A stretch of DNA of 64,000 nt from contig NZ_AUNE01000011.1 in the NCBI RefSeq assembly GCF_000447755.1, positions 62,001-126,000 on the forward strand, in the 5' to 3' direction. Source of the stretch: Bacteriovorax sp. BSW11_IV. GTDB lineage: Bacteria; Bdellovibrionota; Bacteriovoracia; Bacteriovoracales; Bacteriovoracaceae. A program made the translations under genes and the position numbers. Of this stretch, positions 1 through 64,000 are shown one piece after another (position 1 is the stretch's first letter; each line of letters starts with the position of its first letter). The notes under the pieces are model-generated. The model made no database searches. It was given only the letters and a program-made list of their open reading frames with translations, and had not been told where the DNA came from.

Positions 1-25
1 TTCATAGTGATGGTCAACTGCGAAA

Positions 26-415
26 CTAGACTTCTTGGAAAACGATATCGGCCATGGGTTTTGGAACAGGCCTTGGCCCAAGCCCGAGGACAAAGTTTTC
101 AAGGTCTTTTTGTTTGCTCTCGGCCTCAATCAATGCCGAGCGTGTGGCCTTTTTAAGAGAAGGGCAAACCTTCTCAGATTCAAGGGTGCGCAGACGCGAG
201 ATGTCGTTATCAATGCGTCGTAAGTATTTTTGGATCTGCCCTTTATCGAAGTTCTCTTCATTATGGGCGATGGTAAGGTCCACTTTTTCGAGGTTTAAAG
301 TGATAGAGTGTTTTAGTCTCGCCACACGGCCTTCTCCAAAAGAACTACAGACCTCAGTAAAGGCCATAATCTTAAGAGAAAATAGAGATAAAAGAACTGC
401 TATAAATGTTTTCAT
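26..415 (-). CDS. Small exported protein, unknown function
   Basis: 129-residue protein of no recognised family. The N-terminus has a short basic start, a hydrophobic run of about 14 residues and an MAF-type junction near residue 18, which looks like a Sec signal peptide, so the product is probably periplasmic. The rest is helical and charged, with two cysteines (near residues 23 and 84) that could form a disulfide, and a Pro-rich tail (GPRPVPKP). The ATG is preceded by GAGG about 8 bases upstream, which supports this start. The overlapping plus-strand frames have no ribosome site and look like shadows. Confidence 0.6.
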   Translation of the reverse strand: MKTFIAVLLSLFSLKIMAFTEVCSSFGEGRVARLKHSITLNLEKVDLTIAHNEENFDKGQIQKYLRRIDNDISRLRTLESEKVCPSLKKATRSALIEAESKQKDLENFVLGLGPRPVPKPMADIVFQEV

Positions 416-585
416 TTTTATCCTCGTTTTTATGTAAAACTTTGCAGGCCATATGCCACTATTTTTGCCACAATAAGGTGAAATAATGTCAAAATAATAG
501 ACAATATGATTGTAGTGTAAAAGAGTGGAACAGGATCTAAGTTTTCAGTTACAATAGATTCTGTCCGTTTAAAAAAGGTGTCCCA

Positions 586-2040
586 GTGCAAGAAGCGTCT
601 TCTACCAGACCTTTTAAAAGTTTAAGTGTGAAAATACTCTTGTGGATTTTGCTCACAAGTTCCATGCTCACAACAGTCTTTACTTTCTTCTCACTCTATC
701 TGGATTATAAAAACGAAACAGATTTGATGGACATCACCGTAGAGCAGATTAGAAAAAGTACGGTATCAAGCCTTGGCCGCTCTCTTTGGGATATTAACCT
801 TGAACAGGTTGAGGCCCAGATTGATGGGATTATGAAAATCAATGACGTTGTTGAAGTGGCCGTCTTTGATGAAAATGGTGACAAACTTGTCTCTCAAGAA
901 AAGACCTATAAAAAATCATTTACCAGCAAAAGAGAATTTGAGCTTACGCATTTAACAGTTGAAGGTGAGAAGCATCTTGGAAAACTTTTAATCGTTTTAA
1001 CAGAAGAAAATATCTACGACCGTTTAAAGACAAAAATCATCTATATCTTTCTTACTCAGGCCCTTAAAACATTGATGATCTCTTTTATCATTATCTTGAT
1101 TATCAATCGTTTCATTCTAAAAGATCTAACTAAGCTTTCACTGTTCTTTAAGAATTATGATGAAAAATCTATGGAAGAATATGTCATTCCTAAAAGAGAT
1201 CTTGAAGGCAGCACCTACGATGAGTTGGACATGCTTCACAGTTCTATTGAAAAGATGAATCACGTGATTATAGAATTCAATACCAAGATGAAAGAAGATA
1301 TCGAGAAAAAAGATGTCGAGCTTCAAAGGCAAAAGGCCTATGCTGAAAATGCAAGTCGTCTGGCAAGCTTAGGTGAGATGGCCGGTGGGATCGCTCATGA
1401 GATCAACAATCCATTAATGATTATTTCAAGTTCTTCAGATCTCATTAAGCGCTCATTGACTTTAGAGCAACCTGATCTGCTTAAAATTGAGAATATGAAC
1501 GATAAAATCAAAGCAACAGTAAGACGTGTTGTTGATGTTGTTCAAGGACTTAAGAAAATTGCACGCAATGCAGATGACGATGAATTAATGCCGGTAAAAG
1601 TCGATCATATATTGCATGATGCCACGACTCTGTGTTTTGAAAAATTTAGAAACGATGGCGTTAATCTTTCTGTTCAAGTTAATAATGAATTGATGTCTCA
1701 GCAGGTCTTGTGTCGTGAAATTCAAGTCAGCCAAGTGCTTATCAACCTTTTGAACAACTCGTTTAAGGAGATTGTCGAGAGACCGGATAGCTGGATTAAG
1801 ATTCAAGTTGAAGATAGAGGACAGGATATTGAGTTTGCTGTCATGGACAGTGGAAAAGGGATTCCTGTTGAGATCCGTGATAAAATCTTTGATCCGTTCT
1901 TCACTACTCGTAATCAAGGGGAAGGGACAGGGCTAGGACTTAGTATTTCGCGTACCATTATCGAGCAGCAGGGCAGCCAGCTCCACTTAGATACGGACTG
2001 TGAAAATACACGATTTTTCTTTAGGCTCAAAAAGGCGTAA
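586..2040 (+). CDS. Membrane sensor histidine kinase
   Basis: 484-residue kinase that should sense an extracytoplasmic signal and autophosphorylate. Order: TM1 about 15-39, a periplasmic sensor about 40-150, TM2 about 150-175, a HAMP-like and coiled-coil stretch, then the HisKA box LGEMAGGIAHEINNP with phospho-His 271, and a HATPase domain (N box INLLNNS, G1 DSGKGIP, G2 GEGTGLGLSIS). The start is GTG with AAAGGTG upstream. No response regulator is adjacent, so it is an orphan kinase. Its catalytic half closely resembles the GAF kinase at 43756, including a DCEN-x-RF ending, so the two are probably paralogs. The signal is unknown. Confidence 0.9.
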   Translation: MQEASSTRPFKSLSVKILLWILLTSSMLTTVFTFFSLYLDYKNETDLMDITVEQIRKSTVSSLGRSLWDINLEQVEAQIDGIMKINDVVEVAVFDENGDKLVSQEKTYKKSFTSKREFELTHLTVEGEKHLGKLLIVLTEENIYDRLKTKIIYIFLTQALKTLMISFIIILIINRFILKDLTKLSLFFKNYDEKSMEEYVIPKRDLEGSTYDELDMLHSSIEKMNHVIIEFNTKMKEDIEKKDVELQRQKAYAENASRLASLGEMAGGIAHEINNPLMIISSSSDLIKRSLTLEQPDLLKIENMNDKIKATVRRVVDVVQGLKKIARNADDDELMPVKVDHILHDATTLCFEKFRNDGVNLSVQVNNELMSQQVLCREIQVSQVLINLLNNSFKEIVERPDSWIKIQVEDRGQDIEFAVMDSGKGIPVEIRDKIFDPFFTTRNQGEGTGLGLSISRTIIEQQGSQLHLDTDCENTRFFFRLKKA

Positions 2041-2123
2041 AGGTAATTTGTTTTTCCCAATATCCGTTTGACAAAGAGGGGCAAGCTTTTGCATAGTCAG
2101 GGTCCTGATTCCCGGAGAATTGT

Positions 2124-3263
2124 ATGATTTATTTTGATTATGCCGCAACGACGCCGGTGTGCGAAAATGCTTTAGCGGCCCTAAACGAATCTTTTCAAAA
2201 TGATTTTGCCAATCCTCACGCGGCCTACACTTTATCAAAAAAATTAAATGCAAAATTAGAAGCTAAAAGAGAAGAACTTCTCGGACTTCTTGGGGCGAAA
2301 AAGGGAAGTCGACTTATTTTTACGTCCTCGGCCACTGAGGCCAATAATATGGTCTTACAAGGTTTGAATTTAGGACCTAAGGCCACAATTTTAAATTCTC
2401 CAGCTGATCATCCTAGCACTGTTAAAGTTGTTGAGCATCTGGGCGAGAATCACAATATTGGTCATTTTGTTTTAAATAGTCATGGTGTTGTTGATGAACA
2501 AAAACTTTTGGCCATGATCGATGGAACGACTTCTTTGGTCGTTTTCACTCATGTGAATAATATGAGTGGAGTCATTACTGATGTGTTTGATTTAAGTAAA
2601 AAAATAAAGGCCATCAATCCAAAATGTCACATCCATGTTGATGCTGTTCAAAGTTTTGGTAAAATTCCTTTTACACTTAAAGATAGTATGATTGATTCGC
2701 TTTCCATTTCAGCTCACAAAACATATGGGCCTAAAGGTTGTGCGGCCCTTTATCTGCGTGAAGGTGTAGAGATTAGGCCAATGCTTATTGGTGGTGGACA
2801 AGAAGGCGGACTGCGCTCTTCAACAGTATCATATCCATTAATAAATGGATTTTTAGCTGCAGCAAATTGGTCTTTAGATAATCGCGAAGAAAAGTTGGCC
2901 AAAGCGAAAAAATGGAATTTGTGGCTTAGAGAAAAAATGCAAGGTGTTCATAAAAATATCGCCTTTCCATTTTCTCATGTAGATACATCTCCCTATGTAA
3001 TAGGTATGCTCTTTCGAGGCATTTCAAGTGATATCCTTCTTCGTCATCTCGAGATGAAAGAAGTTTATATTTCAAGCTCATCTGCTTGCTCGTCAAAAAT
3101 TAAAGGACAGAATCCGACATATGATGCTCTAGGTATCGCTGTATCGGATCATAAGTCTTTTATGAGAGTTTCTTTTGGAGACATGACGACAGATGAGGAT
3201 TTTAACAATTTTATTTCAATTTTTTCGTCAGTCATTGACGATATCAGAATGCTCATTAAGTAG
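2124..3263 (+). CDS. Cysteine desulfurase (NifS/IscS family) paired with ThiI
   Basis: 379-residue PLP aminotransferase-fold protein that should take sulfur from L-cysteine as an enzyme persulfide. Seen: N-terminal YFDYAATTPV, the PLP lysine K199 in SISAHKTYGPKG, and the persulfide cysteine C322 in SSSACSSKIKG. The ATG follows a CGGAG site. The thiI gene starts 12 bases after its stop, which suggests a dedicated sulfur donor for tRNA thiolation, as known for NifZ and ThiI in Bacillus subtilis. A general Fe-S cluster role cannot be excluded, but no scaffold gene (iscU or sufU) is nearby. Confidence 0.9.
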   Translation: MIYFDYAATTPVCENALAALNESFQNDFANPHAAYTLSKKLNAKLEAKREELLGLLGAKKGSRLIFTSSATEANNMVLQGLNLGPKATILNSPADHPSTVKVVEHLGENHNIGHFVLNSHGVVDEQKLLAMIDGTTSLVVFTHVNNMSGVITDVFDLSKKIKAINPKCHIHVDAVQSFGKIPFTLKDSMIDSLSISAHKTYGPKGCAALYLREGVEIRPMLIGGGQEGGLRSSTVSYPLINGFLAAANWSLDNREEKLAKAKKWNLWLREKMQGVHKNIAFPFSHVDTSPYVIGMLFRGISSDILLRHLEMKEVYISSSSACSSKIKGQNPTYDALGIAVSDHKSFMRVSFGDMTTDEDFNNFISIFSSVIDDIRMLIK

Positions 3264-3275
3264 TAGGGGACATAA

Positions 3276-4466
3276 ATGTATAAGACACTGGTTTTGAACG
3301 TTGCAGAGTTATGGCTTAAAGGAAAAAATAGACCACTTTATTTTAAGGCCCTTAAAAATCATGTGAAGTCTGTTGTGAAATCTCATCACGTGGGTGAGTA
3401 CTCTCTTCGCAATGAGCAGCATCGCCTTGTTCTAAGATTAGAAAATGAAGCTACCGAAGAACTTATTAAAGGTATTTCTTGTATACCTGGTTTGACTTCA
3501 TTTACTCCTGCTCTAACTGTTGAAGTTGATGTTCAAGCAATTATGCCAGCAGTTCGTCGTGAACTTGATAAACTAGAAGGCCAGAAAAAAACATTTAAAG
3601 TTGTATCAAAAAGAGTGAATAAATCTTTCAAAATGGGATCTATGGATCTTAGCCAACATATTGGTGGAGAAATTTTGAAAGAATATAAAAATCTTTCAGT
3701 AGATATTAGAACGCCTGAAGTTATTGTGGATCTAAAAGTTCTTGATGAAGATATTTTTGTTTCAACAAGAACAATCCAGTGCCCTGGTGGTTTACCAGTT
3801 GGTACAAGTGGTCATCTTGTCAGTTTACTCTCTGGCGGCTTTGATTCTCCTGTTGCCAGTTACATGATGGCCAAAAGAGGTTGTCGCCAAGAGTTTATTT
3901 TCTTCTATGCCTACCCATTTGTTGGTGAGGAAGTTAAAGAGAAGATTATTTCAATTTCAAAAGTTCTTGCTCGCTATCAAAATGGATGTCGACTTTATGT
4001 TGTCCCATTTGGTGACGTACAAAATCATATTTCAAAACATTGCAAAGAAGATTATCGAACTCTTTTATTTAGAAAGTACATGATGGAAATTGCCAGTATG
4101 CTGGCCGATAAAATTGGCGCTGATGCTCTATGTACAGGAGATGCTCTTGGTCAGGTATCTAGTCAAACAATATTTAATATGGCCACTCTCGATAAGGCCT
4201 CTAAGCATCTTATTTTGAGACCTCTAGTAGGTCATAACAAACTTGAGATCCTCGATCTTGCAAGACAGATTGAAACTCATGATATTTCAATTATTCCCCA
4301 TGATGATGCGTGTGCACTTTTTGCACCGAAGCACCCAGTAATTCGCCCACATTTAAAATACTGGGAGCATTTCATCGAGAATAACGATGTGACGGAAATT
4401 TTAGAAAAAGCACTAAATGAAGCAGAGATTTATAAGTTCAATCCAAAAGGTGAAATTCTCTCGTAA
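3276..4466 (+). CDS. thiI: tRNA 4-thiouridine synthase ThiI, short form
   Basis: 396-residue enzyme expected to thiolate uridine 8 of tRNA with ATP and persulfide sulfur. It has an N-terminal ferredoxin-like and THUMP region (about 1-165) and a PP-loop adenylation motif SGGFDSP at 186-192. The protein ends right after the AANH domain, so the C-terminal rhodanese domain of the E. coli enzyme is absent; such short ThiI proteins are known in Bacillus, where a partner desulfurase delivers sulfur. The partner here is the gene immediately upstream. AGGGGA sits 7 bases before the ATG. A role in thiamine synthesis is unlikely without the rhodanese domain. Confidence 0.92.
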   Translation: MYKTLVLNVAELWLKGKNRPLYFKALKNHVKSVVKSHHVGEYSLRNEQHRLVLRLENEATEELIKGISCIPGLTSFTPALTVEVDVQAIMPAVRRELDKLEGQKKTFKVVSKRVNKSFKMGSMDLSQHIGGEILKEYKNLSVDIRTPEVIVDLKVLDEDIFVSTRTIQCPGGLPVGTSGHLVSLLSGGFDSPVASYMMAKRGCRQEFIFFYAYPFVGEEVKEKIISISKVLARYQNGCRLYVVPFGDVQNHISKHCKEDYRTLLFRKYMMEIASMLADKIGADALCTGDALGQVSSQTIFNMATLDKASKHLILRPLVGHNKLEILDLARQIETHDISIIPHDDACALFAPKHPVIRPHLKYWEHFIENNDVTEILEKALNEAEIYKFNPKGEILS

Positions 4467-4528
4467 AAATATTTAAGTGTTTCTGTCAGTTTTTTGTAAA
4501 ATTATGAAATGACTCATTTTTGCCCTTT

Positions 4529-4560
4529 ATGGAATCCTCATGAACTCCTATTATAATAGG
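4529..4560 (+). promoter_or_regulatory. Putative promoter with palindromic -10
   Basis: A perfect TATAAT lies at 4552-4557, 27 bases before the protease ATG, with a weak -35 (ATGGAA, 17-base spacer). The -10 is the centre of a perfect 14-base palindrome, CCTATTATAATAGG (4547-4560), which could also be a repressor site. Confidence 0.45.
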
Positions 4561-4584
4561 TAGGATAACCATATCGGAGCAAAA

Positions 4585-6807
4585 ATGAAAAAATCCTTTA
4601 TACCTCTTTTAATGCTGTCTGTTCTTTCTCAAAGTTATGCCAACGAAAAAAAACCGGACATGACACCAGACCCGAAGAAAGAGCAATTTGTTGGTCAAAT
4701 CATTAAAAAGGTTCTAGAGAACTTCCACTATAAAAGAATGGACATAGATGACAGCGTATCAGTTAAGGCCTTTGAAGAGTTCTTAAAAAGAGTCGACTAT
4801 GCAAAGCAATTTTTAACAGCTGACGATGTAAAAGAGCTTCGTAAGTATCAGTTTAAAATGGATGATCAAATGGAGACAGGTGATCACCAACTCGTAAATA
4901 AAACAATCGAAATTTTATCGAAGAGAATTAAAGAGGCCGATGGTTATAGGGAAGAGCTTTTCAAAAAAGGATTTGATTTTTCAAAGGATGAAACAATCGA
5001 AGTTGATCCGAAGAAAAAAGAATTTGTTAAGAGCGAAAAAGACCTTAAAGACCAGTGGAGAAAGACGTTTAAGCATTCTGTGCTAACTCGTTATATTGCC
5101 ATTTCAGAAGATCAAGAAGATCTTGTAAAAAACAAAGGTAAGAAAGACGATAAGTCTGAAAAAGATAAAAAAGCTAAAAAGAACAAAGAAGAGAAAATCT
5201 TAACAGATGCTCAAATGCGTGAAAAGGCCAATGAGTCTGTTAATAAAAAGTACAAAAGATTTTTTGAAAGACAGTTACAAGAAAACAGAGGTGACTACTT
5301 CGAGAAATACTATAACTCTCTAGCTACTATTTATGATCCGCACACAACTTATCTTCCACCTAAAGCAAAAGAAGATTTTGACATTGATATCTCTGGTCAG
5401 TTAGAGGGAATTGGTGCTGTATTACAAGAAGATGAGGGCTATATTAAAGTCGTTACGATTGTTCCTGGTGGAGCAGCGTGGAGACAAAAAGGTCTTGAAG
5501 TCGAAGACGTGATTGTTAGTGTTTCTGAAGGTGATAGTGAACCAGTTGATCTTGTTGGAATGAGAGTAGAAGATGCTGTTCGCTATATTAGAGGAAAGAA
5601 AGACACAGAAGTTAGATTAACTGTTAAAAAGGCCGATGGGACAAGAAAAGTGATTCCAATTGTACGTGATGTCGTTCAAGTCGGTGAATCTTACGCAAAG
5701 TCTTCGGTACTACAAATTAAAGGTTCTAAGCAAAAAGTTGGATACATCTATTTACCAAAATTTTATAGAGATTTTGAAAATCAAAAAATTAATTGTACAG
5801 AAGATGTTAGACAAGAACTACGCCGTTTAAAGGCCCAAAAAGTTGACGCTGTTATTTTAGACTTAAGAAATAATGGTGGTGGTGCACTTGAAGATGCACG
5901 TGAAATGTCAGGTCTTTTCATCAAAGAAGGACCTATTGTTCAAGTTCGTGATAGCCGTGGTGAAAACGAAATTAAGGCCGATACAAATCCTGGGATCGAG
6001 TACGATGGTCCACTTGTTGTTATGATCAACCGTTTTAGTGCTTCAGCATCTGAAATTTTAGCGGGAGCTATGCAAGACTATAAACGTGCACTAATTGTTG
6101 GGGGAGAGTTCTCTCACGGAAAAGGAACAGTTCAAGCGGTTTATAATTTAAATCAAGGGCCATTCCTGTCTCGCTTTGCTCCTATGATGGGGGCCATGAA
6201 AATTACTATTCAGAAGTTCTACAGAGTAAATGGAGATTCAACTCAGTATAAAGGTGTGACTCCAGATGTGATTCTTCCAGATCCATTATCTTATGCAGAA
6301 AACAGAGAACAAGATTTAGAATACTCTTTGCCATGGGATAAAGTTCAGGCCCTAGATTACACAACTTGGAATAAGTTTTCTTACAATGTTCCAGAAGTAA
6401 CGAAAAAATCAAAAGATCGTGTGTCTAAAGATAAGTGGTTTAAGAAAATTCAAGAAAATATCGATTATCTTGCGAAACGTAAAAATGATACGGCATTTAC
6501 TCTAAATCTTGATAAGTTCAGAAAAGAAGAAGAGAAAAATGAAAAAATCATCGAAGAATTAAAAGTAAATCCTGAATTCAATGAAATTCAAGTTTCAAAC
6601 TTTGAAGCATCTCTTCGTTCCCATGAGAAGATTAAACCAGGTGATGAAAAGCATTGGAAAGACGACTTTGAACAAAGAAAAAATGATTGGGTAAAAACTC
6701 TTAGAAAAGATGTTCAGCTAAGAGAGACAATGGATATCGTTTCTGATATTCTCTCAGGCCAATCCGTTAAAGAATTTAGAGTCGCAAGTGGGCTTGTTGA
6801 AAAGTAG
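4585..6807 (+). CDS. prc: Tail-specific (C-terminal processing) protease, S41 family
   Basis: 740-residue periplasmic serine protease of the Tsp/Prc type, which degrades or trims proteins from their C-terminus. It has a signal peptide (MKKSFIPLLMLSVLSQSYA), an N-terminal helical region, a PDZ domain (about 265-350, starting ISGQLEGIGAVL) and the S41 core. By alignment to E. coli Prc the catalytic residues are S487 (in FSASASE) and K513 (in HGKGTVQ), with conserved D498. The long C-terminal helical region is typical of full-length Prc. A lysine-rich insert at about 180-205 (KNKGKKDDKSEKDKKAKKN) is unusual. Probably heads an operon with the next two genes. Confidence 0.93.
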   Translation: MKKSFIPLLMLSVLSQSYANEKKPDMTPDPKKEQFVGQIIKKVLENFHYKRMDIDDSVSVKAFEEFLKRVDYAKQFLTADDVKELRKYQFKMDDQMETGDHQLVNKTIEILSKRIKEADGYREELFKKGFDFSKDETIEVDPKKKEFVKSEKDLKDQWRKTFKHSVLTRYIAISEDQEDLVKNKGKKDDKSEKDKKAKKNKEEKILTDAQMREKANESVNKKYKRFFERQLQENRGDYFEKYYNSLATIYDPHTTYLPPKAKEDFDIDISGQLEGIGAVLQEDEGYIKVVTIVPGGAAWRQKGLEVEDVIVSVSEGDSEPVDLVGMRVEDAVRYIRGKKDTEVRLTVKKADGTRKVIPIVRDVVQVGESYAKSSVLQIKGSKQKVGYIYLPKFYRDFENQKINCTEDVRQELRRLKAQKVDAVILDLRNNGGGALEDAREMSGLFIKEGPIVQVRDSRGENEIKADTNPGIEYDGPLVVMINRFSASASEILAGAMQDYKRALIVGGEFSHGKGTVQAVYNLNQGPFLSRFAPMMGAMKITIQKFYRVNGDSTQYKGVTPDVILPDPLSYAENREQDLEYSLPWDKVQALDYTTWNKFSYNVPEVTKKSKDRVSKDKWFKKIQENIDYLAKRKNDTAFTLNLDKFRKEEEKNEKIIEELKVNPEFNEIQVSNFEASLRSHEKIKPGDEKHWKDDFEQRKNDWVKTLRKDVQLRETMDIVSDILSGQSVKEFRVASGLVEK

Positions 6808-6813
6808 AAGTAA

Positions 6814-7062
6814 ATGACAAAGAAAATTGAAACGTATGTTGAAAATAATGACCTCAATGAAATTATGCTAATTCTTGAGGAGTTAGACGATGAGAAGTTG
6901 GCCGTGGAATTGTTAAAGGAATTTAACGATAAAACAAAAGTTCACGGGCAACTGATCCTGGATATGAACAGCAATCTTGATAACGAAGAATGGAAGGTCA
7001 AATGTGATAAGGCCCGTCAAGATGTTGAAGCTGTTGTTCAAAGAATCAAATCTTTAAAGTAG
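6814..7062 (+). CDS. Small acidic helical protein, unknown
   Basis: 82-residue, highly charged, predicted all-helical protein without signal peptide, membrane segment or cysteine-rich motif beyond a single Cys. It starts 6 bases after the protease stop, with a weak AGAAGTAA ribosome site, and ends 6 bases before the RDD gene. The tight spacing suggests one transcript with both neighbours and argues that the gene is real. No family recognised. Confidence 0.6.
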   Translation: MTKKIETYVENNDLNEIMLILEELDDEKLAVELLKEFNDKTKVHGQLILDMNSNLDNEEWKVKCDKARQDVEAVVQRIKSLK

Positions 7063-7068
7063 GTTGTA

Positions 7069-7770
7069 ATGGGTGGAAGTGGACGCGATGATTGGGATTT
7101 CAAGGTTGATGTAGATAAGGCCGATACTTCTGATCAAAATGACAAGGAAGTCGTCAAAAAAATCGCTAAAAAGGCACAGACACCCAAAGACCTTAAAAAG
7201 TCTTTAGTAAAAAAAAGTGATAAAATTGATCTTGATTATTCTCGTGTGAGTGAAAAAATCAGTCGCGCCGAGGATGCAAGAAGGTTGAAGGCCGAAGAAA
7301 TTGCGGCCAATGAATCTGTTCATGATCATGCCTTGGGGCCAGATATTGTGACAAGGGCGAAGGCCTTTATCATTGATATTTGCTTTTGCTTAGTTGTTGT
7401 TGGAGCGTTATTTATTTACGATAAGATGCTCTTTAAAATGCCTAGATTTCTCATTCATATTATCCCACAAGATATTCGCAGTTATGGGGATCAGTATATT
7501 ATTGGCCTATCATTTTTCTTAGTGGCCTATTTTATTTTTGTCATTCTTTTTACGACATTCACTGGAAAGAGCATTGGTAAGAAACTTTGCAGAATTGTTG
7601 TTATGTCTCGCGATGAAGCGCCTGTACACTTTTATCAAATCATTTGGCGTGAGGTTTTTGTAAAACCCATTTCTGTTCTCAGTATCATTGGCATTCTCTT
7701 TTACTTTATTGGTGGTAAAAGAAGAATGCTTCATGATTATTTAAGCGGAACTTCGTTATTCTACTATTAG
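7069..7770 (+). CDS. RDD-family membrane protein
   Basis: 233 residues. The first 90 are cytoplasmic, lysine-rich and probably disordered. The RDD domain follows, with three membrane segments at about 100-118, 144-162 and 198-214. Family marks seen are RAKAFIID at the first helix, GKSIGKKL in the loop, and MLHDYLSGT near the C-terminus. RDD proteins are thought to be transporters or membrane-associated regulators, and the substrate here is unknown. Its last 15 bases overlap the 3' end of the convergent pilT-like gene. Confidence 0.82.
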   Translation: MGGSGRDDWDFKVDVDKADTSDQNDKEVVKKIAKKAQTPKDLKKSLVKKSDKIDLDYSRVSEKISRAEDARRLKAEEIAANESVHDHALGPDIVTRAKAFIIDICFCLVVVGALFIYDKMLFKMPRFLIHIIPQDIRSYGDQYIIGLSFFLVAYFIFVILFTTFTGKSIGKKLCRIVVMSRDEAPVHFYQIIWREVFVKPISVLSIIGILFYFIGGKRRMLHDYLSGTSLFYY

Positions 7771-8832
7771 TTTTTGTAGGAAGTCAGATTGTGAGCTAAC
7801 TGTTTCAAGGGCCACTTCTTTTGAGATAAGTCCATCTTGATATAGTTTCATAATATGACCATCAAATGTCTGGCATCCATGGCTTTTGGCCATGATATTG
7901 TTCAATCTCGCTAGAGGCTCTTCTCCAAGAATACATTCACGAACCCCTGGGCTTGTAATACAGATTTCTTGGGCGACGACTACTCCTTGCTTAGAATTTG
8001 ATTTCAAAATTCTTTGGCAAATAACGGCCTGTAGTGATTCTGAAATTCTTTTTCTTGCTTCTTCTTGTTCTTCTTGGGGAAACATTGAAATAAGACGGCC
8101 CACTGTTGAGATTACATTTTTAGTGTGAACAGTTCCAATAACAAGGTGACCAGTTTCACTGGCCTTAAGGGCCGTAGAAATTGTTTCCGCATCACGAAGC
8201 TCACCAATTAAAATGATATCCGGATCTTGTCTCAAGGCCGAGCGAAGGGCGCTCATAAAATCGGGAGTATCTTTTCCTATTTCTCTTTGTGAAATACGAC
8301 ATTTTTTCTGAGGGTGAAGAAACTCGATAGGATCTTCAATCGTCACAATATGGGCCTGTTTATTTTCATTGATATGATTAATCATAGCGGCCAAGGTTGT
8401 GGTTTTACCAGACCCTGTTGCACCCGTGACTAAGATCAGACCTCGTTTATTTTCACAAATTTGATAAAGGGTAGAGCTAAGATTGAGCTCAGCGATGGTC
8501 GGGATATTCATATTGATAATTCTAAAGATAATCCCGTAGCGATCGGCAAAACGAAAGACGTTATAGCGCAAACGGCTAACATTTTCTATTTCATAGGCCC
8601 CGTCAACTTCATTTATTGAGGTGAGATTGTCGTCGATTTTTTTCAACGCACCTACGATGCGGCTAATATCTTCTATATCTTTGTAAGTGAACTGTCGGTT
8701 CGATTTTACGGGATAAAGTTCTCCCTTGATTCGAAGCGCAGGAGCTTCTCCTTCACGTATATGAATATCACTGGCCTTATTATCAATAGCGACCTGAATT
8801 AGACTGGCTAAATGTTCTTTCTTAAATGGCAT
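7756..8832 (-). CDS. PilT/PilU-type retraction ATPase
   Basis: 358-residue hexameric ATPase of the type IV pilus retraction class, powering twitching or prey attachment. Seen: an N-terminal PAS-like PilT domain, Walker A GATGSGKT at 137-144, an Asp box, the Walker B and arginine-finger region (DPDIILIGELRDAET) and the His box (GHLVIGTVHT). The ATG has GGAAGG a few bases upstream. No pilus assembly genes are in the window, so it is a detached motor gene, as is common for PilT paralogs. PilT versus PilU cannot be settled by eye. Confidence 0.9.
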   Translation of the reverse strand: MPFKKEHLASLIQVAIDNKASDIHIREGEAPALRIKGELYPVKSNRQFTYKDIEDISRIVGALKKIDDNLTSINEVDGAYEIENVSRLRYNVFRFADRYGIIFRIINMNIPTIAELNLSSTLYQICENKRGLILVTGATGSGKTTTLAAMINHINENKQAHIVTIEDPIEFLHPQKKCRISQREIGKDTPDFMSALRSALRQDPDIILIGELRDAETISTALKASETGHLVIGTVHTKNVISTVGRLISMFPQEEQEEARKRISESLQAVICQRILKSNSKQGVVVAQEICITSPGVRECILGEEPLARLNNIMAKSHGCQTFDGHIMKLYQDGLISKEVALETVSSQSDFLQKLIVE

Positions 8833-8905
8833 GACCTTCCCCTTAGAAATATTTTACATACAAACCCAGTGGATTCAAAGCATCAAATGACTAACGTTTT
8901 GAAAA

Positions 8906-8934
8906 TGTACGTTTCAAATTTTGTCATGTATAAT
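8906..8934 (+). promoter_or_regulatory. TATAAT close to the GT9 start codon
   Basis: A perfect TATAAT (8929-8934) ends 6 bases before the ATG at 8941. The -35 position holds only TGTACG. If used, transcription would start at or next to the ATG, giving a leaderless or near-leaderless message. Confidence 0.35.
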
Positions 8935-8940
8935 CTGAGC

Positions 8941-9963
8941 ATGGCCGAAAAGATTTTAATTATTCGATTCTCTAGTTTTGGAGATATTGTTCAAGCAATG
9001 GGAACATTGGCCCCCTTGCATCGAAAATTCCCTGAAGGGAAGGTGCACTGGCTAACTCGTTCAGATATGGCCGGACTTTTGGCCCATAATCCTAGTGTTG
9101 ATAAGCTTTGGTCGTTTGATCGAAAAGTTGGGCTTAGTGGACTTATTAGACTTGCCCTCGAGCTTAGAAAAGAGCGCTTTACTCATGTATATGACGCTCA
9201 TGTAAATATTAGATCTCTAATAGTTTCACTCATTTTAAGATGTCGTTTTTCATCACCTCATTTTTTAAAAAGAAGTAAAGAGCGCTTCAAGCGTATTATG
9301 CTTTTTAAGTTTCGTAAAAATTATTTTCCTAAACCCTATCGCGGAATGATTTCATTTCTTACCCCATTAAAGAAATGGGCAGTAGATTTTGATGAATCGT
9401 CTTTATGTCATGATTGGAATTTTGCGGAAAGTGAAAAAAGTAAGGTACACCAAATCTTGAATGAGAAGGGTCTTATGGCCAATGAGTTTGTTGCTCTTGC
9501 ACCATCAGCCGCATGGGAAATGAAAAGATGGCCTCTTGATCATTGGGCCGAACTAATAAAATTACTTCCCAATCATAAGCTTGTAATCTTGGGTGGACCT
9601 CAGGATCATTTTTGTGAAGATCTTGCGGCCATTGCGCCAAACAGGACTTTTAATCTTGCAGGTAAATTATCTCTTATGGAAAGCTCTTATCTAGTAAAAC
9701 TCTCTAGTGGACTTGTGAGTGCTGATACGGGACTCATTCACGTGGCCGATATTCTAGGTAAAAAAGGACTCGCTCTACTTGGGCCAACAGCTTTTGGATT
9801 TCCAACTAGTCCTTTGATTCAAATTGTTGATGTCAATCTTCCTTGCAGACCTTGTACAAAAGATGGAAGAGGCAAGTGTTCTATGGATGTTTATCAAAAA
9901 TGCATGGTTGATATTGGGCCACAGAGAGTGGCCCAATTAGTGACTTCATTTTTTAAGAATTAA
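8941..9963 (+). CDS. Glycosyltransferase family 9 (heptosyltransferase-like)
   Basis: 340-residue GT-B glycosyltransferase of the ADP-heptose:LPS type, expected to act on lipopolysaccharide core at the inner face of the inner membrane. Seen: N-terminal KILIIRFSSFGDIVQAMGTL, the mid-protein APSAAWEMKRWP motif, and the donor-binding SADTGLIHVAD near the C-terminus. The start at 8941 is chosen because family homology begins there; the open frame continues upstream to 8812 without similarity. There is no clear ribosome site before it. The last 11 bases overlap the convergent adenosine-deaminase-like gene. Confidence 0.86.
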   Translation: MAEKILIIRFSSFGDIVQAMGTLAPLHRKFPEGKVHWLTRSDMAGLLAHNPSVDKLWSFDRKVGLSGLIRLALELRKERFTHVYDAHVNIRSLIVSLILRCRFSSPHFLKRSKERFKRIMLFKFRKNYFPKPYRGMISFLTPLKKWAVDFDESSLCHDWNFAESEKSKVHQILNEKGLMANEFVALAPSAAWEMKRWPLDHWAELIKLLPNHKLVILGGPQDHFCEDLAAIAPNRTFNLAGKLSLMESSYLVKLSSGLVSADTGLIHVADILGKKGLALLGPTAFGFPTSPLIQIVDVNLPCRPCTKDGRGKCSMDVYQKCMVDIGPQRVAQLVTSFFKN

Positions 9964-11587
9964 GTTTTTTTCTCATTTCCCAAAGCAGATGACTGATATA
10001 GGGTCTTCTACTTTCTTTGGTCGAAACCATCAGAAGTTTTGTGATTTTTAAATTATAAGGATCAGAGAATAAGAGAATCAATAGCTCTTGGATATAATTC
10101 GTCGATAGGGTGATGTAGTTGTCTGTACCAACTCCTAGATGAACACCTTTTTTCTCCCACCATGAAAATGGGTGATCTTTATAATCTGGGAATGATCCAG
10201 TGAGTTTTAAATTTGATGTCGGTAGAGCAACAAGTGAAACTTGCTTATGAATCATTCTGTTAAGAACATCGTGTTGGTAATGCTCAATTTCTCTTGCAGC
10301 ATGGAATTTTGTTTTTATAAACTGAATTTCTTCCTCAGCATTAATAGGAATACCTTTTAGAAGTTTTTCTTTAACGCTTTGGTCATACCATTCCATATCT
10401 AAGATTTCTGATTCCTCAGAAGAACCCGGAGTTATGGGTTTAGAGTTTTTATTATTATCCATAACTCTTTGGAAGAGACGGTGAAAGTAGAAGTTAGGGT
10501 TAATCCCAAGACTTAATCCGTGCTCAAGAGTATCGATATGCCAGATGTTCATAGAGTTATCCACTGACTGGACACCCTTTCTTAAAGTTTTCCACGTCTC
10601 ACCATGGTGAGAACGGATGCTAAATCCATTGTACTGAAGTTTTCTTAGCCCACTTCTAAGTTCATCGAAATGTACTTTTCTATAGAGCTCTTTCTCATCA
10701 CCAACAGTATCAACTTCACATAAGTATTTTTTAAGTTCTGGTCTATTGGCGATGATGTCTAGAATACTATCGACCTGTGCAATAAAATGCTCTTTTTTCG
10801 ACTTAAAATTTTCTTTATCATAGAAATCGAGTTCTTTTCTAAAGCTAGGTGAAAGAATAAAATCGAAGAATGGATTTTCTTTTTTAAAGGCCATGAATCC
10901 ATCGTAAAGACCGTACACGACATCTTGTTCTGTAATCTCGTCTAGACCTGGAATTTGTTCACTTTCAATTCCTGTTGAACGAGATAGTGTAAACTTAAGA
11001 CGAATGCGTCCAACATTATATTTTTCGTAAAGATCACGGGCCATGTGATAGGCCGCTTCGTAGTGGGCCTCTTTAGAATTTAAAATTAATTTTGGAAGAT
11101 AGAGAATTTTTAGATATTGCTTAAATTGTTCACCTTCTTTAAGGCGAATTAGATTATCAACATCTTCAACTGAATTAATTGGAATACTATCTTCTCCATA
11201 AACTTCTTTAATCTTTTTTTCATAGATTGCCTTATTCTTTCCTTCTAAGAGAACTTTTAAGCGTGGATAGATAAACTCCGCACTTAAAGAACCAGTTAGA
11301 TGAATATGCTCTTCATGATAAGGAAGAGGAAAGGCCTTAAAAAAACTAAAGAGAGATTGAGAAAGAGGGTGGCCTAGTAAAGTATCCATTTCAACTTCAT
11401 CGCTATGGAATCCAACAAGAAGTCTATGAAATTCTGAAATTGGTTTTGCCATGGCCGGATTGTTCATGATACTTGGCGCATGCTGAAGAAGCTCAAGTGT
11501 ATCCCAAAGTGAAATCCCATTCGTTTCACTAATAACTTTTACTAATTCTTCGTAGAGTTGTTCTACAATTTGATCGCGTTTTGGCAT
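9953..11587 (-). CDS. Adenosine-deaminase-like metal hydrolase, enlarged
   Basis: 544 residues, much longer than a standard adenosine deaminase (about 340). All catalytic landmarks are present: HxH metal ligands H94 and H96 in HIHLTGSL, SHHGE (third His and catalytic Glu), TLEHG (catalytic His), PTSNLKL, and GVGTDN (metal-binding Asp). Substrate is unknown; adenosine, AMP or another amino-purine is possible. The extra length lies in an N-terminal helical region and insertions in the barrel. It starts 11 bases after a membrane J-protein gene with AAGG upstream, so the two look co-transcribed. Purine salvage from prey would fit, but that is inference. Confidence 0.85.
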   Translation of the reverse strand: MPKRDQIVEQLYEELVKVISETNGISLWDTLELLQHAPSIMNNPAMAKPISEFHRLLVGFHSDEVEMDTLLGHPLSQSLFSFFKAFPLPYHEEHIHLTGSLSAEFIYPRLKVLLEGKNKAIYEKKIKEVYGEDSIPINSVEDVDNLIRLKEGEQFKQYLKILYLPKLILNSKEAHYEAAYHMARDLYEKYNVGRIRLKFTLSRSTGIESEQIPGLDEITEQDVVYGLYDGFMAFKKENPFFDFILSPSFRKELDFYDKENFKSKKEHFIAQVDSILDIIANRPELKKYLCEVDTVGDEKELYRKVHFDELRSGLRKLQYNGFSIRSHHGETWKTLRKGVQSVDNSMNIWHIDTLEHGLSLGINPNFYFHRLFQRVMDNNKNSKPITPGSSEESEILDMEWYDQSVKEKLLKGIPINAEEEIQFIKTKFHAAREIEHYQHDVLNRMIHKQVSLVALPTSNLKLTGSFPDYKDHPFSWWEKKGVHLGVGTDNYITLSTNYIQELLILLFSDPYNLKITKLLMVSTKESRRPYISHLLWEMRKKLNS

Positions 11588-11598
11588 AGTTTTAACCT

Positions 11599-12621
11599 TT
11601 ATTTAATGAGGAACTCGTAAGCGTTTTTTATTTTGGAAAAGTTCTCTGAGGCCCGCTCGATACAAGTGCTGGGAACCCCATGTCCTGAGAGTACATCAGG
11701 ATGGAAAGTTTTTGCTAATTTTTTATATCTTCGTTTAATATCTTCACTACTTGCACTGCTATCAAGCATCAAAAGTGCAAAAGCACTATCTCGGTCATTT
11801 TTATTGAGTTCTGGTAGATGACCAATGGCCTTAAGAATAAAGATATGTTCTCTAAGTGCTTCTTTTAGTGATGCTAAAGTGTATGAAGGAGCTAGCGCTT
11901 GGATACATTTTAAGTAGGCAAGGCTTGAGGCCATTCCTGTATTGTCATTAATTTGATTCACTTCACTATAGAGCTTATACGCCTCTTCTCTTTTCTCTTT
12001 TACGTAATAGAGATGGATTATTAGCGCGTTTTTAATATCTAGATCGTTTGAATAGAGTTCTTTAGTCCAAATACTAGGCACCATCGATTTTTCTATAGCA
12101 TTAATAACTGAATATATCTTTACAATACTAATGATTGTCTTAAACGAAAGAGGCCTTTCTTTAAAATTTTCTAAAAATTTATTTTGCAGAATTTCTTTTA
12201 AATTAGAACACAGTTCACTTGCTTGAATTTTTAAACCGATCTCTCTTTCAATCGATTTGGCACATTCTCTAAGTTCCTGACTATCTCCCCACTGAAGGGA
12301 ATCAAATAGCGCAAGAGATTTTTTTACATCTTCGCTATGCTTAGGGTCGGCAGAAAATGTTTTCAGTGTTGAAACAATATCACTAGCATCAGTTTTAGAA
12401 GTAATTTGCTTAGTCGCTGGAGAGTTTATACCGCTGTTGATTTGCAGCATATTCTTCTTTTTCATAATTAGTTCATCGAGATCGACATCTCGCTTTAAGG
12501 GGCGTCCTGTGACTTTTTCATAGAACCATTCATAGAGAGCAGGCAATAATGTCTTTGAAAGGATATATGCAAAGATAGACAGAGCAATAAAGTTTACAAT
12601 TACGTCAATTCTTATATTCAT
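11599..12621 (-). CDS. Membrane-anchored J-domain protein
   Basis: About 340 residues. One N-terminal membrane helix (about 8-28) is followed by a long helical region and a C-terminal J domain ending the protein, with the HPD motif in KTFHPDVLSG that stimulates Hsp70 ATPase. Zinc and substrate-binding domains of DnaJ are missing, so this is a type III J-protein resembling DjlA in layout. The ATG at 12621 is preferred; an in-frame TTG at 12633 is possible, but neither has a clear ribosome site. The first of a two-gene unit with the deaminase-like gene. Confidence 0.82.
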   Translation of the reverse strand: MNIRIDVIVNFIALSIFAYILSKTLLPALYEWFYEKVTGRPLKRDVDLDELIMKKKNMLQINSGINSPATKQITSKTDASDIVSTLKTFSADPKHSEDVKKSLALFDSLQWGDSQELRECAKSIEREIGLKIQASELCSNLKEILQNKFLENFKERPLSFKTIISIVKIYSVINAIEKSMVPSIWTKELYSNDLDIKNALIIHLYYVKEKREEAYKLYSEVNQINDNTGMASSLAYLKCIQALAPSYTLASLKEALREHIFILKAIGHLPELNKNDRDSAFALLMLDSSASSEDIKRRYKKLAKTFHPDVLSGHGVPSTCIERASENFSKIKNAYEFLIK

Positions 12622-12704
12622 ACTGGCCAACAATACCCAACTTTTAACAGTTGCAAAAAGCTATTAGAATAATCTAATGATATCCAAAAATACAAAGAGT
12701 GACT

Positions 12705-13697
12705 ATGAAGTGGAACATTAGACCTATCGAGCTTGAACTTAAATTTGATTGGAAGATTTCAAGAAATACCAGTACAAAAAAAACAAACTATGTAATTGAA
12801 GTAGAAGAGGGAGACTTTAAGGCCAAAGGCGAAGTCGCTCCAAATATTCGTTACGGAGAGGATGGAGAGAAAATCCTCCAAGAATTTACCCAGTTTCTCA
12901 AAGAGAAGCCTCAAAAATTCGATTCAATCGAAGAATTAACAAAATTTCTAAAAAGCTTAGATATTTCTTATTCTTTAAAATTTGGAATTGAGGCGGCATT
13001 CGTTGACTATATTTCTCAGATTAGTGATCTGACAAAGTATAGATTACTTGGCACTAATAGCGTGACGCAAATTAAGACATCTTTTTCAATTCCAATTATG
13101 GAAACTGAAAAACTTGCAGATTTTATCAATGAATATAAGCTTGAGCGCTTTGATGAATTAAAAATAAAAATTGATAAAAGTAGTGTAGAAGCCGTTCAAG
13201 TTATTCTTGGCAATTATCCGGGTAAATTACGCTTGGATGCTAATGAAGCTTTTGAAAATGCTGACGAAGTCTTGGCCTTTCTCGCTCAAATTGATTGTGA
13301 ACGAATCAGCTTTTTAGAGCAGCCTTTGAAGGCCGATAATCATGATGAGGCACTTTCTTTAAAAGAAAAGTCTCCGGTTATGATTTTTGCAGATGAATCT
13401 TTGACTCATCATGAAGTATCTCAATACTATGCAGAGAGATTTCATGGCGTGAATATAAAATTAATGAAGGCCGGAAGTTATTTTCAGGCCTTAAAGCAGA
13501 TGAGAAGAGCAAAAGAGCTAGGCCTTAAAACAATGATTGGTTGTATGGTTGAGAGTTCGTTAGGGATTTCACAAACCTTTCCCATTTGCCAAGGTGCCGA
13601 TTACTTAGATCTAGATGGTTGTTTATTGATTAAAAATGATCCGTTCAATTTAGTAACAGAAGAAAAAGGTCGCTTATTCTTCTCACATCTACACTAG
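12705..13697 (+). CDS. Enolase-superfamily dipeptide epimerase
   Basis: 330-residue muconate-lactonizing-type enzyme. Seen in order: KIKID (catalytic Lys pair on barrel strand 2), LRLDANEAF, FLEQPL and ADESL (Mg ligands), NIKLMKAG (second catalytic Lys), and a YLDLDG stretch near the C-terminus. The DxD in that last motif marks L-Ala-D/L-Glu epimerases, which recycle murein dipeptides, and an MltD-like lytic transglycosylase is next door. o-Succinylbenzoate synthase is the main alternative. ATG 12705 is chosen over GTG 12699 because AAAGAG is correctly spaced for it. Confidence 0.82.
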   Translation: MKWNIRPIELELKFDWKISRNTSTKKTNYVIEVEEGDFKAKGEVAPNIRYGEDGEKILQEFTQFLKEKPQKFDSIEELTKFLKSLDISYSLKFGIEAAFVDYISQISDLTKYRLLGTNSVTQIKTSFSIPIMETEKLADFINEYKLERFDELKIKIDKSSVEAVQVILGNYPGKLRLDANEAFENADEVLAFLAQIDCERISFLEQPLKADNHDEALSLKEKSPVMIFADESLTHHEVSQYYAERFHGVNIKLMKAGSYFQALKQMRRAKELGLKTMIGCMVESSLGISQTFPICQGADYLDLDGCLLIKNDPFNLVTEEKGRLFFSHLH

Positions 13698-13701
13698 TCA
13701 A

Positions 13702-13735
13702 CAAGGTGAGTCGGGGGCATATTCGTCTCACCTTG
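13702..13735 (+). repeat. Inverted repeat, 9-bp perfect stem
   Basis: CAAGGTGAG (13702-13710) and CTCACCTTG (13727-13735) flank a 16-base loop, just after the epimerase stop. There is no T-run, so it is not a classic intrinsic terminator. It may be an mRNA stem-loop or a protein-binding site before the transglycosylase gene. Confidence 0.45.
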
Positions 13736-13795
13736 AACTGACCCCATACCTCATTAAAATAGTAAGAAAGATTTATTTCGATTAAGGAGCAAAAA

Positions 13796-15190
13796 TTGCA
13801 GAAGTTATATATTATGAGTGCATGTATCCTATTAGGTTCATGTTCTTCATTTGTTACTCGCAAGGAAATGAACAGTTCACAAGTTACTCACCAGGAGTTG
13901 CGTGAAATTATTCATGAGGCCATTTCTCCAATCAAAGAAAAGTTGGCCTTGAAAAATGCTGAAGAAAAAGATAAGGCCGCACTTCTTGCAAATTCTAGTG
14001 AAAGTGAAGATACAACGGAGGCCTTATCTATAGATGAATCGGAAGGGCCAAAGAGTTCTACTTTTGATCCTCGTTCAGAGCTTCATCTTGATTACTCAGA
14101 CGAGCTTTTCACTTTTTGGATTAATTACTTTAGTAAGAAAAGTCCTGAGCGCTTCACTCGTTTCATGGTAAATGGGGATCGTTATAAAGAGATTACCCAA
14201 AAGGTTTTCAAAGATCATAATCTACCGGAAGATCTTTTCTTTGTCGGCTTTATTGAAAGTGGATTTAACAATCACGCTAAAAGTCACGCTTCAGCAGTTG
14301 GCCCATGGCAATTTATTAAAGGAACAGCAAAACGCTATGGACTAAGAGTTGATAAGCATATCGATGAAAGAAGAAATATTCATAAATCGACAGTGGCCGC
14401 AGCCGGTTACTTCAGAGATCTATACAATATTTTTGGTTCTTGGGAACTTGCCCTTTGTGCATATAATGCAGGAGAGTACCGTATTATTAATGCCATAAGA
14501 AAAGGGAATACGAGAGATTATAAGGAACTCGTAAGAAAGAAACTGATTCCTAAGGAAACGATTTATTATGTACCAAAAGTTGCGGCCGCTCGTGAAATTT
14601 TCATGAACCCGCATAAATATAATTTAAAGGCCGTAACAAGCCCTGAAACGATTTATGAACATTCTGATCTTGTAGAAATTGGTAAACCAGTTGATTTAAG
14701 AAAATTAAGTAAGCACTTAAGCGTATCTTTAGATGATATGAAAAAATTAAATCCTGATATCCTTCATTACTATGCAGGAACAAAAAGAGGGAAGTTAAGT
14801 GTCGTTGTGCCTAAAACTAAAACGACTCTTGCGGAGAGCTTTAGAGGATCAAAGAAAGTTGAAACTGTCCGTGAAGTTGCCTCAGGATCTGATCAGTATT
14901 ATTACGTACAAAGAGGAGATTCTCTTTACTCTATAGCAAAGAAATTTGGGACAACTATTCGTGAGCTTAAGGCGGCCAATGGTCTGACAAGAAGTTTCAT
15001 TTACAAAGGGCAAAAACTTGTAATGCCAGATGACTCAGTATCTGCCAAAAAATATGTGGTGAGAAATGGCGACAACCTTTATAAAATTGCGCGCAAATTC
15101 AAGACGAGTGTAAAAAAGATTGTTACAATAAATTCTCTAAAAGATATGACAATTTATCGAGGGCAGGAATTATCTATCCCTCAAGGATAG
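13796..15190 (+). CDS. mltD: Lytic transglycosylase MltD-like, LysM-containing lipoprotein
   Basis: 464 residues. A short signal with lipobox LGSC gives an acylated Cys 16. A Ser- and Glu-rich linker leads to an SLT domain with catalytic E154 in FIESGFNN, then AVGPWQFI and CAYNAGEYR. Next come one weak LysM-like repeat (about 300-345) and two clear LysM repeats (YYVQRGDSLYSIAKKFG; YVVRNGDNLYKIARKFK) that bind peptidoglycan. The start is TTG: AAGGAG sits 6 bases before it, whereas the ATG at 13814 is too far away. Cuts murein glycans to 1,6-anhydro products at the outer membrane. Confidence 0.92.
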   Translation: MQKLYIMSACILLGSCSSFVTRKEMNSSQVTHQELREIIHEAISPIKEKLALKNAEEKDKAALLANSSESEDTTEALSIDESEGPKSSTFDPRSELHLDYSDELFTFWINYFSKKSPERFTRFMVNGDRYKEITQKVFKDHNLPEDLFFVGFIESGFNNHAKSHASAVGPWQFIKGTAKRYGLRVDKHIDERRNIHKSTVAAAGYFRDLYNIFGSWELALCAYNAGEYRIINAIRKGNTRDYKELVRKKLIPKETIYYVPKVAAAREIFMNPHKYNLKAVTSPETIYEHSDLVEIGKPVDLRKLSKHLSVSLDDMKKLNPDILHYYAGTKRGKLSVVVPKTKTTLAESFRGSKKVETVREVASGSDQYYYVQRGDSLYSIAKKFGTTIRELKAANGLTRSFIYKGQKLVMPDDSVSAKKYVVRNGDNLYKIARKFKTSVKKIVTINSLKDMTIYRGQELSIPQG

Positions 15191-15196
15191 GCAAAC

Positions 15197-16336
15197 TTGA
15201 AAATTGGATTCGACGCAAAAAGAGCATTTCATAATTTCAGAGGGCTTGGCAATTATAGCCGCCTTCTGATTGATGGTCTGACACAATATTACCCCCAAGA
15301 TGAACTTCATCTCTATACACCGGCCTTCAAAGATCAACGAATAATTGATTGGTCTTTGAAGCATGAGGATTTAAAAATCCATCTTCCGCTAGGTAAAATC
15401 TCACAAAAAATACCTTCAATTTGGCGCTCCTTCTTCTTGGCCAATGATCTAAAAAATAATGATCTCGATATTTATCATGGTCTAAGTCATGAACTGCCAA
15501 GTGGTATCGAGAAATTAAATTTAAAGAGTATTGTGACAATGCATGACGTACTCTTTATGAGATATCCCCAATACTTTCCATGGGTAGATAGACAAGTTTA
15601 TAAAAGAAAATTTTTAAGTGCAGTGGAAAGAGCAGACGTTGTTGTGGCCATTTGTGAACAGACAAAGAGGGACCTTATCGATTTTTTGGGAGTTCCTGAA
15701 AAGAAAATTGTTGTTCACTATCAAAGCTGTGATCCGCATTTTTATTCAGCTTTTACTGCAGATAAGATTTCAGCAGTTAAAAAGAAATATCATTTGCCGG
15801 AAAATTTTATTTTAAATGTTGGGGCCATTGAAAAAAGAAAGAATACTTTGGCCTTAGTCGAGGCCTTTAATAATATAAAGAATGATATCAGTGAAGATCT
15901 CGTTCTTGTTGGAAATGGCGGAAGCTATAAAGAAGAGATTCTTGAGTTTATCAAAAAACATAATCTAGGTTCTCGTGTTCATGTCATATCTGGAGTCAGT
16001 TATGTGGATCTGCCTGGAGTTTATCAAGCGGCAAAACTTTTTTGCTTTCCTTCATTTTTTGAAGGATTTGGAATTCCGCTAATAGAATCTCTATTTTCAA
16101 ATACACCTGTGGTTGTTTCAACGGGTAGTTGTTTTCCTGAGACTGTAGGGCCAGATGCTTATTTTATTGATCCCTATAAAACGGAATCAATAGAGGTTGG
16201 TTTAAAAGAGATGTTGGGCAATGAAGATTTGAGACAGAGCAAGATCATTTCTGGCAATCAATATGTTCAAAAATTTCATTTGGAAAATAGTACAAAAGAA
16301 TTAAGGGCCATCTATGAAATGGCCCTTAAGAATTAA
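15197..16336 (+). CDS. Glycosyltransferase, GT4 family
   Basis: 379-residue GT-B retaining glycosyltransferase for surface polysaccharide. Seen: N-terminal GFDAKRAFHNFRGLGNYSR, the hinge INVGAIEKRKN-type segment, and the donor site FFEGFGIPLIES with the paired glutamates of the EX7E motif. The start is TTG, 6 bases after the transglycosylase stop, with AAGGAT inside the end of that gene, so translation is probably coupled. Sugar and acceptor cannot be told. The stop overlaps the exbD stop by 4 bases on the opposite strand. Confidence 0.87.
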   Translation: MKIGFDAKRAFHNFRGLGNYSRLLIDGLTQYYPQDELHLYTPAFKDQRIIDWSLKHEDLKIHLPLGKISQKIPSIWRSFFLANDLKNNDLDIYHGLSHELPSGIEKLNLKSIVTMHDVLFMRYPQYFPWVDRQVYKRKFLSAVERADVVVAICEQTKRDLIDFLGVPEKKIVVHYQSCDPHFYSAFTADKISAVKKKYHLPENFILNVGAIEKRKNTLALVEAFNNIKNDISEDLVLVGNGGSYKEEILEFIKKHNLGSRVHVISGVSYVDLPGVYQAAKLFCFPSFFEGFGIPLIESLFSNTPVVVSTGSCFPETVGPDAYFIDPYKTESIEVGLKEMLGNEDLRQSKIISGNQYVQKFHLENSTKELRAIYEMALKN

Positions 16337-16722
16337 TTTTCTGTAATCAGTGAGATGTTGGCGAGGTTGTTAACTTTTAGCTTGTCTAGAAGCTTAACAA
16401 CACGCTCATAACGAACATCCTTATCAACCCTTAGCTCAATTGGTGTATCCTTCTTTTCAATTGCTGAAAGTTTCGCTTCAACATCTTCTAAAGACATTTT
16501 TGCACCATTGTAGGCCACTTCATTTTCTGAGAGTTCAATATAGACATTTTCTTTTTGCGCCTCTTGAGATTCTCCCTTCGTTGTTTTAGGAAGATTCAAA
16601 AGAAGGGCAAGCTCATCTTTTTTAAATACAGTAGAAGTCATAAAAAAGATAAGAAGAAGAAAGACCACATCAATCAGTGGTGTTATGTCTGGAGACTCTG
16701 CTTCACGAGTTCTTCTTCTCAT
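16333..16722 (-). CDS. exbD: ExbD/TolR-family transport protein
   Basis: 129 residues. One N-terminal membrane helix (about 14-32) contains the Asp of DVVFLLLIFF that carries protons, followed by a small periplasmic domain. Together with the ExbB-like protein encoded 4 bases upstream it forms a proton-driven motor that energises outer-membrane transport or envelope stability. No TonB or TolA partner is in the window, so the choice between Exb, Tol and gliding-type functions stays open. Confidence 0.88.
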   Translation of the reverse strand: MRRRTREAESPDITPLIDVVFLLLIFFMTSTVFKKDELALLLNLPKTTKGESQEAQKENVYIELSENEVAYNGAKMSLEDVEAKLSAIEKKDTPIELRVDKDVRYERVVKLLDKLKVNNLANISLITEN

Positions 16723-16725
16723 TTT

Positions 16726-17244
16726 TTATAAAACCTTTTTAATAATTTTTTGCTCTAAATTTGTTTCAAGGTGGTCAATCATACTTAATAAGTAGTTGTG
16801 ACCAATATAGTGAGGAATTGCAACAATCATCCCACCTACAGTTGTGATTAGGGCCAGCGAGATCCCTTCAGCAAATGATGAAGGATTATTCAGACCAGTT
16901 TGAGACATGACTCTAAAGGCAATGAGAACCCCTAATACAGTCCCTAAAAGACCTAGAAGAGGAGAAATTGAAGCGATGATCTTAACTGTGTTAATGCCTC
17001 TTTCCATATTTGAGATATATGTTGAAAGCTCTTGTTTTGCGATTTCAATAATCGAGTTTGAGTCTTTACCATTCATATCTGATAGAACTTTTTTAGCAAG
17101 TTCATCTGCTGTAGTTTCAGTGGCCTTAGATTCTTTTGAGAGAATAAAGAATTTTGAAAGCATAATGGCAAAGCCAATAATATTAAGGGCGAGAAGGATA
17201 TACATAATGGCCCCGCCCTGGTTGATGTAGTCAATAATACGCAT
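16726..17244 (-). CDS. exbB: ExbB/TolQ/MotA-family proton channel
   Basis: 172 residues with three membrane helices (about 12-32, 80-105 and 120-145) and the family core SPLLGLLGTVLGVLIAF. Stator partner of the ExbD-like protein that follows. The ATG at 17244 is chosen because TTAGGAG sits a few bases upstream; the frame stays open to 17292 but the extra residues look like leader. TolQ and MotA relatives cannot be excluded, though pairing with an ExbD favours this family. Confidence 0.88.
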   Translation of the reverse strand: MRIIDYINQGGAIMYILLALNIIGFAIMLSKFFILSKESKATETTADELAKKVLSDMNGKDSNSIIEIAKQELSTYISNMERGINTVKIIASISPLLGLLGTVLGVLIAFRVMSQTGLNNPSSFAEGISLALITTVGGMIVAIPHYIGHNYLLSMIDHLETNLEQKIIKKVL

Positions 17245-17325
17245 CGTTACTCCTAATTTAGTTTCACTAACTATTTTAACTACTTTTGGCACAATGGCAA
17301 TTCACAGGAATTGCCATTGTTTAGA

Positions 17326-17706
17326 TTAAATAAGCTTTGAGATTACGCTGAGTGCATCAATCCAAGTAAAGATACCTAGAAGTTGACCTTTTTCGACAAT
17401 TATTGCTGAACCAATTTTTCTTTCGGCCATCTCTTGGCAAACTTCTTTTAAAGACGCATCTGGGCCAACAGTGTAGGGATCATCTGAGAAAGCATCATTA
17501 ACTCGTAAACTTTCTAAATCAGTTTTTTCATATGATTCAATGAAGCGAATGTCTCGCTCAGATAGCATGCCAACAAGCTTGCCCGCTTCCATTACTGGGA
17601 GGTGGCGAACGTTGAGTTCATGCATTTTTTGTAACGCAAATTGTAAGTTTTGTGTCGACACAATCGAGTGTGGTGAAGGTGTCATATATTCTTTAATCAG
17701 TTTCAT
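17326..17706 (-). CDS. Two-CBS-domain protein
   Basis: 126 residues that consist of two CBS domains (about 7-58 and 70-122), with the usual HLPVMEAGKLVGMLSERDI end of the first. CBS pairs bind adenine nucleotides and act as energy sensors. It is a stand-alone regulator of unknown target. AAAGGAG precedes the ATG. Divergently placed from the hpf gene. Confidence 0.87.
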   Translation of the reverse strand: MKLIKEYMTPSPHSIVSTQNLQFALQKMHELNVRHLPVMEAGKLVGMLSERDIRFIESYEKTDLESLRVNDAFSDDPYTVGPDASLKEVCQEMAERKIGSAIIVEKGQLLGIFTWIDALSVISKLI

Positions 17707-17814
17707 TAGATACTCCTTTTTAAATAATTTAGCTCTAGATCATCTTTTTGAACATGATCTAAATCAACAAAGATGTGGATAGAATTCATCTTAAAAATAG
17801 ATAACTAACGGCCC

Positions 17815-17844
17815 TTGCGACTTCAAAAAACACTATCATATTAA
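17815..17844 (+). promoter_or_regulatory. Putative sigma-70-type promoter of hpf
   Basis: TTGCGA (17815-17820), an 18-base spacer, then TATTAA (17839-17844), about 43 bases before the hpf start. Moderate match to consensus. Confidence 0.4.
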
Positions 17845-17886
17845 GTGTGAAAGGAAGGAAATGGTACCTTCCGCTAAGGAGGATAT

Positions 17887-18177
17887 ATGCAAGTTCATGT
17901 GGCCTACCATCAAGTGGATCACTCTCTAGCTTTTGATCAATTTGTTATGGAAAAACTTAATAATATGAAACGATTTTTTAAAGGTAATGAAGATGTAGAC
18001 TGTGTCGTCGCTAAGGATGGCAAGAACTATATCTTTTCACTCCACTATAAAGGACATGGTGTTGATAAATTTGTTCGTGTTAAATCGAACAACGTTTATA
18101 AATCAGCAGCTCTTGGGGTAGAGAAGCTGAGAAATGTTATCCGTGAACTCAAATCTAAAAAAGCATCCCACCTATAA
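17887..18177 (+). CDS. hpf: Ribosome hibernation promoting factor, short form
   Basis: 96-residue protein of the HPF/RaiA/YfiA family with beta-alpha-beta-beta-beta-alpha fold. It lacks the C-terminal dimerisation domain of long HPF, so it matches the short form that works with RMF or alone to silence ribosomes in starvation. An ideal AAGGAGGATAT site precedes the ATG, suggesting strong translation. Single gene with its own promoter and terminator. Useful in a predator that survives between prey, which is inference. Confidence 0.88.
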   Translation: MQVHVAYHQVDHSLAFDQFVMEKLNNMKRFFKGNEDVDCVVAKDGKNYIFSLHYKGHGVDKFVRVKSNNVYKSAALGVEKLRNVIRELKSKKASHL

Positions 18178-18191
18178 CCCTGCCTGCCTTG

Positions 18192-18216
18192 AAGGCCCTC
18201 GCATGACGAGGGCCTT
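18192..18216 (+). terminator. Hairpin after hpf
   Basis: AAGGCCCTCG and CGAGGGCCTT form a perfect 10-bp stem with a 5-base loop (CATGA). The downstream T-run is poor (AGTCATTT). Confidence 0.65.
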
Positions 18217-18256
18217 AGTCATTTAAAGGGAGTAATTCACTCCAATAATTTTTTTC

Positions 18257-18283
18257 TTAATAAGAGGAAAATATTTCCGATAG
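18257..18283 (+). promoter_or_regulatory. Candidate sigma-28 promoter of flagellin
   Basis: TTAATAAG (18257-18264), exactly 11 bases, then TCCGATAG (18276-18283). The E. coli FliA consensus is TAAAGTTT-N11-GCCGATAA, so the -10 matches 6 of 8 and the spacing is exact. Its position ahead of a flagellin gene supports it. Confidence 0.5.
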
Positions 18284-18289
18284 GCAATC

Positions 18290-18311
18290 TTGAGGACAAG
18301 GTAGTTCTCAA
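18290..18311 (+). other. Stem-loop in flagellin leader
   Basis: TTGAGGAC and GTTCTCAA pair (8 bp with one G-U) around a 6-base loop AAGGTA, lying in the predicted 5' leader. GGA triplets in the stem and in the ribosome site recall CsrA-controlled flagellin leaders in other bacteria, but no CsrA evidence is in this window. Confidence 0.45.
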
Positions 18312-18342
18312 ACTTTTAGAGCAATTCATTTCAAGGAAGAAA

Positions 18343-19170
18343 ATGAAGGTTGGTACAAATCCGCTCTCTTTGCTTGCACAGCGAAGACTTGGTCAAGTCG
18401 TCAATAGGCAAGAGGAAGAGAACATTAAACTTTCTAGTGGAGACCGCATTTATAGAGCGGCCTTCGATCCCGCTGGTCTTGCCATATCTGAAGGCATGCG
18501 CGCTAGAACTGTTTCCAATCAACAAGCCCAACGAAATGTAAATGATGGTATTTCTCTTCTCCAAGTTGCAGAGGGGACACTTAGTGTTCTTCACGATATT
18601 GGTGGACGTCTAAAAGAGCTTGCTATGCAAGCGGCCAACGATACAGTTGGACCTCACGAGAGAATGATCGCAAACAAAGAATTTTCAAATTTAAAGCAAG
18701 AAATTCAAAGACTGACGTCATCTACTAAATACAATGGAAACCATGTTATAAACGGTAAAGGTAGCGTCTACGACATTCAAATTGGTATAGGGAATAATTC
18801 AAAAGAGGATCGTATTTCTTACGATCTTCAATCTGTTTTGGCCTCTTCAAATAACTTTGGCCTTAACAATGTTGATATAACAACCAAAGAAGGTGCTAGA
18901 ACTTCATTTAGTTCAATTGATAAAATGATTGGAGAAGTTTCTTCAAGTAGGGCCAAACTTGGAAGTGCTATGAATCGTATGGATTCGGCACTACATAGTT
19001 TACAAATTCATGATGAAAATACGCAGGCCTCTCGCTCTAAAATTCGCGACGCTGATATTGCAGCTGAGGCCAGTAACCGTGCGAAAGATGATATTATTAA
19101 AAGTGCTACACTTGATATGCTCAAACTCGTAAACAAATCACCAGAGCGAGTCGCAAGACTTCTATCTTAA
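18343..19170 (+). CDS. fliC: Flagellin
   Basis: 275-residue filament protein. N-terminal D0/D1 helices (residues 1-140: NPLSLLAQRRL, SSGDRIYRAAFDPAGLAISE, RNVNDGISLLQVAEG) and C-terminal helices (200-275: RDADIAAEASNRAKDDIIK) are well kept, with only a short central region, so the D2/D3 surface domains are missing. It is exported through the flagellar type III system. AAGGAAG precedes the ATG. It is the only flagellin in the window; relatives usually have several. Its last 9 bases overlap phoR on the other strand. Confidence 0.95.
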   Translation: MKVGTNPLSLLAQRRLGQVVNRQEEENIKLSSGDRIYRAAFDPAGLAISEGMRARTVSNQQAQRNVNDGISLLQVAEGTLSVLHDIGGRLKELAMQAANDTVGPHERMIANKEFSNLKQEIQRLTSSTKYNGNHVINGKGSVYDIQIGIGNNSKEDRISYDLQSVLASSNNFGLNNVDITTKEGARTSFSSIDKMIGEVSSSRAKLGSAMNRMDSALHSLQIHDENTQASRSKIRDADIAAEASNRAKDDIIKSATLDMLKLVNKSPERVARLLS

Positions 19171-20997
19171 CTTCTGTGGAAAATAAGCAATAAATTTCGT
19201 GCCAGAACCTAATGTACTTTCGACATTAATCGTTCCTTTATGCTTGGCCATAATGTGCTTCACAATAGAAAGTCCAAGTCCTGTTCCTCCAGATTGACTA
19301 TTGCGAGATTCATCAATGCGATAAAACCTTTCGAAGAGTCTGGATAAATGCTTGTCCTCAATTCCTGGTCCATTGTCACTCACAATTAAAGTCACACCGT
19401 TTTGATTGGCAGATTTAACTTCACTCCAAATGACATTGATTTCACCACTCATAGGAATGTATTTATAAGCATTTTCTAGAAGATTTGTGAGAACCTGTTC
19501 AACAAGAGCGCCATTTGCATGAAGAGTACTCGCTTCAATGTGAGTTTGTACTTTAATGTCTTTTTCCCTAAAAGATTGTCTAACATTACAAATAACATTA
19601 TCAGTAATTTCTTCTAAAGGAATATCTTCTTTAGTAATTTTACCGCGTGATTCAATTACTGAGAGGTTTAAAATATCACTAAATAAGTGAGTTAATCGAT
19701 CACTATTGTGTTCAATCTTATTCATGCACTCAATCGCAAGATCTTCGTTTTTTAAACCGAATTGCTTAAGAGTTTGTACATAGCCTTTCATGGCCGTCAG
19801 AGGAGTTCTTACCTCGTGAGAAACGTTGGCCACAAAAGTTTCTCTCATTTGTTCAGTAAGGATTCTTTCTGTAACTTCTCTAAAAACACAAACAACTCCA
19901 TAGATATTATCTTTGGAAAGTGTAATAGGTGAAGTCGTGATATCAAAGTAGGCTTCGTGCTTATTGCCTTTGATATTCAGCTTTAAAGAATTGAGATGAA
20001 GAGTTGATTGGTTTTCTTGACTCTCTCTAAGCATCTTCTCAATTTCATTTTGCTTAAAATAGTCAGAGAGGATTCCTTTTCTGATTGAATCAGGACCCAT
20101 ATCTAGTTTTTCAATTGGTAAGAAATTTTTAATGAAGTTCTTATTGGCAAAAAGAATACGCCCATCTGTTTTTACAGCGAGAATAGACTCAGAAATAGAC
20201 TCTAAGAGACTTGTCTTGATAGTATACTCTCTATTAAGTTTGTAAGAGAGTTTGTTGCGATCACCTTGGGCCATATCGATTGATTTTTCTAATAGTTCCC
20301 ATTCATCTTGATACTCTTTGTTTTGGTCAGTGATTTGGGTATCAGCGTTGGCAATCTTAGAAAGGAGTGCTCTTAGCGGCGTCGATGCCTTTAGGCTGGC
20401 ATATAATCCTAGTAGTGAAGTTGCAATTAATAGTGGAAGCAAAAAGAGGATAATAGTTTTATCCATTTGAAAAAGAGCATCACTTAATTTTGTAAGAGGA
20501 AAAGACAGTCTAAGAATAAACTCTTTTTGCTCAGAATTTATGAGGCGAATGGCGCCATAAATAAGCTCTGATCGCATACTATCACTATAGCGAATACTCG
20601 TTCCAAAAGTGTCTTTGATGGCCTTTTGGACTTCTGGACGATCTTTGTGGTTATCAAGAGTTTCAAGCTTGACCTTATTGTCACAAACGACTTTACCAGA
20701 CAGATCAATAATTGTGACACGATTACCATTTGGCGCACTTAGTTCTCCACACCAAATGGCGGGGTCAAGGTGGCTATAATAAAAAGATTGTTTGATTAAA
20801 TTTAGTGAATTTGAAAGCTGTTCAATGGCCTGATTCTTAACATAAATTTTTAAGTAATATCTGGCAACTCCCGCTGTCGCAAGAATAATGAGAGTTGCCG
20901 TGATAATTTGTGCAAGCGCAAGCTTTCTGAAATACTTCCACGGCAATTTTTGAAAAGGCCTTCGCTCTTTTGTTAAAGTGTCCTTTCCATCAATCAT
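19162..20997 (-). CDS. phoR: Phosphate-regulon sensor kinase PhoR
   Basis: 611 residues. TM1 about 27-50, a periplasmic sensor about 51-180, TM2 about 181-204, a HAMP-like linker, a PAS domain (about 258-375), HisKA with phospho-His 394 in VSHEVRTPL, and HATPase (NLLENAYKY, DNGPGIED, GGTGLGLSIVKH). Unlike E. coli PhoR it has a sizeable periplasmic domain, as in Gram-positive relatives. Its ATG is 2 bases after the phoB stop, with AAGG inside phoB. Last gene of the pst-pho operon. Confidence 0.92.
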   Translation of the reverse strand: MIDGKDTLTKERRPFQKLPWKYFRKLALAQIITATLIILATAGVARYYLKIYVKNQAIEQLSNSLNLIKQSFYYSHLDPAIWCGELSAPNGNRVTIIDLSGKVVCDNKVKLETLDNHKDRPEVQKAIKDTFGTSIRYSDSMRSELIYGAIRLINSEQKEFILRLSFPLTKLSDALFQMDKTIILFLLPLLIATSLLGLYASLKASTPLRALLSKIANADTQITDQNKEYQDEWELLEKSIDMAQGDRNKLSYKLNREYTIKTSLLESISESILAVKTDGRILFANKNFIKNFLPIEKLDMGPDSIRKGILSDYFKQNEIEKMLRESQENQSTLHLNSLKLNIKGNKHEAYFDITTSPITLSKDNIYGVVCVFREVTERILTEQMRETFVANVSHEVRTPLTAMKGYVQTLKQFGLKNEDLAIECMNKIEHNSDRLTHLFSDILNLSVIESRGKITKEDIPLEEITDNVICNVRQSFREKDIKVQTHIEASTLHANGALVEQVLTNLLENAYKYIPMSGEINVIWSEVKSANQNGVTLIVSDNGPGIEDKHLSRLFERFYRIDESRNSQSGGTGLGLSIVKHIMAKHKGTINVESTLGSGTKFIAYFPQKLR

Positions 20998-20999
20998 AC

Positions 21000-21716
21000 T
21001 TATGCCTTAAAATCACTGGCCACTCTGTAGCCAATACCTCTAATTGTTTCAATTAACTTAGAGTAGTTTCCAAGTTTTTTTCTTAAACCAAAGATATGTG
21101 TATCAATAGTTCTGTCTGTTACGTGAACAGGTCCATCTTGGATTTCATTGACAAGATGATTTCTTGTCATGACTTTTCCAGGCTCTTTCATAAATGTACA
21201 TAAAAGTTTGTACTCAGAAAGAGTCAGTTCAATCTCACTTCCTTCAAGCCACACTTTACATTGAACAGTATCAACTTTTAAGTTATCTATGGCCAAGATG
21301 TTTCCACTGATTGGTGTTTCTTGGTCAGGCGTCGTGATATATTCACTCCTTCTTAAAAGTGATCTCACTCTTGCCATTAGTATCGTTGTATCAAATGGCT
21401 TTGTGACATAATCATCAGCGCCAGCTTCAAGACCCTCTACAATTTGCTCCGGTTTTGTTAAAGCGGTAACCATAAGAATTGGGGAAAGCTTCGTTTTTTG
21501 ATACATTCTTAGAAACTTACAAATCTCTAGACCATTTGCATTTGGAAGCATTCTATCGAGGATAAAAAGATCAATCTTTTCATCTGAAGTTTGGATGAAG
21601 TTGAGTGCTTGTGCACCATCGGCAATCACTGTGACTTTTTCACCGAGGGCCTGAAGCTGAATCTTCATCAAATCGCTAATATCTTGTTCATCTTCTACAA
21701 GTAAAATATGTCTCAT
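21000..21716 (-). CDS. phoB: Phosphate response regulator PhoB
   Basis: 238-residue OmpR-type regulator. The receiver has the phospho-acceptor D54 in FILDRMLPNA and the acidic pair ED near residues 8-9. The C-terminal winged helix shows TLSEYKLLCTFM and VTDRTIDTHIFGLRKKLG. It should bind Pho boxes when phosphate is low; a fitting repeat lies before pstS. GGGGGAT precedes the ATG. It lies between phoU and phoR, so the operon is probably autoregulated. Confidence 0.94.
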   Translation of the reverse strand: MRHILLVEDEQDISDLMKIQLQALGEKVTVIADGAQALNFIQTSDEKIDLFILDRMLPNANGLEICKFLRMYQKTKLSPILMVTALTKPEQIVEGLEAGADDYVTKPFDTTILMARVRSLLRRSEYITTPDQETPISGNILAIDNLKVDTVQCKVWLEGSEIELTLSEYKLLCTFMKEPGKVMTRNHLVNEIQDGPVHVTDRTIDTHIFGLRKKLGNYSKLIETIRGIGYRVASDFKA

Positions 21717-21728
21717 TTATCCCCCAAA

Positions 21729-22346
21729 TTATTGATTCGGATTATGCCTGATATCATCTCCTGATTCAAGAAATATGATATCTTCGGCAATATTTGTGAT
21801 GTGATCTCCAATGCGTTCTAGGTTTTTTGAAACACGCATAATTGCAAGGGCTTCATCGACTTCGATTTTTCCTTCTTGGATTTGATTTATGGATTCTGAA
21901 ATGACATCACGATTAATTTCATTGATATTTTCATCAAATTTAATGACTTCACTTGCAAGTCTGACATCAGAGTTTGCAAAGGCCGTTAAGCTATCTTGAT
22001 AGTTTGATAACACAGTTTTAAAAAGTGCAGAAATTAGTTTGTACTCATTCGTAAACTTTTTAGAATATCTTTTTATACTCACTGATTGATCAGCAATTCT
22101 TTCTAACTCGGAATTCATTTTCATCACAGCAATAGCGATGCGAAGATCTTTTGCGTGAGGATTTTTAAGAGCAAGATACTTGAATACAGCATCATCTATT
22201 TCTTTATGATAATTATTCACTTCTCTTTCAATCTCAAGAATATCACTGAGGGCCATGTCTACTTCCATAGACATTATCAATGACTTTTCTACGAGCTTGG
22301 CCATATTGGCCGCCATTTCTTTAATATCAGAACTTGAAATCTTCAC
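21729..22346 (-). CDS. phoU: Phosphate signalling regulator PhoU
   Basis: 205-residue all-helical protein with two PhoU repeats, each carrying a conserved acidic or asparagine metal-binding signature (ELERIADQSVSI and NLERIGDHITNIAEDIIF). It links the Pst transporter to PhoR and keeps the regulon off when phosphate is plentiful. The start is GTG with GGGAG upstream. Lies 10 bases after pstB. Confidence 0.93.
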   Translation of the reverse strand: MKISSSDIKEMAANMAKLVEKSLIMSMEVDMALSDILEIEREVNNYHKEIDDAVFKYLALKNPHAKDLRIAIAVMKMNSELERIADQSVSIKRYSKKFTNEYKLISALFKTVLSNYQDSLTAFANSDVRLASEVIKFDENINEINRDVISESINQIQEGKIEVDEALAIMRVSKNLERIGDHITNIAEDIIFLESGDDIRHNPNQ

Positions 22347-22356
22347 AAATTCTCCC

Positions 22357-23121
22357 TTAGCCGAAACGGCCAGTGATATAGTCTTCAGTTTGTTTCATTT
22401 TTGGCCTAGTGAAAATTTCGGATGAGAGATTATGCTCAATGAGCTCTCCTAGAACAAAGAAGCTTGTGTAATCTGAAATTCGGGCCGCTTGTTGCATATT
22501 GTGAGTGACAACAATAACTGTGTATTCTTTTTTTAGTTCACTCATGAGGTCTTCAATCTTTGCTGATGCGATCGGGTCAAGTGCTGATGTGGGTTCATCC
22601 ATAAGGACAACGGGTGGATTTACGGCAAGAGTTCTAGCAATACAGAGTCTTTGTTGTTGTCCTCCAGACAAACTCATGCCGTCCTTATTCAATTTATCTT
22701 TGACTTCATCCCATAAAGCAGCTTTTCTTAAACAGTTTTCGGCCTGCTCAAGAAGGAAACTTTTCTTTTTTATTCCTTGAAGTTTTAATCCAATAACAAC
22801 ATTTTCATAAATAGACATGGCCGGAAACGGATTTGGTTTTTGAAATACCATGCCAATTTTCCTACGAACTTCAACTGGATCGGCCTTGGGATCAAAAATG
22901 TTTTGACCATCAATAATGGCCTCTCCTGATACTTTTGCTCCAGGGACTTCTTCATGAATTCGATTTAAGCAGCGCAGGTAAGTTGATTTACCGCAGCCCG
23001 ATGGACCAATAATGGCGTTGATCGTGTTTTTTTTATAACTCTTAGAAATTGATTTAACGGCATGGAAATTTCCAAACCAAGCATTGAGATCTTTTACATC
23101 GAGAATTATATCTTGATTCAT
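22357..23121 (-). CDS. pstB: Phosphate ABC transporter ATPase PstB
   Basis: 254-residue ATPase with Walker [10 protein letters not shown] (39-47), the signature [16 protein letters not shown], Walker [14 protein letters not shown] and the H loop [11 protein letters not shown]. It energises phosphate uptake with PstA, PstC and PstS. GGAAG lies just before the ATG and within the end of pstA. Confidence 0.96.
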
Positions 23122-23123
23122 CG

Positions 23124-23981
23124 TTACTTCCTTCTTAGCTTTTTAATTCCAAAAACTGTTCTTGCAAAGAGATTAAGTCCAAGAACGAGTGTTATGAGAA
23201 CAAAGGCCCCAGTCCAGGCCTGAGATTGCCAATCTTTATAAGGTGAGATGGCATAATTATAAATTTGTACAGGTAAGCTCGCCATAGGAGCTTTAACGTT
23301 GTACGAAAGATAAAGACTTCCGAACGCCGTGAAAAGAAGTGGGGCCGTTTCTCCTGCTGCTCTAGAAATTGCGAGAATAATTCCTGTAAATAATTGAGAG
23401 AGGTGACCTTTTACGATAATAAAAAGAATCATCTTCCAACGTGGTAATCCAAGTGCCAGTCCAGCTTCTCGATAATGATTTGGAATGAGCTTTAAAATTT
23501 CTTCTGTTGACCTAATGACAATAGGTAAAATGATTAAAGATAAACTTAGTGCCCCGGCCAGAGCTGAAAAACTTTTAAAAGGTATAACAACTAAAAGGTA
23601 TCCAAAGATACCTATAACGATTGAAGGAACACCTGTTAGTAGATCAGTTGCAAAGCGTAGCAGTGTTGCTATTTTTCCTTTACCGAATTCAGAGAGAAAA
23701 ATTCCACCTAATAGACCGATGGGAATAGCAATGAGTGATGCAAGAGATACCATAATCATTGTACCGATGATGGCGTGTTTCATCCCCCCACCAATTTCTC
23801 CAACTGGTTTAGGTATATTTGTAAAAAAGTCCAAGTTAAATCCACTGGCCCCTTTTTGCAGGAGAAACGCCACAACGATAAATAAGGGTGCCATTACACA
23901 AATTGCACTTATAAGAACAACGAGATGAAAAAGTGAATTTTTAAGTTTTCTAATTTTAAAATAAGTTTCTGGAGATCTCAT
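23124..23981 (-). CDS. pstA: Phosphate ABC transporter permease PstA
   Basis: 285-residue inner-membrane permease with about six helices and the EAA-type loop ([17 protein letters not shown]) that contacts PstB. The start overlaps the pstC stop as ATGA, so translation is coupled. Confidence 0.94.
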
Positions 23982-24973
23982 TTTTGCGATCTCCTATTGT
24001 TGTGCCAAATGATTGTTCTGGCAGCGAGATTAACGATAAAGGTTATGGCAAATAAAATAAGAGCAATATAACAAAGCGCTGAGAGGTGAAGATCTCCTTC
24101 AGCTTCAGCATATTCATTGGCAATAACTGAGGCCATTGTTGCTCCTGGCGAGAAGAGTGATTTTGAAATCGTTGGATTGTTACCAATAATCATGGCAACG
24201 GCCATGGTTTCACCTAAGGCCCTTCCAAGTCCAAGAACAACTGCTCCTAATATTCCCGAAAGGGAAGGACGAAGTACAGCAATGCGAATCATTTCATATT
24301 TAGTCGCCCCAAGACCTAGGGCCGCTTCTTTTCTAATTTGGGGAACTGAATTGAAGATTTCTCTCACAATTGATGTGATTGTTGGAGTAATCATAATGGC
24401 AAGGATGATACTTGCACTCAAAATTCCAATACCGAAACTTGGTCCCTGAAATTGAGGAAGAAAACCCAGTGTATTTTTTAAAAAGGGAGTTAACGTACTT
24501 TTCACCCAAGGCGCTAAGTAGAAAAGGCCCCATAGTCCAAAGACAATACTTGGGACTGCGGCAATGAGCTCTACAATCATTGAGACAACTTTTGAGAGCG
24601 CACCTTTTAAAATTTGAGAAATAAAAATGGCCATGGCAATACTTAGAGGTGTTGCAATGATAAGGGCCAAGAAGCTTGTTGTTACTGTTCCGTAAATGAA
24701 GGCGAGCCCACCGAATTGGTCCTCAACGGGATTCCAGTCCGAGCTTGTAATAAAATCCAAACCAAACATTGAAATGGCCGGCATGGCCATCTTAAAGAGC
24801 AGGCCAATCATGAGGACGAGAATGGCGAAAATAGAAAGTGCACAAAAGCGTAGAAAGAAAAGGGCCAGCTTGTCCTGGCCTTTGTAAGAAATTAGGGGCA
24901 AAGAGGGCGTCCTAATGAGAGATTCACTCTTTGCCGTTGATTTTTGTGAGTCGTTTATAATATCAAGCTCCAA
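23978..24973 (-). CDS. pstC: Phosphate ABC transporter permease PstC
   Basis: 331-residue permease with about six helices and an EAA loop (QIRKEAALGLGATKYEMI). An N-terminal cytoplasmic extension of about 35 residues precedes the first helix. The start is TTG, supported by GGAAGAAA upstream. Follows pstS by 10 bases. Confidence 0.94.
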   Translation of the reverse strand: MELDIINDSQKSTAKSESLIRTPSLPLISYKGQDKLALFFLRFCALSIFAILVLMIGLLFKMAMPAISMFGLDFITSSDWNPVEDQFGGLAFIYGTVTTSFLALIIATPLSIAMAIFISQILKGALSKVVSMIVELIAAVPSIVFGLWGLFYLAPWVKSTLTPFLKNTLGFLPQFQGPSFGIGILSASIILAIMITPTITSIVREIFNSVPQIRKEAALGLGATKYEMIRIAVLRPSLSGILGAVVLGLGRALGETMAVAMIIGNNPTISKSLFSPGATMASVIANEYAEAEGDLHLSALCYIALILFAITFIVNLAARTIIWHNNRRSQK

Positions 24974-24983
24974 AAATTTCTTC

Positions 24984-25970
24984 CTATTTAATTTCTTTTA
25001 GCATCTCTAGCGCTAGTCTTTTTGGAAGAGGCGCATAGTGAAGAGGAGCTGCGAAATTTTGACCTTTTGATAAGGCCCACTTCAGAAATTTTTTAACTTC
25101 TACAATCTTAGCATCTTTTTCCTTAACTGGGAGTAGGATGTAAGTAAAAGATGAAATTGGGTAAACACCCTTTCCATCTGCATCAACGATTGAGTTTGTA
25201 ACTTCGCTAATGCTCTTAACTTTTGCGGCCGCAAGGGACACACCTTGAACAGTAGGAAGCTTGTATTCACCGGCCTTATTCTTAAGAGCAGCTACTTTTA
25301 GATTGTTATTGATGGCATAGGCCAATTCGATATAACCGATAGCGCCGTCATTTTGACTAATGGCACCAGTTACACCATCGTTTCCTTTGGCACCAATTCC
25401 TGTTGGCCATTTAAGAGTTTTTCCACGACCGACTTGAGTTTCCCAGTCTTTAGATACAGTTGAAAGATAATCAGCAAAAATTGAAGTTGTTCCAGAACCA
25501 TCTGCTCTTCTAACTACAAGAATATCTTTTGCAGGAAGTTTAAGTCCCTCATTTAAAGCTGCAATCTTTGGATCGTTCCACTTAGAGATCTCTCCTAAGA
25601 AGATCTTTGCAAGAGTATCACCATCAAGCTTGATATTAGCAGTAACTTCACTCACGTTGTAAGAGATTGCTACGGCACCAAGAACTGTAGGGATTTGAAG
25701 AATTTGACGAGTGGCCTTTGATTTATCGTTGTCACTCATTGGAGCATCCGAAGCACCAAAGTCTACTGTTTCTTGGATAAGTTGTCTGATTCCACCACCA
25801 CTGCCGATTGCTTGATAGTTGATTTGGATATCTTTATTTTCTTTTGAGTATTCACTGAACCATTTTGAATAAAGTGGATAAGGAAATGTTGCTCCTGCTC
25901 CGTTGATTTGTGTGGCGGCCATCGTGTTCATGGCAATGAAGGCCATCAACCCAACAAATAGTTTACGCAT
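24984..25970 (-). CDS. pstS: Periplasmic phosphate-binding protein PstS
   Basis: 328 residues with a Sec signal peptide (MRKLFVGLMAFIAMNTMAA) and the family core: GAGATFPYPLYSKW, AIGSGGGIRQL, DFGASDAPM, RADGSGTTSIF and QNDGAIGYIELAYA. It binds inorganic phosphate and delivers it to PstCA. No lipobox, so soluble in the periplasm. First gene of the operon; AGGGG lies upstream of the ATG and a Pho-box-like repeat farther up. Confidence 0.95.
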   Translation of the reverse strand: MRKLFVGLMAFIAMNTMAATQINGAGATFPYPLYSKWFSEYSKENKDIQINYQAIGSGGGIRQLIQETVDFGASDAPMSDNDKSKATRQILQIPTVLGAVAISYNVSEVTANIKLDGDTLAKIFLGEISKWNDPKIAALNEGLKLPAKDILVVRRADGSGTTSIFADYLSTVSKDWETQVGRGKTLKWPTGIGAKGNDGVTGAISQNDGAIGYIELAYAINNNLKVAALKNKAGEYKLPTVQGVSLAAAKVKSISEVTNSIVDADGKGVYPISSFTYILLPVKEKDAKIVEVKKFLKWALSKGQNFAAPLHYAPLPKRLALEMLKEIK

Positions 25971-26007
25971 AATTAATCCCCTGTGTGGTTAGTTAGATTT
26001 CCTCCAT

Positions 26008-26051
26008 GTTATAGCAAAATACTCCAGAATTATTGTTAGGGATTTGTTAGG
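26008..26051 (-). promoter_or_regulatory. Pho-box-like repeat and -10 upstream of pstS
   Basis: On the minus strand, CCTAACA-AATC-CCTAACA is a perfect 7-base direct repeat with 11-base period (26034-26051), the layout of PhoB/PhoP boxes. A TATAAC -10 (26008-26013) lies so that the repeat covers the -35 position, as in PhoB-activated promoters. The repeat sits between the divergent pstS and ggt genes, so it might serve both. Confidence 0.65.
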
Positions 26052-26126
26052 AGTTGATGGGACGTTTATTAGTTGCCGTATGGTTGGGGGCCTGTTTTAA
26101 TAATAGGGAATTTACAAGGAGTTCTT

Positions 26127-27890
26127 ATGCTTAAAAAATTGGTGATTCTTCTAATTTTAGCAGGTTGTGCCCATAGTCAAAATACTCTTGAGACTCAAGT
26201 TATTTTGGCCGACCCTGGAGCGGGTCAGACGCGTGAGGCCCATGAGGCCAAAGGCCAAAAATATATGATTACGACTCAGGGAGTTTACTCTTCAAAAGCT
26301 GCCAAAAAAATGTTCGATATGGGCGGAAGTATTGCCGATGCCGCGGCCGCCGCTTCTTTTGTTTTGGCCGTTGAAAGACCTCAATCAACTGGAATTGGTG
26401 GTGGTGGTTTTCTCATGTACTACGATGCTAAAAAGAATAAAGGCTCTAACCCTTGGGCCTATGACTTCAGAGAAAAAGCACCAATCAATGCTAAGCAAGA
26501 CATGTTCTTAGATAAAGATGGCAAGGTCATGGCCAAGAAATCTATTGATGGGATTTACGCCGCAGGAGTTCCTGGGATGGTGGCCGGAATTGTCGATTTT
26601 CACCATCGTTTTGGAAAGCTTCCTCTTAACACAGTAATGGCCCCCGCCATTGAATTGGCAAATAAGGGTTTCAAAGTTTATCCAGAACTTGCTAAGGCGC
26701 TAGAGTTTCGCGCTCCAATTCTTGGAAGATTTAGTGCTTCTAAAAAAATCTTTTTCAACAAAAAGGGAGAGTACTTAAAAGAGGGAGATCTTCTTATTCA
26801 AAAAGATTTAGCGACGACACTTTCTAAAATTGCAAAATATGGGGCCAATGGTTTTTATAAAGGTGATGTTGCCAATAAGATCATCGCAGAAAATCAACGA
26901 CTAGGTGGTCTTCTCACGAAAGAAGATTTACAAAAATACAATGTAGTTGTCAGAAGACCTGTGAGTTCAACTTACAAAGACTATGAAGTTTTCTCAATGT
27001 CTCCTCCAAGCTCTGGTGGAGTTCACGTTGTTGAAATTTTGAATATTATTGAAAAAGATAATTTAAAAGAATATGGACCACATCACCCAAAGACGATTCA
27101 CCTCGTTTCATCAGCAATGCAGGCCTCTTTTGTTGATAGAGCAAGATATATGGGAGATGCTGATTTCGTGGAAGTTCCAGTTATGGGGCTAACGTCTAAG
27201 AAGTATGCAAAAGATGTACGTTATACAATTCCTGAAAGTAGGGCGCTCAATAAAATGTGGGCCGGAAATTTAGATCCTTTCTTGTATCAAAAGCTAAGTG
27301 TGAAAAATGAACATGATGAAACAACTCACTTTTCAATCATGGATGGCGAAGGAAATGTTGTGGCATCGACTCAGACAATTAATGGTCTGTTTGGTTCAGG
27401 TGTTGTCGTTCCCGGAACAGGAATTGTTTTAAATAATGAAATGGATGACTTTTCTGCCAAGGCCGGTGTGCAAAATTTATTTGGGGCCGTTGGTTCTGAT
27501 AAGAATTTAGTGGAGCCAGAAAAAAGACCACTGAGTTCAATGTCGCCAACAATAGTCTTTAAAAAGGGGGAGCCACTATTAGCTCTTGGGACTCCAAATG
27601 GAACAAGAATTTTAACTTGTACTGCTTTGACAATTTTAAACTTTATTGAGCACGAACTTCCGCTATATGAATCAGTAAATGCTGTTCGCTACCATCATCA
27701 ATGGCAACCGGATGAAATTCTCGTTGAGAAAAAAGGACTTCCTGAAAAAACGGTAAAGTCTCTAATGAGAATGGAACATCAGTTGAAATTTGAAGATTAT
27801 GGATGTCGAATTCAGGCGGTCGCTAAAAATGGCGAAACACTTCATGGTGTTTCCGATATTAGGGGACGTGGCTACGCAGTCGGAAAATAA
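26127..27890 (+). CDS. ggt: Gamma-glutamyltransferase, lipoprotein
   Basis: 587-residue N-terminal-nucleophile hydrolase that transfers or hydrolyses gamma-glutamyl groups, for example of glutathione. A signal ending in lipobox LAGC (Cys 14) predicts lipid anchoring. The proenzyme should self-cleave before T399 in DETTHFS, and PLSSMSPTIVF and TPNGTRI form the small-subunit active site. ATG 26127 is used because of AAGGAG upstream; the open frame extends to 26073. Divergent from pstS. Could release amino acids from prey glutathione, which is inference. Confidence 0.93.
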   Translation: MLKKLVILLILAGCAHSQNTLETQVILADPGAGQTREAHEAKGQKYMITTQGVYSSKAAKKMFDMGGSIADAAAAASFVLAVERPQSTGIGGGGFLMYYDAKKNKGSNPWAYDFREKAPINAKQDMFLDKDGKVMAKKSIDGIYAAGVPGMVAGIVDFHHRFGKLPLNTVMAPAIELANKGFKVYPELAKALEFRAPILGRFSASKKIFFNKKGEYLKEGDLLIQKDLATTLSKIAKYGANGFYKGDVANKIIAENQRLGGLLTKEDLQKYNVVVRRPVSSTYKDYEVFSMSPPSSGGVHVVEILNIIEKDNLKEYGPHHPKTIHLVSSAMQASFVDRARYMGDADFVEVPVMGLTSKKYAKDVRYTIPESRALNKMWAGNLDPFLYQKLSVKNEHDETTHFSIMDGEGNVVASTQTINGLFGSGVVVPGTGIVLNNEMDDFSAKAGVQNLFGAVGSDKNLVEPEKRPLSSMSPTIVFKKGEPLLALGTPNGTRILTCTALTILNFIEHELPLYESVNAVRYHHQWQPDEILVEKKGLPEKTVKSLMRMEHQLKFEDYGCRIQAVAKNGETLHGVSDIRGRGYAVGK

Positions 27891-27900
27891 CACAATAAAA

Positions 27901-27928
27901 AAGGCCAAGATTAACTTGGCCTTTTTTT
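27901..27928. terminator. Bidirectional terminator after ggt
   Basis: AAGGCCAAG and CTTGGCCTT (9-bp stem, 5-base loop) followed by a T-run, and preceded by an A-run that serves the convergent small gene. Confidence 0.88.
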
Positions 27929-27929
27929 A

Positions 27930-28148
27930 TTACATAAGTGTATTTGTTACGTAGAGATAGAATGTTTTGTTTTTTGCACGACGGATAGTACACTTTCCAT
28001 CATTTTTTTTCTCAAGAAGATAATCGTAAAATTCCGGATTTGTATCGTTCACTTCAAGTACTGATTTCCCTTCGTGTTCACCGAAGTCAATGACGACAAG
28101 ATCTTCTGCGATAATACCCGTTAATGGACTAATTTCTTGTTGTAACAT
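27930..28148 (-). CDS. Small protein, weakly DUF3820-like
   Basis: 72 residues. The middle (VIDFGEHEGKSVLEV) recalls the short beta-rich DUF3820/exonuclease-associated motif, but the match is weak. A strong GGGAGGGAAT ribosome site supports translation. No membrane segment or signal peptide. Single gene ending at the shared terminator. Confidence 0.6.
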   Translation of the reverse strand: MLQQEISPLTGIIAEDLVVIDFGEHEGKSVLEVNDTNPEFYDYLLEKKNDGKCTIRRAKNKTFYLYVTNTLM

Positions 28149-28308
28149 ATTCCCTCCCTAGAATTATGTTGAAATTTAGACATATATATAAATTCAAATT
28201 GTTGCATTCCTTTGCGACATAAATTTATGATGGGATACTAAAAACGAAATGTAAAATAATTTAAACTGGAACAGAATACTCGGGAGTGGGACCAGGAAAT
28301 AGGACCAC

Positions 28309-29394
28309 TTAACCCGATTTTTTCATTGTTTTTGCGAAGAAATTTTTGAAATAAGTAACGATAATTCTAAACTCATTTGGGTACTCTTCACTGATCAATT
28401 TCTTAATCATCTCAAGCCCTTCAAATAGTGAGGTTGCTTCTCGATAAGGCCTTGGTGATGTCATTGCAGTAAAGATATCCATGGTGGAAACAAACACTGT
28501 CTCAATTCCAGAGATCACAAGATTACTACCAATTCCCATTGGACCTAGCTCGGAATCGAGCTTTGAAAAAGAGTGATGGCCTTCAATAATTTTAAAATGG
28601 TTTGGAGAAAGAGGTAGGCGACCATGAAGTATTTCAACTGAAAGATCGGCATGTCTTGTTAACAATCTTTTATCGTCTTCACTGAGTTCTTTTTCGTCGT
28701 ATTTTTCGATGGGAATTGCAGACATTCCAACATCTTTAAAATAACTGGTAATGAAAAGTCCTTCGATTTCTTTTTCAGAAAAGAGGTGAGACATCTTAAG
28801 AACACCCAATAAAAATAATGAGCTTAAAAATGGTTGTGCAAAAATATAGTGGTGCTTAAATTTTAAAAAATCGAGATAGAGCTGCTCATGAATAGAGGAG
28901 TGCTCATAAAGAAAACGAAAGAGGTTTTGCGCTCCTTGATACTGAAGATTTAAAATATTGTCATCCATTGGATATTCGTACAAATAGCGCATATTAATTG
29001 TAAGAAGATTAATAAGTTTCTTACCATTATCAACAGCATTTCCAATCGACAGTGATCTTGCAATCAATCTTAAGTTTTGTTGCTGAACTTCAATTAAATC
29101 TTGTCTTTGCTCTTCTTTGACAAAGAGATGAACCATTTTATTTTTCAAAAGATCTTTAATTACATCATTATCGATGTAAGTATTCTTTCGCAGAATTTCG
29201 ATATACAGGCCGTTATTATCGATAACGTAAATATCACATGGACTTGAGCTCAAGTTTATAATTTCGCGAATTGAAATTGGCGAGAGCTGATAATCAAGGG
29301 CACTTTGATGTAATGAGTTTAAGGCAGTCATTGTTTTATTATAATAGCTTCGTGTATTTAAGTAAGAGTGACTTTTTTTCTCGGCACTTTTCAA
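28309..29394 (-). CDS. Degenerate HD-GYP protein (family member A)
   Basis: 361 residues, no receiver domain. Residues about 35-100 hold a module shared with three other proteins here (SIREIINLSSSPCDIYV...HLFV). The C-terminal half aligns with HD-GYP phosphodiesterases but the HD pair reads KD (SYFKDVGMSAIP) and the GYP motif is GPMGIG; the later His in TRHADLSVEIL, the HH of EGHHSF and an Asp in STMDIF remain. Cyclic-di-GMP hydrolysis is therefore doubtful, and a sensory or binding role is more likely. The start is TTG with AAAGG upstream. Confidence 0.75.
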   Translation of the reverse strand: MKSAEKKSHSYLNTRSYYNKTMTALNSLHQSALDYQLSPISIREIINLSSSPCDIYVIDNNGLYIEILRKNTYIDNDVIKDLLKNKMVHLFVKEEQRQDLIEVQQQNLRLIARSLSIGNAVDNGKKLINLLTINMRYLYEYPMDDNILNLQYQGAQNLFRFLYEHSSIHEQLYLDFLKFKHHYIFAQPFLSSLFLLGVLKMSHLFSEKEIEGLFITSYFKDVGMSAIPIEKYDEKELSEDDKRLLTRHADLSVEILHGRLPLSPNHFKIIEGHHSFSKLDSELGPMGIGSNLVISGIETVFVSTMDIFTAMTSPRPYREATSLFEGLEMIKKLISEEYPNEFRIIVTYFKNFFAKTMKKSG

Positions 29395-29417
29395 AAAAAC
29401 CTTTAAAGCGCCGATAT
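29391..29417 (+). promoter_or_regulatory. Weak sigma-28-like site
   Basis: GCCGATAT (29410-29417) matches 7 of 8 bases of the sigma-28 -10, with TCAAAAAA 11 bases upstream as a poor -35. Lies 97 bases before the next plus-strand gene. Confidence 0.25.
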
Positions 29418-29513
29418 CTGATAAAATGACATAAGTTTTTGATATTATTCATTAACTTTAGTTTAACTCAAGCTTTACTCGCAATAGCCGACAAGTTCAC
29501 TAGAGTAAAGAAT

Positions 29514-30461
29514 ATGGATAAAAATCAATTCACTGAAATCACATTTAAAGAGTACTTAGACAGCGGACCTTTGGTCGGTAAGCACAACCTTACGGCAAAT
29601 GGTAATTTATCATTTCATTGGGCGAATTGGGCCCAAAGTTGTGAGTATCAAAAAGGATTGCTGTATAAAAACAAAAAACAAACTAAGAGATTAAAGGCCC
29701 TTGAAGCGGAGCTTGAAGCACTTAAAGATCAAAAGGTATGGCTTTCGATGAAAAGAGAGCGCTACGAAGTATCATTGTATGATCTCTATAAAGGCTATAT
29801 TGATCCGCGCATGAGAAATAATTGGTTTGACGTCCATGCAGAGACTCTTGTTTCTATGGAGTCTATTTCTGGACCTTACGTCACTCTTCATTCTATGCGC
29901 TGGTTTAATAAAGACGTATATGAAAAATTTGTCTATTTACGAATCCTTTCACAGTATATGCCTTTAAGAAGTTTTCGACTTGGAGTGGATATTCCTGTTA
30001 TGGGAATGGCAGATAATTCGCCGCTTAAATCTTTTGAGATGAATTTATATCAACTCTCAAAACATGGGGCCGTTTTTAAAATTACTGGTCAAAAAAATCT
30101 CACCAACGTCTTTGATTCAAAAATGGTTGTACTTAAGATGAATTTACATCCATTTAAAGAGACTTTTAATGCTGGGGCAAAAGATCTCATCAAGCATTTT
30201 TCTAAAATTGATTTTTCAATTATTAATGAAGATGAGTTGATAGAAGTTACAGTGGATCACAATATCTTAAATTCATTTGGCAACAATGAGTCAGCAAAGA
30301 CATCTAATGGAACTGACTTTTTTATTTTCATTCCTTATAAGAGTATGGTTGTTCAAAATGAGATTTATAGACCAGATATTATTTTGGCCAAGGCAACTAG
30401 TAAAATTGAAGAATATCTACTCGAAGAGATTCGAGTAGATAGTGTTGCCAGGGCCGCTTAA
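29514..30461 (+). CDS. Hypothetical cytoplasmic protein
   Basis: 315 residues, family not recognised. The first 90 contain a charged coiled-coil (KKQTKRLKALEAELEALKDQ), and the rest looks alpha/beta with no membrane segment. The C-terminal half (about 125-290) has strand-rich segments that could be PilZ-like, but no RxxxR or D/NxSxxG motif is seen. ATG 29514 is favoured over upstream TTG codons. Ends one base before dppC on the other strand. Confidence 0.6.
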   Translation: MDKNQFTEITFKEYLDSGPLVGKHNLTANGNLSFHWANWAQSCEYQKGLLYKNKKQTKRLKALEAELEALKDQKVWLSMKRERYEVSLYDLYKGYIDPRMRNNWFDVHAETLVSMESISGPYVTLHSMRWFNKDVYEKFVYLRILSQYMPLRSFRLGVDIPVMGMADNSPLKSFEMNLYQLSKHGAVFKITGQKNLTNVFDSKMVVLKMNLHPFKETFNAGAKDLIKHFSKIDFSIINEDELIEVTVDHNILNSFGNNESAKTSNGTDFFIFIPYKSMVVQNEIYRPDIILAKATSKIEEYLLEEIRVDSVARAA

Positions 30462-31325
30462 TTACTTTCTAAGTTTTGGATCGAGTGTATCTCTAAGACC
30501 ATCTCCTAGAAGATTAAATCCAAGAACACAAATAAGAATACAAAGACCTGGTAGTGTTACTAACCAAGGTGACCCTTCAATATAGGCCCTTGAGTCGGCA
30601 AGCATAATCCCCCATTCTGGAGTAGGGGGTTGAGCACCAAGGCCCAAAAATCCAAGAGCTGCAGCATTTAAAATCCCATCACTAAAGCCTAGAGTGGCCT
30701 GAACGATCATTGGTGCAATACAATTTGGAAGAATCTCAATAAACATGATCCTAAAATCACTGGCACCAAATGAGCGCGATGCTTGGACATATTCTTTGCT
30801 TTTTTCAATGAGTACACTAGCTCTGACAAGTCTAATGAAGCTTGGAAGTGAAACAACACTAACGGCAACAATAGCATTTAATAGTCCTGGACCCATCACG
30901 GATACAACAACAATCGCTAAAAGAATGCTTGGAAATGCCATTAGAATGTCTACAAATCTCATGATTGTTCTTTCAATGTATCCTTCATAGTAACCGGCGA
31001 TGAGTCCTAGAAGACCACCAACTGTTACAGAAAGAATAACGACTGCAAAACCAATGAATAATGAAATTCTTGCACCAAAGATGAGCCTCGTGAAGAGATC
31101 TCTTCCCAGGTCATCAGTTCCAAGCAGAAAACTTAGTTCACCATGAGATGAGAAAGGAGCGAGGCGAAGGGCCCCCTCATTAATTTGATCAAAGTTGTAC
31201 GGACTTAAAAAAGGTGCAAAGATTGCGAGAAACAAGAAAAAAGTAATGATAAAGAGTCCGGCCATTGAGCCTTTATTCTTTTTCAATCTGTTAAAAAAAT
31301 CTTTATCTATAATTTTGATGGCCAT
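30462..31325 (-). CDS. dppC: Oligopeptide/dipeptide ABC transporter permease DppC-like
   Basis: 287 residues: an N-terminal helix, a periplasmic segment (FDQINEGALRLAPF...LLGTDDLGRD, characteristic of OppC/DppC), then five helices with the EAA loop (YVQASRSFGASDFRIM). Third gene of a permease unit that lacks its ATPases in this window. Opp-type substrate cannot be distinguished from Dpp-type by eye. Confidence 0.9.
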   Translation of the reverse strand: MAIKIIDKDFFNRLKKNKGSMAGLFIITFFLFLAIFAPFLSPYNFDQINEGALRLAPFSSHGELSFLLGTDDLGRDLFTRLIFGARISLFIGFAVVILSVTVGGLLGLIAGYYEGYIERTIMRFVDILMAFPSILLAIVVVSVMGPGLLNAIVAVSVVSLPSFIRLVRASVLIEKSKEYVQASRSFGASDFRIMFIEILPNCIAPMIVQATLGFSDGILNAAALGFLGLGAQPPTPEWGIMLADSRAYIEGSPWLVTLPGLCILICVLGFNLLGDGLRDTLDPKLRK

Positions 31326-31338
31326 TTGTGCGCACCTT

Positions 31339-32358
31339 TTATTGTCTAAGTTTTGGGTTAATAAGAAGGTAGAGAGTATCTACAAGCGCATTAATGAATA
31401 CAATCATTGATGCGATAAAGAGTAGTCCACCTTGAATAACCGGATAATCTCTTGAAGTAATACTTGCCACTAACCATTTACCAATTCCTGGCCATGAGAA
31501 AATTGTCTCAGTAAGAATGGCCCCAGTGATAATACTACCAAACATAAGTCCAATAACTGTAACAATCGGTATCAAAGCATTTCTTAGTGCATGATGAATA
31601 ACAATTTGAGTAGATGAAAGACCTTTGGCCTTGGCCGTTCTTATAAAATCTTCACCCAAGACTTCGAGCATGCTCGATCTTGTCATTCTCGCCGTAATTG
31701 CTAAAGGAATAGTACCCATGGCAATAGAGGGCAGGATTAAGTGTTTTAGTGCTGAAAAGAAAGGCATAAGACCCTCCTCATTAATCACTGTAGGTGAGAG
31801 TGTATCAATTAAGTAAAATCCTGTGAGGTGTGGGATGTCGTAAATAACATCAATTCGACCTGAGACAGGAGTGATTCCTAACTGAACAGAGAAAATCAAA
31901 ATGAGAATTAACCCCCACCAAAAAATAGGCATCGAGTAACCAGTTAAAGAAGTTCCCATAAGAATGTAGTCTAGTGGCGAATTTCTCTTTACCGCTGCAA
32001 TCACTCCTAGTGGAATACCTATTAAAATGGCAAAGACCATGGCGCATACACCTAGCTCAAGCGTTGCAGGGAAGCGGCCAAAAAACTCTTCTGTCACGGC
32101 CCTTTTTGAAACAATAGATGTTCCTAGATCTCCTTGAAATACATTTCCGATATAGTGGAAGTATTGTTGATAGATAGGAAGATCAAGACCAAGATTCTTT
32201 TTCATTTGCATATAGACTTCAGGATCTGCCCCTCTCTCTCCAACAAGAAGAAGAACTGGGTCACCTGGAATTAAGCGAATGAGAAAAAATGAGATGATAG
32301 AGATCCCTACGAGAGTAGGGATCAGAGAAAGCATTTTTTTTAGAAAGTGAGTCAACAT
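31339..32358 (-). CDS. dppB: Oligopeptide/dipeptide ABC transporter permease DppB-like
   Basis: 339 residues, six helices, with the family N-terminus (ISIISFFLIRLIPGDPVLL), the EAA loop (FIRTAKAKGLSSTQIV) and the C-terminus LVDTLYLLINPKLR. The start overlaps the dppA stop as TAATG, so translation is coupled. Confidence 0.92.
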   Translation of the reverse strand: MLTHFLKKMLSLIPTLVGISIISFFLIRLIPGDPVLLLVGERGADPEVYMQMKKNLGLDLPIYQQYFHYIGNVFQGDLGTSIVSKRAVTEEFFGRFPATLELGVCAMVFAILIGIPLGVIAAVKRNSPLDYILMGTSLTGYSMPIFWWGLILILIFSVQLGITPVSGRIDVIYDIPHLTGFYLIDTLSPTVINEEGLMPFFSALKHLILPSIAMGTIPLAITARMTRSSMLEVLGEDFIRTAKAKGLSSTQIVIHHALRNALIPIVTVIGLMFGSIITGAILTETIFSWPGIGKWLVASITSRDYPVIQGGLLFIASMIVFINALVDTLYLLINPKLRQ

Positions 32359-33956
32359 TATTTAAGCTCTACGTATTTAAAGATGTCATGACCAAGAGGA
32401 TCGATTTTGTATCCTGAAACGTTGCTTCTCATTGCTCTGAAAACAATTGAGTGAGCAACTGGCGCCCATGGTGCTTTTTCGTTGAAGATGACTTGTGCTT
32501 TTTTATAAAGCTCAGTTCTCTTCGCCAAATCAGTTGAAAGTTTTGCTTCATTAACAACTTTGTCAAAGTCTTTGTCACACCAGCGAGCATAGTTTGAACC
32601 GGCACCAACTGCTGAACAACCTAGAAGTGTGTTAAGGAAGTTATCAGGGTCTCCGTTATCACCAGTCCAACCCATTTGTAGCATCTCATGCTCTCCTGCA
32701 CTAGATTTCTTCAGGTATGTTGGCCAGTCATAAGAGATAAGTTCAATCTGAATACCAATCTTTGCAAGGTCCGCTTGCATGAGTTCACCCATCTTTTTTC
32801 CATTTGGATTGTAGGGTCTTGAAACTGGAAGTGTCCAAAGTGTAGATGTGAATCCATTTGGGTACCCAGCTTTTGCAAGAAGTTCCTTGGCCTTTTCGAT
32901 ATTGTATTCAGTGTCAGCAATTTCATCATTGTATGACCAAATAGTTGGAGGCATTGGGTTTTTCGCAACCTTTGCATTCCCAAGATAAATGGCATCAATG
33001 TAATTGGCCTTATTAAGCGCCATGCTGATGGCCTTTCTTACTAGAACATTGTCGAAAGGTTTTTTCTCTGTGTTCATGGCAAGATACCCAACATTTAAAC
33101 CAGCATCTTGAACAATTGAAATATCTTGATTCTCTCTCATTGCTGGAAGATCTGTTGGTGAAGGTTCAGTGATAAACTGACACTCACCAGTTTTAAGTTT
33201 TTGATAGCGAACACTTGCATCAGGAGTGATGGCAAAAACCAATTTAGAAATTTTAGGAGCGCCTTCCCAATAATCAGCAAAAGCATCAAACTTAATAAGA
33301 TTATCTTTTACATAATTTCTGAAAACAAAAGGGCCTGTACCAACGGGATAGTTGTCGATATTTTCTTTTTTACCTTCGGCCTCAAGTTTATCAGCGTATT
33401 CTTTCGAAAGAACGCTCATGAAACTCATGGCAACGTTTGCTAGAAATGGAGCCTCTGGTTTGTTTAGAACAAATTGAACTTTATAATCATCAAGTTTTTT
33501 TACTTCCTTGAGAATTCCACCCATGTCCATTCCGTTGAAGTATTCATAGTTTCCACCACCAACTTTATGGTATGAATTACTTGCATCAAACATTCTATTT
33601 ACTGAGAATAAAACATCGTCAGCGTTCATTTCACGTGTCGGTGTGAAGAAATTTGTCGTGTGAAATTTTACACCTTTTCTTAAATTAAAAGTGTAGATCA
33701 ACTTGTCTTCTGAAATTTCCCAGTCAGTTGCGAGACCTGGTTCAATATCAGTTGTTCCGTACTTGAATTGAACAAGTCTGTTGTAAACAGTTTGTGCTGA
33801 GGCGTTGTCAGATGTTCCATCTGTAATTACTTGTGGATTGAAGGCCGTAGGACTTCCTTCTGAACAATAAACAAATGTAGATTTGTCTGATTTTCCTTTT
33901 GAGCAAGAAAAAAGCAAACTCACCACAAAAAGTGTCATTAAAGATTTGTGAAGCAT
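32358..33956 (-). CDS. dppA: Peptide-binding lipoprotein DppA/OppA-like
   Basis: 532-residue family-5 solute-binding protein. The signal ends in LFSC (Cys 18), so it is probably lipid-anchored. Features include the N-terminal LNPQVITDGTSDNASAQTVYNRL-type opening and the C-terminal Dpp-like AKRTELYKKAQVIFNEKAPW. It should capture peptides, or haem or amino sugars as some relatives do, for the permease pair downstream. GGAGAGAG precedes the ATG. Confidence 0.9.
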   Translation of the reverse strand: MLHKSLMTLFVVSLLFSCSKGKSDKSTFVYCSEGSPTAFNPQVITDGTSDNASAQTVYNRLVQFKYGTTDIEPGLATDWEISEDKLIYTFNLRKGVKFHTTNFFTPTREMNADDVLFSVNRMFDASNSYHKVGGGNYEYFNGMDMGGILKEVKKLDDYKVQFVLNKPEAPFLANVAMSFMSVLSKEYADKLEAEGKKENIDNYPVGTGPFVFRNYVKDNLIKFDAFADYWEGAPKISKLVFAITPDASVRYQKLKTGECQFITEPSPTDLPAMRENQDISIVQDAGLNVGYLAMNTEKKPFDNVLVRKAISMALNKANYIDAIYLGNAKVAKNPMPPTIWSYNDEIADTEYNIEKAKELLAKAGYPNGFTSTLWTLPVSRPYNPNGKKMGELMQADLAKIGIQIELISYDWPTYLKKSSAGEHEMLQMGWTGDNGDPDNFLNTLLGCSAVGAGSNYARWCDKDFDKVVNEAKLSTDLAKRTELYKKAQVIFNEKAPWAPVAHSIVFRAMRSNVSGYKIDPLGHDIFKYVELK

Positions 33957-34099
33957 TGATCTCTCTCCATGTTTTCATGCAATGTGTGTGAATAATATAT
34001 TTTGACAGGCCCAACACATAAAGACAACTGTCTTGGGTTAAGTTCTTGGAATTTTGTGGCCGAATTGTCTGCGGCAGTGCGTGAAGTCGTTGAATATAT

Positions 34100-34124
34100 A
34101 AAAAATACATGAGCCGTATTTTTT
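34100..34124. repeat. AT-rich perfect inverted repeat
   Basis: AAAAAATAC (34100-34108) and GTATTTTTT (34116-34124) flank a 7-base loop between the divergent dppA and L,D-transpeptidase genes. It could be an operator or a hairpin; no clear promoter was recognised in the same gap. Confidence 0.4.
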
Positions 34125-34197
34125 GTTAACACTTTTTTTCTGGCCGTTCTATTTTGTCGCCAATTCAAAAATGTTTTCACTTTATCGGGGGGTAGAA

Positions 34198-35619
34198 ATG
34201 AAAACAGCTACGTTAAATGCCTTATTGGCGTTAAGTTCAATCACTTTGTCCACAGCATCTACACTTTATTCAACAGCTGCATATTCGGAAGAAATTGCAA
34301 ACTCTTCTAAAGAAGAACTCGTTGTTGGACAAGAATACTTTAATTCAACAAACAATCTAACTGTAAGAGATGAATCTAAGGCAGCTCAGGGTTTCCTAAG
34401 CCGTTCTGATAAGGTTATTGTTCTAGACCTTCTTACTGACAGAACTGATGACTATGTAAAAGTAAAAGTTATCAAATCATGGAACTACGATAGATCAAAC
34501 AAGCAAATTAAAGGACAAGAATTCCTTGTTAGCTATAAGTACTTAAGTGCTGGACGCGTTGATTATAAGAACTTCGAAGGGAAATACTTCGTTATTCAAA
34601 ACTTAGCGACTGAAAGACTAAGAGTATATGAAAAACAATGTTCAGAAACTAATCTTTGTAACCACAAAATGGTTTTTGAAACAGAAATGGTTGTAGGTGA
34701 AGATACTAAAGAAGGAAACACTCGTACAAGAGTAGGTTCTTACCGTGTTACTGAATGGGTAAAGTTCTATGAAGATGGATCAAAAGCTTACCCAGCATGG
34801 TGGAAAGAAGGTTTCCCAGAAGTACCTTCTGCAGATAAAGGTGTATTGAGCTGGACAAGAAGCAAGTATATGCCAGAGAGCTACGAAAACCCATCGGTTA
34901 GAGGTGCTTTCGGTTGGTTTGCTGCTCTAGTGGGTCCTAATCACGATAGTCAGTGGACACACGGTACTATTGGTTGGGGTCAAAATAAGAAAGAATTCAT
35001 TGATAGAACTAAAGGATTTCTTGCAAACGTATTCTCGGATCCAAGAAGTCATGGTTGTTCAAGACTTGATAATGAGTCGATTGCATACTTAAGAGAGCTT
35101 CTTCCTGTAGGAACTCCATTCATTAAGATTTACGCTCGTGAAGCACTTCTTGATGGAAATAGAACTAAGTATACACAAAGAACAGGAGCATGGGATTACA
35201 TCCTAACTGCCGATAGAACTAAAGAAGCTTATTCAATTGATGAGAAGAAAGTTCTAGACAGAGGTGTTCCTCAAGACAAATGGTTAGAGCAAGGTACTTA
35301 TGAGTACGATATGTATCCAAACCTAGTTTACTACTCACCAGCTAAGAAGCTTTGGGGTTGGAGAGCAAACGTAGCGGGTTCAGGAAACGTGTACAAAGTA
35401 GAAAAAGACCTAATGAAAGGTGTTTACTTTATCGATGCTGGTCTTATTTATAACTACGAGCACCCGGTTAACCCTGATAAGGAAAAAAATAAGATTAGAG
35501 TTGGTGGATTTAGCGATGAAGTTGCACCATCATACATGATCTTAAACAAGAATAAGATTTCACTTGATAGAGTTTCTTTTGATGACCCTGAAGTGAAGAA
35601 AAAGTCATACCAAAAATAA
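34198..35619 (+). CDS. Large L,D-transpeptidase (YkuD family)
   Basis: 473-residue secreted enzyme with a signal peptide (MKTATLNALLALSSITLSTA). The catalytic motif is present: H255 in WTHGTIGW and SHGC with nucleophile C287. The flanking domains are not recognised. Such enzymes make 3-3 crosslinks, attach lipoproteins or exchange D-amino acids in peptidoglycan; in Bdellovibrio they modify prey and self wall. The G6 tract followed by TAGAA is the ribosome site, and ATG 34198 is chosen over an upstream open frame. Codon choice looks highly expressed: no GGCC occurs in the gene. Confidence 0.88.
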   Translation: MKTATLNALLALSSITLSTASTLYSTAAYSEEIANSSKEELVVGQEYFNSTNNLTVRDESKAAQGFLSRSDKVIVLDLLTDRTDDYVKVKVIKSWNYDRSNKQIKGQEFLVSYKYLSAGRVDYKNFEGKYFVIQNLATERLRVYEKQCSETNLCNHKMVFETEMVVGEDTKEGNTRTRVGSYRVTEWVKFYEDGSKAYPAWWKEGFPEVPSADKGVLSWTRSKYMPESYENPSVRGAFGWFAALVGPNHDSQWTHGTIGWGQNKKEFIDRTKGFLANVFSDPRSHGCSRLDNESIAYLRELLPVGTPFIKIYAREALLDGNRTKYTQRTGAWDYILTADRTKEAYSIDEKKVLDRGVPQDKWLEQGTYEYDMYPNLVYYSPAKKLWGWRANVAGSGNVYKVEKDLMKGVYFIDAGLIYNYEHPVNPDKEKNKIRVGGFSDEVAPSYMILNKNKISLDRVSFDDPEVKKKSYQK

Positions 35620-35684
35620 GATTCTGGCCTTACTGGGAGAGGGACAAACTCCAGGTTAAGATTAGAAATACCCCTAAATAAATG

Positions 35685-35714
35685 AGGGCCCTGAAATTCA
35701 GGGCCCTTTTTTTT
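35685..35714. terminator. Terminator after L,D-transpeptidase
   Basis: AGGGCCCTG and CAGGGCCCT (9-bp stem, 5-base AT loop) followed by eight T. It faces a convergent gene that ends at 35738. Confidence 0.88.
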
Positions 35715-35737
35715 ATATTAACATCTCAAAAATACTT

Positions 35738-36640
35738 TTAGTTAGAGCACGAATCCCAATCTGAGGCCACGCGCTTAAGGTTATAGGTAATCATATTAAA
35801 AAGCACTTCCCCGAAGTCACTTTCTCTCTTACAAACACTTGAAATAAGCTGCGATACTTCATTAGAAACAACGGCGTTAGGGTTCATTTTCTCCAGCATA
35901 TTGCTTATTGATAGGCCTGAAAAACGATCTGGTCTATCGTTTAACTCTGCAAGGGCCAAGGGTTTCTTGTCTGGATTATCGATTAAGGTATTCATTAAGG
36001 TTGAAAAACCTTCTGGTGTGATATCCTTTGATTTTTGGAGAAGATCCCTTTCATCTTCTTCCTTCAGAAGATATAGCTCAACACTTCTCGTATCGATTTT
36101 TGGACTTTCTAGATCAAAAAGGGAGAGTAGTTCTTCTTTTGACATGTTTATCGAATGACCTTCTTTTAAAAGCTCTGTCATGAGTTTTAAGCTTCTGCCA
36201 AGCAATTGGTGAGCCGTTGTATTGGTCTCGTCAAAATAATCTTCCTCAGGGCGTTTTTTGATGCCACAGAGGTCTTTTTGTAAACAAGACTTTAGGTGAG
36301 TGGCGATGGCCGGAAGTTCGGCCGCCAAAACCTCTAGGCCGTGTTCATTTTCAAGCTCTGTAATGGTTTGATCAAAGCGCGCCATATCCTTCCAGACTTT
36401 AAGGTCTGTAATCGCAAGATCGGCCTGTTCGATGGCCACCATATCATTGGCATCAGCATTTTTACCCATTAATGGGTCTTCATCTTGATGTTTGTGTGTT
36501 GGGATATTCAGTTCAACTTTAGGTGTGCTTTGCTCATCTTCGCTTAGATGATCTTTGGCCGTGGCATGATTTGATTTATTTTTAAATACAATAAGGCCAG
36601 CAATAGAAATAACAATTAAAAGTAAAATCCATTTTTTCAT
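35738..36640 (-). CDS. Membrane-anchored hypothetical protein
   Basis: 300 residues. A single N-terminal membrane helix (about 4-18) with positive inside end suggests anchoring with the bulk in the periplasm; the region after it is acidic and disordered, and the rest is helical with about four cysteines that may form disulfides. No family recognised. There is no obvious ribosome site: the ATG comes about 12 bases after the T-run of the upstream gene's terminator. Confidence 0.55.
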   Translation of the reverse strand: MKKWILLLIVISIAGLIVFKNKSNHATAKDHLSEDEQSTPKVELNIPTHKHQDEDPLMGKNADANDMVAIEQADLAITDLKVWKDMARFDQTITELENEHGLEVLAAELPAIATHLKSCLQKDLCGIKKRPEEDYFDETNTTAHQLLGRSLKLMTELLKEGHSINMSKEELLSLFDLESPKIDTRSVELYLLKEEDERDLLQKSKDITPEGFSTLMNTLIDNPDKKPLALAELNDRPDRFSGLSISNMLEKMNPNAVVSNEVSQLISSVCKRESDFGEVLFNMITYNLKRVASDWDSCSN

Positions 36641-36656
36641 AAAATAGTCGCAAAAA

Positions 36657-36682
36657 AAAGGTGGACTTCATTGTCCACCTTT
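36657..36682 (-). terminator. Terminator of the 36693-37961 lipoprotein gene
   Basis: On the minus strand AAAGGTGGAC and GTCCACCTTT form a 10-bp stem around a 6-base loop, followed by a T-run. This is the only strong terminator in the window whose stem lacks GGCC. Confidence 0.85.
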
Positions 36683-36692
36683 CTATTTTTTT

Positions 36693-37961
36693 CTATTTTA
36701 GAAGGATTTTCAAGTTTCTATTGTTTTTAGCAAGAACACTTGAACATTTCAGTGCGACTTCTCGTTCTAAAAGCTCTTTTTCGTCTTTATTTTCAACGTT
36801 TTTAGCGACATTAGAAACTTTATTGTTGTAGTTACAAATGATTTCATCTAAAGCACCTTTCACATTTGCATCGACTTTGAATGATAAGTCATTCATGTAA
36901 CCAACTTTATCTTTAAGTAAAAAATTGTAAACTTTATTTAAGTTTTTCATGAAGCCAATGTCATGTTTTGAGTCTCTTTTGTCAAAACGACAAGCATTGA
37001 ATACACTTCCTGAATTATACTTTCCTGCCCATGAACCACGAATTAGGTTTTCATAAGAGAATTCTTTCTTCTTGAATAGTCCACCATCAAAAAGACATTT
37101 CTTCGCGTTCTTATAAAGCTTTTTTTCAAAATTAGATTGTGGTTTTCCCATTGTTGCAACTTTGTACAATTGAGAAAATGAATCTTTATATATGAAGTTT
37201 AGACCGTATTTAAAAGTTTCTCTTAGACTCTTGTATTCTTCTTTTGCAAAGAATTCATCCAAGTGCCATCTGATACTTAATTGCATGGCCCCAACGTCTG
37301 AACCATCATATCCACGAATGATGTGCATGATGTCCGTTTGATTAGCTAGATCATTACAATTTGCAAGAAATGGCCTTGAACCTGACTTAAGAGACTTATA
37401 GAAATTCAAATATGTCTGAAGAACTTCTTCTTTTCTTTTTTCAAGTTGCTCTTCACTCATTGCATAGTAGTCTTCTTCCTTAGGTGCAATTAGCGTTTTT
37501 CCACTTTGTGCATAAGGATTACAAACTCCGGCCTCATCTGTTGTTCTTACAAAATGCATCCACAGACCTTCATGTAAAGGAACTGTAAGAGCTAGAACCA
37601 TAAATGAATAGTAGGCCTTTTCGTCACCCATTTGTAGATAAGGAGCTGCAACTTTGTGCGCCTCTTGTAAGAGTGTCGAAAGATAAACTGATCCGTACTT
37701 ATTTCTACCTTCTTCAGTATTTAAAAAGTGTGGACCATCAAGTTTTTGTCCTGGGCTTAAGGCAAAAGTCATTTTATCAAGAATCGTGACTCTTGTAGCA
37801 TAAGGAGCAAAAGATTCGTTAGAGCTCGCACTGTCTGCCATTTGTGCAAGACTTGTCTTGTTTTGAACTTTAGGTGAGTTGATAGTTAGTTCTTTATCAT
37901 TCCCACAGGCGGCCATTAAACTAAGGGCCATAATTGTAGCGCTCAATTGAGGTAGCTTCAT
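36693..37961 (-). CDS. Hypothetical lipoprotein
   Basis: 422 residues with signal peptide and lipobox LMAAC (Cys 19). The mature part is largely helical with several cysteines and aromatic residues; no family recognised. It contains a mid-protein run of conserved-looking polar residues (MQLSIRWHLDEFF) that recalls lysozyme-like or DUF proteins only vaguely. GGAG precedes the ATG by about 9 bases. Monocistronic with its own terminator. Confidence 0.6.
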   Translation of the reverse strand: MKLPQLSATIMALSLMAACGNDKELTINSPKVQNKTSLAQMADSASSNESFAPYATRVTILDKMTFALSPGQKLDGPHFLNTEEGRNKYGSVYLSTLLQEAHKVAAPYLQMGDEKAYYSFMVLALTVPLHEGLWMHFVRTTDEAGVCNPYAQSGKTLIAPKEEDYYAMSEEQLEKRKEEVLQTYLNFYKSLKSGSRPFLANCNDLANQTDIMHIIRGYDGSDVGAMQLSIRWHLDEFFAKEEYKSLRETFKYGLNFIYKDSFSQLYKVATMGKPQSNFEKKLYKNAKKCLFDGGLFKKKEFSYENLIRGSWAGKYNSGSVFNACRFDKRDSKHDIGFMKNLNKVYNFLLKDKVGYMNDLSFKVDANVKGALDEIICNYNNKVSNVAKNVENKDEKELLEREVALKCSSVLAKNNRNLKILLK

Positions 37962-38074
37962 AGTAGCAACTCCGATTGTTGGTTGATGTATTTGGGCGAA
38001 AATCTATAATTTATATTGCTTTGCGTCAATTAGTGTTTGGAAACCATGAAATAAATACGAATGGCAAATAAAAA

Positions 38075-38090
38075 AGGGCCCTAAGGCCCT
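38075..38090 (-). terminator. Terminator of the deacetylase gene
   Basis: On the minus strand AGGGCC-TTAG-GGCCCT followed by a T-run, 8 bases after the stop. Confidence 0.8.
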
Positions 38091-38097
38091 AAAATTA

Positions 38098-38991
38098 CTA
38101 TCTTAAGTAACGACAATCTTTGGCCCCGTAGGCATATTCTTTAACCGTATCTAAAGGTACGATTTGAATTCCCAGCTGCTTTGATTTCTTGATAATCAAC
38201 TCGGCCGCCTCTAGGGAGCGATCGTGAATATCGTGCATAAGCACAACACCACCACCTCTTGGGCTTGAAATGTTATAGGATTCAATTTTATATTTCACGT
38301 TACCAAAAATTGATTTCTTGGCCTTGTGTTTGTAGGCCTTTCCACCAACGATATGAGCAAGAACATTTGAAGCAATTTGCTCGCTTGAGAGGTCTTGCAT
38401 CCAATCTTCTGAATCAATATCCCAAAAAGCGAAGTTGATGCAGTTTTCAGCAAAAAGATCGTTTGAAACATCTTTCATTACATTGAAGTGGTGATAAAAA
38501 CTATTGGCCCCATAGGCCCCGTATGGGAATCTATAATAAGCATTGTTTTGGGAAACGCCTGCAAGCCTTTCAATATTTTTAAGTAGTGATACTGACTCAC
38601 TTAATTCAGCTCTAAATTCATCTGCCGACTCTGAATTATTATTTTCATGGTCGTGATCATGACTTGATAGAATATGTCCTTCTTGAAGAATTCTCTCCAC
38701 AATTGGCATTGTTCTAGAATTGATGTTTTTAGTTAATACAAAGAAAGTCGCTTTAACGTTATTCTTCTTAAGAATATCGAGAAGGCGAGGTGTTCTTGTT
38801 TCGTGTGGACCATCATCAAAAGTAAGCACGATTTTTTTCGTCCCTTTAAGAGATGATGATTTGTATTGGTCGAAACCAGTATCAACTTTTGGTCTGTAGT
38901 TCTTTGAATCTATTGGAAATTGTTTGTCAGTAAAACCTGCGCTAGCTGTTAAGGCCCCTAGCAATGATAGCCCGATAATCGTCTTTTTCAC
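38098..38991 (-). CDS. NodB-type polysaccharide deacetylase, secreted
   Basis: 297 residues with a signal peptide (VKKTIIGLSLLGALTASA) and a full set of CE4 motifs: TFDDGPH (catalytic Asp and metal Asp), SSHDHDHEN (metal His pair), RFPYGAYG and VLMHDIHDR. It should remove N-acetyl groups from peptidoglycan or chitin-like polymers. GTG 38991 is favoured by the G6AAA ribosome site; the frame is open to 39033. Bdellovibrio uses relatives to mark prey wall, so a predation role is possible. Confidence 0.88.
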   Translation of the reverse strand: MKKTIIGLSLLGALTASAGFTDKQFPIDSKNYRPKVDTGFDQYKSSSLKGTKKIVLTFDDGPHETRTPRLLDILKKNNVKATFFVLTKNINSRTMPIVERILQEGHILSSHDHDHENNNSESADEFRAELSESVSLLKNIERLAGVSQNNAYYRFPYGAYGANSFYHHFNVMKDVSNDLFAENCINFAFWDIDSEDWMQDLSSEQIASNVLAHIVGGKAYKHKAKKSIFGNVKYKIESYNISSPRGGGVVLMHDIHDRSLEAAELIIKKSKQLGIQIVPLDTVKEYAYGAKDCRYLR

Positions 38992-39035
38992 ACTTTCCCC
39001 CCGAATTATGCGAAATTTATGGATTTTTACCATAG

Positions 39036-39065
39036 ATTATGGGCGACACCACTAGGCCTGTACAA
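39036..39065 (-). promoter_or_regulatory. Putative promoter of the deacetylase gene
   Basis: On the minus strand TTGTAC (39060-39065), an 18-base spacer and CATAAT (39036-39041), 45 bases before the GTG. It lies right after the sfsA stop. Confidence 0.45.
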
Positions 39066-39066
39066 A

Positions 39067-39795
39067 TTACAATTGAAAAGGCAGAAGCTTTTCAACCTCA
39101 ACGCCTTTTTCACTTACCCTACATCTATAAGGAAGAATCTCGACACCTTTGTCATAAGCAAGTTTGAGAAGTCTTGCGTACTCAGGATCAATGGATTTTG
39201 CTGGTGCAAAACTTTCAACATCTTCTCGTTGAATAATGTAGAGCATGCAAGCACGGATGCCTTTTTCTTTTAAAGAAATCAACTCTCGTAAATGTTTTTG
39301 GCCACGCTCACTTACAGCATCGGGAAAAACACCAGTAGTTCCCTCAATCATAGAGACATTTTTTACCTCGACATAACATTCATTAGTCGGTGATTTTTTA
39401 TCGCCATCAAATAAATAGATATCGATACGACTTTCACCAATCTTTGCTTCAGGTTTGATATTTTCATAATCTTGCAACTCAGAAATGGTGCCGTCTGCAA
39501 TGGCCTCTAATGAGATTTTGTTTGGGACTGAGGTATTGACGCCAATCCAAGTTTTTCCATTGTGAGTAAGCTCCAGTGAGTATTTTAGTTTACGTGTAGG
39601 AGAGTCATTAAAGCTCAAAAGAACTGGCCAGCCCTCGGCAACGCAAGTTTTCATGCTTCCAGTATTTGCCGTATGGGCAATGATAATTTCACCGATTTTA
39701 TTCCCATTGTGATCTTCGGTGAGCTCAATATCAGTTAAGAACCTTTTATATCGTTTTAAAAACGTGCCTTTAACTATGGGTTTATCAAATTTCAT
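39067..39795 (-). CDS. sfsA: SfsA family protein
   Basis: 242-residue protein with the family N-terminal fold (FLKRYKRFLTDIEL, AHTANTGSMK) and nuclease-like C-terminal motif (RIDIYLFDG...CYVEVKNVS) containing the Asp and Glu-x-Lys expected of a restriction-endonuclease-like fold. SfsA was linked to sugar fermentation in E. coli and is thought to bind or cut DNA. GAGGG precedes the ATG. Confidence 0.88.
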   Translation of the reverse strand: MKFDKPIVKGTFLKRYKRFLTDIELTEDHNGNKIGEIIIAHTANTGSMKTCVAEGWPVLLSFNDSPTRKLKYSLELTHNGKTWIGVNTSVPNKISLEAIADGTISELQDYENIKPEAKIGESRIDIYLFDGDKKSPTNECYVEVKNVSMIEGTTGVFPDAVSERGQKHLRELISLKEKGIRACMLYIIQREDVESFAPAKSIDPEYARLLKLAYDKGVEILPYRCRVSEKGVEVEKLLPFQL

Positions 39796-39870
39796 TTGGC
39801 CCTCTCATATATAAATAATTGAAAATAGGGGTGGGATTGTACGCTATTCTTTGTTAAAATTTGGAAATAC

Positions 39871-39876
39871 TATAAT
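39871..39876 (+). promoter_or_regulatory. TATAAT before the HD-GYP member B gene
   Basis: Perfect -10 hexamer, 22 bases before the ATG at 39899. The -35 is weak (TTGTTA with a 14-base spacer, or TTTGTT with 15). Confidence 0.4.
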
Positions 39877-39898
39877 TTAGTATTTGGGATCCGAAAAT

Positions 39899-41239
39899 AT
39901 GCACAAAGTTTTATTGATTAGCGACAACGACCTTTTGCGTGCTCTTTATGTAGCAAACCTACAAGTGTATGTGAATAGTGAAACGAAGGTCTGTACTCAC
40001 CACAATGAAGGAATTGAAATTCTCGATTCTGGTGAACATTTTAATGTCGTTATTTGTCAAAATACCATCGGTGAAGATCACGCAGGTGTTTTAATCTACC
40101 AACACATTTTAGAAAATGATATTGATAGTGAATGCATTATTCTGGGGCGTGAAGAAGATGTGCCCGAGGAAGTAAATGTCATTGGTGATCCAATGAATAT
40201 GCAAGCACTCATTCGCTTGTGTGCAGAAAAGTTGGGTGTAAAGGCCCGCGATATGGCCTTGCTCGATGTTCCGCAAATGTTTCCCTTTTCAATTCGAATG
40301 TTTTTTAGTCTTGAGAAATCTCCTTGCGATGTGTATCTAAAATCTGATGAGAATTTCAATTTAATTTTCACTAAGGATCAAGGAATTTGGCCCGAGATTA
40401 GAAAGTACGTTGATAAAGATATTTCAAATTTCTACGTTCATGCTAGTGATCGATTATTGCTCATTAATAATGCGACTCAAAAAATTATTAAAGAGCTTCA
40501 TAAAAAGCGTGATGGTAATGCAACATTAGAAAAAATTGATGTCGCAGAACAAGGTTTCGAAACGGTTGCCCAGGCATTCTTTGATAAAAATGGACCAACT
40601 AAAGAGGTTGTCGCCCTTTCAAATGAATGTATGAATATGATGCAAGAAGTGGTGACAGAAGTTCCTGATCTAAAGGGCCTTATAATTTTACTGACGCAAA
40701 ATAAGTCTGGTTTTTTATATGCCCATTCAATTATCGCTGCCTTTGTTTCTGACTTTATTCTATCGAATATTTCTTGGGGCTCAAATGCTCATAAAGACAA
40801 ATTAAAATTCGTACTCTTTTTCCACGATCTCTATCTTGGACAAATTTATACAAAGTTTCCTGACCTTGCTTATGAAGATCAATTGGTGCTTGATAAGCGT
40901 TTATCTGACGAAGAAAAAGAAATTGTACTGGCCCATGCTGCAAAGGCGGCAGAAGCTGTGGCAAAATTTCCAAAAGCACCCATGGGAGTTGATGCCATTA
41001 TCCGTCAGCATCATGGAACAACTAATGGACTTGGTTTTGCGATTACTTATAAAGACGATATTTCTCCATTGGCAAAAGTTCTCATTATTGCCGAGGCCTT
41101 TACAGAGTATATTTTAAAAGCGCTTAAAGAAGAGGGGAAAAAGGCGAACAAGGCCGATGTTATAAGTGAGCTTAAAGAAAAATTCCCTAAGCACACTTAT
41201 ATTAAAATCATTGAAACTCTCGAAGACTTTCCTTTCTAA
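39899..41239 (+). CDS. Receiver-like plus HD-GYP-like protein (member B)
   Basis: 446 residues. Receiver-like domain (1-115) with acceptor Asp replaced (VVICQNTIGED, Gln at that position). The family module follows (SIRMFFSLEKSPCDVYLK...NFYVHASD). The HD-GYP half keeps the first His (YAHS), the HD pair (FFHDLYLG), the His of VLAHAAKA and HH of RQHHGTT, but GYP reads GLGF and the last Asp is Glu (IAEAF). Catalysis is uncertain. It ends tail-to-tail with member C, overlapping by 4 bases. Confidence 0.78.
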   Translation: MHKVLLISDNDLLRALYVANLQVYVNSETKVCTHHNEGIEILDSGEHFNVVICQNTIGEDHAGVLIYQHILENDIDSECIILGREEDVPEEVNVIGDPMNMQALIRLCAEKLGVKARDMALLDVPQMFPFSIRMFFSLEKSPCDVYLKSDENFNLIFTKDQGIWPEIRKYVDKDISNFYVHASDRLLLINNATQKIIKELHKKRDGNATLEKIDVAEQGFETVAQAFFDKNGPTKEVVALSNECMNMMQEVVTEVPDLKGLIILLTQNKSGFLYAHSIIAAFVSDFILSNISWGSNAHKDKLKFVLFFHDLYLGQIYTKFPDLAYEDQLVLDKRLSDEEKEIVLAHAAKAAEAVAKFPKAPMGVDAIIRQHHGTTNGLGFAITYKDDISPLAKVLIIAEAFTEYILKALKEEGKKANKADVISELKEKFPKHTYIKIIETLEDFPF

Positions 41240-42600
41240 AAAGTCGTTCTTTGAAGAGCATCTAGTGGCTCTTTGAAATTTCCAACGTTATAGAGCGTTT
41301 TAATTTCTCTAAAAACTTTTAAATGATTCCCTTGTTCTCCTGGTAGGAGAGCAAGGCGAGTTGAAAATGCGGTGGCCAAAATAAAAGCACAACTATGCGC
41401 AGTTAACTTATTTGAAGTCAGGCGATTGGGAAATCCATCTCCTTTGGGCCTTTCATGATGTTGAACAATAATAAAGTCAACATCAGAATAGCCTTGAAAT
41501 TGGCGCGCCATTTCTGCCGCCAAACGTGGATGTTCTTTGTATTCAATTTGCTCATCTTCAGTGAACATTAAAAGATTTCTATCATCAAGGGCCTTAATTT
41601 TTGCGAGGTCTTCATTGGTCAACATAGAATCGTAGAGAATTGACGCTAGACCTAGTTTTTTTCTTGATGTATCACTGGCCCATCCAAGCCCACAGAGCAT
41701 TGCTTCACAGAGGTAAGAAGTGAAAACCGCTTGCTCTGCAGTGTCATACTGATTGAATGGAAAATCATTCAGAAGTGTTTTAATTTTTTGATAACTTCTA
41801 AAAACGATACTTGTAGTCTCGATAATTTCTGAACAAAGCTCAGTAAGGGATTTCGTTACACCAACACTTTTAATATATTGATGAACTAAGAGAACGCCTT
41901 TTATTTGGGCGGCCATCAAAACTTTTGGGCTTTGCTTATTTTTTTGTTTGAGAACAAAAACAACTTTTTTAATTCCTTCTTCAAGAAGTTTTAGATATTC
42001 ATTCTTAAAAAGATAGAGTTGCTTGATACCTCTTTTTGCATAGGCATTGATATCTGCCTGCGAGTATTTTTTATTTTTTCCAAGGACTTTTACAAATTTT
42101 GTAGAGGTCAGTTCCAAGTAAACTTCATAGGGAACTTTATCAAAGAGATAGAAGTTTCTAATTCTCATAGGAAGAACTTCTGAACGATCAAGTTCGATAA
42201 TACTTTGTTCAAATTCTTCCTGTCTTACCCATTCAAGACCTTTTTGAACTGTGGCCACGAAATCTTCAGGTTGAAATGGTTTGATCAGAATCTCGTTTAT
42301 ATCGTTGTCTTCATATAGGTTTGGGCGAATTCTGGAACTGATGTGAATTTTCTCTCCTATGAACATGATTGGTCTTTCACCAGCAATTTCAACCACGGCA
42401 TCGGCGATGTCACTAGGCTCTTCACCTTTTAAGCTGGCATCAACAATGATTAGGGCAAAAGGCCCTTCAAAGTTGAGCTTATCAAGAGCGTCTTCTTTAT
42501 CGAGGGAGAAGGCGACTTCAATTTTACTAAAATTACCTGCGAAGAGATTGCGGTAATAATTCCAGTCATCTTTCTCATCGCAAACAAACAATACTTTCAA
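41236..42600 (-). CDS. Receiver plus degenerate HD-GYP protein (member C)
   Basis: 454 residues. The receiver (1-120) keeps a standard acceptor Asp (LIIVDASLKGEEP) and Lys (LIKPF). Shared module: RIRNFYLFDKVPYEVYLE...QLYLF. The HD pair is lost (SILYDSM) but the later His (KEHPRLAAEM) and HHERPKGDGFP remain, and the last Asp position reads LATAF. So phosphorylation is possible but phosphodiesterase activity is unlikely. TTG start, backed by AAGGGA 6 bases upstream. Confidence 0.78.
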   Translation of the reverse strand: MKVLFVCDEKDDWNYYRNLFAGNFSKIEVAFSLDKEDALDKLNFEGPFALIIVDASLKGEEPSDIADAVVEIAGERPIMFIGEKIHISSRIRPNLYEDNDINEILIKPFQPEDFVATVQKGLEWVRQEEFEQSIIELDRSEVLPMRIRNFYLFDKVPYEVYLELTSTKFVKVLGKNKKYSQADINAYAKRGIKQLYLFKNEYLKLLEEGIKKVVFVLKQKNKQSPKVLMAAQIKGVLLVHQYIKSVGVTKSLTELCSEIIETTSIVFRSYQKIKTLLNDFPFNQYDTAEQAVFTSYLCEAMLCGLGWASDTSRKKLGLASILYDSMLTNEDLAKIKALDDRNLLMFTEDEQIEYKEHPRLAAEMARQFQGYSDVDFIIVQHHERPKGDGFPNRLTSNKLTAHSCAFILATAFSTRLALLPGEQGNHLKVFREIKTLYNVGNFKEPLDALQRTTF

Positions 42601-42675
42601 ATTTGTCCCTTTTTTGTTTATATCTACTGATAATTAGGCATTTTACCACTATTCGATCAAAAGATTTGATTACTT

Positions 42676-42696
42676 AAGCTCACTAGAGTAAAGAAT
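42676..42696 (+). repeat. 21-base near-repeat, copy 2
   Basis: AAGYTCACTAGAGTAAAGAAT occurs here and at 29493-29513 with one difference. Both copies lie upstream of plus-strand genes. Function unknown. Confidence 0.35.
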
Positions 42697-42747
42697 TGAA
42701 AATAGGAAATTTACCCCATAGCGATGTTAGTAATAAGGGAATAATTT

Positions 42748-43647
42748 GTGTCAGATATTAAGTTTTCTCCAATAGAAAATAAAATTAAACAACTTGGTCC
42801 AAGTGATCGTGCCCGTCGTATTTTCCACGGTAGAGGTGGTCTATATGAAGGGTTAGAACATATTTGCATTGATCAGTTTAAAAATGACATTCTTGTGACT
42901 TTATTTAAGGAAGAAGAATCTATTGATGACTTAATGGAGCTTGTTTCAAAGAGTTTTTGTCAGGAAAATATCTTCCTTCAAAAAAGATATGCTAAAGAGG
43001 GAGTTCAGCCTTGGCGTATGAGAAATGAACTTTCCCATGTGGCCCATTGGGAAGATATTCAATTTGAATTGGACTTCAAAGAAAATCAAAATATTGGTTA
43101 CTTTCTTGATATTGAAAATGGCAGACAGTATTTGAAAAAAAATTCCAGTGGCAAAAAGATTTTAAATCTATTTAGCTATACCTGTGCTCTATCTGTAATT
43201 GCACTTAAAAATGGTGCGCATGAAGTTGTTAATGTCGATATGAGTAAAGGGGCCCTTTCTAAAGGTAAAAGAAATCATGTAATCAATGATATCGACTTAA
43301 CTAAAGTTCGCTTTCTAGGTCATGATGTTTTGAAATCTTTTGGTAAGCTCACTAAGCTTGGTCCTTTTGATGGTGTGATCATTGATCCTCCTAGTAATCA
43401 GGGAAAAAGTTTTTATCTTGAAAAAGATTATCCAAAGATTTTAAAGCGCGTAGAGGCCATGTGCGCCCCTGGAGCATGGTTGATGATCTGTGCAAATTCA
43501 CCTTTTTTATCTACTGAAGACGTCAAAAAAATGGTTCAAGAACATGCAACAGGCCTTGTTTTTGTCGAAGTTTTCCATTCTGGGGCCGATTTTGAAGAGC
43601 GTGAAAAAGATCAAGGATTAAAGGGACTTATCTATCTTAGAGCTTGA
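42748..43647 (+). CDS. Class I SAM methyltransferase (RlmI/RlmK-like)
   Basis: 299 residues. Motifs are FLDIENGR before the domain, motif I (KKILNLFSYTCALSVIALKNG), VVNVDMSKGAL, and motif IV DPPSNQGKSF, the signature of 23S rRNA methyltransferases of the RlmI/RlmKL class. The N-terminal PUA domain of RlmI is missing, so this resembles the short C-terminal (RlmK) type. It starts at GTG with AAGGGA well placed. The target nucleotide is unknown. Confidence 0.8.
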   Translation: MSDIKFSPIENKIKQLGPSDRARRIFHGRGGLYEGLEHICIDQFKNDILVTLFKEEESIDDLMELVSKSFCQENIFLQKRYAKEGVQPWRMRNELSHVAHWEDIQFELDFKENQNIGYFLDIENGRQYLKKNSSGKKILNLFSYTCALSVIALKNGAHEVVNVDMSKGALSKGKRNHVINDIDLTKVRFLGHDVLKSFGKLTKLGPFDGVIIDPPSNQGKSFYLEKDYPKILKRVEAMCAPGAWLMICANSPFLSTEDVKKMVQEHATGLVFVEVFHSGADFEEREKDQGLKGLIYLRA

Positions 43648-43703
43648 AAAAATGGCAAAACACCATTAAATCATTAATAAATATTCAATAAGTTAAACAG
43701 ATA

Positions 43704-43733
43704 TTAAGACGATGTTAACTTATAAATTATAAT
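43704..43733 (+). promoter_or_regulatory. Putative promoter of the GAF kinase gene
   Basis: TTAAGA (43704-43709), 18-base spacer, TATAAT (43728-43733), 23 bases before the ATG. Confidence 0.45.
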
Positions 43734-43755
43734 GACCAAATAACAGGTCAAATTT

Positions 43756-45015
43756 ATGAAAAATTTAGAATTAAATGGTGAGCTTCTCATTAAAATTTCT
43801 GAAGCCTTTAATGATGAAGTCAATTCAACAATGGCATTAGATAAGATCGCTGCAGATATTTGCGATTCTCTAGATGCACAAAGATTTTTTATGATTCAAT
43901 ATCACTTTCACGGCAGTGAAGGTTTTATTGTTGATGAGTTCTTTGAGCACACTAGCGATAGCTCTGTTCAACCTAGCCATCGTTATCAGAAAATGATTCG
44001 TCTCGATTTTCAAGATACGAGTGCCATGTACTTCGATAAGTTCAGTAAAGGGTTGTGTTTTACCGCGACTGAAACTGAAATTAATCACATGAATAATTCT
44101 CTTACTGATTTTTATAGGGGAACAAATGTAAAGACCACTGTACTGGCCCCAGTCTTTAAGCATGGGCAAATGTGTGCTCTCGTAGGAATCAATGATGTTT
44201 ATAATGAAAGAGTGAACACTGAAGTTGAACAAAAAGTCCTTCTTTTTATCGCTCGTTTAATTGAAATGCATTTTTATAGGCATGAGAATTTAAACAATAA
44301 TACCACCCAAGACGAACAGGTGCAAAAACTGGCGACCCTTGGAAAGATGACTTCAGGAATTGTTCATGAGATCAATAATCCGATGTTTGTCATCTATGGT
44401 TATTCTTCAAAAATTGAACAAATGATCGAGAAAGATGAGTTTAATTTAGATAAATTAAAAGAGTATTCATCTATGATTGGTCGCAACGTTAAGCGTATCA
44501 ATAGTATCATCACAGGTCTGCAAATGATCATGCGCGATTCAAGTCGGGATGAGTTTGAGGTGACTTGTTTAAATAAGATCGTTAATAACACTCTCGATTT
44601 TGCCAAAGAGAAGATTCGCCTAGGTGAAATAAATCTAGAGATTGATCTTCTTACAGATGAACTTCCTGTAGAATGTCGACCGGGTCAAATCGTTCAAGTT
44701 CTCACAAATTTATTAAACAACTCCTACGATGCTCTTGAAGCAAGTAGAGGGGAGCGTTGGATCAAGATAACTAGTGCTCAAGGCAATGGCCGCTGCCAGA
44801 TTCTTGTTACCGACTCAGGAGAGGCCCTCGATAATGATGTTGCACAAAAAATTATGGAGCCATTCTTTTCTACCAAGGGTCCAGGTAAAGGGACAGGTTT
44901 AGGACTTAGTATTTCTCGCGAAATTTTGAAGAGACACGATGGTGATCTTTTTATTGATTCCGATTGCGAGAATGTGCGTTTTGTCATTGATCTCCCAATG
45001 CTGCAATACGAATAA
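43756..45015 (+). CDS. GAF-domain sensor histidine kinase, cytoplasmic
   Basis: 419 residues without membrane segments. A GAF-like sensor (about 10-185) is followed by HisKA with H204 in SGIVHEINNPMF and HATPase (TNLLNNSYDAL; DSGEALDND where G1 Gly is changed; GKGTGLGLSIS). The G1 box reads DSGEALD instead of DxGxG, so ATP binding may be weakened. The catalytic half and DCENVRF ending resemble the membrane kinase at 586, pointing to duplication. No partner regulator adjacent. Confidence 0.85.
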   Translation: MKNLELNGELLIKISEAFNDEVNSTMALDKIAADICDSLDAQRFFMIQYHFHGSEGFIVDEFFEHTSDSSVQPSHRYQKMIRLDFQDTSAMYFDKFSKGLCFTATETEINHMNNSLTDFYRGTNVKTTVLAPVFKHGQMCALVGINDVYNERVNTEVEQKVLLFIARLIEMHFYRHENLNNNTTQDEQVQKLATLGKMTSGIVHEINNPMFVIYGYSSKIEQMIEKDEFNLDKLKEYSSMIGRNVKRINSIITGLQMIMRDSSRDEFEVTCLNKIVNNTLDFAKEKIRLGEINLEIDLLTDELPVECRPGQIVQVLTNLLNNSYDALEASRGERWIKITSAQGNGRCQILVTDSGEALDNDVAQKIMEPFFSTKGPGKGTGLGLSISREILKRHDGDLFIDSDCENVRFVIDLPMLQYE

Positions 45016-45087
45016 AATCTATCCGCTTTTCATTAATTGAGTGCGATGTTAAATTGAAGATGACTTTTACTTTTAGGAGATGTCTTC

Positions 45088-45723
45088 ATGAGCATTGCAA
45101 ACGAAGTTGCAAAAATCTTGCTTGAAATTGGTTGTGTTCAAGTAAAACCAAAAGATCCATTTACCTATGCTTCCGGTTTGAAAGGACCAATTTATTGCGA
45201 TAATCGCAAAGTCCTCTCCCATGTAAAAGAGCGCAACATTATCATTGATGCATTCGTAAAATTAATCCAAGAAAAGAATTTGGAATTTGATCAATTGGCA
45301 GGACTCGCAACTGCGGGGATTCCTCATGCTGCTTTTATTGCTAGTAAGCTTGATTTACCAATGATCTATATTAGAGACAAGGCCAAAGGTCACGGTAAAG
45401 GAAACCAAGTTGAAGGGGACTTTATTCCTGGTCAAAAAGTTTTACTCATTGAAGATCTCGTCAATCAGGGCTCAAGCTTGGAGAAGGCCGTGCAAGGGGC
45501 CGTGGATGCAGGTTTGAATGTTGTTGGATGTCTAAGCATTGTCGATTATGAAATGGCGAAGTCTCGCGATATTCTAAAAAAGTTAAATCTTGACCTTTTT
45601 TCTCTAACAAATTTTTCCCATTTGGCCGATACGGCATGTGTTCTTGGAAAAATAGGCAAAGATGAGGTTGAGCTGCTACGCGCTTGGCAAAAAGATCCTG
45701 CGGGATGGCATGAGTCGTTATAA
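45088..45723 (+). CDS. pyrE: Orotate phosphoribosyltransferase
   Basis: 211 residues with the PRPP-binding motif VLLIEDLVNQGSS, the orotate loop IYCDNRK and the flexible catalytic loop RDKAKGHGKGNQVEG. It converts orotate and PRPP to OMP in pyrimidine synthesis. AGGAG precedes the ATG. No other pyr gene is near. Confidence 0.93.
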   Translation: MSIANEVAKILLEIGCVQVKPKDPFTYASGLKGPIYCDNRKVLSHVKERNIIIDAFVKLIQEKNLEFDQLAGLATAGIPHAAFIASKLDLPMIYIRDKAKGHGKGNQVEGDFIPGQKVLLIEDLVNQGSSLEKAVQGAVDAGLNVVGCLSIVDYEMAKSRDILKKLNLDLFSLTNFSHLADTACVLGKIGKDEVELLRAWQKDPAGWHESL

Positions 45724-45805
45724 ATTCCAGTTAGTTAGACGCACCTAATAACGACAAACTGTAGAGATAAGCGTAAGCTCAGGCCAGCCGTTAAATCTTT
45801 GTCTT

Positions 45806-45845
45806 GTGTGATAAAATCCAGTTCATACACAGGTAAATGTCACAC
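45806..45845 (+). repeat. Inverted repeat ahead of gltA
   Basis: GTGTGA (45806-45811) and TCACAC (45840-45845) with a 28-base loop in the pyrE-gltA gap. It may be chance or part of the gltA leader. No clear promoter was recognised in this 177-base gap. Confidence 0.25.
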
Positions 45846-45900
45846 GAAGAAATCTAAGATTCTTATCGTTTAATTTTTAAAACCCATATGTGGAGGATTT

Positions 45901-47175
45901 ATGTCCAATGCCAAATTTGAACTAGATGGAAAAGTCTTTGAGTTCCCAGTTATCGAAGGAACTGAAGGAGAAAAGGCCGTCGATATCACAAAACTACGTG
46001 GTGAAACTGGTTATGTAACTATTGATAGTGGTTACGGTAATACGGGTTCATGTACATCTGCTATTACATTCCTAGATGGTGAAAAAGGTATTCTTCATTA
46101 CAGAGGTTACCCAATTGAGCAACTTGCTGAGAAGTCTAACTTCACAGAAGTTTCTTACCTTCTATTAAATGGAAAACTACCAACTGAAGCTGAATTAAAA
46201 GCTTTTGATAAAGCAATTGCTGACAACTCTGAGCTTCCAGCTGGAGTTAAAACAATTCTTGATGCATTCCCTAAAGATGCTCACCCAATGGGTGTTCTTT
46301 CTTCTGTGGTTTCTGCTCTTACTGCTTTTTACCCAGAACTTCTTGGGGCAGAGCTTTCTAAGTCAGAACAAGATAAATCGATTGCTCAACTAATGGGACA
46401 AGTAAAAGTTGCTATGACTTACTTCTTTAGCAAGTCTGTTGGTAAAGCACCAAAAGCTACAAATGCAGCTCTAAGCTACTCAGAAGACTTTCTAAGCATG
46501 ATGTTCAACTCTAACGATGCAATCGATCCGGAAGTTGTTAATGCTCTAGATATCCTTCTTGTTCTTCACGCTGATCACGAACAAAACTGTTCTACATCAA
46601 CTGTGAGAATGGTTGGTTCTTCTCACGCTAATATCTTTGCAACTATCGCTGCAGGTATTGATGCTCTTTGGGGACCTCTACATGGTGGAGCGAACCAAGC
46701 AGTTCTTGAAATGCTTGAAGAGATTCAAAATGATGGTGGGGACTATAAGAAGTTCCTTGAGAAAGCAAAAGATAAGAACGACTCTTTCCGTCTTATGGGA
46801 TTTGGTCACAGAGTTTATAAAAACTTTGACCCAAGAGCTAAGATCATCAAAAAAGCATGTGATACAGTTCTAACTAAACTTAATGTAAACGATCCTCTTC
46901 TAAAGATTGCAAAAGGTCTTGAAGAAGAAGCTCTTAAAGATCCATACTTTGTAGAAAGAAAGCTATATCCAAACGTAGATTTCTACTCAGGGATCATCTA
47001 CAAGGCGCTTGGAATTCCAACAAATATGTTCACAGCAATGTTTGTTCTTGGACGTCTTCCTGGTTGGCTAGCTCAGTGGAAAGAACTACGTGAATCAGGT
47101 GCGAGAATTTCTCGTCCACGTCAGATCTACACTGGTGAGACAGCTCGCGATTACGTTGAAATGAATAAAAGATAA
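45901..47175 (+). CDS. gltA: Citrate synthase
   Basis: 424-residue hexameric type II-like citrate synthase that condenses acetyl-CoA and oxaloacetate. Catalytic regions are present: LHADHEQNCSTSTVR, GPLHGGANQAVLEML and GFGHRVYKNFDPRA, and the terminal arginine segment. GGAGG precedes the ATG. Only one GGCC occurs in the gene and codon choice looks biased, consistent with high expression. Confidence 0.96.
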   Translation: MSNAKFELDGKVFEFPVIEGTEGEKAVDITKLRGETGYVTIDSGYGNTGSCTSAITFLDGEKGILHYRGYPIEQLAEKSNFTEVSYLLLNGKLPTEAELKAFDKAIADNSELPAGVKTILDAFPKDAHPMGVLSSVVSALTAFYPELLGAELSKSEQDKSIAQLMGQVKVAMTYFFSKSVGKAPKATNAALSYSEDFLSMMFNSNDAIDPEVVNALDILLVLHADHEQNCSTSTVRMVGSSHANIFATIAAGIDALWGPLHGGANQAVLEMLEEIQNDGGDYKKFLEKAKDKNDSFRLMGFGHRVYKNFDPRAKIIKKACDTVLTKLNVNDPLLKIAKGLEEEALKDPYFVERKLYPNVDFYSGIIYKALGIPTNMFTAMFVLGRLPGWLAQWKELRESGARISRPRQIYTGETARDYVEMNKR

Positions 47176-47181
47176 TTAAAG

Positions 47182-47206
47182 AGGGCCTTCGGGCCCTTTT
47201 TTTTTT
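47182..47206 (+). terminator. gltA terminator with UUCG loop
   Basis: AGGGCC-TTCG-GGCCCT followed by about ten T; the loop is a C(UUCG)G tetraloop, an especially stable form. Confidence 0.93.
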
Positions 47207-47216
47207 GGGGATGTAA

Positions 47217-48272
47217 ATGACTTATTCGCTAGAGGAGTTGAGACCACTTTTTCTCAATAGTTCTATTAAAGAAAGTGAGCTTATAAAGAAGTTGAAACTC
47301 ATTAGTCAAAACTTCACAAGTAAAAGAGAGAAGATTAAAGAGTATGTTCTTGATGAATCTCTTGTCAGTGCATATACAGCTTTCTATTTGCCGACGAATC
47401 ATCCTAAGCTTTCTTTTGTCTTAGATTCATTGTCCGAAGAATTAAAGAGTACTCTATGTGAATATGACTTCTATGATATTGGCTCAGGGCCAGGAACTTA
47501 TTCTTTGGCGTTTTTGGACTACTTCAATGAGGCATTTAAAGGTGAAGTCCACGTTGTCGATAGTTCTGAGCTTATGCTTAATCAGGCCAAGAAAGTTCTC
47601 GATCACTATCATCCAGAAAATCGTATTCACTATTCAGGAATTGTTGTTCCTTCAAATAAGAAGAAAGCTTTCTTTTTTGGAAATAGTCTTAATGAAATTG
47701 GATTTGAGTCACTTAAAAAGATGCTAGAAATTCATAAACCCGATTTAATTCTATTTATTGAACCAGGTACTTCTGATTTTTTTAAAGAGGCCATAAAAAT
47801 TAGAGATTATCTAATTGATAAGAATTTCTCTGCTTTGTATCCGTGTATGAACTCTGGCCCTTGTCCTGTTAAAAAGGCCATTGAAGCGGGAAATATTGAA
47901 TGGTGCCACCAAGTTATTCGCATGACTCATGACCCTTCAATAGAGCGTCTATCACAGCTTATTGAGCTCGATCGCAAAATTATGCCAATGATTGCTCATG
48001 TCTATGGTAAAGAAGAAATGCGCCATCAAAAAGTACAGGCCCGTTTATTTCGATTTCTTGGTGAGACAAAATTTTCATTTGAGTGGCAAGTTTGTTTTTT
48101 TCAAGAAGGAGAGAATAAACTTGCGAAATTTGAAATTCAAAAAAGATCACTTTCTAAATCAATGCAAAAGTCTTTGAAGAAGGAGAGTGTTGGTATTGGA
48201 TTTAATTTCGAGATCGATAAGCAATTAGGTGAGAATCATTTTCGAGTGAAGTTGATCGTCGACGAAGAATAA
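47217..48272 (+). CDS. Rsm22-like methyltransferase family protein
   Basis: 351 residues. A Rossmann motif (YDIGSGPGTYSLAFLDY) is followed by a Cys-rich region (YPCMNSGPCPVKKAIEAG, then EWC), typical of the Rsm22 family, which is linked to mitochondrial small-subunit rRNA and in some cases binds Fe-S or zinc. The bacterial members' target is not settled. It begins 42 bases after gltA, beyond that gene's terminator. Confidence 0.75.
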   Translation: MTYSLEELRPLFLNSSIKESELIKKLKLISQNFTSKREKIKEYVLDESLVSAYTAFYLPTNHPKLSFVLDSLSEELKSTLCEYDFYDIGSGPGTYSLAFLDYFNEAFKGEVHVVDSSELMLNQAKKVLDHYHPENRIHYSGIVVPSNKKKAFFFGNSLNEIGFESLKKMLEIHKPDLILFIEPGTSDFFKEAIKIRDYLIDKNFSALYPCMNSGPCPVKKAIEAGNIEWCHQVIRMTHDPSIERLSQLIELDRKIMPMIAHVYGKEEMRHQKVQARLFRFLGETKFSFEWQVCFFQEGENKLAKFEIQKRSLSKSMQKSLKKESVGIGFNFEIDKQLGENHFRVKLIVDEE

Positions 48273-48276
48273 AAAA

Positions 48277-48304
48277 AAGGCCTTCTTGCGAAGGCCTTAT
48301 TTTT
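48277..48304. terminator. Bidirectional terminator, Rsm22-like gene and rpmE
   Basis: AAGGCCTTC and GAAGGCCTT (9-bp stem, TTGC loop) with A-run before and T-run after, so it can serve both convergent genes. Confidence 0.87.
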
Positions 48305-48308
48305 GATC

Positions 48309-48572
48309 TTATTTCTTTTTAAGAGCAGCGTAAGAATTTCCGAATTTCTTCTTGAATTTCTCAATACGTCCTTCTGTATCAAGAATTTTTGTCTTACCAG
48401 TATAGAATGGGTGAGACATAGAAGAGATATCTAGCTTTACTAGTGGATACTCTTTACCGTCAACTGTAGTCGTTTGATCAGTTTCGATTGTTGATCTTGT
48501 AATGATTTGCTCGTTACAAGAAACATCTAGGAATACAACTTCTCTGTATTCTGGGTGGATACCTTGTTTCAT
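48309..48572 (-). CDS. rpmE2: Ribosomal protein L31, zinc-free type
   Basis: 87-residue L31. The zinc-binding CxxC pairs of the type A form are missing; only one Cys is present, and the extended [22 protein letters not shown] segment marks type B. GAGGTTTAT precedes the ATG. Zinc-independent versions are normally induced in zinc starvation, yet no Zur-type site is evident. Confidence 0.94.
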
Positions 48573-48684
48573 ATAAACCTCATTTTGTTACATTGCTTAA
48601 TACAATGATTCAATTGTCAAAGTCCTAGGAATTTCGCTAATTTTTGGCCTAATGTCAATGCCTTTGTGCATTCGGCCGCAATTT

Positions 48685-48966
48685 TTAGTGAGCAGCGCAG
48701 CTGTCGCAACCCTCTGCCTTGGCCGCTTTCGACAAATCTACAAACTCCCAATGACCGTAGCGCTTATGAAGCTCTTCTTGGGCATTTTTGAAGTCCTGAT
48801 AAGATTCTTGGAAAACTTCCACCTCATCATGATCGGTAACCGTGATAAAGTAAAGCTCGTGGCAAGTATTGTCGATCCAGTCAGCACCAAAAGTTATTTG
48901 GGCCTTCAGCTTGGCACTTTTGAAGTGACAATAATTCCAATTAGTTGAGTTAATCACTGTGCTCAT
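48685..48966 (-). CDS. Small protein ending in CxxC
   Basis: 93 residues, no family recognised, no signal peptide. It has single Cys residues near 13 and 35 and a C-terminal CDSCAAH that could bind metal or be redox-active. AGGAG is 4-5 bases before the ATG. Plausibly a small cytoplasmic protein. Confidence 0.62.
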   Translation of the reverse strand: MSTVINSTNWNYCHFKSAKLKAQITFGADWIDNTCHELYFITVTDHDEVEVFQESYQDFKNAQEELHKRYGHWEFVDLSKAAKAEGCDSCAAH

Positions 48967-49118
48967 GGGGCTCCTAGAGGATGGGTGTGGCCAACTTTTT
49001 TTCAGGTTTTATCAATTTTTAGTTGTCATGCCAATGGGAATTTAGTAATTTGTCTGGACTATTGTTTTGATTTTTAAGATAACTAACTGAAATTAAATAA
49101 GATATATTGGAGGCAGTT

Positions 49119-49295
49119 GTGGCTAAAGGACCTAGAGTAGTAGTAACACTTGAGTGTACAGAAGCAAGAAAAGAAGGAAAGTCACCTTCACGTTACACTA
49201 CAACAAAAAACAAAAAGACGACACCTGATAGAATTGAAATCAAGAAGTACAATCCATTCTTGAGAAGACACACAATTCACAAAGAAATTAAGTAA
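49119..49295 (+). CDS. rpmG: Ribosomal protein L33, zinc-free type
   Basis: 58 residues beginning [18 protein letters not shown] and ending HTIHKEIK. It has one Cys rather than the four that bind zinc. GTG 49119 is the start because GGAGG (49109-49113) is 5 bases upstream; the TTG at 49107 would have no ribosome site. Not adjacent to rpmB, unlike the common rpmBG order. Confidence 0.94.
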
Positions 49296-49320
49296 TCTTC
49301 TTACTTTAAAGTTGAGATAT

Positions 49321-49352
49321 AAGGCCCAAGTTCTTCTTGGGCCTTTTTTTTT
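49321..49352 (+). terminator. rpmG terminator
   Basis: AAGGCCCAAG and CTTGGGCCTT (10-bp stem, 5-base loop) then about nine T. Confidence 0.93.
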
Positions 49353-49365
49353 GTCTATTATTCCT

Positions 49366-49393
49366 TAAATTTTTGCTTGGGAAATGCCGATAA
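49366..49393 (+). promoter_or_regulatory. Strong sigma-28-type promoter
   Basis: TAAATTTT (49366-49373), 12 bases, then GCCGATAA (49386-49393). The -10 is an exact match to the FliA/sigma-28 consensus and the -35 matches 7 of 8 bases; spacing is one base longer than E. coli. It lies 34 bases before the TTG of the HD-GYP gene. Confidence 0.7.
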
Positions 49394-49426
49394 AGATTAG
49401 TGTTAAAATGCTTTTAGAGGTTTATC

Positions 49427-50878
49427 TTGGCACTAAAAATCTTACTCGTTGATCATGACCCTGAATGGCTAGATACGGCCAATCAATTTTTGACGTCTCA
49501 ATTTTATGAGGTCAAGTCTGTCAATAACGGTAAAGATGCCCAGCTCGCTTTGTATAACGACAAGTACTTTGCAGTTCTAATTAACTGGGATGTTAAAAAT
49601 CACGCCGGCTCTCAGGTATTAAAATTCATCCGAACTAATTATCCCGCTCAGAAAGTTGTTCTCATTTTAGATAACGATTCAATTATTTCATCGGGTACTT
49701 ACGATGAAGAGAAATTGAAAAAAATTGGTGCGACTGAAATTCTTATTAGGCCTTTTGAGATCAATGCACTTCGCGATGTTTTAGAAGGACATCAGAGCTT
49801 GGGTGATCTTGTAAGTAATCTTCCAAAAAAAGAAGGGGCGAGTCCAGAAGTTGAAGTCGCTTTGAAAGATGAAGAGTTCACTTCTGTAAAAATTGATGAA
49901 TTCTATTCTACTAAGGCCGTTCTCTTTGATATTTTTATTCGTCTCGACAGTGGTCGATACGTTAAAATTCTCCATGCTGGTGATGCATTCACCAAAGAGA
50001 GAATTGATAAATATAAAAATGATAAAGGCGTAAAGGAACTCTTTTTTCACAATAGTGATAGAAGAAAATTCATTCAATATAATAACTATCTGACTAAAAA
50101 AATATTAGGGAATAAGGCCATTCCTGGATCACAAAAAATTTCGATGCTTAAGAATGTCGGAGATAAATTTGTTCAAGAAGTTCATACCCAAGGTGTAAAA
50201 CCGCAAGTTATTGAACAAGGAAAAGAAGTTTGTGCTACCATTTTTAGATTTGTTGAAAAACAAGAAGAGCTCTACAAAGTTTTAAAAGATCTGGAAAATA
50301 GTGACCCCAATCTTTTTACTCACAGCTTTCTCGTAAGCCTTTATGCCACAGCTATAATTAAGCAATTTGAATGGCAGTCTCAAATTACAATTGAGGCCAC
50401 AGCACTTGCTTGTCTGCTTCACGACATAGGTAAGACTCGTCTTCCTAAAGAGCTTTGTAGCATGAGCCCAATTGATATGAGTGATGAACAATTTGAACAA
50501 TATAAAATGCACCCTGAGTGGGGAGTTGAGATCGTTGAGCAAAATCGCTATATCAGTAATTCTGTAAAGCAAATCATTCTTCAACACCATGAGTGTTATG
50601 ACGGTACAGGATTTCCTCATGGCAAGAAAGGATCAAAGATTTTAACGCTCGCTAATATCGTTAAACTGGCCGATGATTTTGTTCATTATATGTTGGATGA
50701 TGAACTTAAACCTACTGATGCACTTAAAAAGATTCTAACAAACCCAGAAATGGTTTCTCGCTATAATTCAAATATTGTAGAAAATTTTATTCGCGTATTT
50801 GTTGATCCTGCTAAAATTCAGAAGGAAGTAAGCGTACTCCCTTCGAATTCTAAGATTATCAGTAAAAAAGCTTCTTAA
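49427..50878 (+). CDS. HD-GYP response regulator, most intact (member D)
   Basis: 483 residues. Receiver-like domain (1-115): the acidic pair (VDHD) is kept but the acceptor position is Asn 53 (INWDVKNHAG) and the Lys is Arg (LIRPF). The shared module follows (SVKIDEFYS...KELFFHNSD). The HD-GYP half is canonical: THS, H332-D333 in LLHDIGKTRLP, HPEWGVEIV, H387-H388 in QHHECYDGTGFP, and LADDF. It should hydrolyse cyclic di-GMP. TTG start with AGAGG upstream and a sigma-28-type promoter, which links it to motility. The last 20 bases overlap the DUF4340-like gene. Confidence 0.9.
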   Translation: MALKILLVDHDPEWLDTANQFLTSQFYEVKSVNNGKDAQLALYNDKYFAVLINWDVKNHAGSQVLKFIRTNYPAQKVVLILDNDSIISSGTYDEEKLKKIGATEILIRPFEINALRDVLEGHQSLGDLVSNLPKKEGASPEVEVALKDEEFTSVKIDEFYSTKAVLFDIFIRLDSGRYVKILHAGDAFTKERIDKYKNDKGVKELFFHNSDRRKFIQYNNYLTKKILGNKAIPGSQKISMLKNVGDKFVQEVHTQGVKPQVIEQGKEVCATIFRFVEKQEELYKVLKDLENSDPNLFTHSFLVSLYATAIIKQFEWQSQITIEATALACLLHDIGKTRLPKELCSMSPIDMSDEQFEQYKMHPEWGVEIVEQNRYISNSVKQIILQHHECYDGTGFPHGKKGSKILTLANIVKLADDFVHYMLDDELKPTDALKKILTNPEMVSRYNSNIVENFIRVFVDPAKIQKEVSVLPSNSKIISKKAS

Positions 50879-51872
50879 TTGATAATGGTGGAAATTGTCT
50901 TTGATTTTTATTGAAGACTTCAATAAAGCTTTTGTTCACTAGAAACGGGTGCTGTCGGTTTGACGCTTTAATGATGAAGTTTTGTCTTTTTTCAATTTTT
51001 AGATCGGGTAGAGTATTTACGATAGATGAAATTTCATAGTGAATAATTTCATTGTCTTGATTCGTAAATTCTAAGCGATAAAGAGGATTGTTTATGGCCT
51101 CTGTCACTTTCTCTCTTAGATCATCTGTTTTTCTATCGAGAATAATACTACTTTTAATGGCCAGCATTTCAGAGATAAATGATTCAACCGTTTCATTGTT
51201 AACTTGGTTTTTTGAATCTCTCCATAAACCATCTTCAATATTTAATTGAACTCTTGGTGTTTTTTCATTTTGACGGTAAAGCTTAATAGAAGTGATTTCA
51301 TTGGCCTTCGCTGTAAAAATTCTCGAGTCAACGAAATCCGATAAAGAGAGCTTTTCAAGATCTTGACCGCTATTCTCAACGTGATAAATGGCATCAATAT
51401 CATCAAGAGTAACGTATGTAGAGCTATCGATAGGATTGATTAGACCAAATTGTAAGTGCTTAACATCATCTCCCATATTGAACGATACACTCAGTGAAGG
51501 AGTATCAAGAGAGAAGTTTGAAATATTAATCGCATCTTTTGGATAAATCTTTCTGATTTTTAATTCTTGAATTGTCGCAATGATCTTAGAAATAACTTCT
51601 TTATTAGCATCAATATGGCGCGGTTCTGTAAGAATCCAACGGCCTTCATTTTTTAATGTGAAGCTACCAATATTATTTGTAAAAGTTAGCTCTCTAACAT
51701 TTTGAAGTTGTTCTTTATTGAAAAGTTGGCGGTATTTTTCAAGTTCTTTTGTCGTTGATACAGGGGCCTGGAAAAATTCACTAGCAAGACCAGCAATCAC
51801 AAGTACGAATGCAAAAAACGATAAAACCCATGTTGAGATAGAACTCTTATTTAATTGAAGATTTAGTAACAT
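50859..51872 (-). CDS. DUF4340-like membrane-anchored protein
   Basis: 337 residues with one N-terminal membrane helix (about 14-32) and a repetitive beta-rich periplasmic or extracytoplasmic part: GRWILTEP and GLWRDSKN segments match the DUF4340 repeat. Relatives lie next to ABC transporters of the gliding-motility (GldG-like) kind, but none is here. AAGGAT precedes the ATG. It follows the PilZ-like gene by 47 bases. Confidence 0.6.
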   Translation of the reverse strand: MLLNLQLNKSSISTWVLSFFAFVLVIAGLASEFFQAPVSTTKELEKYRQLFNKEQLQNVRELTFTNNIGSFTLKNEGRWILTEPRHIDANKEVISKIIATIQELKIRKIYPKDAINISNFSLDTPSLSVSFNMGDDVKHLQFGLINPIDSSTYVTLDDIDAIYHVENSGQDLEKLSLSDFVDSRIFTAKANEITSIKLYRQNEKTPRVQLNIEDGLWRDSKNQVNNETVESFISEMLAIKSSIILDRKTDDLREKVTEAINNPLYRLEFTNQDNEIIHYEISSIVNTLPDLKIEKRQNFIIKASNRQHPFLVNKSFIEVFNKNQRQFPPLSIKKLFY

Positions 51873-51919
51873 AATTTATCCTTATCTAATAAGGATAGCG
51901 CCTGATTAGGGCTTCGTCA

Positions 51920-52696
51920 CTAGATTTCCATATCATCTAGACCTTCAAATAGGTCTTCGTCACCATCTCCACCTGAGCTTGATTCTTTCTCTACAGGGGC
52001 CGGTACATCAGGTTCAATAGATTCAACAAATTGGCGCAGTAGAGTGCGTTCTCCCTCTTTTAAGAAGGTGAATTTAACTCCGACTCTAAAAGGCATTTTA
52101 TTTTGACTAATAATGCGACTTTTCATGTTAAAAGTACGGCAATAAATAATATCGGCATTAACGATGAATTTTTTTGGAATTAAAAATTCTAATACAACAG
52201 ATTGACCAACAAGAAAGTTTTCACTCGCAAAAAAATACATTTCATTCATGTTTATTTCTGCAAGAATTGTTCTTCCTTTATAGATTTTATTCTCTGGTAA
52301 AAGAGGAGAGCGTTGACGAATAATGACGTTTCCATCGTCCGTTGTTTCTGGAGAAGTGATAATCTTTAATTGAGGTCTATCTCCAGTAGTGACACTTTCA
52401 GCTTCAGGCGCTTCTTCTTCATCAGAACCACCTTGCATGGCCGCAAGCATCTCTGCTTCACCTGAATCATCTAGCTCAGACGCATCTTTTAATGACATTT
52501 CTTGGGTTGTGCTATCACCAACGTGACCTTGTGTTTTGTATTCAACATACAAATCATCTAGGTTAGGGCGATTCTCACCTTCAGGCATGTTTTTAATTCT
52601 CTCTTCAATGACAGCTTCCAATTCATCGCGAAGGCGCCATATTTTAAGAGCGATTTTTTTAATTAAAACTGGGTCGTTTGAGCTTCCGTGTATCAT
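51920..52696 (-). CDS. PilZ-like protein
   Basis: 258 residues: an N-terminal helix, a long acidic Ser/Glu/Asp-rich linker (about 70-120) and a C-terminal beta-barrel-type domain (about 125-235). The segment QSVVLEFLIPKKFIVNAD and RVGVKFTFL fits PilZ, but a clear RxxxR cyclic-di-GMP motif is not visible, so binding is uncertain. Acidic C-terminal tail. Expected in a genome rich in cyclic-di-GMP proteins. Confidence 0.6.
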   Translation of the reverse strand: MIHGSSNDPVLIKKIALKIWRLRDELEAVIEERIKNMPEGENRPNLDDLYVEYKTQGHVGDSTTQEMSLKDASELDDSGEAEMLAAMQGGSDEEEAPEAESVTTGDRPQLKIITSPETTDDGNVIIRQRSPLLPENKIYKGRTILAEINMNEMYFFASENFLVGQSVVLEFLIPKKFIVNADIIYCRTFNMKSRIISQNKMPFRVGVKFTFLKEGERTLLRQFVESIEPDVPAPVEKESSSGGDGDEDLFEGLDDMEI

Positions 52697-52768
52697 TCTA
52701 ACATTTTCTCACACACTTTCAGTTTTCGGGAGCTTAGAGTTTATTGGCAAAAAATGCCCTCTCAGTTT

Positions 52769-52798
52769 TTGACGCCATTGGCCTTACGCTAAATACAT
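52769..52798 (+). promoter_or_regulatory. Putative promoter of the subtilase gene
   Basis: TTGACG (52769-52774), an 18-base spacer and ATACAT (52793-52798). The -35 is good and the -10 weak. It would leave a leader of about 90 bases. Confidence 0.4.
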
Positions 52799-52895
52799 AT
52801 CTCTTATTTTAATGGGTTAATAGCTCTAGTAAGAATCTAGCTGTGGATTCAGGATGATGAAGCAGAACGGGAATTATTTAAGGAAGGAGAATCCT

Positions 52896-54599
52896 ATGAG
52901 AAAAAGCGTTTTAATTGGCGCATCACTGTCAGCTTTGGCCATGATGGCCCCTGCTCAAGCAAACTCTGTAAAGTATGTACCGGGTGAGCTAATTGTTAAA
53001 CTAAAAGACTCGGCCAACAAAAGTTTTTTTAATGGTATCGAAAGTCTTGGTGTTGAACTTGATAGAACAATCAAGTTGAGCTCTGGAAATCTTTTTGTTG
53101 TTAAGTTCCCAGGACAAAAATCAATTGATGGTGTTCAGAAACTTCTTCAAGACAATCCTGAAATTGAATACGCTGAACCAAACTATATCTATGATATCGT
53201 AAAGCCAGTTAAAGAAGCATTTGATGTCGATCAAATGATTTATACTGCTACGAACTTAAATGAAGAGTATAGCTATACTCCAGCTGATCCAAAATTTGGT
53301 CAACTATGGGGTCTTCAAAATACTGGATCTAATGATCCTTCATCAAGAAATGGTGTTGCCGGTGCCGATATCGACGCTCTTAAGGCTTGGGAAATCACAA
53401 AAGGTGATAGAGCTGTAAGAATTGCAGTTATCGATACAGGTATTGATTACAGACACCCTGATCTTGTTAACCAAATGTGGACTAACGAGGCTGAGTTAAA
53501 TGGTGAACCAGGTGTTGATGATGACGGTAACGGATACATTGACGATATTCACGGATATGACTTTGCTAATAATGATGGTGATCCAATGGACGGTCACTCT
53601 CACGGTACTCACTGTGCAGGAACAATCGGTGCTGAACACAATGACCTAGGGGTTGCTGGTGTTATGGCCGACGTTGAATTCGTAGCAGTTAAGTTCTTAA
53701 GTGATTCAGGTTCAGGTTCTACTGAAGCTGCTATCAAAGCAATAGATTACGCAACTCAGTTGAACGTTGATATTATGTCAAACTCTTGGGGTGGGGGCGG
53801 ACGCTCACAAGCACTTCAAGAAGCAATTGAAAGAGCAAACGCAAAAGGAATCGTATTCACAGCAGCTGCAGGTAACTCAAGTACTGATAACGATTCAAGA
53901 CCACACTATCCTTCAAACTATGAAGTACCAAACGTAATTTCAGTAGCAGCTTCAACTTCGCATGACGGACTTGCAAGCTTCTCTTGCTATGGTGCTCAAA
54001 CTGTTCACATCGCGGCTCCAGGGCACAATATCCTTTCTACTGTTAAAAACGGTGGTTATGATATTTACTCTGGGACGTCGATGGCGACTCCACATGTTTC
54101 AGGTGCAATTGGTCTTTTAATTGCTCATGAAGGAAGAATGAATCCTTCTGCAGTTAGAGAAAGAATTATGATGACTTCAGATCCAGTTCCAGCTCTTAGA
54201 GGGAAAACTATTAATGGTGGTCGTCTAAATGCTTACAACCTTCTAACTGATACAAGACCAGAAAGAAAAGAGCCTAAGCCAGAAGATTGGCAAGTAGTAT
54301 CTGTTGACCTTTGGGAATCAACTCACCCTTACGCAGAAAACTCATCTGAAGAAAGAACTTTTTCTTTCCCAGGTGCTAAGTATGTTAGACTAGTTGTTAA
54401 GAAAATTGACCTTGAAAAAGGATACGACTTCCTAACAGTTATGGATGCTAATGGCGCTGTTTCTGATAAAGTTTCTGGTAAAGCTGAAGGCGTAAAATCA
54501 ATGTACGTTGAAGGTGATACTATGAAAGTACGTTTCACATCAGATCGTTCAGTTCAAGGCTGGGGATTTGAAATTGAAGAAGTAGAAGTTCAGTACTAA
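52896..54599 (+). CDS. Secreted subtilisin-family serine protease
   Basis: 567 residues. Signal peptide (MRKSVLIGASLSALAMMAPA), a propeptide (YVPGELIVKLKDS to EIEYAEPNYIY), the S8 domain with catalytic triad D180 (VIDTGIDYRHP), H236 (SHGTHCAGTIG) and S395 (SGTSMATPHVSG), and a beta-rich C-terminal domain of about 110 residues resembling CUB or P-type domains (SFPGAKYVRL, GWGFEIEEV). Expected to digest external or prey proteins. ATG 52896 is chosen for GGAAGGAG upstream. Few GGCC, so probably highly expressed. Confidence 0.92.
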   Translation: MRKSVLIGASLSALAMMAPAQANSVKYVPGELIVKLKDSANKSFFNGIESLGVELDRTIKLSSGNLFVVKFPGQKSIDGVQKLLQDNPEIEYAEPNYIYDIVKPVKEAFDVDQMIYTATNLNEEYSYTPADPKFGQLWGLQNTGSNDPSSRNGVAGADIDALKAWEITKGDRAVRIAVIDTGIDYRHPDLVNQMWTNEAELNGEPGVDDDGNGYIDDIHGYDFANNDGDPMDGHSHGTHCAGTIGAEHNDLGVAGVMADVEFVAVKFLSDSGSGSTEAAIKAIDYATQLNVDIMSNSWGGGGRSQALQEAIERANAKGIVFTAAAGNSSTDNDSRPHYPSNYEVPNVISVAASTSHDGLASFSCYGAQTVHIAAPGHNILSTVKNGGYDIYSGTSMATPHVSGAIGLLIAHEGRMNPSAVRERIMMTSDPVPALRGKTINGGRLNAYNLLTDTRPERKEPKPEDWQVVSVDLWESTHPYAENSSEERTFSFPGAKYVRLVVKKIDLEKGYDFLTVMDANGAVSDKVSGKAEGVKSMYVEGDTMKVRFTSDRSVQGWGFEIEEVEVQY

Positions 54600-54626
54600 T
54601 TAGTCTGAAATCCAAATAAGAAAGAG

Positions 54627-54651
54627 GGCCCCGAGTTTCGGGGCCTTTTTT
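54627..54651 (+). terminator. Subtilase terminator
   Basis: GGCCCCGA and TCGGGGCC (8-bp stem, 3-base loop) followed by T-rich sequence. Confidence 0.9.
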
Positions 54652-54728
54652 ATTTCCTAAAAAATTGATACAAGTCATGGTTCCTGGTCCGTGATAGAAT
54701 TATATTTGTCATAAAAAAAGGAATGGTT

Positions 54729-55994
54729 ATGCAAAGTATTTCATCAAATAAAATTATTCACAGTGAACTTCCGAATGAAGCGAGAGTTTTTGTTCAAGGT
54801 GGGGCGGCCACGCCATTTGAACTTTTAGATATGCTTGTGGGCATCGATAAAAAAGTTGAACTTGTACAAATTCATACAGAAGGAAGTTATGAGCATCTTT
54901 TTGAAGACTTGGGTGACAAGTTTTCAATGACAAATATTTTTTGTGGCAGCAATATCAGAAAGCATATCAATTATGAAAATATTGATTACTTGCCATGCTT
55001 TTTATCTGAGGCAAGTTATTACCTTCGTCATAGCAACAGACCTATTGATGCAGCCTTTATTCAAGTCTCAGCACCAGATAAACATGGTTATTGTTCTCTT
55101 GGTGTAAGTGTGGATATTACATTGAGTGCTCTTAAACATGCGAAGAAAGTATTCGCTCTTATTAATAAGAAGATGCCTAGAGTTCATGGAGATGGTTTCA
55201 TTCATACATCGCAAATAGATTTTGCTCTTGAAATTGACCGTCCTATATACGAAAGCAAGTGTAAGCCTTTATCTGCTGAGGAGCTTGCTATTGGTAAGCA
55301 AGTGGCCTCACTCGTTGAAGATGGCTCAACTATCCAAGTGGGAATTGGAAACGTTCCTAATGCCGTTTGTACTTATTTAAAAGACCATAAAGATTTAGGG
55401 ATCCATTCTGAGATGTGGTCGGATGGTGTGCTTGAATTATTAAAGTCTGGGGCCGTGACAAATAAATATAAAAAGATTTATCCTGGAAAAACTGTTTCGG
55501 GATTCGTTATTGGTTCACAAGAGCTTTATGACTTTATTGATGACAACCCAACAGTCATTCAACTCGCTTCAAGCTTTGTGAATGACCCCTCAGTGATTCG
55601 TAAGAATCCAAAAGTTGTCGCTATCAATAGTGCTGTTGAAGTTGATCTTACAGGACAAATATGTGCAGATAGTGTTGGGTCGAGAATTATTTCTGGTGTT
55701 GGTGGGCAAATGGATTTTATGAGAGGGGCCTTTTTATCTGAAGGGGGTAGACCAATTATAGCGATTACATCTCGATCAGCTAAAGGGATGCCAAAGTTGG
55801 TTCCTATGTTAAGAACTGGCGCAGGTGTTGTGACAACAAGATCTCATGCACATTATATTGTGACTGAATATGGTATCGCTGATCTTTTCGGAAAGACTCT
55901 TGGTCAAAGGGCAAAAGAGCTTATTAAAGTTGCTCACCCTGATGATAGGGAAGGTCTTGAGAGACAGTGGTTTGAAATCAAAAAAATGCTCTAA
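54729..55994 (+). CDS. Acetyl-CoA hydrolase / CoA-transferase family enzyme
   Basis: 421 residues, class I CoA-transferase fold. Seen: the N-terminal FVQGGAATPFELLD, the catalytic Glu E228 in IHSEMWSDG, and GGQMDFMRGAFLSEGGRPI. The best fit is the acetyl-CoA hydrolase or 4-hydroxybutyrate CoA-transferase group, acting on short-chain acyl-CoA. ATG 54729 is favoured because AAGGA is then 6 bases upstream; the ATG at 54723 lies too close. Confidence 0.87.
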   Translation: MQSISSNKIIHSELPNEARVFVQGGAATPFELLDMLVGIDKKVELVQIHTEGSYEHLFEDLGDKFSMTNIFCGSNIRKHINYENIDYLPCFLSEASYYLRHSNRPIDAAFIQVSAPDKHGYCSLGVSVDITLSALKHAKKVFALINKKMPRVHGDGFIHTSQIDFALEIDRPIYESKCKPLSAEELAIGKQVASLVEDGSTIQVGIGNVPNAVCTYLKDHKDLGIHSEMWSDGVLELLKSGAVTNKYKKIYPGKTVSGFVIGSQELYDFIDDNPTVIQLASSFVNDPSVIRKNPKVVAINSAVEVDLTGQICADSVGSRIISGVGGQMDFMRGAFLSEGGRPIIAITSRSAKGMPKLVPMLRTGAGVVTTRSHAHYIVTEYGIADLFGKTLGQRAKELIKVAHPDDREGLERQWFEIKKML

Positions 55995-56000
55995 AACTAA

Positions 56001-56027
56001 AAAGGCCCACTTAAAAAGTGGGCCTTT
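56001..56027. terminator. Bidirectional terminator, CoA-transferase and rpmB
   Basis: AAAGGCCCACTT and AAGTGGGCCTTT (12-bp stem, AAA loop), with a short T-run on each side. Confidence 0.88.
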
Positions 56028-56053
56028 TAATATCTAAGCAATTAATTAAAATC

Positions 56054-56290
56054 TTATGCTTCGAAAAGGTGCTTGTACTTTCTGATGAATTTAGAAAGTG
56101 AACCAACTTTATCAAGAGTTCTGATTGCTCTTGTAGAAAGTCTAAGTTTTACAGTTTCACCAGTTTCAGGATCAAAGATTCTCTTTGTCTGAAGGTTTGG
56201 TTTTTGAGTCATTTTTGTCTTGTTGTTTGCGTGAGAAACTTTGTTACCAACAAGTCTTCTCTTTCCTGTTAAATCACATACACGTGCCAT
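56054..56290 (-). CDS. rpmB: Ribosomal protein L28
   Basis: 78-residue L28: MARVCDLTGKR, VSHANNKTK, and the C-terminal helix region. It has a single Cys, so it is the zinc-free form. GAGG lies upstream of the ATG. Separated from rpmG by about 7 kb. Confidence 0.95.
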   Translation of the reverse strand: MARVCDLTGKRRLVGNKVSHANNKTKMTQKPNLQTKRIFDPETGETVKLRLSTRAIRTLDKVGSLSKFIRKYKHLFEA

Positions 56291-56543
56291 AAATCCATCC
56301 TCATTGAAATATATAAAATTGTCTCAACTTTAAGTAAGCGTACAGGTTGGAAAATATATACTTTTCCCTCCCTTTTAGCAAGGGCCGACCTAAAAATAAT
56401 AGATATTACAAGAGCTTTTGGCCACAAGAATTGTAACGTATTAATTTCACGACCTTTGATAGGGTCATTTTTAGTCCATTGATTATAAAAAATGGGATGG
56501 CAAAATGAATGAATTAAATTTTGTTTAAAAAAAGAGAGTAAAA

Positions 56544-57992
56544 ATGGACTTTGGACCACTATTTCGTAATGAAGAACTAGGACCTGATGACTATTTATAT
56601 GGCCGAAAAGGCCCGTGGCCACAGCCTTCCCCCGATCATCCTCACGGCGAGGCCTATGCCGTCATCCATCTGCCATTTGTTGAACAGTTGGATTGGTGGT
56701 TTCATGTGGGTCTTCGCTATGTCGTCTCTTTGGGGCTGACTCCTTGGATGTTTTTAAAAGCCTTTTTTATGGGTGGTCTAAAACCAGTGAGTGACCAAAA
56801 GTTTCATGAGATTTTAACCAACACGATGATGAGCAAGTTTATCACTCCAAAACTTGATGAAGAAGATTATGAAAACTTCAAAGAGCTTATGAAACAAGGA
56901 GAGAGTTATGTCATTACAGATTTACAAGCAGTGCGAACAGTAAAAGCTTATAAAGGTCTCTACGTTTGTCCAACTAAGACTCTCATGAGAGAAGTAGGTC
57001 ATGAAGAATATGAAGTCGTAGGGATTTATGTTTTTAAAACAAAGGCCCTCTTAACGCCAGAAGATGGGCAGGCGTGGGAGCTTGCAAAGTATTTTGTACT
57101 TCAAGGTGGAGCAATATGCGCGACTTTAGTTGTTCATCCCAACTTGCATTTTCCACTGGATTCAATAAATGCTATTACAAAAACGGCCCTACCAAAGAAA
57201 CATATTCTTTTCAAACTTCTAAAACCTCATTTACGGTTTACACTGATGTTGGAAAATGCCGTTCTCACATTCAAAACTTCTGTGATACGCAATAAAAAGT
57301 GGATGAGTTATGCTCCCTATCCTGGAGCATATGAAGGTCTTAGGGACTTACTTGTGGAGGGATTTAGAGGTATTCCAGGCAACGAGAGCTATCCACCTTA
57401 TCATTTTCCTCTAACGCCACCAAAAGTTTATGGGAAGTATGGAGATTTTCAAAATGCTTACTATGAAGTGATTTATTCCTTTGTGAAATCTGTTTTAAAA
57501 AATGTTAAAAGCGATGACGTTCACGTGTTGAATTGGGCAGATTACATTGCCCATCATGTGCCGGGATTTCCAAAAGGAAAGGACATTTTTAAAGGAGATA
57601 CTTTTTATCAATGTATCACAAGCTATATTTGGAGTGTGACTATTGGCCATTCCATTGATCATTACAATTATGCCCAACAATCAGTTCAAGAAATTCCCGT
57701 TCGACTGCGCCAGTCCCCACCAAAAAAAGGTGATGCTATGATCTCTCGCAAAAATCTTGTCACGACGATAGATCAGATGAAGTACTTAATGTGTATGAAA
57801 ATGTTTTTTGGCCCAACAAACGTAACAAGGCTTATTGATTGTGATTATGATTTCACTGGTGATCACAATAAAGAGTATAAAAAGATTGTGACCGAATTCA
57901 AATCGCAGCTTCTTGAGCTAGAAAAGAAATTAGACAGCAAAGGTCTAAAGTATATTCCGTTAAATGAAATTGCAGCGAGTATTCAATACTAA
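56544..57992 (+). CDS. Lipoxygenase-like protein with altered iron site
   Basis: 482 residues, compact, no signal peptide. Homology to lipoxygenase is visible in WELAKYFVLQ, KKHILFKLLKPHLRFTL and SYIWSVTIGHSIDHYNYAQ, followed by PVRLRQSPPKKG. Against soybean LOX-1, His504 aligns with H198, His690 with H369 and Asn694 with H373 (His as in mammalian 15-LOX). But His499 aligns with A193 and the C-terminal Ile839 with Tyr482. A nearby H202 might substitute. Iron binding and dioxygenase activity are therefore uncertain. GAGAG precedes the ATG. Confidence 0.75.
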   Translation: MDFGPLFRNEELGPDDYLYGRKGPWPQPSPDHPHGEAYAVIHLPFVEQLDWWFHVGLRYVVSLGLTPWMFLKAFFMGGLKPVSDQKFHEILTNTMMSKFITPKLDEEDYENFKELMKQGESYVITDLQAVRTVKAYKGLYVCPTKTLMREVGHEEYEVVGIYVFKTKALLTPEDGQAWELAKYFVLQGGAICATLVVHPNLHFPLDSINAITKTALPKKHILFKLLKPHLRFTLMLENAVLTFKTSVIRNKKWMSYAPYPGAYEGLRDLLVEGFRGIPGNESYPPYHFPLTPPKVYGKYGDFQNAYYEVIYSFVKSVLKNVKSDDVHVLNWADYIAHHVPGFPKGKDIFKGDTFYQCITSYIWSVTIGHSIDHYNYAQQSVQEIPVRLRQSPPKKGDAMISRKNLVTTIDQMKYLMCMKMFFGPTNVTRLIDCDYDFTGDHNKEYKKIVTEFKSQLLELEKKLDSKGLKYIPLNEIAASIQY

Positions 57993-58472
57993 CTAAAGGG
58001 AGCACCAGCCTGCAAAGGTTAGGCGCTCTCCCTTTGTGACCTTACCAACACGATGCTCAAAACCATTCATACCTGTACAAAAAATAATGAGGGTACCTAG
58101 TTGAGGAGGAGTGAAAGTTAGATATTGCTCTTCACCTTTTTTACGAAAGAAAAGCTCGCCGCCCTCAATATGATTAGGATTGAGATTAAGTGAGAGAGTA
58201 AAGGCCAGGTTGCGAGAACCATCACAATGCCAAATTCCTTCCTCGTCAGTTTGTGCTTCTCGTTTGGCAATTATATGTTCAATAGAATTGAAGTTTGCGT
58301 ATTGATAGAGTTCATTGAACAGAGCACCATCTTTTTGTAACTTTTCTTGGATCCAACGGTCCAATTCAAGATAATCCTGTTTCTTAATCATTAAGATAAC
58401 TTCATCTCCCATGGGAAATGTTTTAACGAGATGTCCGTTCTTTAGGAGCTCTTGATCTTTAATGATGTGCAT
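57993..58472 (-). CDS. 2OG-Fe(II) oxygenase, prolyl-4-hydroxylase-like
   Basis: 159 residues. Iron ligands are in WHCDGSRN (H-x-D) and FEHRVGKV (distal His), and the following Arg in GERLTF fits 2-oxoglutarate binding. It hydroxylates an unknown protein or small molecule. No clear ribosome site. Its stop lies directly at the end of the lipoxygenase-like gene, on the opposite strand. Confidence 0.82.
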   Translation of the reverse strand: MHIIKDQELLKNGHLVKTFPMGDEVILMIKKQDYLELDRWIQEKLQKDGALFNELYQYANFNSIEHIIAKREAQTDEEGIWHCDGSRNLAFTLSLNLNPNHIEGGELFFRKKGEEQYLTFTPPQLGTLIIFCTGMNGFEHRVGKVTKGERLTFAGWCSL

Positions 58473-58536
58473 TGTTATTTCTGTGAAGTTCCATTAATAT
58501 TGAGTTAACTACTAATTTGAAAGAAGAAAGATGTAA

Positions 58537-59460
58537 ATGAAAAATAACTCGCTAAAGTTTTTTGCTCTTGGTGCTTTGGTTTTGGTCCTCATTTATGGGA
58601 TTTATAAATTTACGTTGGTCCCAGATCAACTTAGAGACCATTATGGTGTGAGCGAGGTCGAAATTGAAAATGCACCTATTTCAGAAGAGGCAAAAAAAGA
58701 CTTAAAAGAGCAGGTTAAGGCCATCGCGAACTCAAATGCAGATGAGGCAGTAAAGGCGGATCTGTATGAACTCAACCGTTTGGAAATCCAATTAAAAAGA
58801 CGTGCTAAAGATTGTTCTAAAGAGGCCGATTCTTATTTCAAAGACAATAATTATATTGATCCTGAAATCGATTTCTATAAGTCTCCACAAAATGTTTTTG
58901 CTACTGTTGAAGATGTTCTAAAAAATGTTTTACAAAGAAAAGAGGCCACAGACTCAATGGCCCAGTTGAAAAAGATTGTTTATAACGATGTTAAAATAGA
59001 TCCAGTTGCTTATAAAAGTCGTGTAGAAACATATATGATTTGTTTCGATTCTCGTATCTTTAACTTTCTTGAAACTGTCATGGAGGCCGCTGCTGGTCAG
59101 AAATGGTCACCAGAATTAAAGGCCTCAATGTCTGCTCTTATTTTGAAACATATTAGAGAAACAATTGCGGCCAACAGAGGAATGCCCGATGCCGTTCAAC
59201 TTTCTTTAGGACTTTTAAAATCATTAGAGGCTGAAAAATTTATTGGTCCAGAATTTACAAGTGATATGGATTCTTTGATGGAAGATATCTCTCAATTTGA
59301 AATTACGCTTATGGATCAATTCGGCGGACGTTCAACTTATGAACAAAATTATGGCCTGTTAAAAGACTATCTAACACAGTATGAAACGTATTCGGATCAG
59401 GTTCTTTCAATTGTAGATGATATGATGAGAACTCAGTCTAGCTCTTCCATACAAAGATAA
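58537..59460 (+). CDS. Membrane-anchored hypothetical protein
   Basis: 307 residues: an N-terminal membrane helix (about 8-26) and a long helical periplasmic region with two or three Cys. No family recognised. The last 28 bases overlap the splB-like gene on the other strand. Confidence 0.6.
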   Translation: MKNNSLKFFALGALVLVLIYGIYKFTLVPDQLRDHYGVSEVEIENAPISEEAKKDLKEQVKAIANSNADEAVKADLYELNRLEIQLKRRAKDCSKEADSYFKDNNYIDPEIDFYKSPQNVFATVEDVLKNVLQRKEATDSMAQLKKIVYNDVKIDPVAYKSRVETYMICFDSRIFNFLETVMEAAAGQKWSPELKASMSALILKHIRETIAANRGMPDAVQLSLGLLKSLEAEKFIGPEFTSDMDSLMEDISQFEITLMDQFGGRSTYEQNYGLLKDYLTQYETYSDQVLSIVDDMMRTQSSSSIQR

Positions 59461-60452
59461 ACTTTCTTATCGATCGCACCGGCCCCCACTAGGGCCTCTT
59501 TCACTTTTTGTAACATCCAAAATCGCATAGGTCTGGAATAGCGAACTTTTCCATCGTCGGATTTAATAAGTTCTTCTGCCAAGAGTTCGCTATCTGGGTA
59601 GTTCATTTTCACTTGTTGATAGACGTCTTTAGTAAATCGGACTACGCCAACTGAAATATATTCAATATCAACGAGAGGAATATGATGAGCTAATTGTGTA
59701 ATGAGTTCTTCATATTTTTGTAAGAAATCTTTGTCATAGATAATGGGATCTAAATGGATACCAATTGGATGACCAAGTTCATAGAGTCTTTTAATGGCCG
59801 CAAGTCTGGCCTTTAATGAAGGCGTTTTTAAATCATTTTTCTTAATTTTATCAGCAGGAGAAAGAGAGAAGGAAATGACCACATTGGGAAGGGCCACAAC
59901 CTCTTCTAATGCCTTTGTGTTGGCCGATTTTGTTCGCAGTTCCAGCATGGCCTGGGGAAGGTTTTTAAAGACATCAAAATAAAAAGGAACTTCACCTGTA
60001 ATATGGGAGAGCGCCAAGGAATCGCTAAATTCTCCAGCGTGAAACCATGGTGTACAATTTGGATCGCTTTCAAGGGCAATAGAGGCCGTCTTAAGAATCT
60101 CTTTTGCGATGTCATCGTGATTCATATAAAGAACAATATCTGGAGAATTAAAATAACCTTGAAGGTAACAGTAGTTGCACTCATAAATACAATTGTAGGC
60201 GTGAATGAAATAGTAATGAGGATCGCCTTTAAGACCATAGGCATCAGGTGCCTCTTTTACGAGTTGTCCTTTCTTTTCACCTAAAAATAAATTGAGATTA
60301 TCTCTTTTTTGTAAATAGGGCTTCTTCACACGTCCAAAGACATCTTCTACTTTATCGATTTCTTTGACGGGCACATTTGAAAAACGCTCAAGTATAGCTT
60401 GAACTCTTGTGTTTTCTTGAAGATTCTTTTCAACAAAAATTCTAGAAAACAT
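59433..60452 (-). CDS. splB: SPL-like radical SAM protein without the H-donor Cys
   Basis: 339 residues from the second of two adjacent ATG codons (60455 also possible; GGAG is 6 bases before 60452). Radical SAM cluster motif CIYECNYC (C88, C92, C95), then SPL-family segments SDSLALSHIT and LELRTKS. The position of B. subtilis Cys141 (in FEAACTSD) reads Glu141 here (FHAGEFSD). True spore photoproduct lyase needs that Cys, and this organism shows no sporulation genes, so a different radical reaction, perhaps on DNA or a nucleoside, is likely. Overlaps the upstream nucleosidase-like gene. Confidence 0.8.
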   Translation of the reverse strand: MFSRIFVEKNLQENTRVQAILERFSNVPVKEIDKVEDVFGRVKKPYLQKRDNLNLFLGEKKGQLVKEAPDAYGLKGDPHYYFIHAYNCIYECNYCYLQGYFNSPDIVLYMNHDDIAKEILKTASIALESDPNCTPWFHAGEFSDSLALSHITGEVPFYFDVFKNLPQAMLELRTKSANTKALEEVVALPNVVISFSLSPADKIKKNDLKTPSLKARLAAIKRLYELGHPIGIHLDPIIYDKDFLQKYEELITQLAHHIPLVDIEYISVGVVRFTKDVYQQVKMNYPDSELLAEELIKSDDGKVRYSRPMRFWMLQKVKEALVGAGAIDKKVYLCMEELD

Positions 60453-61470
60453 CATCTTCTCCGAAGATGATTGACTTATATTGGTTGTAGTCAATTTTTT
60501 TAAGAGCGTGTAGTTTGAGCTCTAATTCTTCAGAGCTTGTGGCCGTAAAAGTAAATTGGAGTTTTACATTATCAAAATCTTTATCAGGTCTTGCGACAAT
60601 GTCATACTTTGATAAAGGCGAAAGAAAAATCTTAGTCTTTTCTTCTAATTTTATTTTATAGGGACTTAAAAGGGCATTCATTTTTTCCAAAATGGCCAAG
60701 GCCTTTCTTTTTGGGGCCCAATTTTCCTCTAGGATTTCATTGACTTTAATTTCATTGAAGACATCTTGTTCAGTGAAATTGTATTTCAATTCTAGAGAAT
60801 GAAGTGTTGAATTGTATTTTCTTTGCATTGATAAAGAAAAATGCGCCTTCGAAAAAATATCGTTTTCAGGACTTTCTATTTTTTGAACGAGAGAATCACT
60901 TAAAAGAGGCATCATTTTATCAAAAAGATATTCTGCATACTCTTCTTGTTTGTCTCGTACCATCTTACAAATTTCATTGCCATTAGCATGATCACTTACA
61001 AGTTTCACTGATCGCAGTGGTTTATGAAAGAGTTTACAAGCATGAGCAATTGCCCATAGTTCTCTATCGACAAGAGGGGCGAAGCATTCCAAGTGGTCTG
61101 CATATTCTTTTTCTAACACGCGTTTATTAGAAGTGATGATATCAAGGCCTTTATCAACTGTTGTATAGGACTTAAAGATCATTTCGCCGTCATTTTCGCA
61201 GTAAATTGTGCGAATAAAATGAGTGCTGCCAATTTCTTGGTTTGGATCAAGTGCACCACATAACCCAGTATTGAAAACATCTGTTATTTCTGGAAATCGA
61301 CCTAGAACAAAAGACACTTGGGCCAAGGCCTCTTCTTTACCTTCGCCAGTAATGAGAAGAAAAATATTGTCATCTTGATAAAGGCCATCAACCTCGGCAA
61401 CTGCACTGAGTTTAAGTTCTTTAAAGAATGTGTGGGCCTCGGCGCGATGGGCCAGCGTCAATAGTTTCAA
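60442..61470 (-). CDS. MTA/SAH nucleosidase-like protein with C-terminal extension
   Basis: About 342 residues. The first 170 resemble a nucleoside phosphorylase or nucleosidase (VFNTGLCGALDPNQEIGS, PLVDRELWAIA with the catalytic Glu, VKLVSDHAN with the catalytic Asp). About 170 further residues at the C-terminus match nothing I recognise. The start is probably TTG 61470 with AGGAAG upstream; the frame is open to 61497. Its stop overlaps the splB-like start, suggesting translational coupling and a joint role. Confidence 0.7.
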   Translation of the reverse strand: MKLLTLAHRAEAHTFFKELKLSAVAEVDGLYQDDNIFLLITGEGKEEALAQVSFVLGRFPEITDVFNTGLCGALDPNQEIGSTHFIRTIYCENDGEMIFKSYTTVDKGLDIITSNKRVLEKEYADHLECFAPLVDRELWAIAHACKLFHKPLRSVKLVSDHANGNEICKMVRDKQEEYAEYLFDKMMPLLSDSLVQKIESPENDIFSKAHFSLSMQRKYNSTLHSLELKYNFTEQDVFNEIKVNEILEENWAPKRKALAILEKMNALLSPYKIKLEEKTKIFLSPLSKYDIVARPDKDFDNVKLQFTFTATSSEELELKLHALKKIDYNQYKSIIFGEDDVF

Positions 61471-61549
61471 TTTAATCTTCCTAGTTGTGGCCAACAATAA
61501 CTTAATGAGTTAAAAGTGGCCATATCCATTTCGTTTTAAGGTTTAAAGT

Positions 61550-62482
61550 ATGGGAATTTTAAGAGATTGGAGTCCTATCCCATTAGGTTTTGGGGGCGCC
61601 AGTATTTCTGGAGAAGGTGGGGGCTATGGCTTTGGGGAGATTTCCCAATCAAATGCTATATCTTTGTTAGAAGAATCTTTCGATTCTGGAATTCGCGTTT
61701 TCGATACAGCACCAATCTATGGTTTTGGTGAGTCCGAAAAAAGAATTGGATTGGCCTTTAAAAAAAATCGTGAAAAAGTAAAAATTATTTCTAAGTGTGG
61801 AGTCACTTGGCACGACAATAGACGTGTTAATATGACTAATGATCCAGCCACTGCAAAAAAGATGATTGAAGAATCACTTAGAACTCTTGATTCAGAATAT
61901 ATCGATCTTTATATGATTCACTGGCCTGATAAAAATGTTGATATTAGAAAAACAATGGAAGTTTTATCGCGTGCTAAAGATGAAGGAAAAATTCATCATA
62001 TCGGACTTTGTAATACTAATGTTGAAGAGTGTGAAAAGGCCTTTGAAGTTGATAAAATTGAGGCGGTACAATCTGAACTTAACTTTTTTAATCGTGATGT
62101 CGTCACACAAATTTTTCCCTATCTCAAAGATAAGAATATCGATTTTATGAGTTGGGGAACTCTGGATAAAGGAATCCTCACTGGTCGCGTTCATGAAAAA
62201 AGAACTTTTGATAAAAGTGATTGTCGTTCATGGGCCCCATGGTGGAAGTCGCAAAAGAAAGATCAAAAATATCAATTAGCGCAAAGACTTAAGACAATAG
62301 GTGAAGAACAAGGCTTTTCACTTTTAGAAATGGCACTGTCACACAACCTTAGATATGAAGAAGTATCTTTAGTTCTTTGTGGAGCAAGAAATTCAGAGCA
62401 ACTTCAACAACTATTAAAATCTATTAACAATCTACCCGCTAAAGAACTGATAGAATTTGCCGCATTAGAATGTGAAATCTAA
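61550..62482 (+). CDS. Aldo/keto reductase
   Basis: 310-residue NAD(P)H-dependent TIM-barrel oxidoreductase with the tetrad in place: Asp of FDTAPIYG, Tyr of IYGFGESE, Lys of ISKCG and His of YMIHWPD. It reduces aldehydes or ketones of unknown kind. AAGG precedes the ATG. Confidence 0.9.
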   Translation: MGILRDWSPIPLGFGGASISGEGGGYGFGEISQSNAISLLEESFDSGIRVFDTAPIYGFGESEKRIGLAFKKNREKVKIISKCGVTWHDNRRVNMTNDPATAKKMIEESLRTLDSEYIDLYMIHWPDKNVDIRKTMEVLSRAKDEGKIHHIGLCNTNVEECEKAFEVDKIEAVQSELNFFNRDVVTQIFPYLKDKNIDFMSWGTLDKGILTGRVHEKRTFDKSDCRSWAPWWKSQKKDQKYQLAQRLKTIGEEQGFSLLEMALSHNLRYEEVSLVLCGARNSEQLQQLLKSINNLPAKELIEFAALECEI

Positions 62483-62588
62483 TTAAATATTTTTATTGGA
62501 ATAGATCATTCTTAATGAATTCTTTTTACTTATGAATTTCATTTATAAAACGAAATAGTACGCACGGTTTAATTAACAAAGGGTGTGT

Positions 62589-64000
62589 ATGAGTTTGGAT
62601 AAGAAGTTCAAGTTGATCGTGGTGTCTATCGTGGTGTGTGCGACATTTTTAGTCGTTTCCGTTTTAAGTCTTTCTTTTAATCAGAAAAAATTAAATGAAT
62701 CATTTGAGTCAAGATATAGTTCATATCTCGTAGCAGATGCTCTAAGACAAAGCTCTGCAGATCTTACAAGACTTGCACGTACTTTTGTTGCCACTGGCGA
62801 TAAGAAGTATGAAAAGATGTATTGGGATGTCATTAAAATGAGAAATGGTGAGATTCCAAATGAAGAAGGTCAAAAAGTTAATCTAAGACAAAAAATGATT
62901 GAATTAGGCTTTTCAAAAGATGAGCTTGCAAAGCTTGATGAGGCAGCAAAGAATTCAAATGAACTTGTTTCAATTGAAGAAAAAGCGATGGGGGCCATTA
63001 AAGGTGAGGTAAGTCAGACCATGCCTATTAAGCTTATGTTTAACGATGATTATCATTCGAATGTTGCTTTTATCATGAAGCCCATTAATGAGTTTTTTAA
63101 TCTTTTAGAACATAGAACTAATGATAAAGCAGAGTTTCATCGCTCACTTGGAAATACTCTTCTCATTACGGCCTTTTTATTTGTAATACTATTTATCTGC
63201 GCGGTAGCTTTTTACGTTTATTCTATAAGAAAGGCCTTAGCGCAAATGACAATGGAATTGAATCACTCTGTTATTGAAACAGAGAAATTAATCAATGAGT
63301 CACTAAAACAAGCGGATGAGTTAAATGACCTGAGTAATTCAGAAGCAGCTGCCATTCAAGAAACAAGCGCTGCCAGTGAAGAAATTAAAACGATGGTTAG
63401 TAATTCGATTGAAAGGGTAAAAGTATCAACTGATAAAACACAGGTGAATTATAAAATTGCGGAAGAAGCAACTTCTGTGAACGTTGAACTCATTAGAGCA
63501 ATGAACTTAATCCAAGAAAAGAATCAAAACTTCATTGATACAATTCAAACTTCTAATAAATCGATTACAGAAGTTTTCAATAGCTTCATCGGAGAAGTTA
63601 CTGATAAAACAAAAGTGATAAATGACATCGTATTTCAAACGAAGCTTCTCTCTTTTAATGCTTCCGTTGAAGCGGCCAGAGCAGGGGATCATGGTAAAGG
63701 GTTCGCGGTAGTTGCAGAAGAAGTCGGAAGTCTGGCAACGAATAGTGGTAAGGCCGCTCACGAGATTAATGACATGGTTGTGGTTCGTGATAAAGAGATC
63801 AGGGATAATTTAGATTCCACATCAAATATGGTTGAAAGCTCAATCAAAGAGACCGTATATAATGTTGAAAATGGAATATCAAAATCGAATGAGAGTACTA
63901 ATATTTTAAAGAGAATCTTAGAAAACTCTCGAGAGGTTAATGATATTGCAAATGAAATTTTTGAAGCGGCAAAAGAACAAGGGCTGGGAATAGAAAATAT
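62589..64000 (+). CDS. Methyl-accepting chemotaxis protein (cut by window end)
   Basis: At least 470 residues, no stop before the end. TM1 about 8-30, a helical periplasmic sensor about 31-185 (helical-bundle type), TM2 about 190-215, then a signalling domain whose hairpin tip reads [25 protein letters not shown]. There is no clear HAMP domain. It should signal to CheA to control the flagellar motor. AAAGGG precedes the ATG. Confidence 0.92.

Follow-up and report, generated by a model that had tools for sequence, protein, structure and literature searches.

A lipoxygenase-fold gene and its neighbourhood

The window (the whole 64,000-nucleotide stretch of Bacteriovorax sp. BSW11_IV DNA analyzed here) carries an intact and conserved open reading frame of 482 codons plus stop, whose product resembles lipoxygenases (LOX; Table 1). 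The gene is flanked by rpmB and by a gene for a 2OG-Fe(II) oxygenase-like protein, both of which also adjoin the copy in a congener (G002), and an acyl-CoA transferase gene lies near it. The 2OG-Fe(II) oxygenase-like gene possibly encodes a second lipid or protein oxygenase. No signalling gene was found in this neighbourhood, nor any other conserved partner that would explain it. As the first-pass annotation had stated, the protein is short and has no obvious signal peptide by inspection; its size is unremarkable for a bacterial LOX without a beta-barrel.

Table 1. Features of the LOX-like locus (window positions) and of related loci (locus positions).
Feature	Position	Strand	Remarks
LOX-fold protein	56544..57992	+	Predicted minimal catalytic domain, without PLAT/C2 domain
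A193 codon	57120..57122	+	Equivalent of the non-ligand first His (CspLOX2 H252); A/I/L/V/S/T/G/M/C in the family, never His
H198 codon	57135..57137	+	Predicted first metal ligand (CspLOX2 H257, soybean H499); 65/65
H202 codon	57147..57149	+	Predicted second metal ligand (CspLOX2 H262, soybean H504); H-x3-H; 65/65
H369 codon	57648..57650	+	Predicted third metal ligand (CspLOX2 H449, soybean H690); 64/64
D372 codon	57657..57659	+	Just before the fourth ligand; Asp 63, Glu 1; V/A/I in canonical LOX
H373 codon	57660..57662	+	Fourth ligand position (CspLOX2 Asn453); 64/64
C-terminal S-I-Q-Y	57978..57989	+	Terminal carboxylate expected as fifth ligand; Tyr/Phe in 63/64 complete members
2OG-Fe(II) oxygenase-like protein, 159 aa	57993..58472	-	Convergent neighbour; same place in congeneric G002
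Kinase-AAA16-GAF-cyclase giants	L053:11493-16637, L076:11568-16919, L083:11560-16857, L077:5602-10896		8-85 bp after the LOX-like gene

Homology to lipoxygenases was examined at several levels. The Pfam Lipoxygenase model (PF00305) matched residues 173-237 with E=4.5e-4 and 19.3 bits, below its gathering cut-off of 23.6. A phmmer search of the PDB returned CspLOX2 as the best match (E=2.9e-5), and profile searches of the PDB returned LOX entries exclusively. An AlphaFold2 model built on the family alignment reached a pLDDT of 91.5 and a pTM of 0.92, and when it was compared with the PDB using Foldseek, the best 50 matches were all LOX (best E 5.1e-15; TMq at most 0.73). Taken together, these searches uphold the lipoxygenase alignment reported in the first-pass annotation: the homology is real, yet remote, and the model predicts a LOX catalytic-domain fold for the 482-residue protein.

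No ligand position is lost in the alignments

Three histidines of the classical LOX helix form the motif H-x4-H-x4-H, and the second and third of them are metal ligands; H-x4-H is the spacing of this first ligand pair in canonical plant and animal LOX and in most bacterial LOX. Published ligands are His257, His262, His449, Asn453 and Ile569 in CspLOX2 (PMC5437038); a second list gives His499, His504, His690, Asn694 and Ile839 (PMC6244800), where 499 and 504 are the soybean LOX positions. The phmmer alignment, which begins at CspLOX2 residue 225, places the ligands His257 and His262 opposite H198 and H202, and the non-ligand His252 opposite A193. Further downstream, H369, H373 and the carboxylate of Tyr482 are in register with His449, Asn453 and Ile569, and in a global profile-profile alignment H369 likewise falls opposite the canonical His, H373 opposite Asn and Tyr482 opposite Ile. 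The local profile-profile alignment against 31 canonical LOX gave Prob 99.6 and E 1.8e-24, a smaller canonical subset gave Prob 99.4, and a control against an unrelated family gave Prob 0.1. In addition, the spacing H202-x17-H220-x8-H229 is exactly that of soybean LOX (H504-x17-H522-x8-H531). The first-His position is also not His in certain other LOX-like ORFs (L117, L126, L089).

Because A193 pairs with a non-ligand histidine and H198 and H202 pair with published ligands, no ligand position is lost in these alignments and all five are kept. The first-pass annotation had correctly reported that H198, H369 and H373 remain and that the C-terminal Ile becomes Tyr482. Its statement that His499 becomes Ala193 was a register error, and H202, which it had offered as a replacement ligand, belongs with H198 to the canonical first-helix pair H499/H504. 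Its pseudoenzyme option is disfavoured as well. The unusual H-x3-H spacing and the non-Ile terminal residue could suggest that His499 was truly lost and H202 newly recruited, or that the protein is degenerate, but we regard these readings as highly improbable: the numbered alignments rule out A193 as a lost ligand, and conservation speaks against decay, the four histidines and the C-terminal motif being near-invariant across 65 distinct sequences.

Features that set the metal site apart

To describe the site we counted residues in a non-redundant set of 65 relatives that covers at least five phyla (64 for the downstream and C-terminal positions). H198 and H202 are invariant, so that the first ligand pair is H-x3-H in 65/65. 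HxxDH stands in place of the canonical HxxxN in 63 of the 64, and the same proportion end in [SATG][IVL][QN][YF], the last residue being Tyr or Phe and not Ile; the chain of every complete member stops at the position homologous to the LOX C-terminus. The substitutions that the first-pass annotation had proposed to look for in bacterial relatives, an aromatic end and a non-histidine residue at the A193 position, are shared across the family. The 31 canonical comparators have H-x4-H throughout, although they were chosen for the H-x4-H-x4-H motif; they mostly have HxxxN, and 23 of them end in Ile. A histidine at the fourth ligand position also occurs in 3/29 canonical myxobacterial LOX and in animal LOX. 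In the AlphaFold2 models, the ligand helix is unbroken from 181 to 221 in a canonical LOX (L103) and interrupted at 202 in the window protein (helices 172-201 and 203-215), a break that the deletion of one residue between the ligands would be expected to cause.

The literature that we searched held no report of an aromatic LOX terminus. In a plant LOX, replacement of the C-terminal Ile by anything but Val is reported to be inactivating, according to work cited in PMC6244800. By analogy with this plant enzyme, the Tyr/Phe end could signify other chemistry or absent dioxygenation. The earlier description of a rewired iron site holds as far as it denotes an unusual LOX variant in its spacing, aromatic end and D372, and fails as far as it denotes a lost ligand.

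A distinct and widespread family

Scanning genome contigs with the single sequence as query gave no matches, and an alignment-based scan of the GTDB set gave 54 loci of the LOX-like family. These lie in Bdellovibrionota, Bacteroidota, Myxococcota, Pseudomonadota, Cyanobacteriota and one actinobacterial MAG, with the caveat that MAG titles may err. Within the window's phylum the family was present in 32/369 genomes, mostly of the window's own family. A quick tree of 91 sequences separated the LOX-like family from canonical LOX by one branch (SH-aLRT 99). Nine of 24 diverse members matched Pfam at E<0.01, weakly (best 2.9e-8), and none of the 24 was matched by an NCBIfam model. Our search of openly available papers other than preprints found no description of the family. 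The first claim about the protein, that a ligand had been lost, is wrong; what it belongs to is a distinct, widespread and apparently uncharacterised bacterial branch of the lipoxygenase superfamily.

Two further lineages stood out. A very divergent relative, L137 (G428:C16:60911-61738), has HxxxH, AHAADH and a C-terminal SICF, and forms a long branch sister to the family. L090, L097 and L101 represent a different deep LOX-like branch; they have H-x4-H, end in R-I-[NT]-I and are apparently shortened ahead of the downstream motif's second conserved His.

Signalling genes adjoin many relatives

A link to signalling genes was unexpected and formed no part of the first-pass annotation. Nucleotide-cyclase, kinase-AAA-GAF, histidine-kinase or SpoIIE domains were found at 23/100 positions immediately adjacent (+/-1) to family members versus 10/469 positions further away, from +/-3 to +/-9 (P about 1e-11 in a Fisher test, with members counted as independent and relatedness uncorrected). 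The ORF filter missed two further adjacent cases, in Halomonas (L078) and Roseateles (L075). Pfam confirmed the domains of the partner proteins.

These partners are diverse in architecture. Giant proteins of about 1,700-1,800 residues, combining protein kinase, AAA16, GAF and nucleotide cyclase, are encoded just downstream in hosts that include Algoriphagus, Cocleimonas and Oceanibium; the four listed in Table 1 come from Bacteroidota, Gamma- and Alphaproteobacteria. Bacteriovorax (L046, about 900 bp off) and Saprospiraceae share this layout, with a histidine kinase as the output domain. A cyclase-AAA16-TPR gene adjoins the copies in Synechococcus and Hydrogenophaga; the partner at L074 is a 7TMR-DISM cyclase, and that at L054 is a SpoIIE protein. 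At seven Bacteriovoracia loci, the LOX-like gene adjoins a gene for a multi-TM histidine kinase of about 440 residues; the N-terminal domains of these kinases are homologous, and the two genes lie in an operon or in convergent or opposite orientation. In the window's family, the multi-TM sensor domain was found in 24/30 LOX-like-positive genomes versus 25 of about 98 negatives (group size approximate, 126-131), an association that is significant, not exclusive and uncorrected for phylogeny. Multi-TM histidine kinases also occur in genomes without a LOX-like gene (76 vs 32 genomes), and many family members are without a signalling neighbour. In genus g52 of family f3, whose genomes showed no LOX-like gene, ORFs of about 215-230 residues consist of the membrane sensor domain alone, free of a kinase (e.g. 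G138:C1:818073-818585, G134:C10:10839-11342).

The genome that holds the window has a second family copy (G000:C27:57399-58760; L002, L150), 34% identical, which is divergent from a CHASE5 histidine kinase gene. It also encodes, on another contig, one kinase with the LOX-associated multi-TM domain (G000:C10:1979-3292, L200; E 4e-60); this kinase gene shares a one-base overlap with a gene for 446 residues (L200:642-1979). Furthermore, four FA_desaturase homologues are present, which makes an unsaturated lipid substrate plausible.

Proposed function and its alternatives

Since relatives adjoin cyclase, kinase, histidine-kinase or SpoIIE genes, we propose a signalling role, and we lean, with moderate confidence, towards a metal-dependent LOX-type oxygenase of an unsaturated lipid whose product or protein state feeds a signal. 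From homology, a single non-haem metal, probably Fe and possibly Mn, would be held by four histidines (H198, H202, H369 and H373) and by the carboxylate of the terminal Tyr482. An M(III)-OH would then abstract hydrogen from an unsaturated lipid, followed by addition of O2, as in the LOX mechanism. The helix break, the shorter spacing, Asp372 and the aromatic end should leave the metal site and the pocket tuned differently from those of canonical LOX. The oxygenated product, or a lipid- or redox-dependent state of the protein, would most likely feed an intracellular or cell-cell signal, and we infer that such a role may carry over to the window copy.

A rather unlikely alternative is that the protein is a LOX-fold metal-binding sensor of lipid, hydroperoxide or O2 that contacts the adjacent kinase or cyclase and is not an oxygenase. 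Signalling partners with very different output domains would suit a sensor, as would the aromatic end in view of the inactivating substitutions reported in a plant LOX. However, the complete ligand set is conserved, as it is in catalytic LOX, fusions of a sensor to the enzyme were not noticed, and the partners' multi-TM and GAF domains could bind a small product instead. We are similarly doubtful that the family comprises ordinary lipid-peroxidising LOX variants, serving lipid catabolism, prey-lipid processing or defence, beside which the signalling genes are incidental. The acyl-CoA transferase gene near the window copy, the four desaturases, and one Bacteriovoracaceae clade with aldehyde dehydrogenase- and thiolase-like neighbours (named by sequence inspection) point in that direction, but the signalling genes concentrate at adjacent positions, across unrelated gene types and phyla.

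The preferred reading, an oxygenase that feeds a signal, can be extended only tentatively to a new class of bacterial lipid-signalling modules, in which, across at least three phyla, an altered-site LOX-fold metalloenzyme might make an oxylipin-like signal whose reader is encoded beside it: a cyclase, a kinase-AAA-GAF protein, or a multi-TM histidine kinase/SpoIIE protein. Published hypotheses that LOX products serve bacteria as signals of their own are based on species associations (see the review PMC11011848). Direct pairs of a LOX-like gene and an adjacent cyclase or kinase gene make this question testable, and some of their hosts, Algoriphagus lacus and Halomonas among them, have names and can probably be cultured. 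In addition, a natural LOX-fold site that has neither the common ligand spacing nor a terminal Ile is useful for probing the roles of those features.

Comparison with known systems

With canonical bacterial LOX (CspLOX2 5MED, E. salina 8X8F, P. aeruginosa 4G32 and myxobacterial enzymes) the protein shares the predicted catalytic-domain fold, the His triad, the fourth ligand position and the C-terminal carboxylate expected as fifth ligand in register, the WxxAK...H helix, the x17 and x8 His spacing and an S-I-x-x C-terminus, although identity is 15-17% in the Foldseek alignment. The LOX-like family differs in having H-x3-H and not H-x4-H, HxxDH and not HxxxN, and Tyr/Phe and not Ile; it also lacks the first motif His, forms a separate clade and has linked signalling genes. 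A viral structure search returned distant giant-virus LOX-like proteins only, namely LOX-fold proteins of Yasminevirus and a mimivirus (BFVD A0A5K0U892, A0A0G2Y6S6). These contrast with a 2026 paper, which states that no LOX had been detected among viruses (PMC12993299).

Three other systems share single traits with the family. In P. aeruginosa, oxylipin-dependent quorum sensing (ODS) likewise uses oxygenated fatty acids as bacterial signals (PMC9524268), but through DOX-type oxygenases and without a LOX-fold enzyme encoded next to a cyclase or kinase, so that the analogy is functional only. The fungal Mn-lipoxygenases have, by description, the LOX fold and a non-Ile terminal metal ligand (PMC13059375); their terminal residue is Val, not aromatic. 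Myxococcus fulvus MF-LOX1 is an active 12S-LOX whose first ligand pair is reported as His372/His376 (PMC6612559). By the published description it differs in size (676 aa) and in its second pair, His549/Asn553, and shares the H-x3-H first pair; because this pair is reported in an active enzyme, the H-x3-H spacing is not unprecedented.
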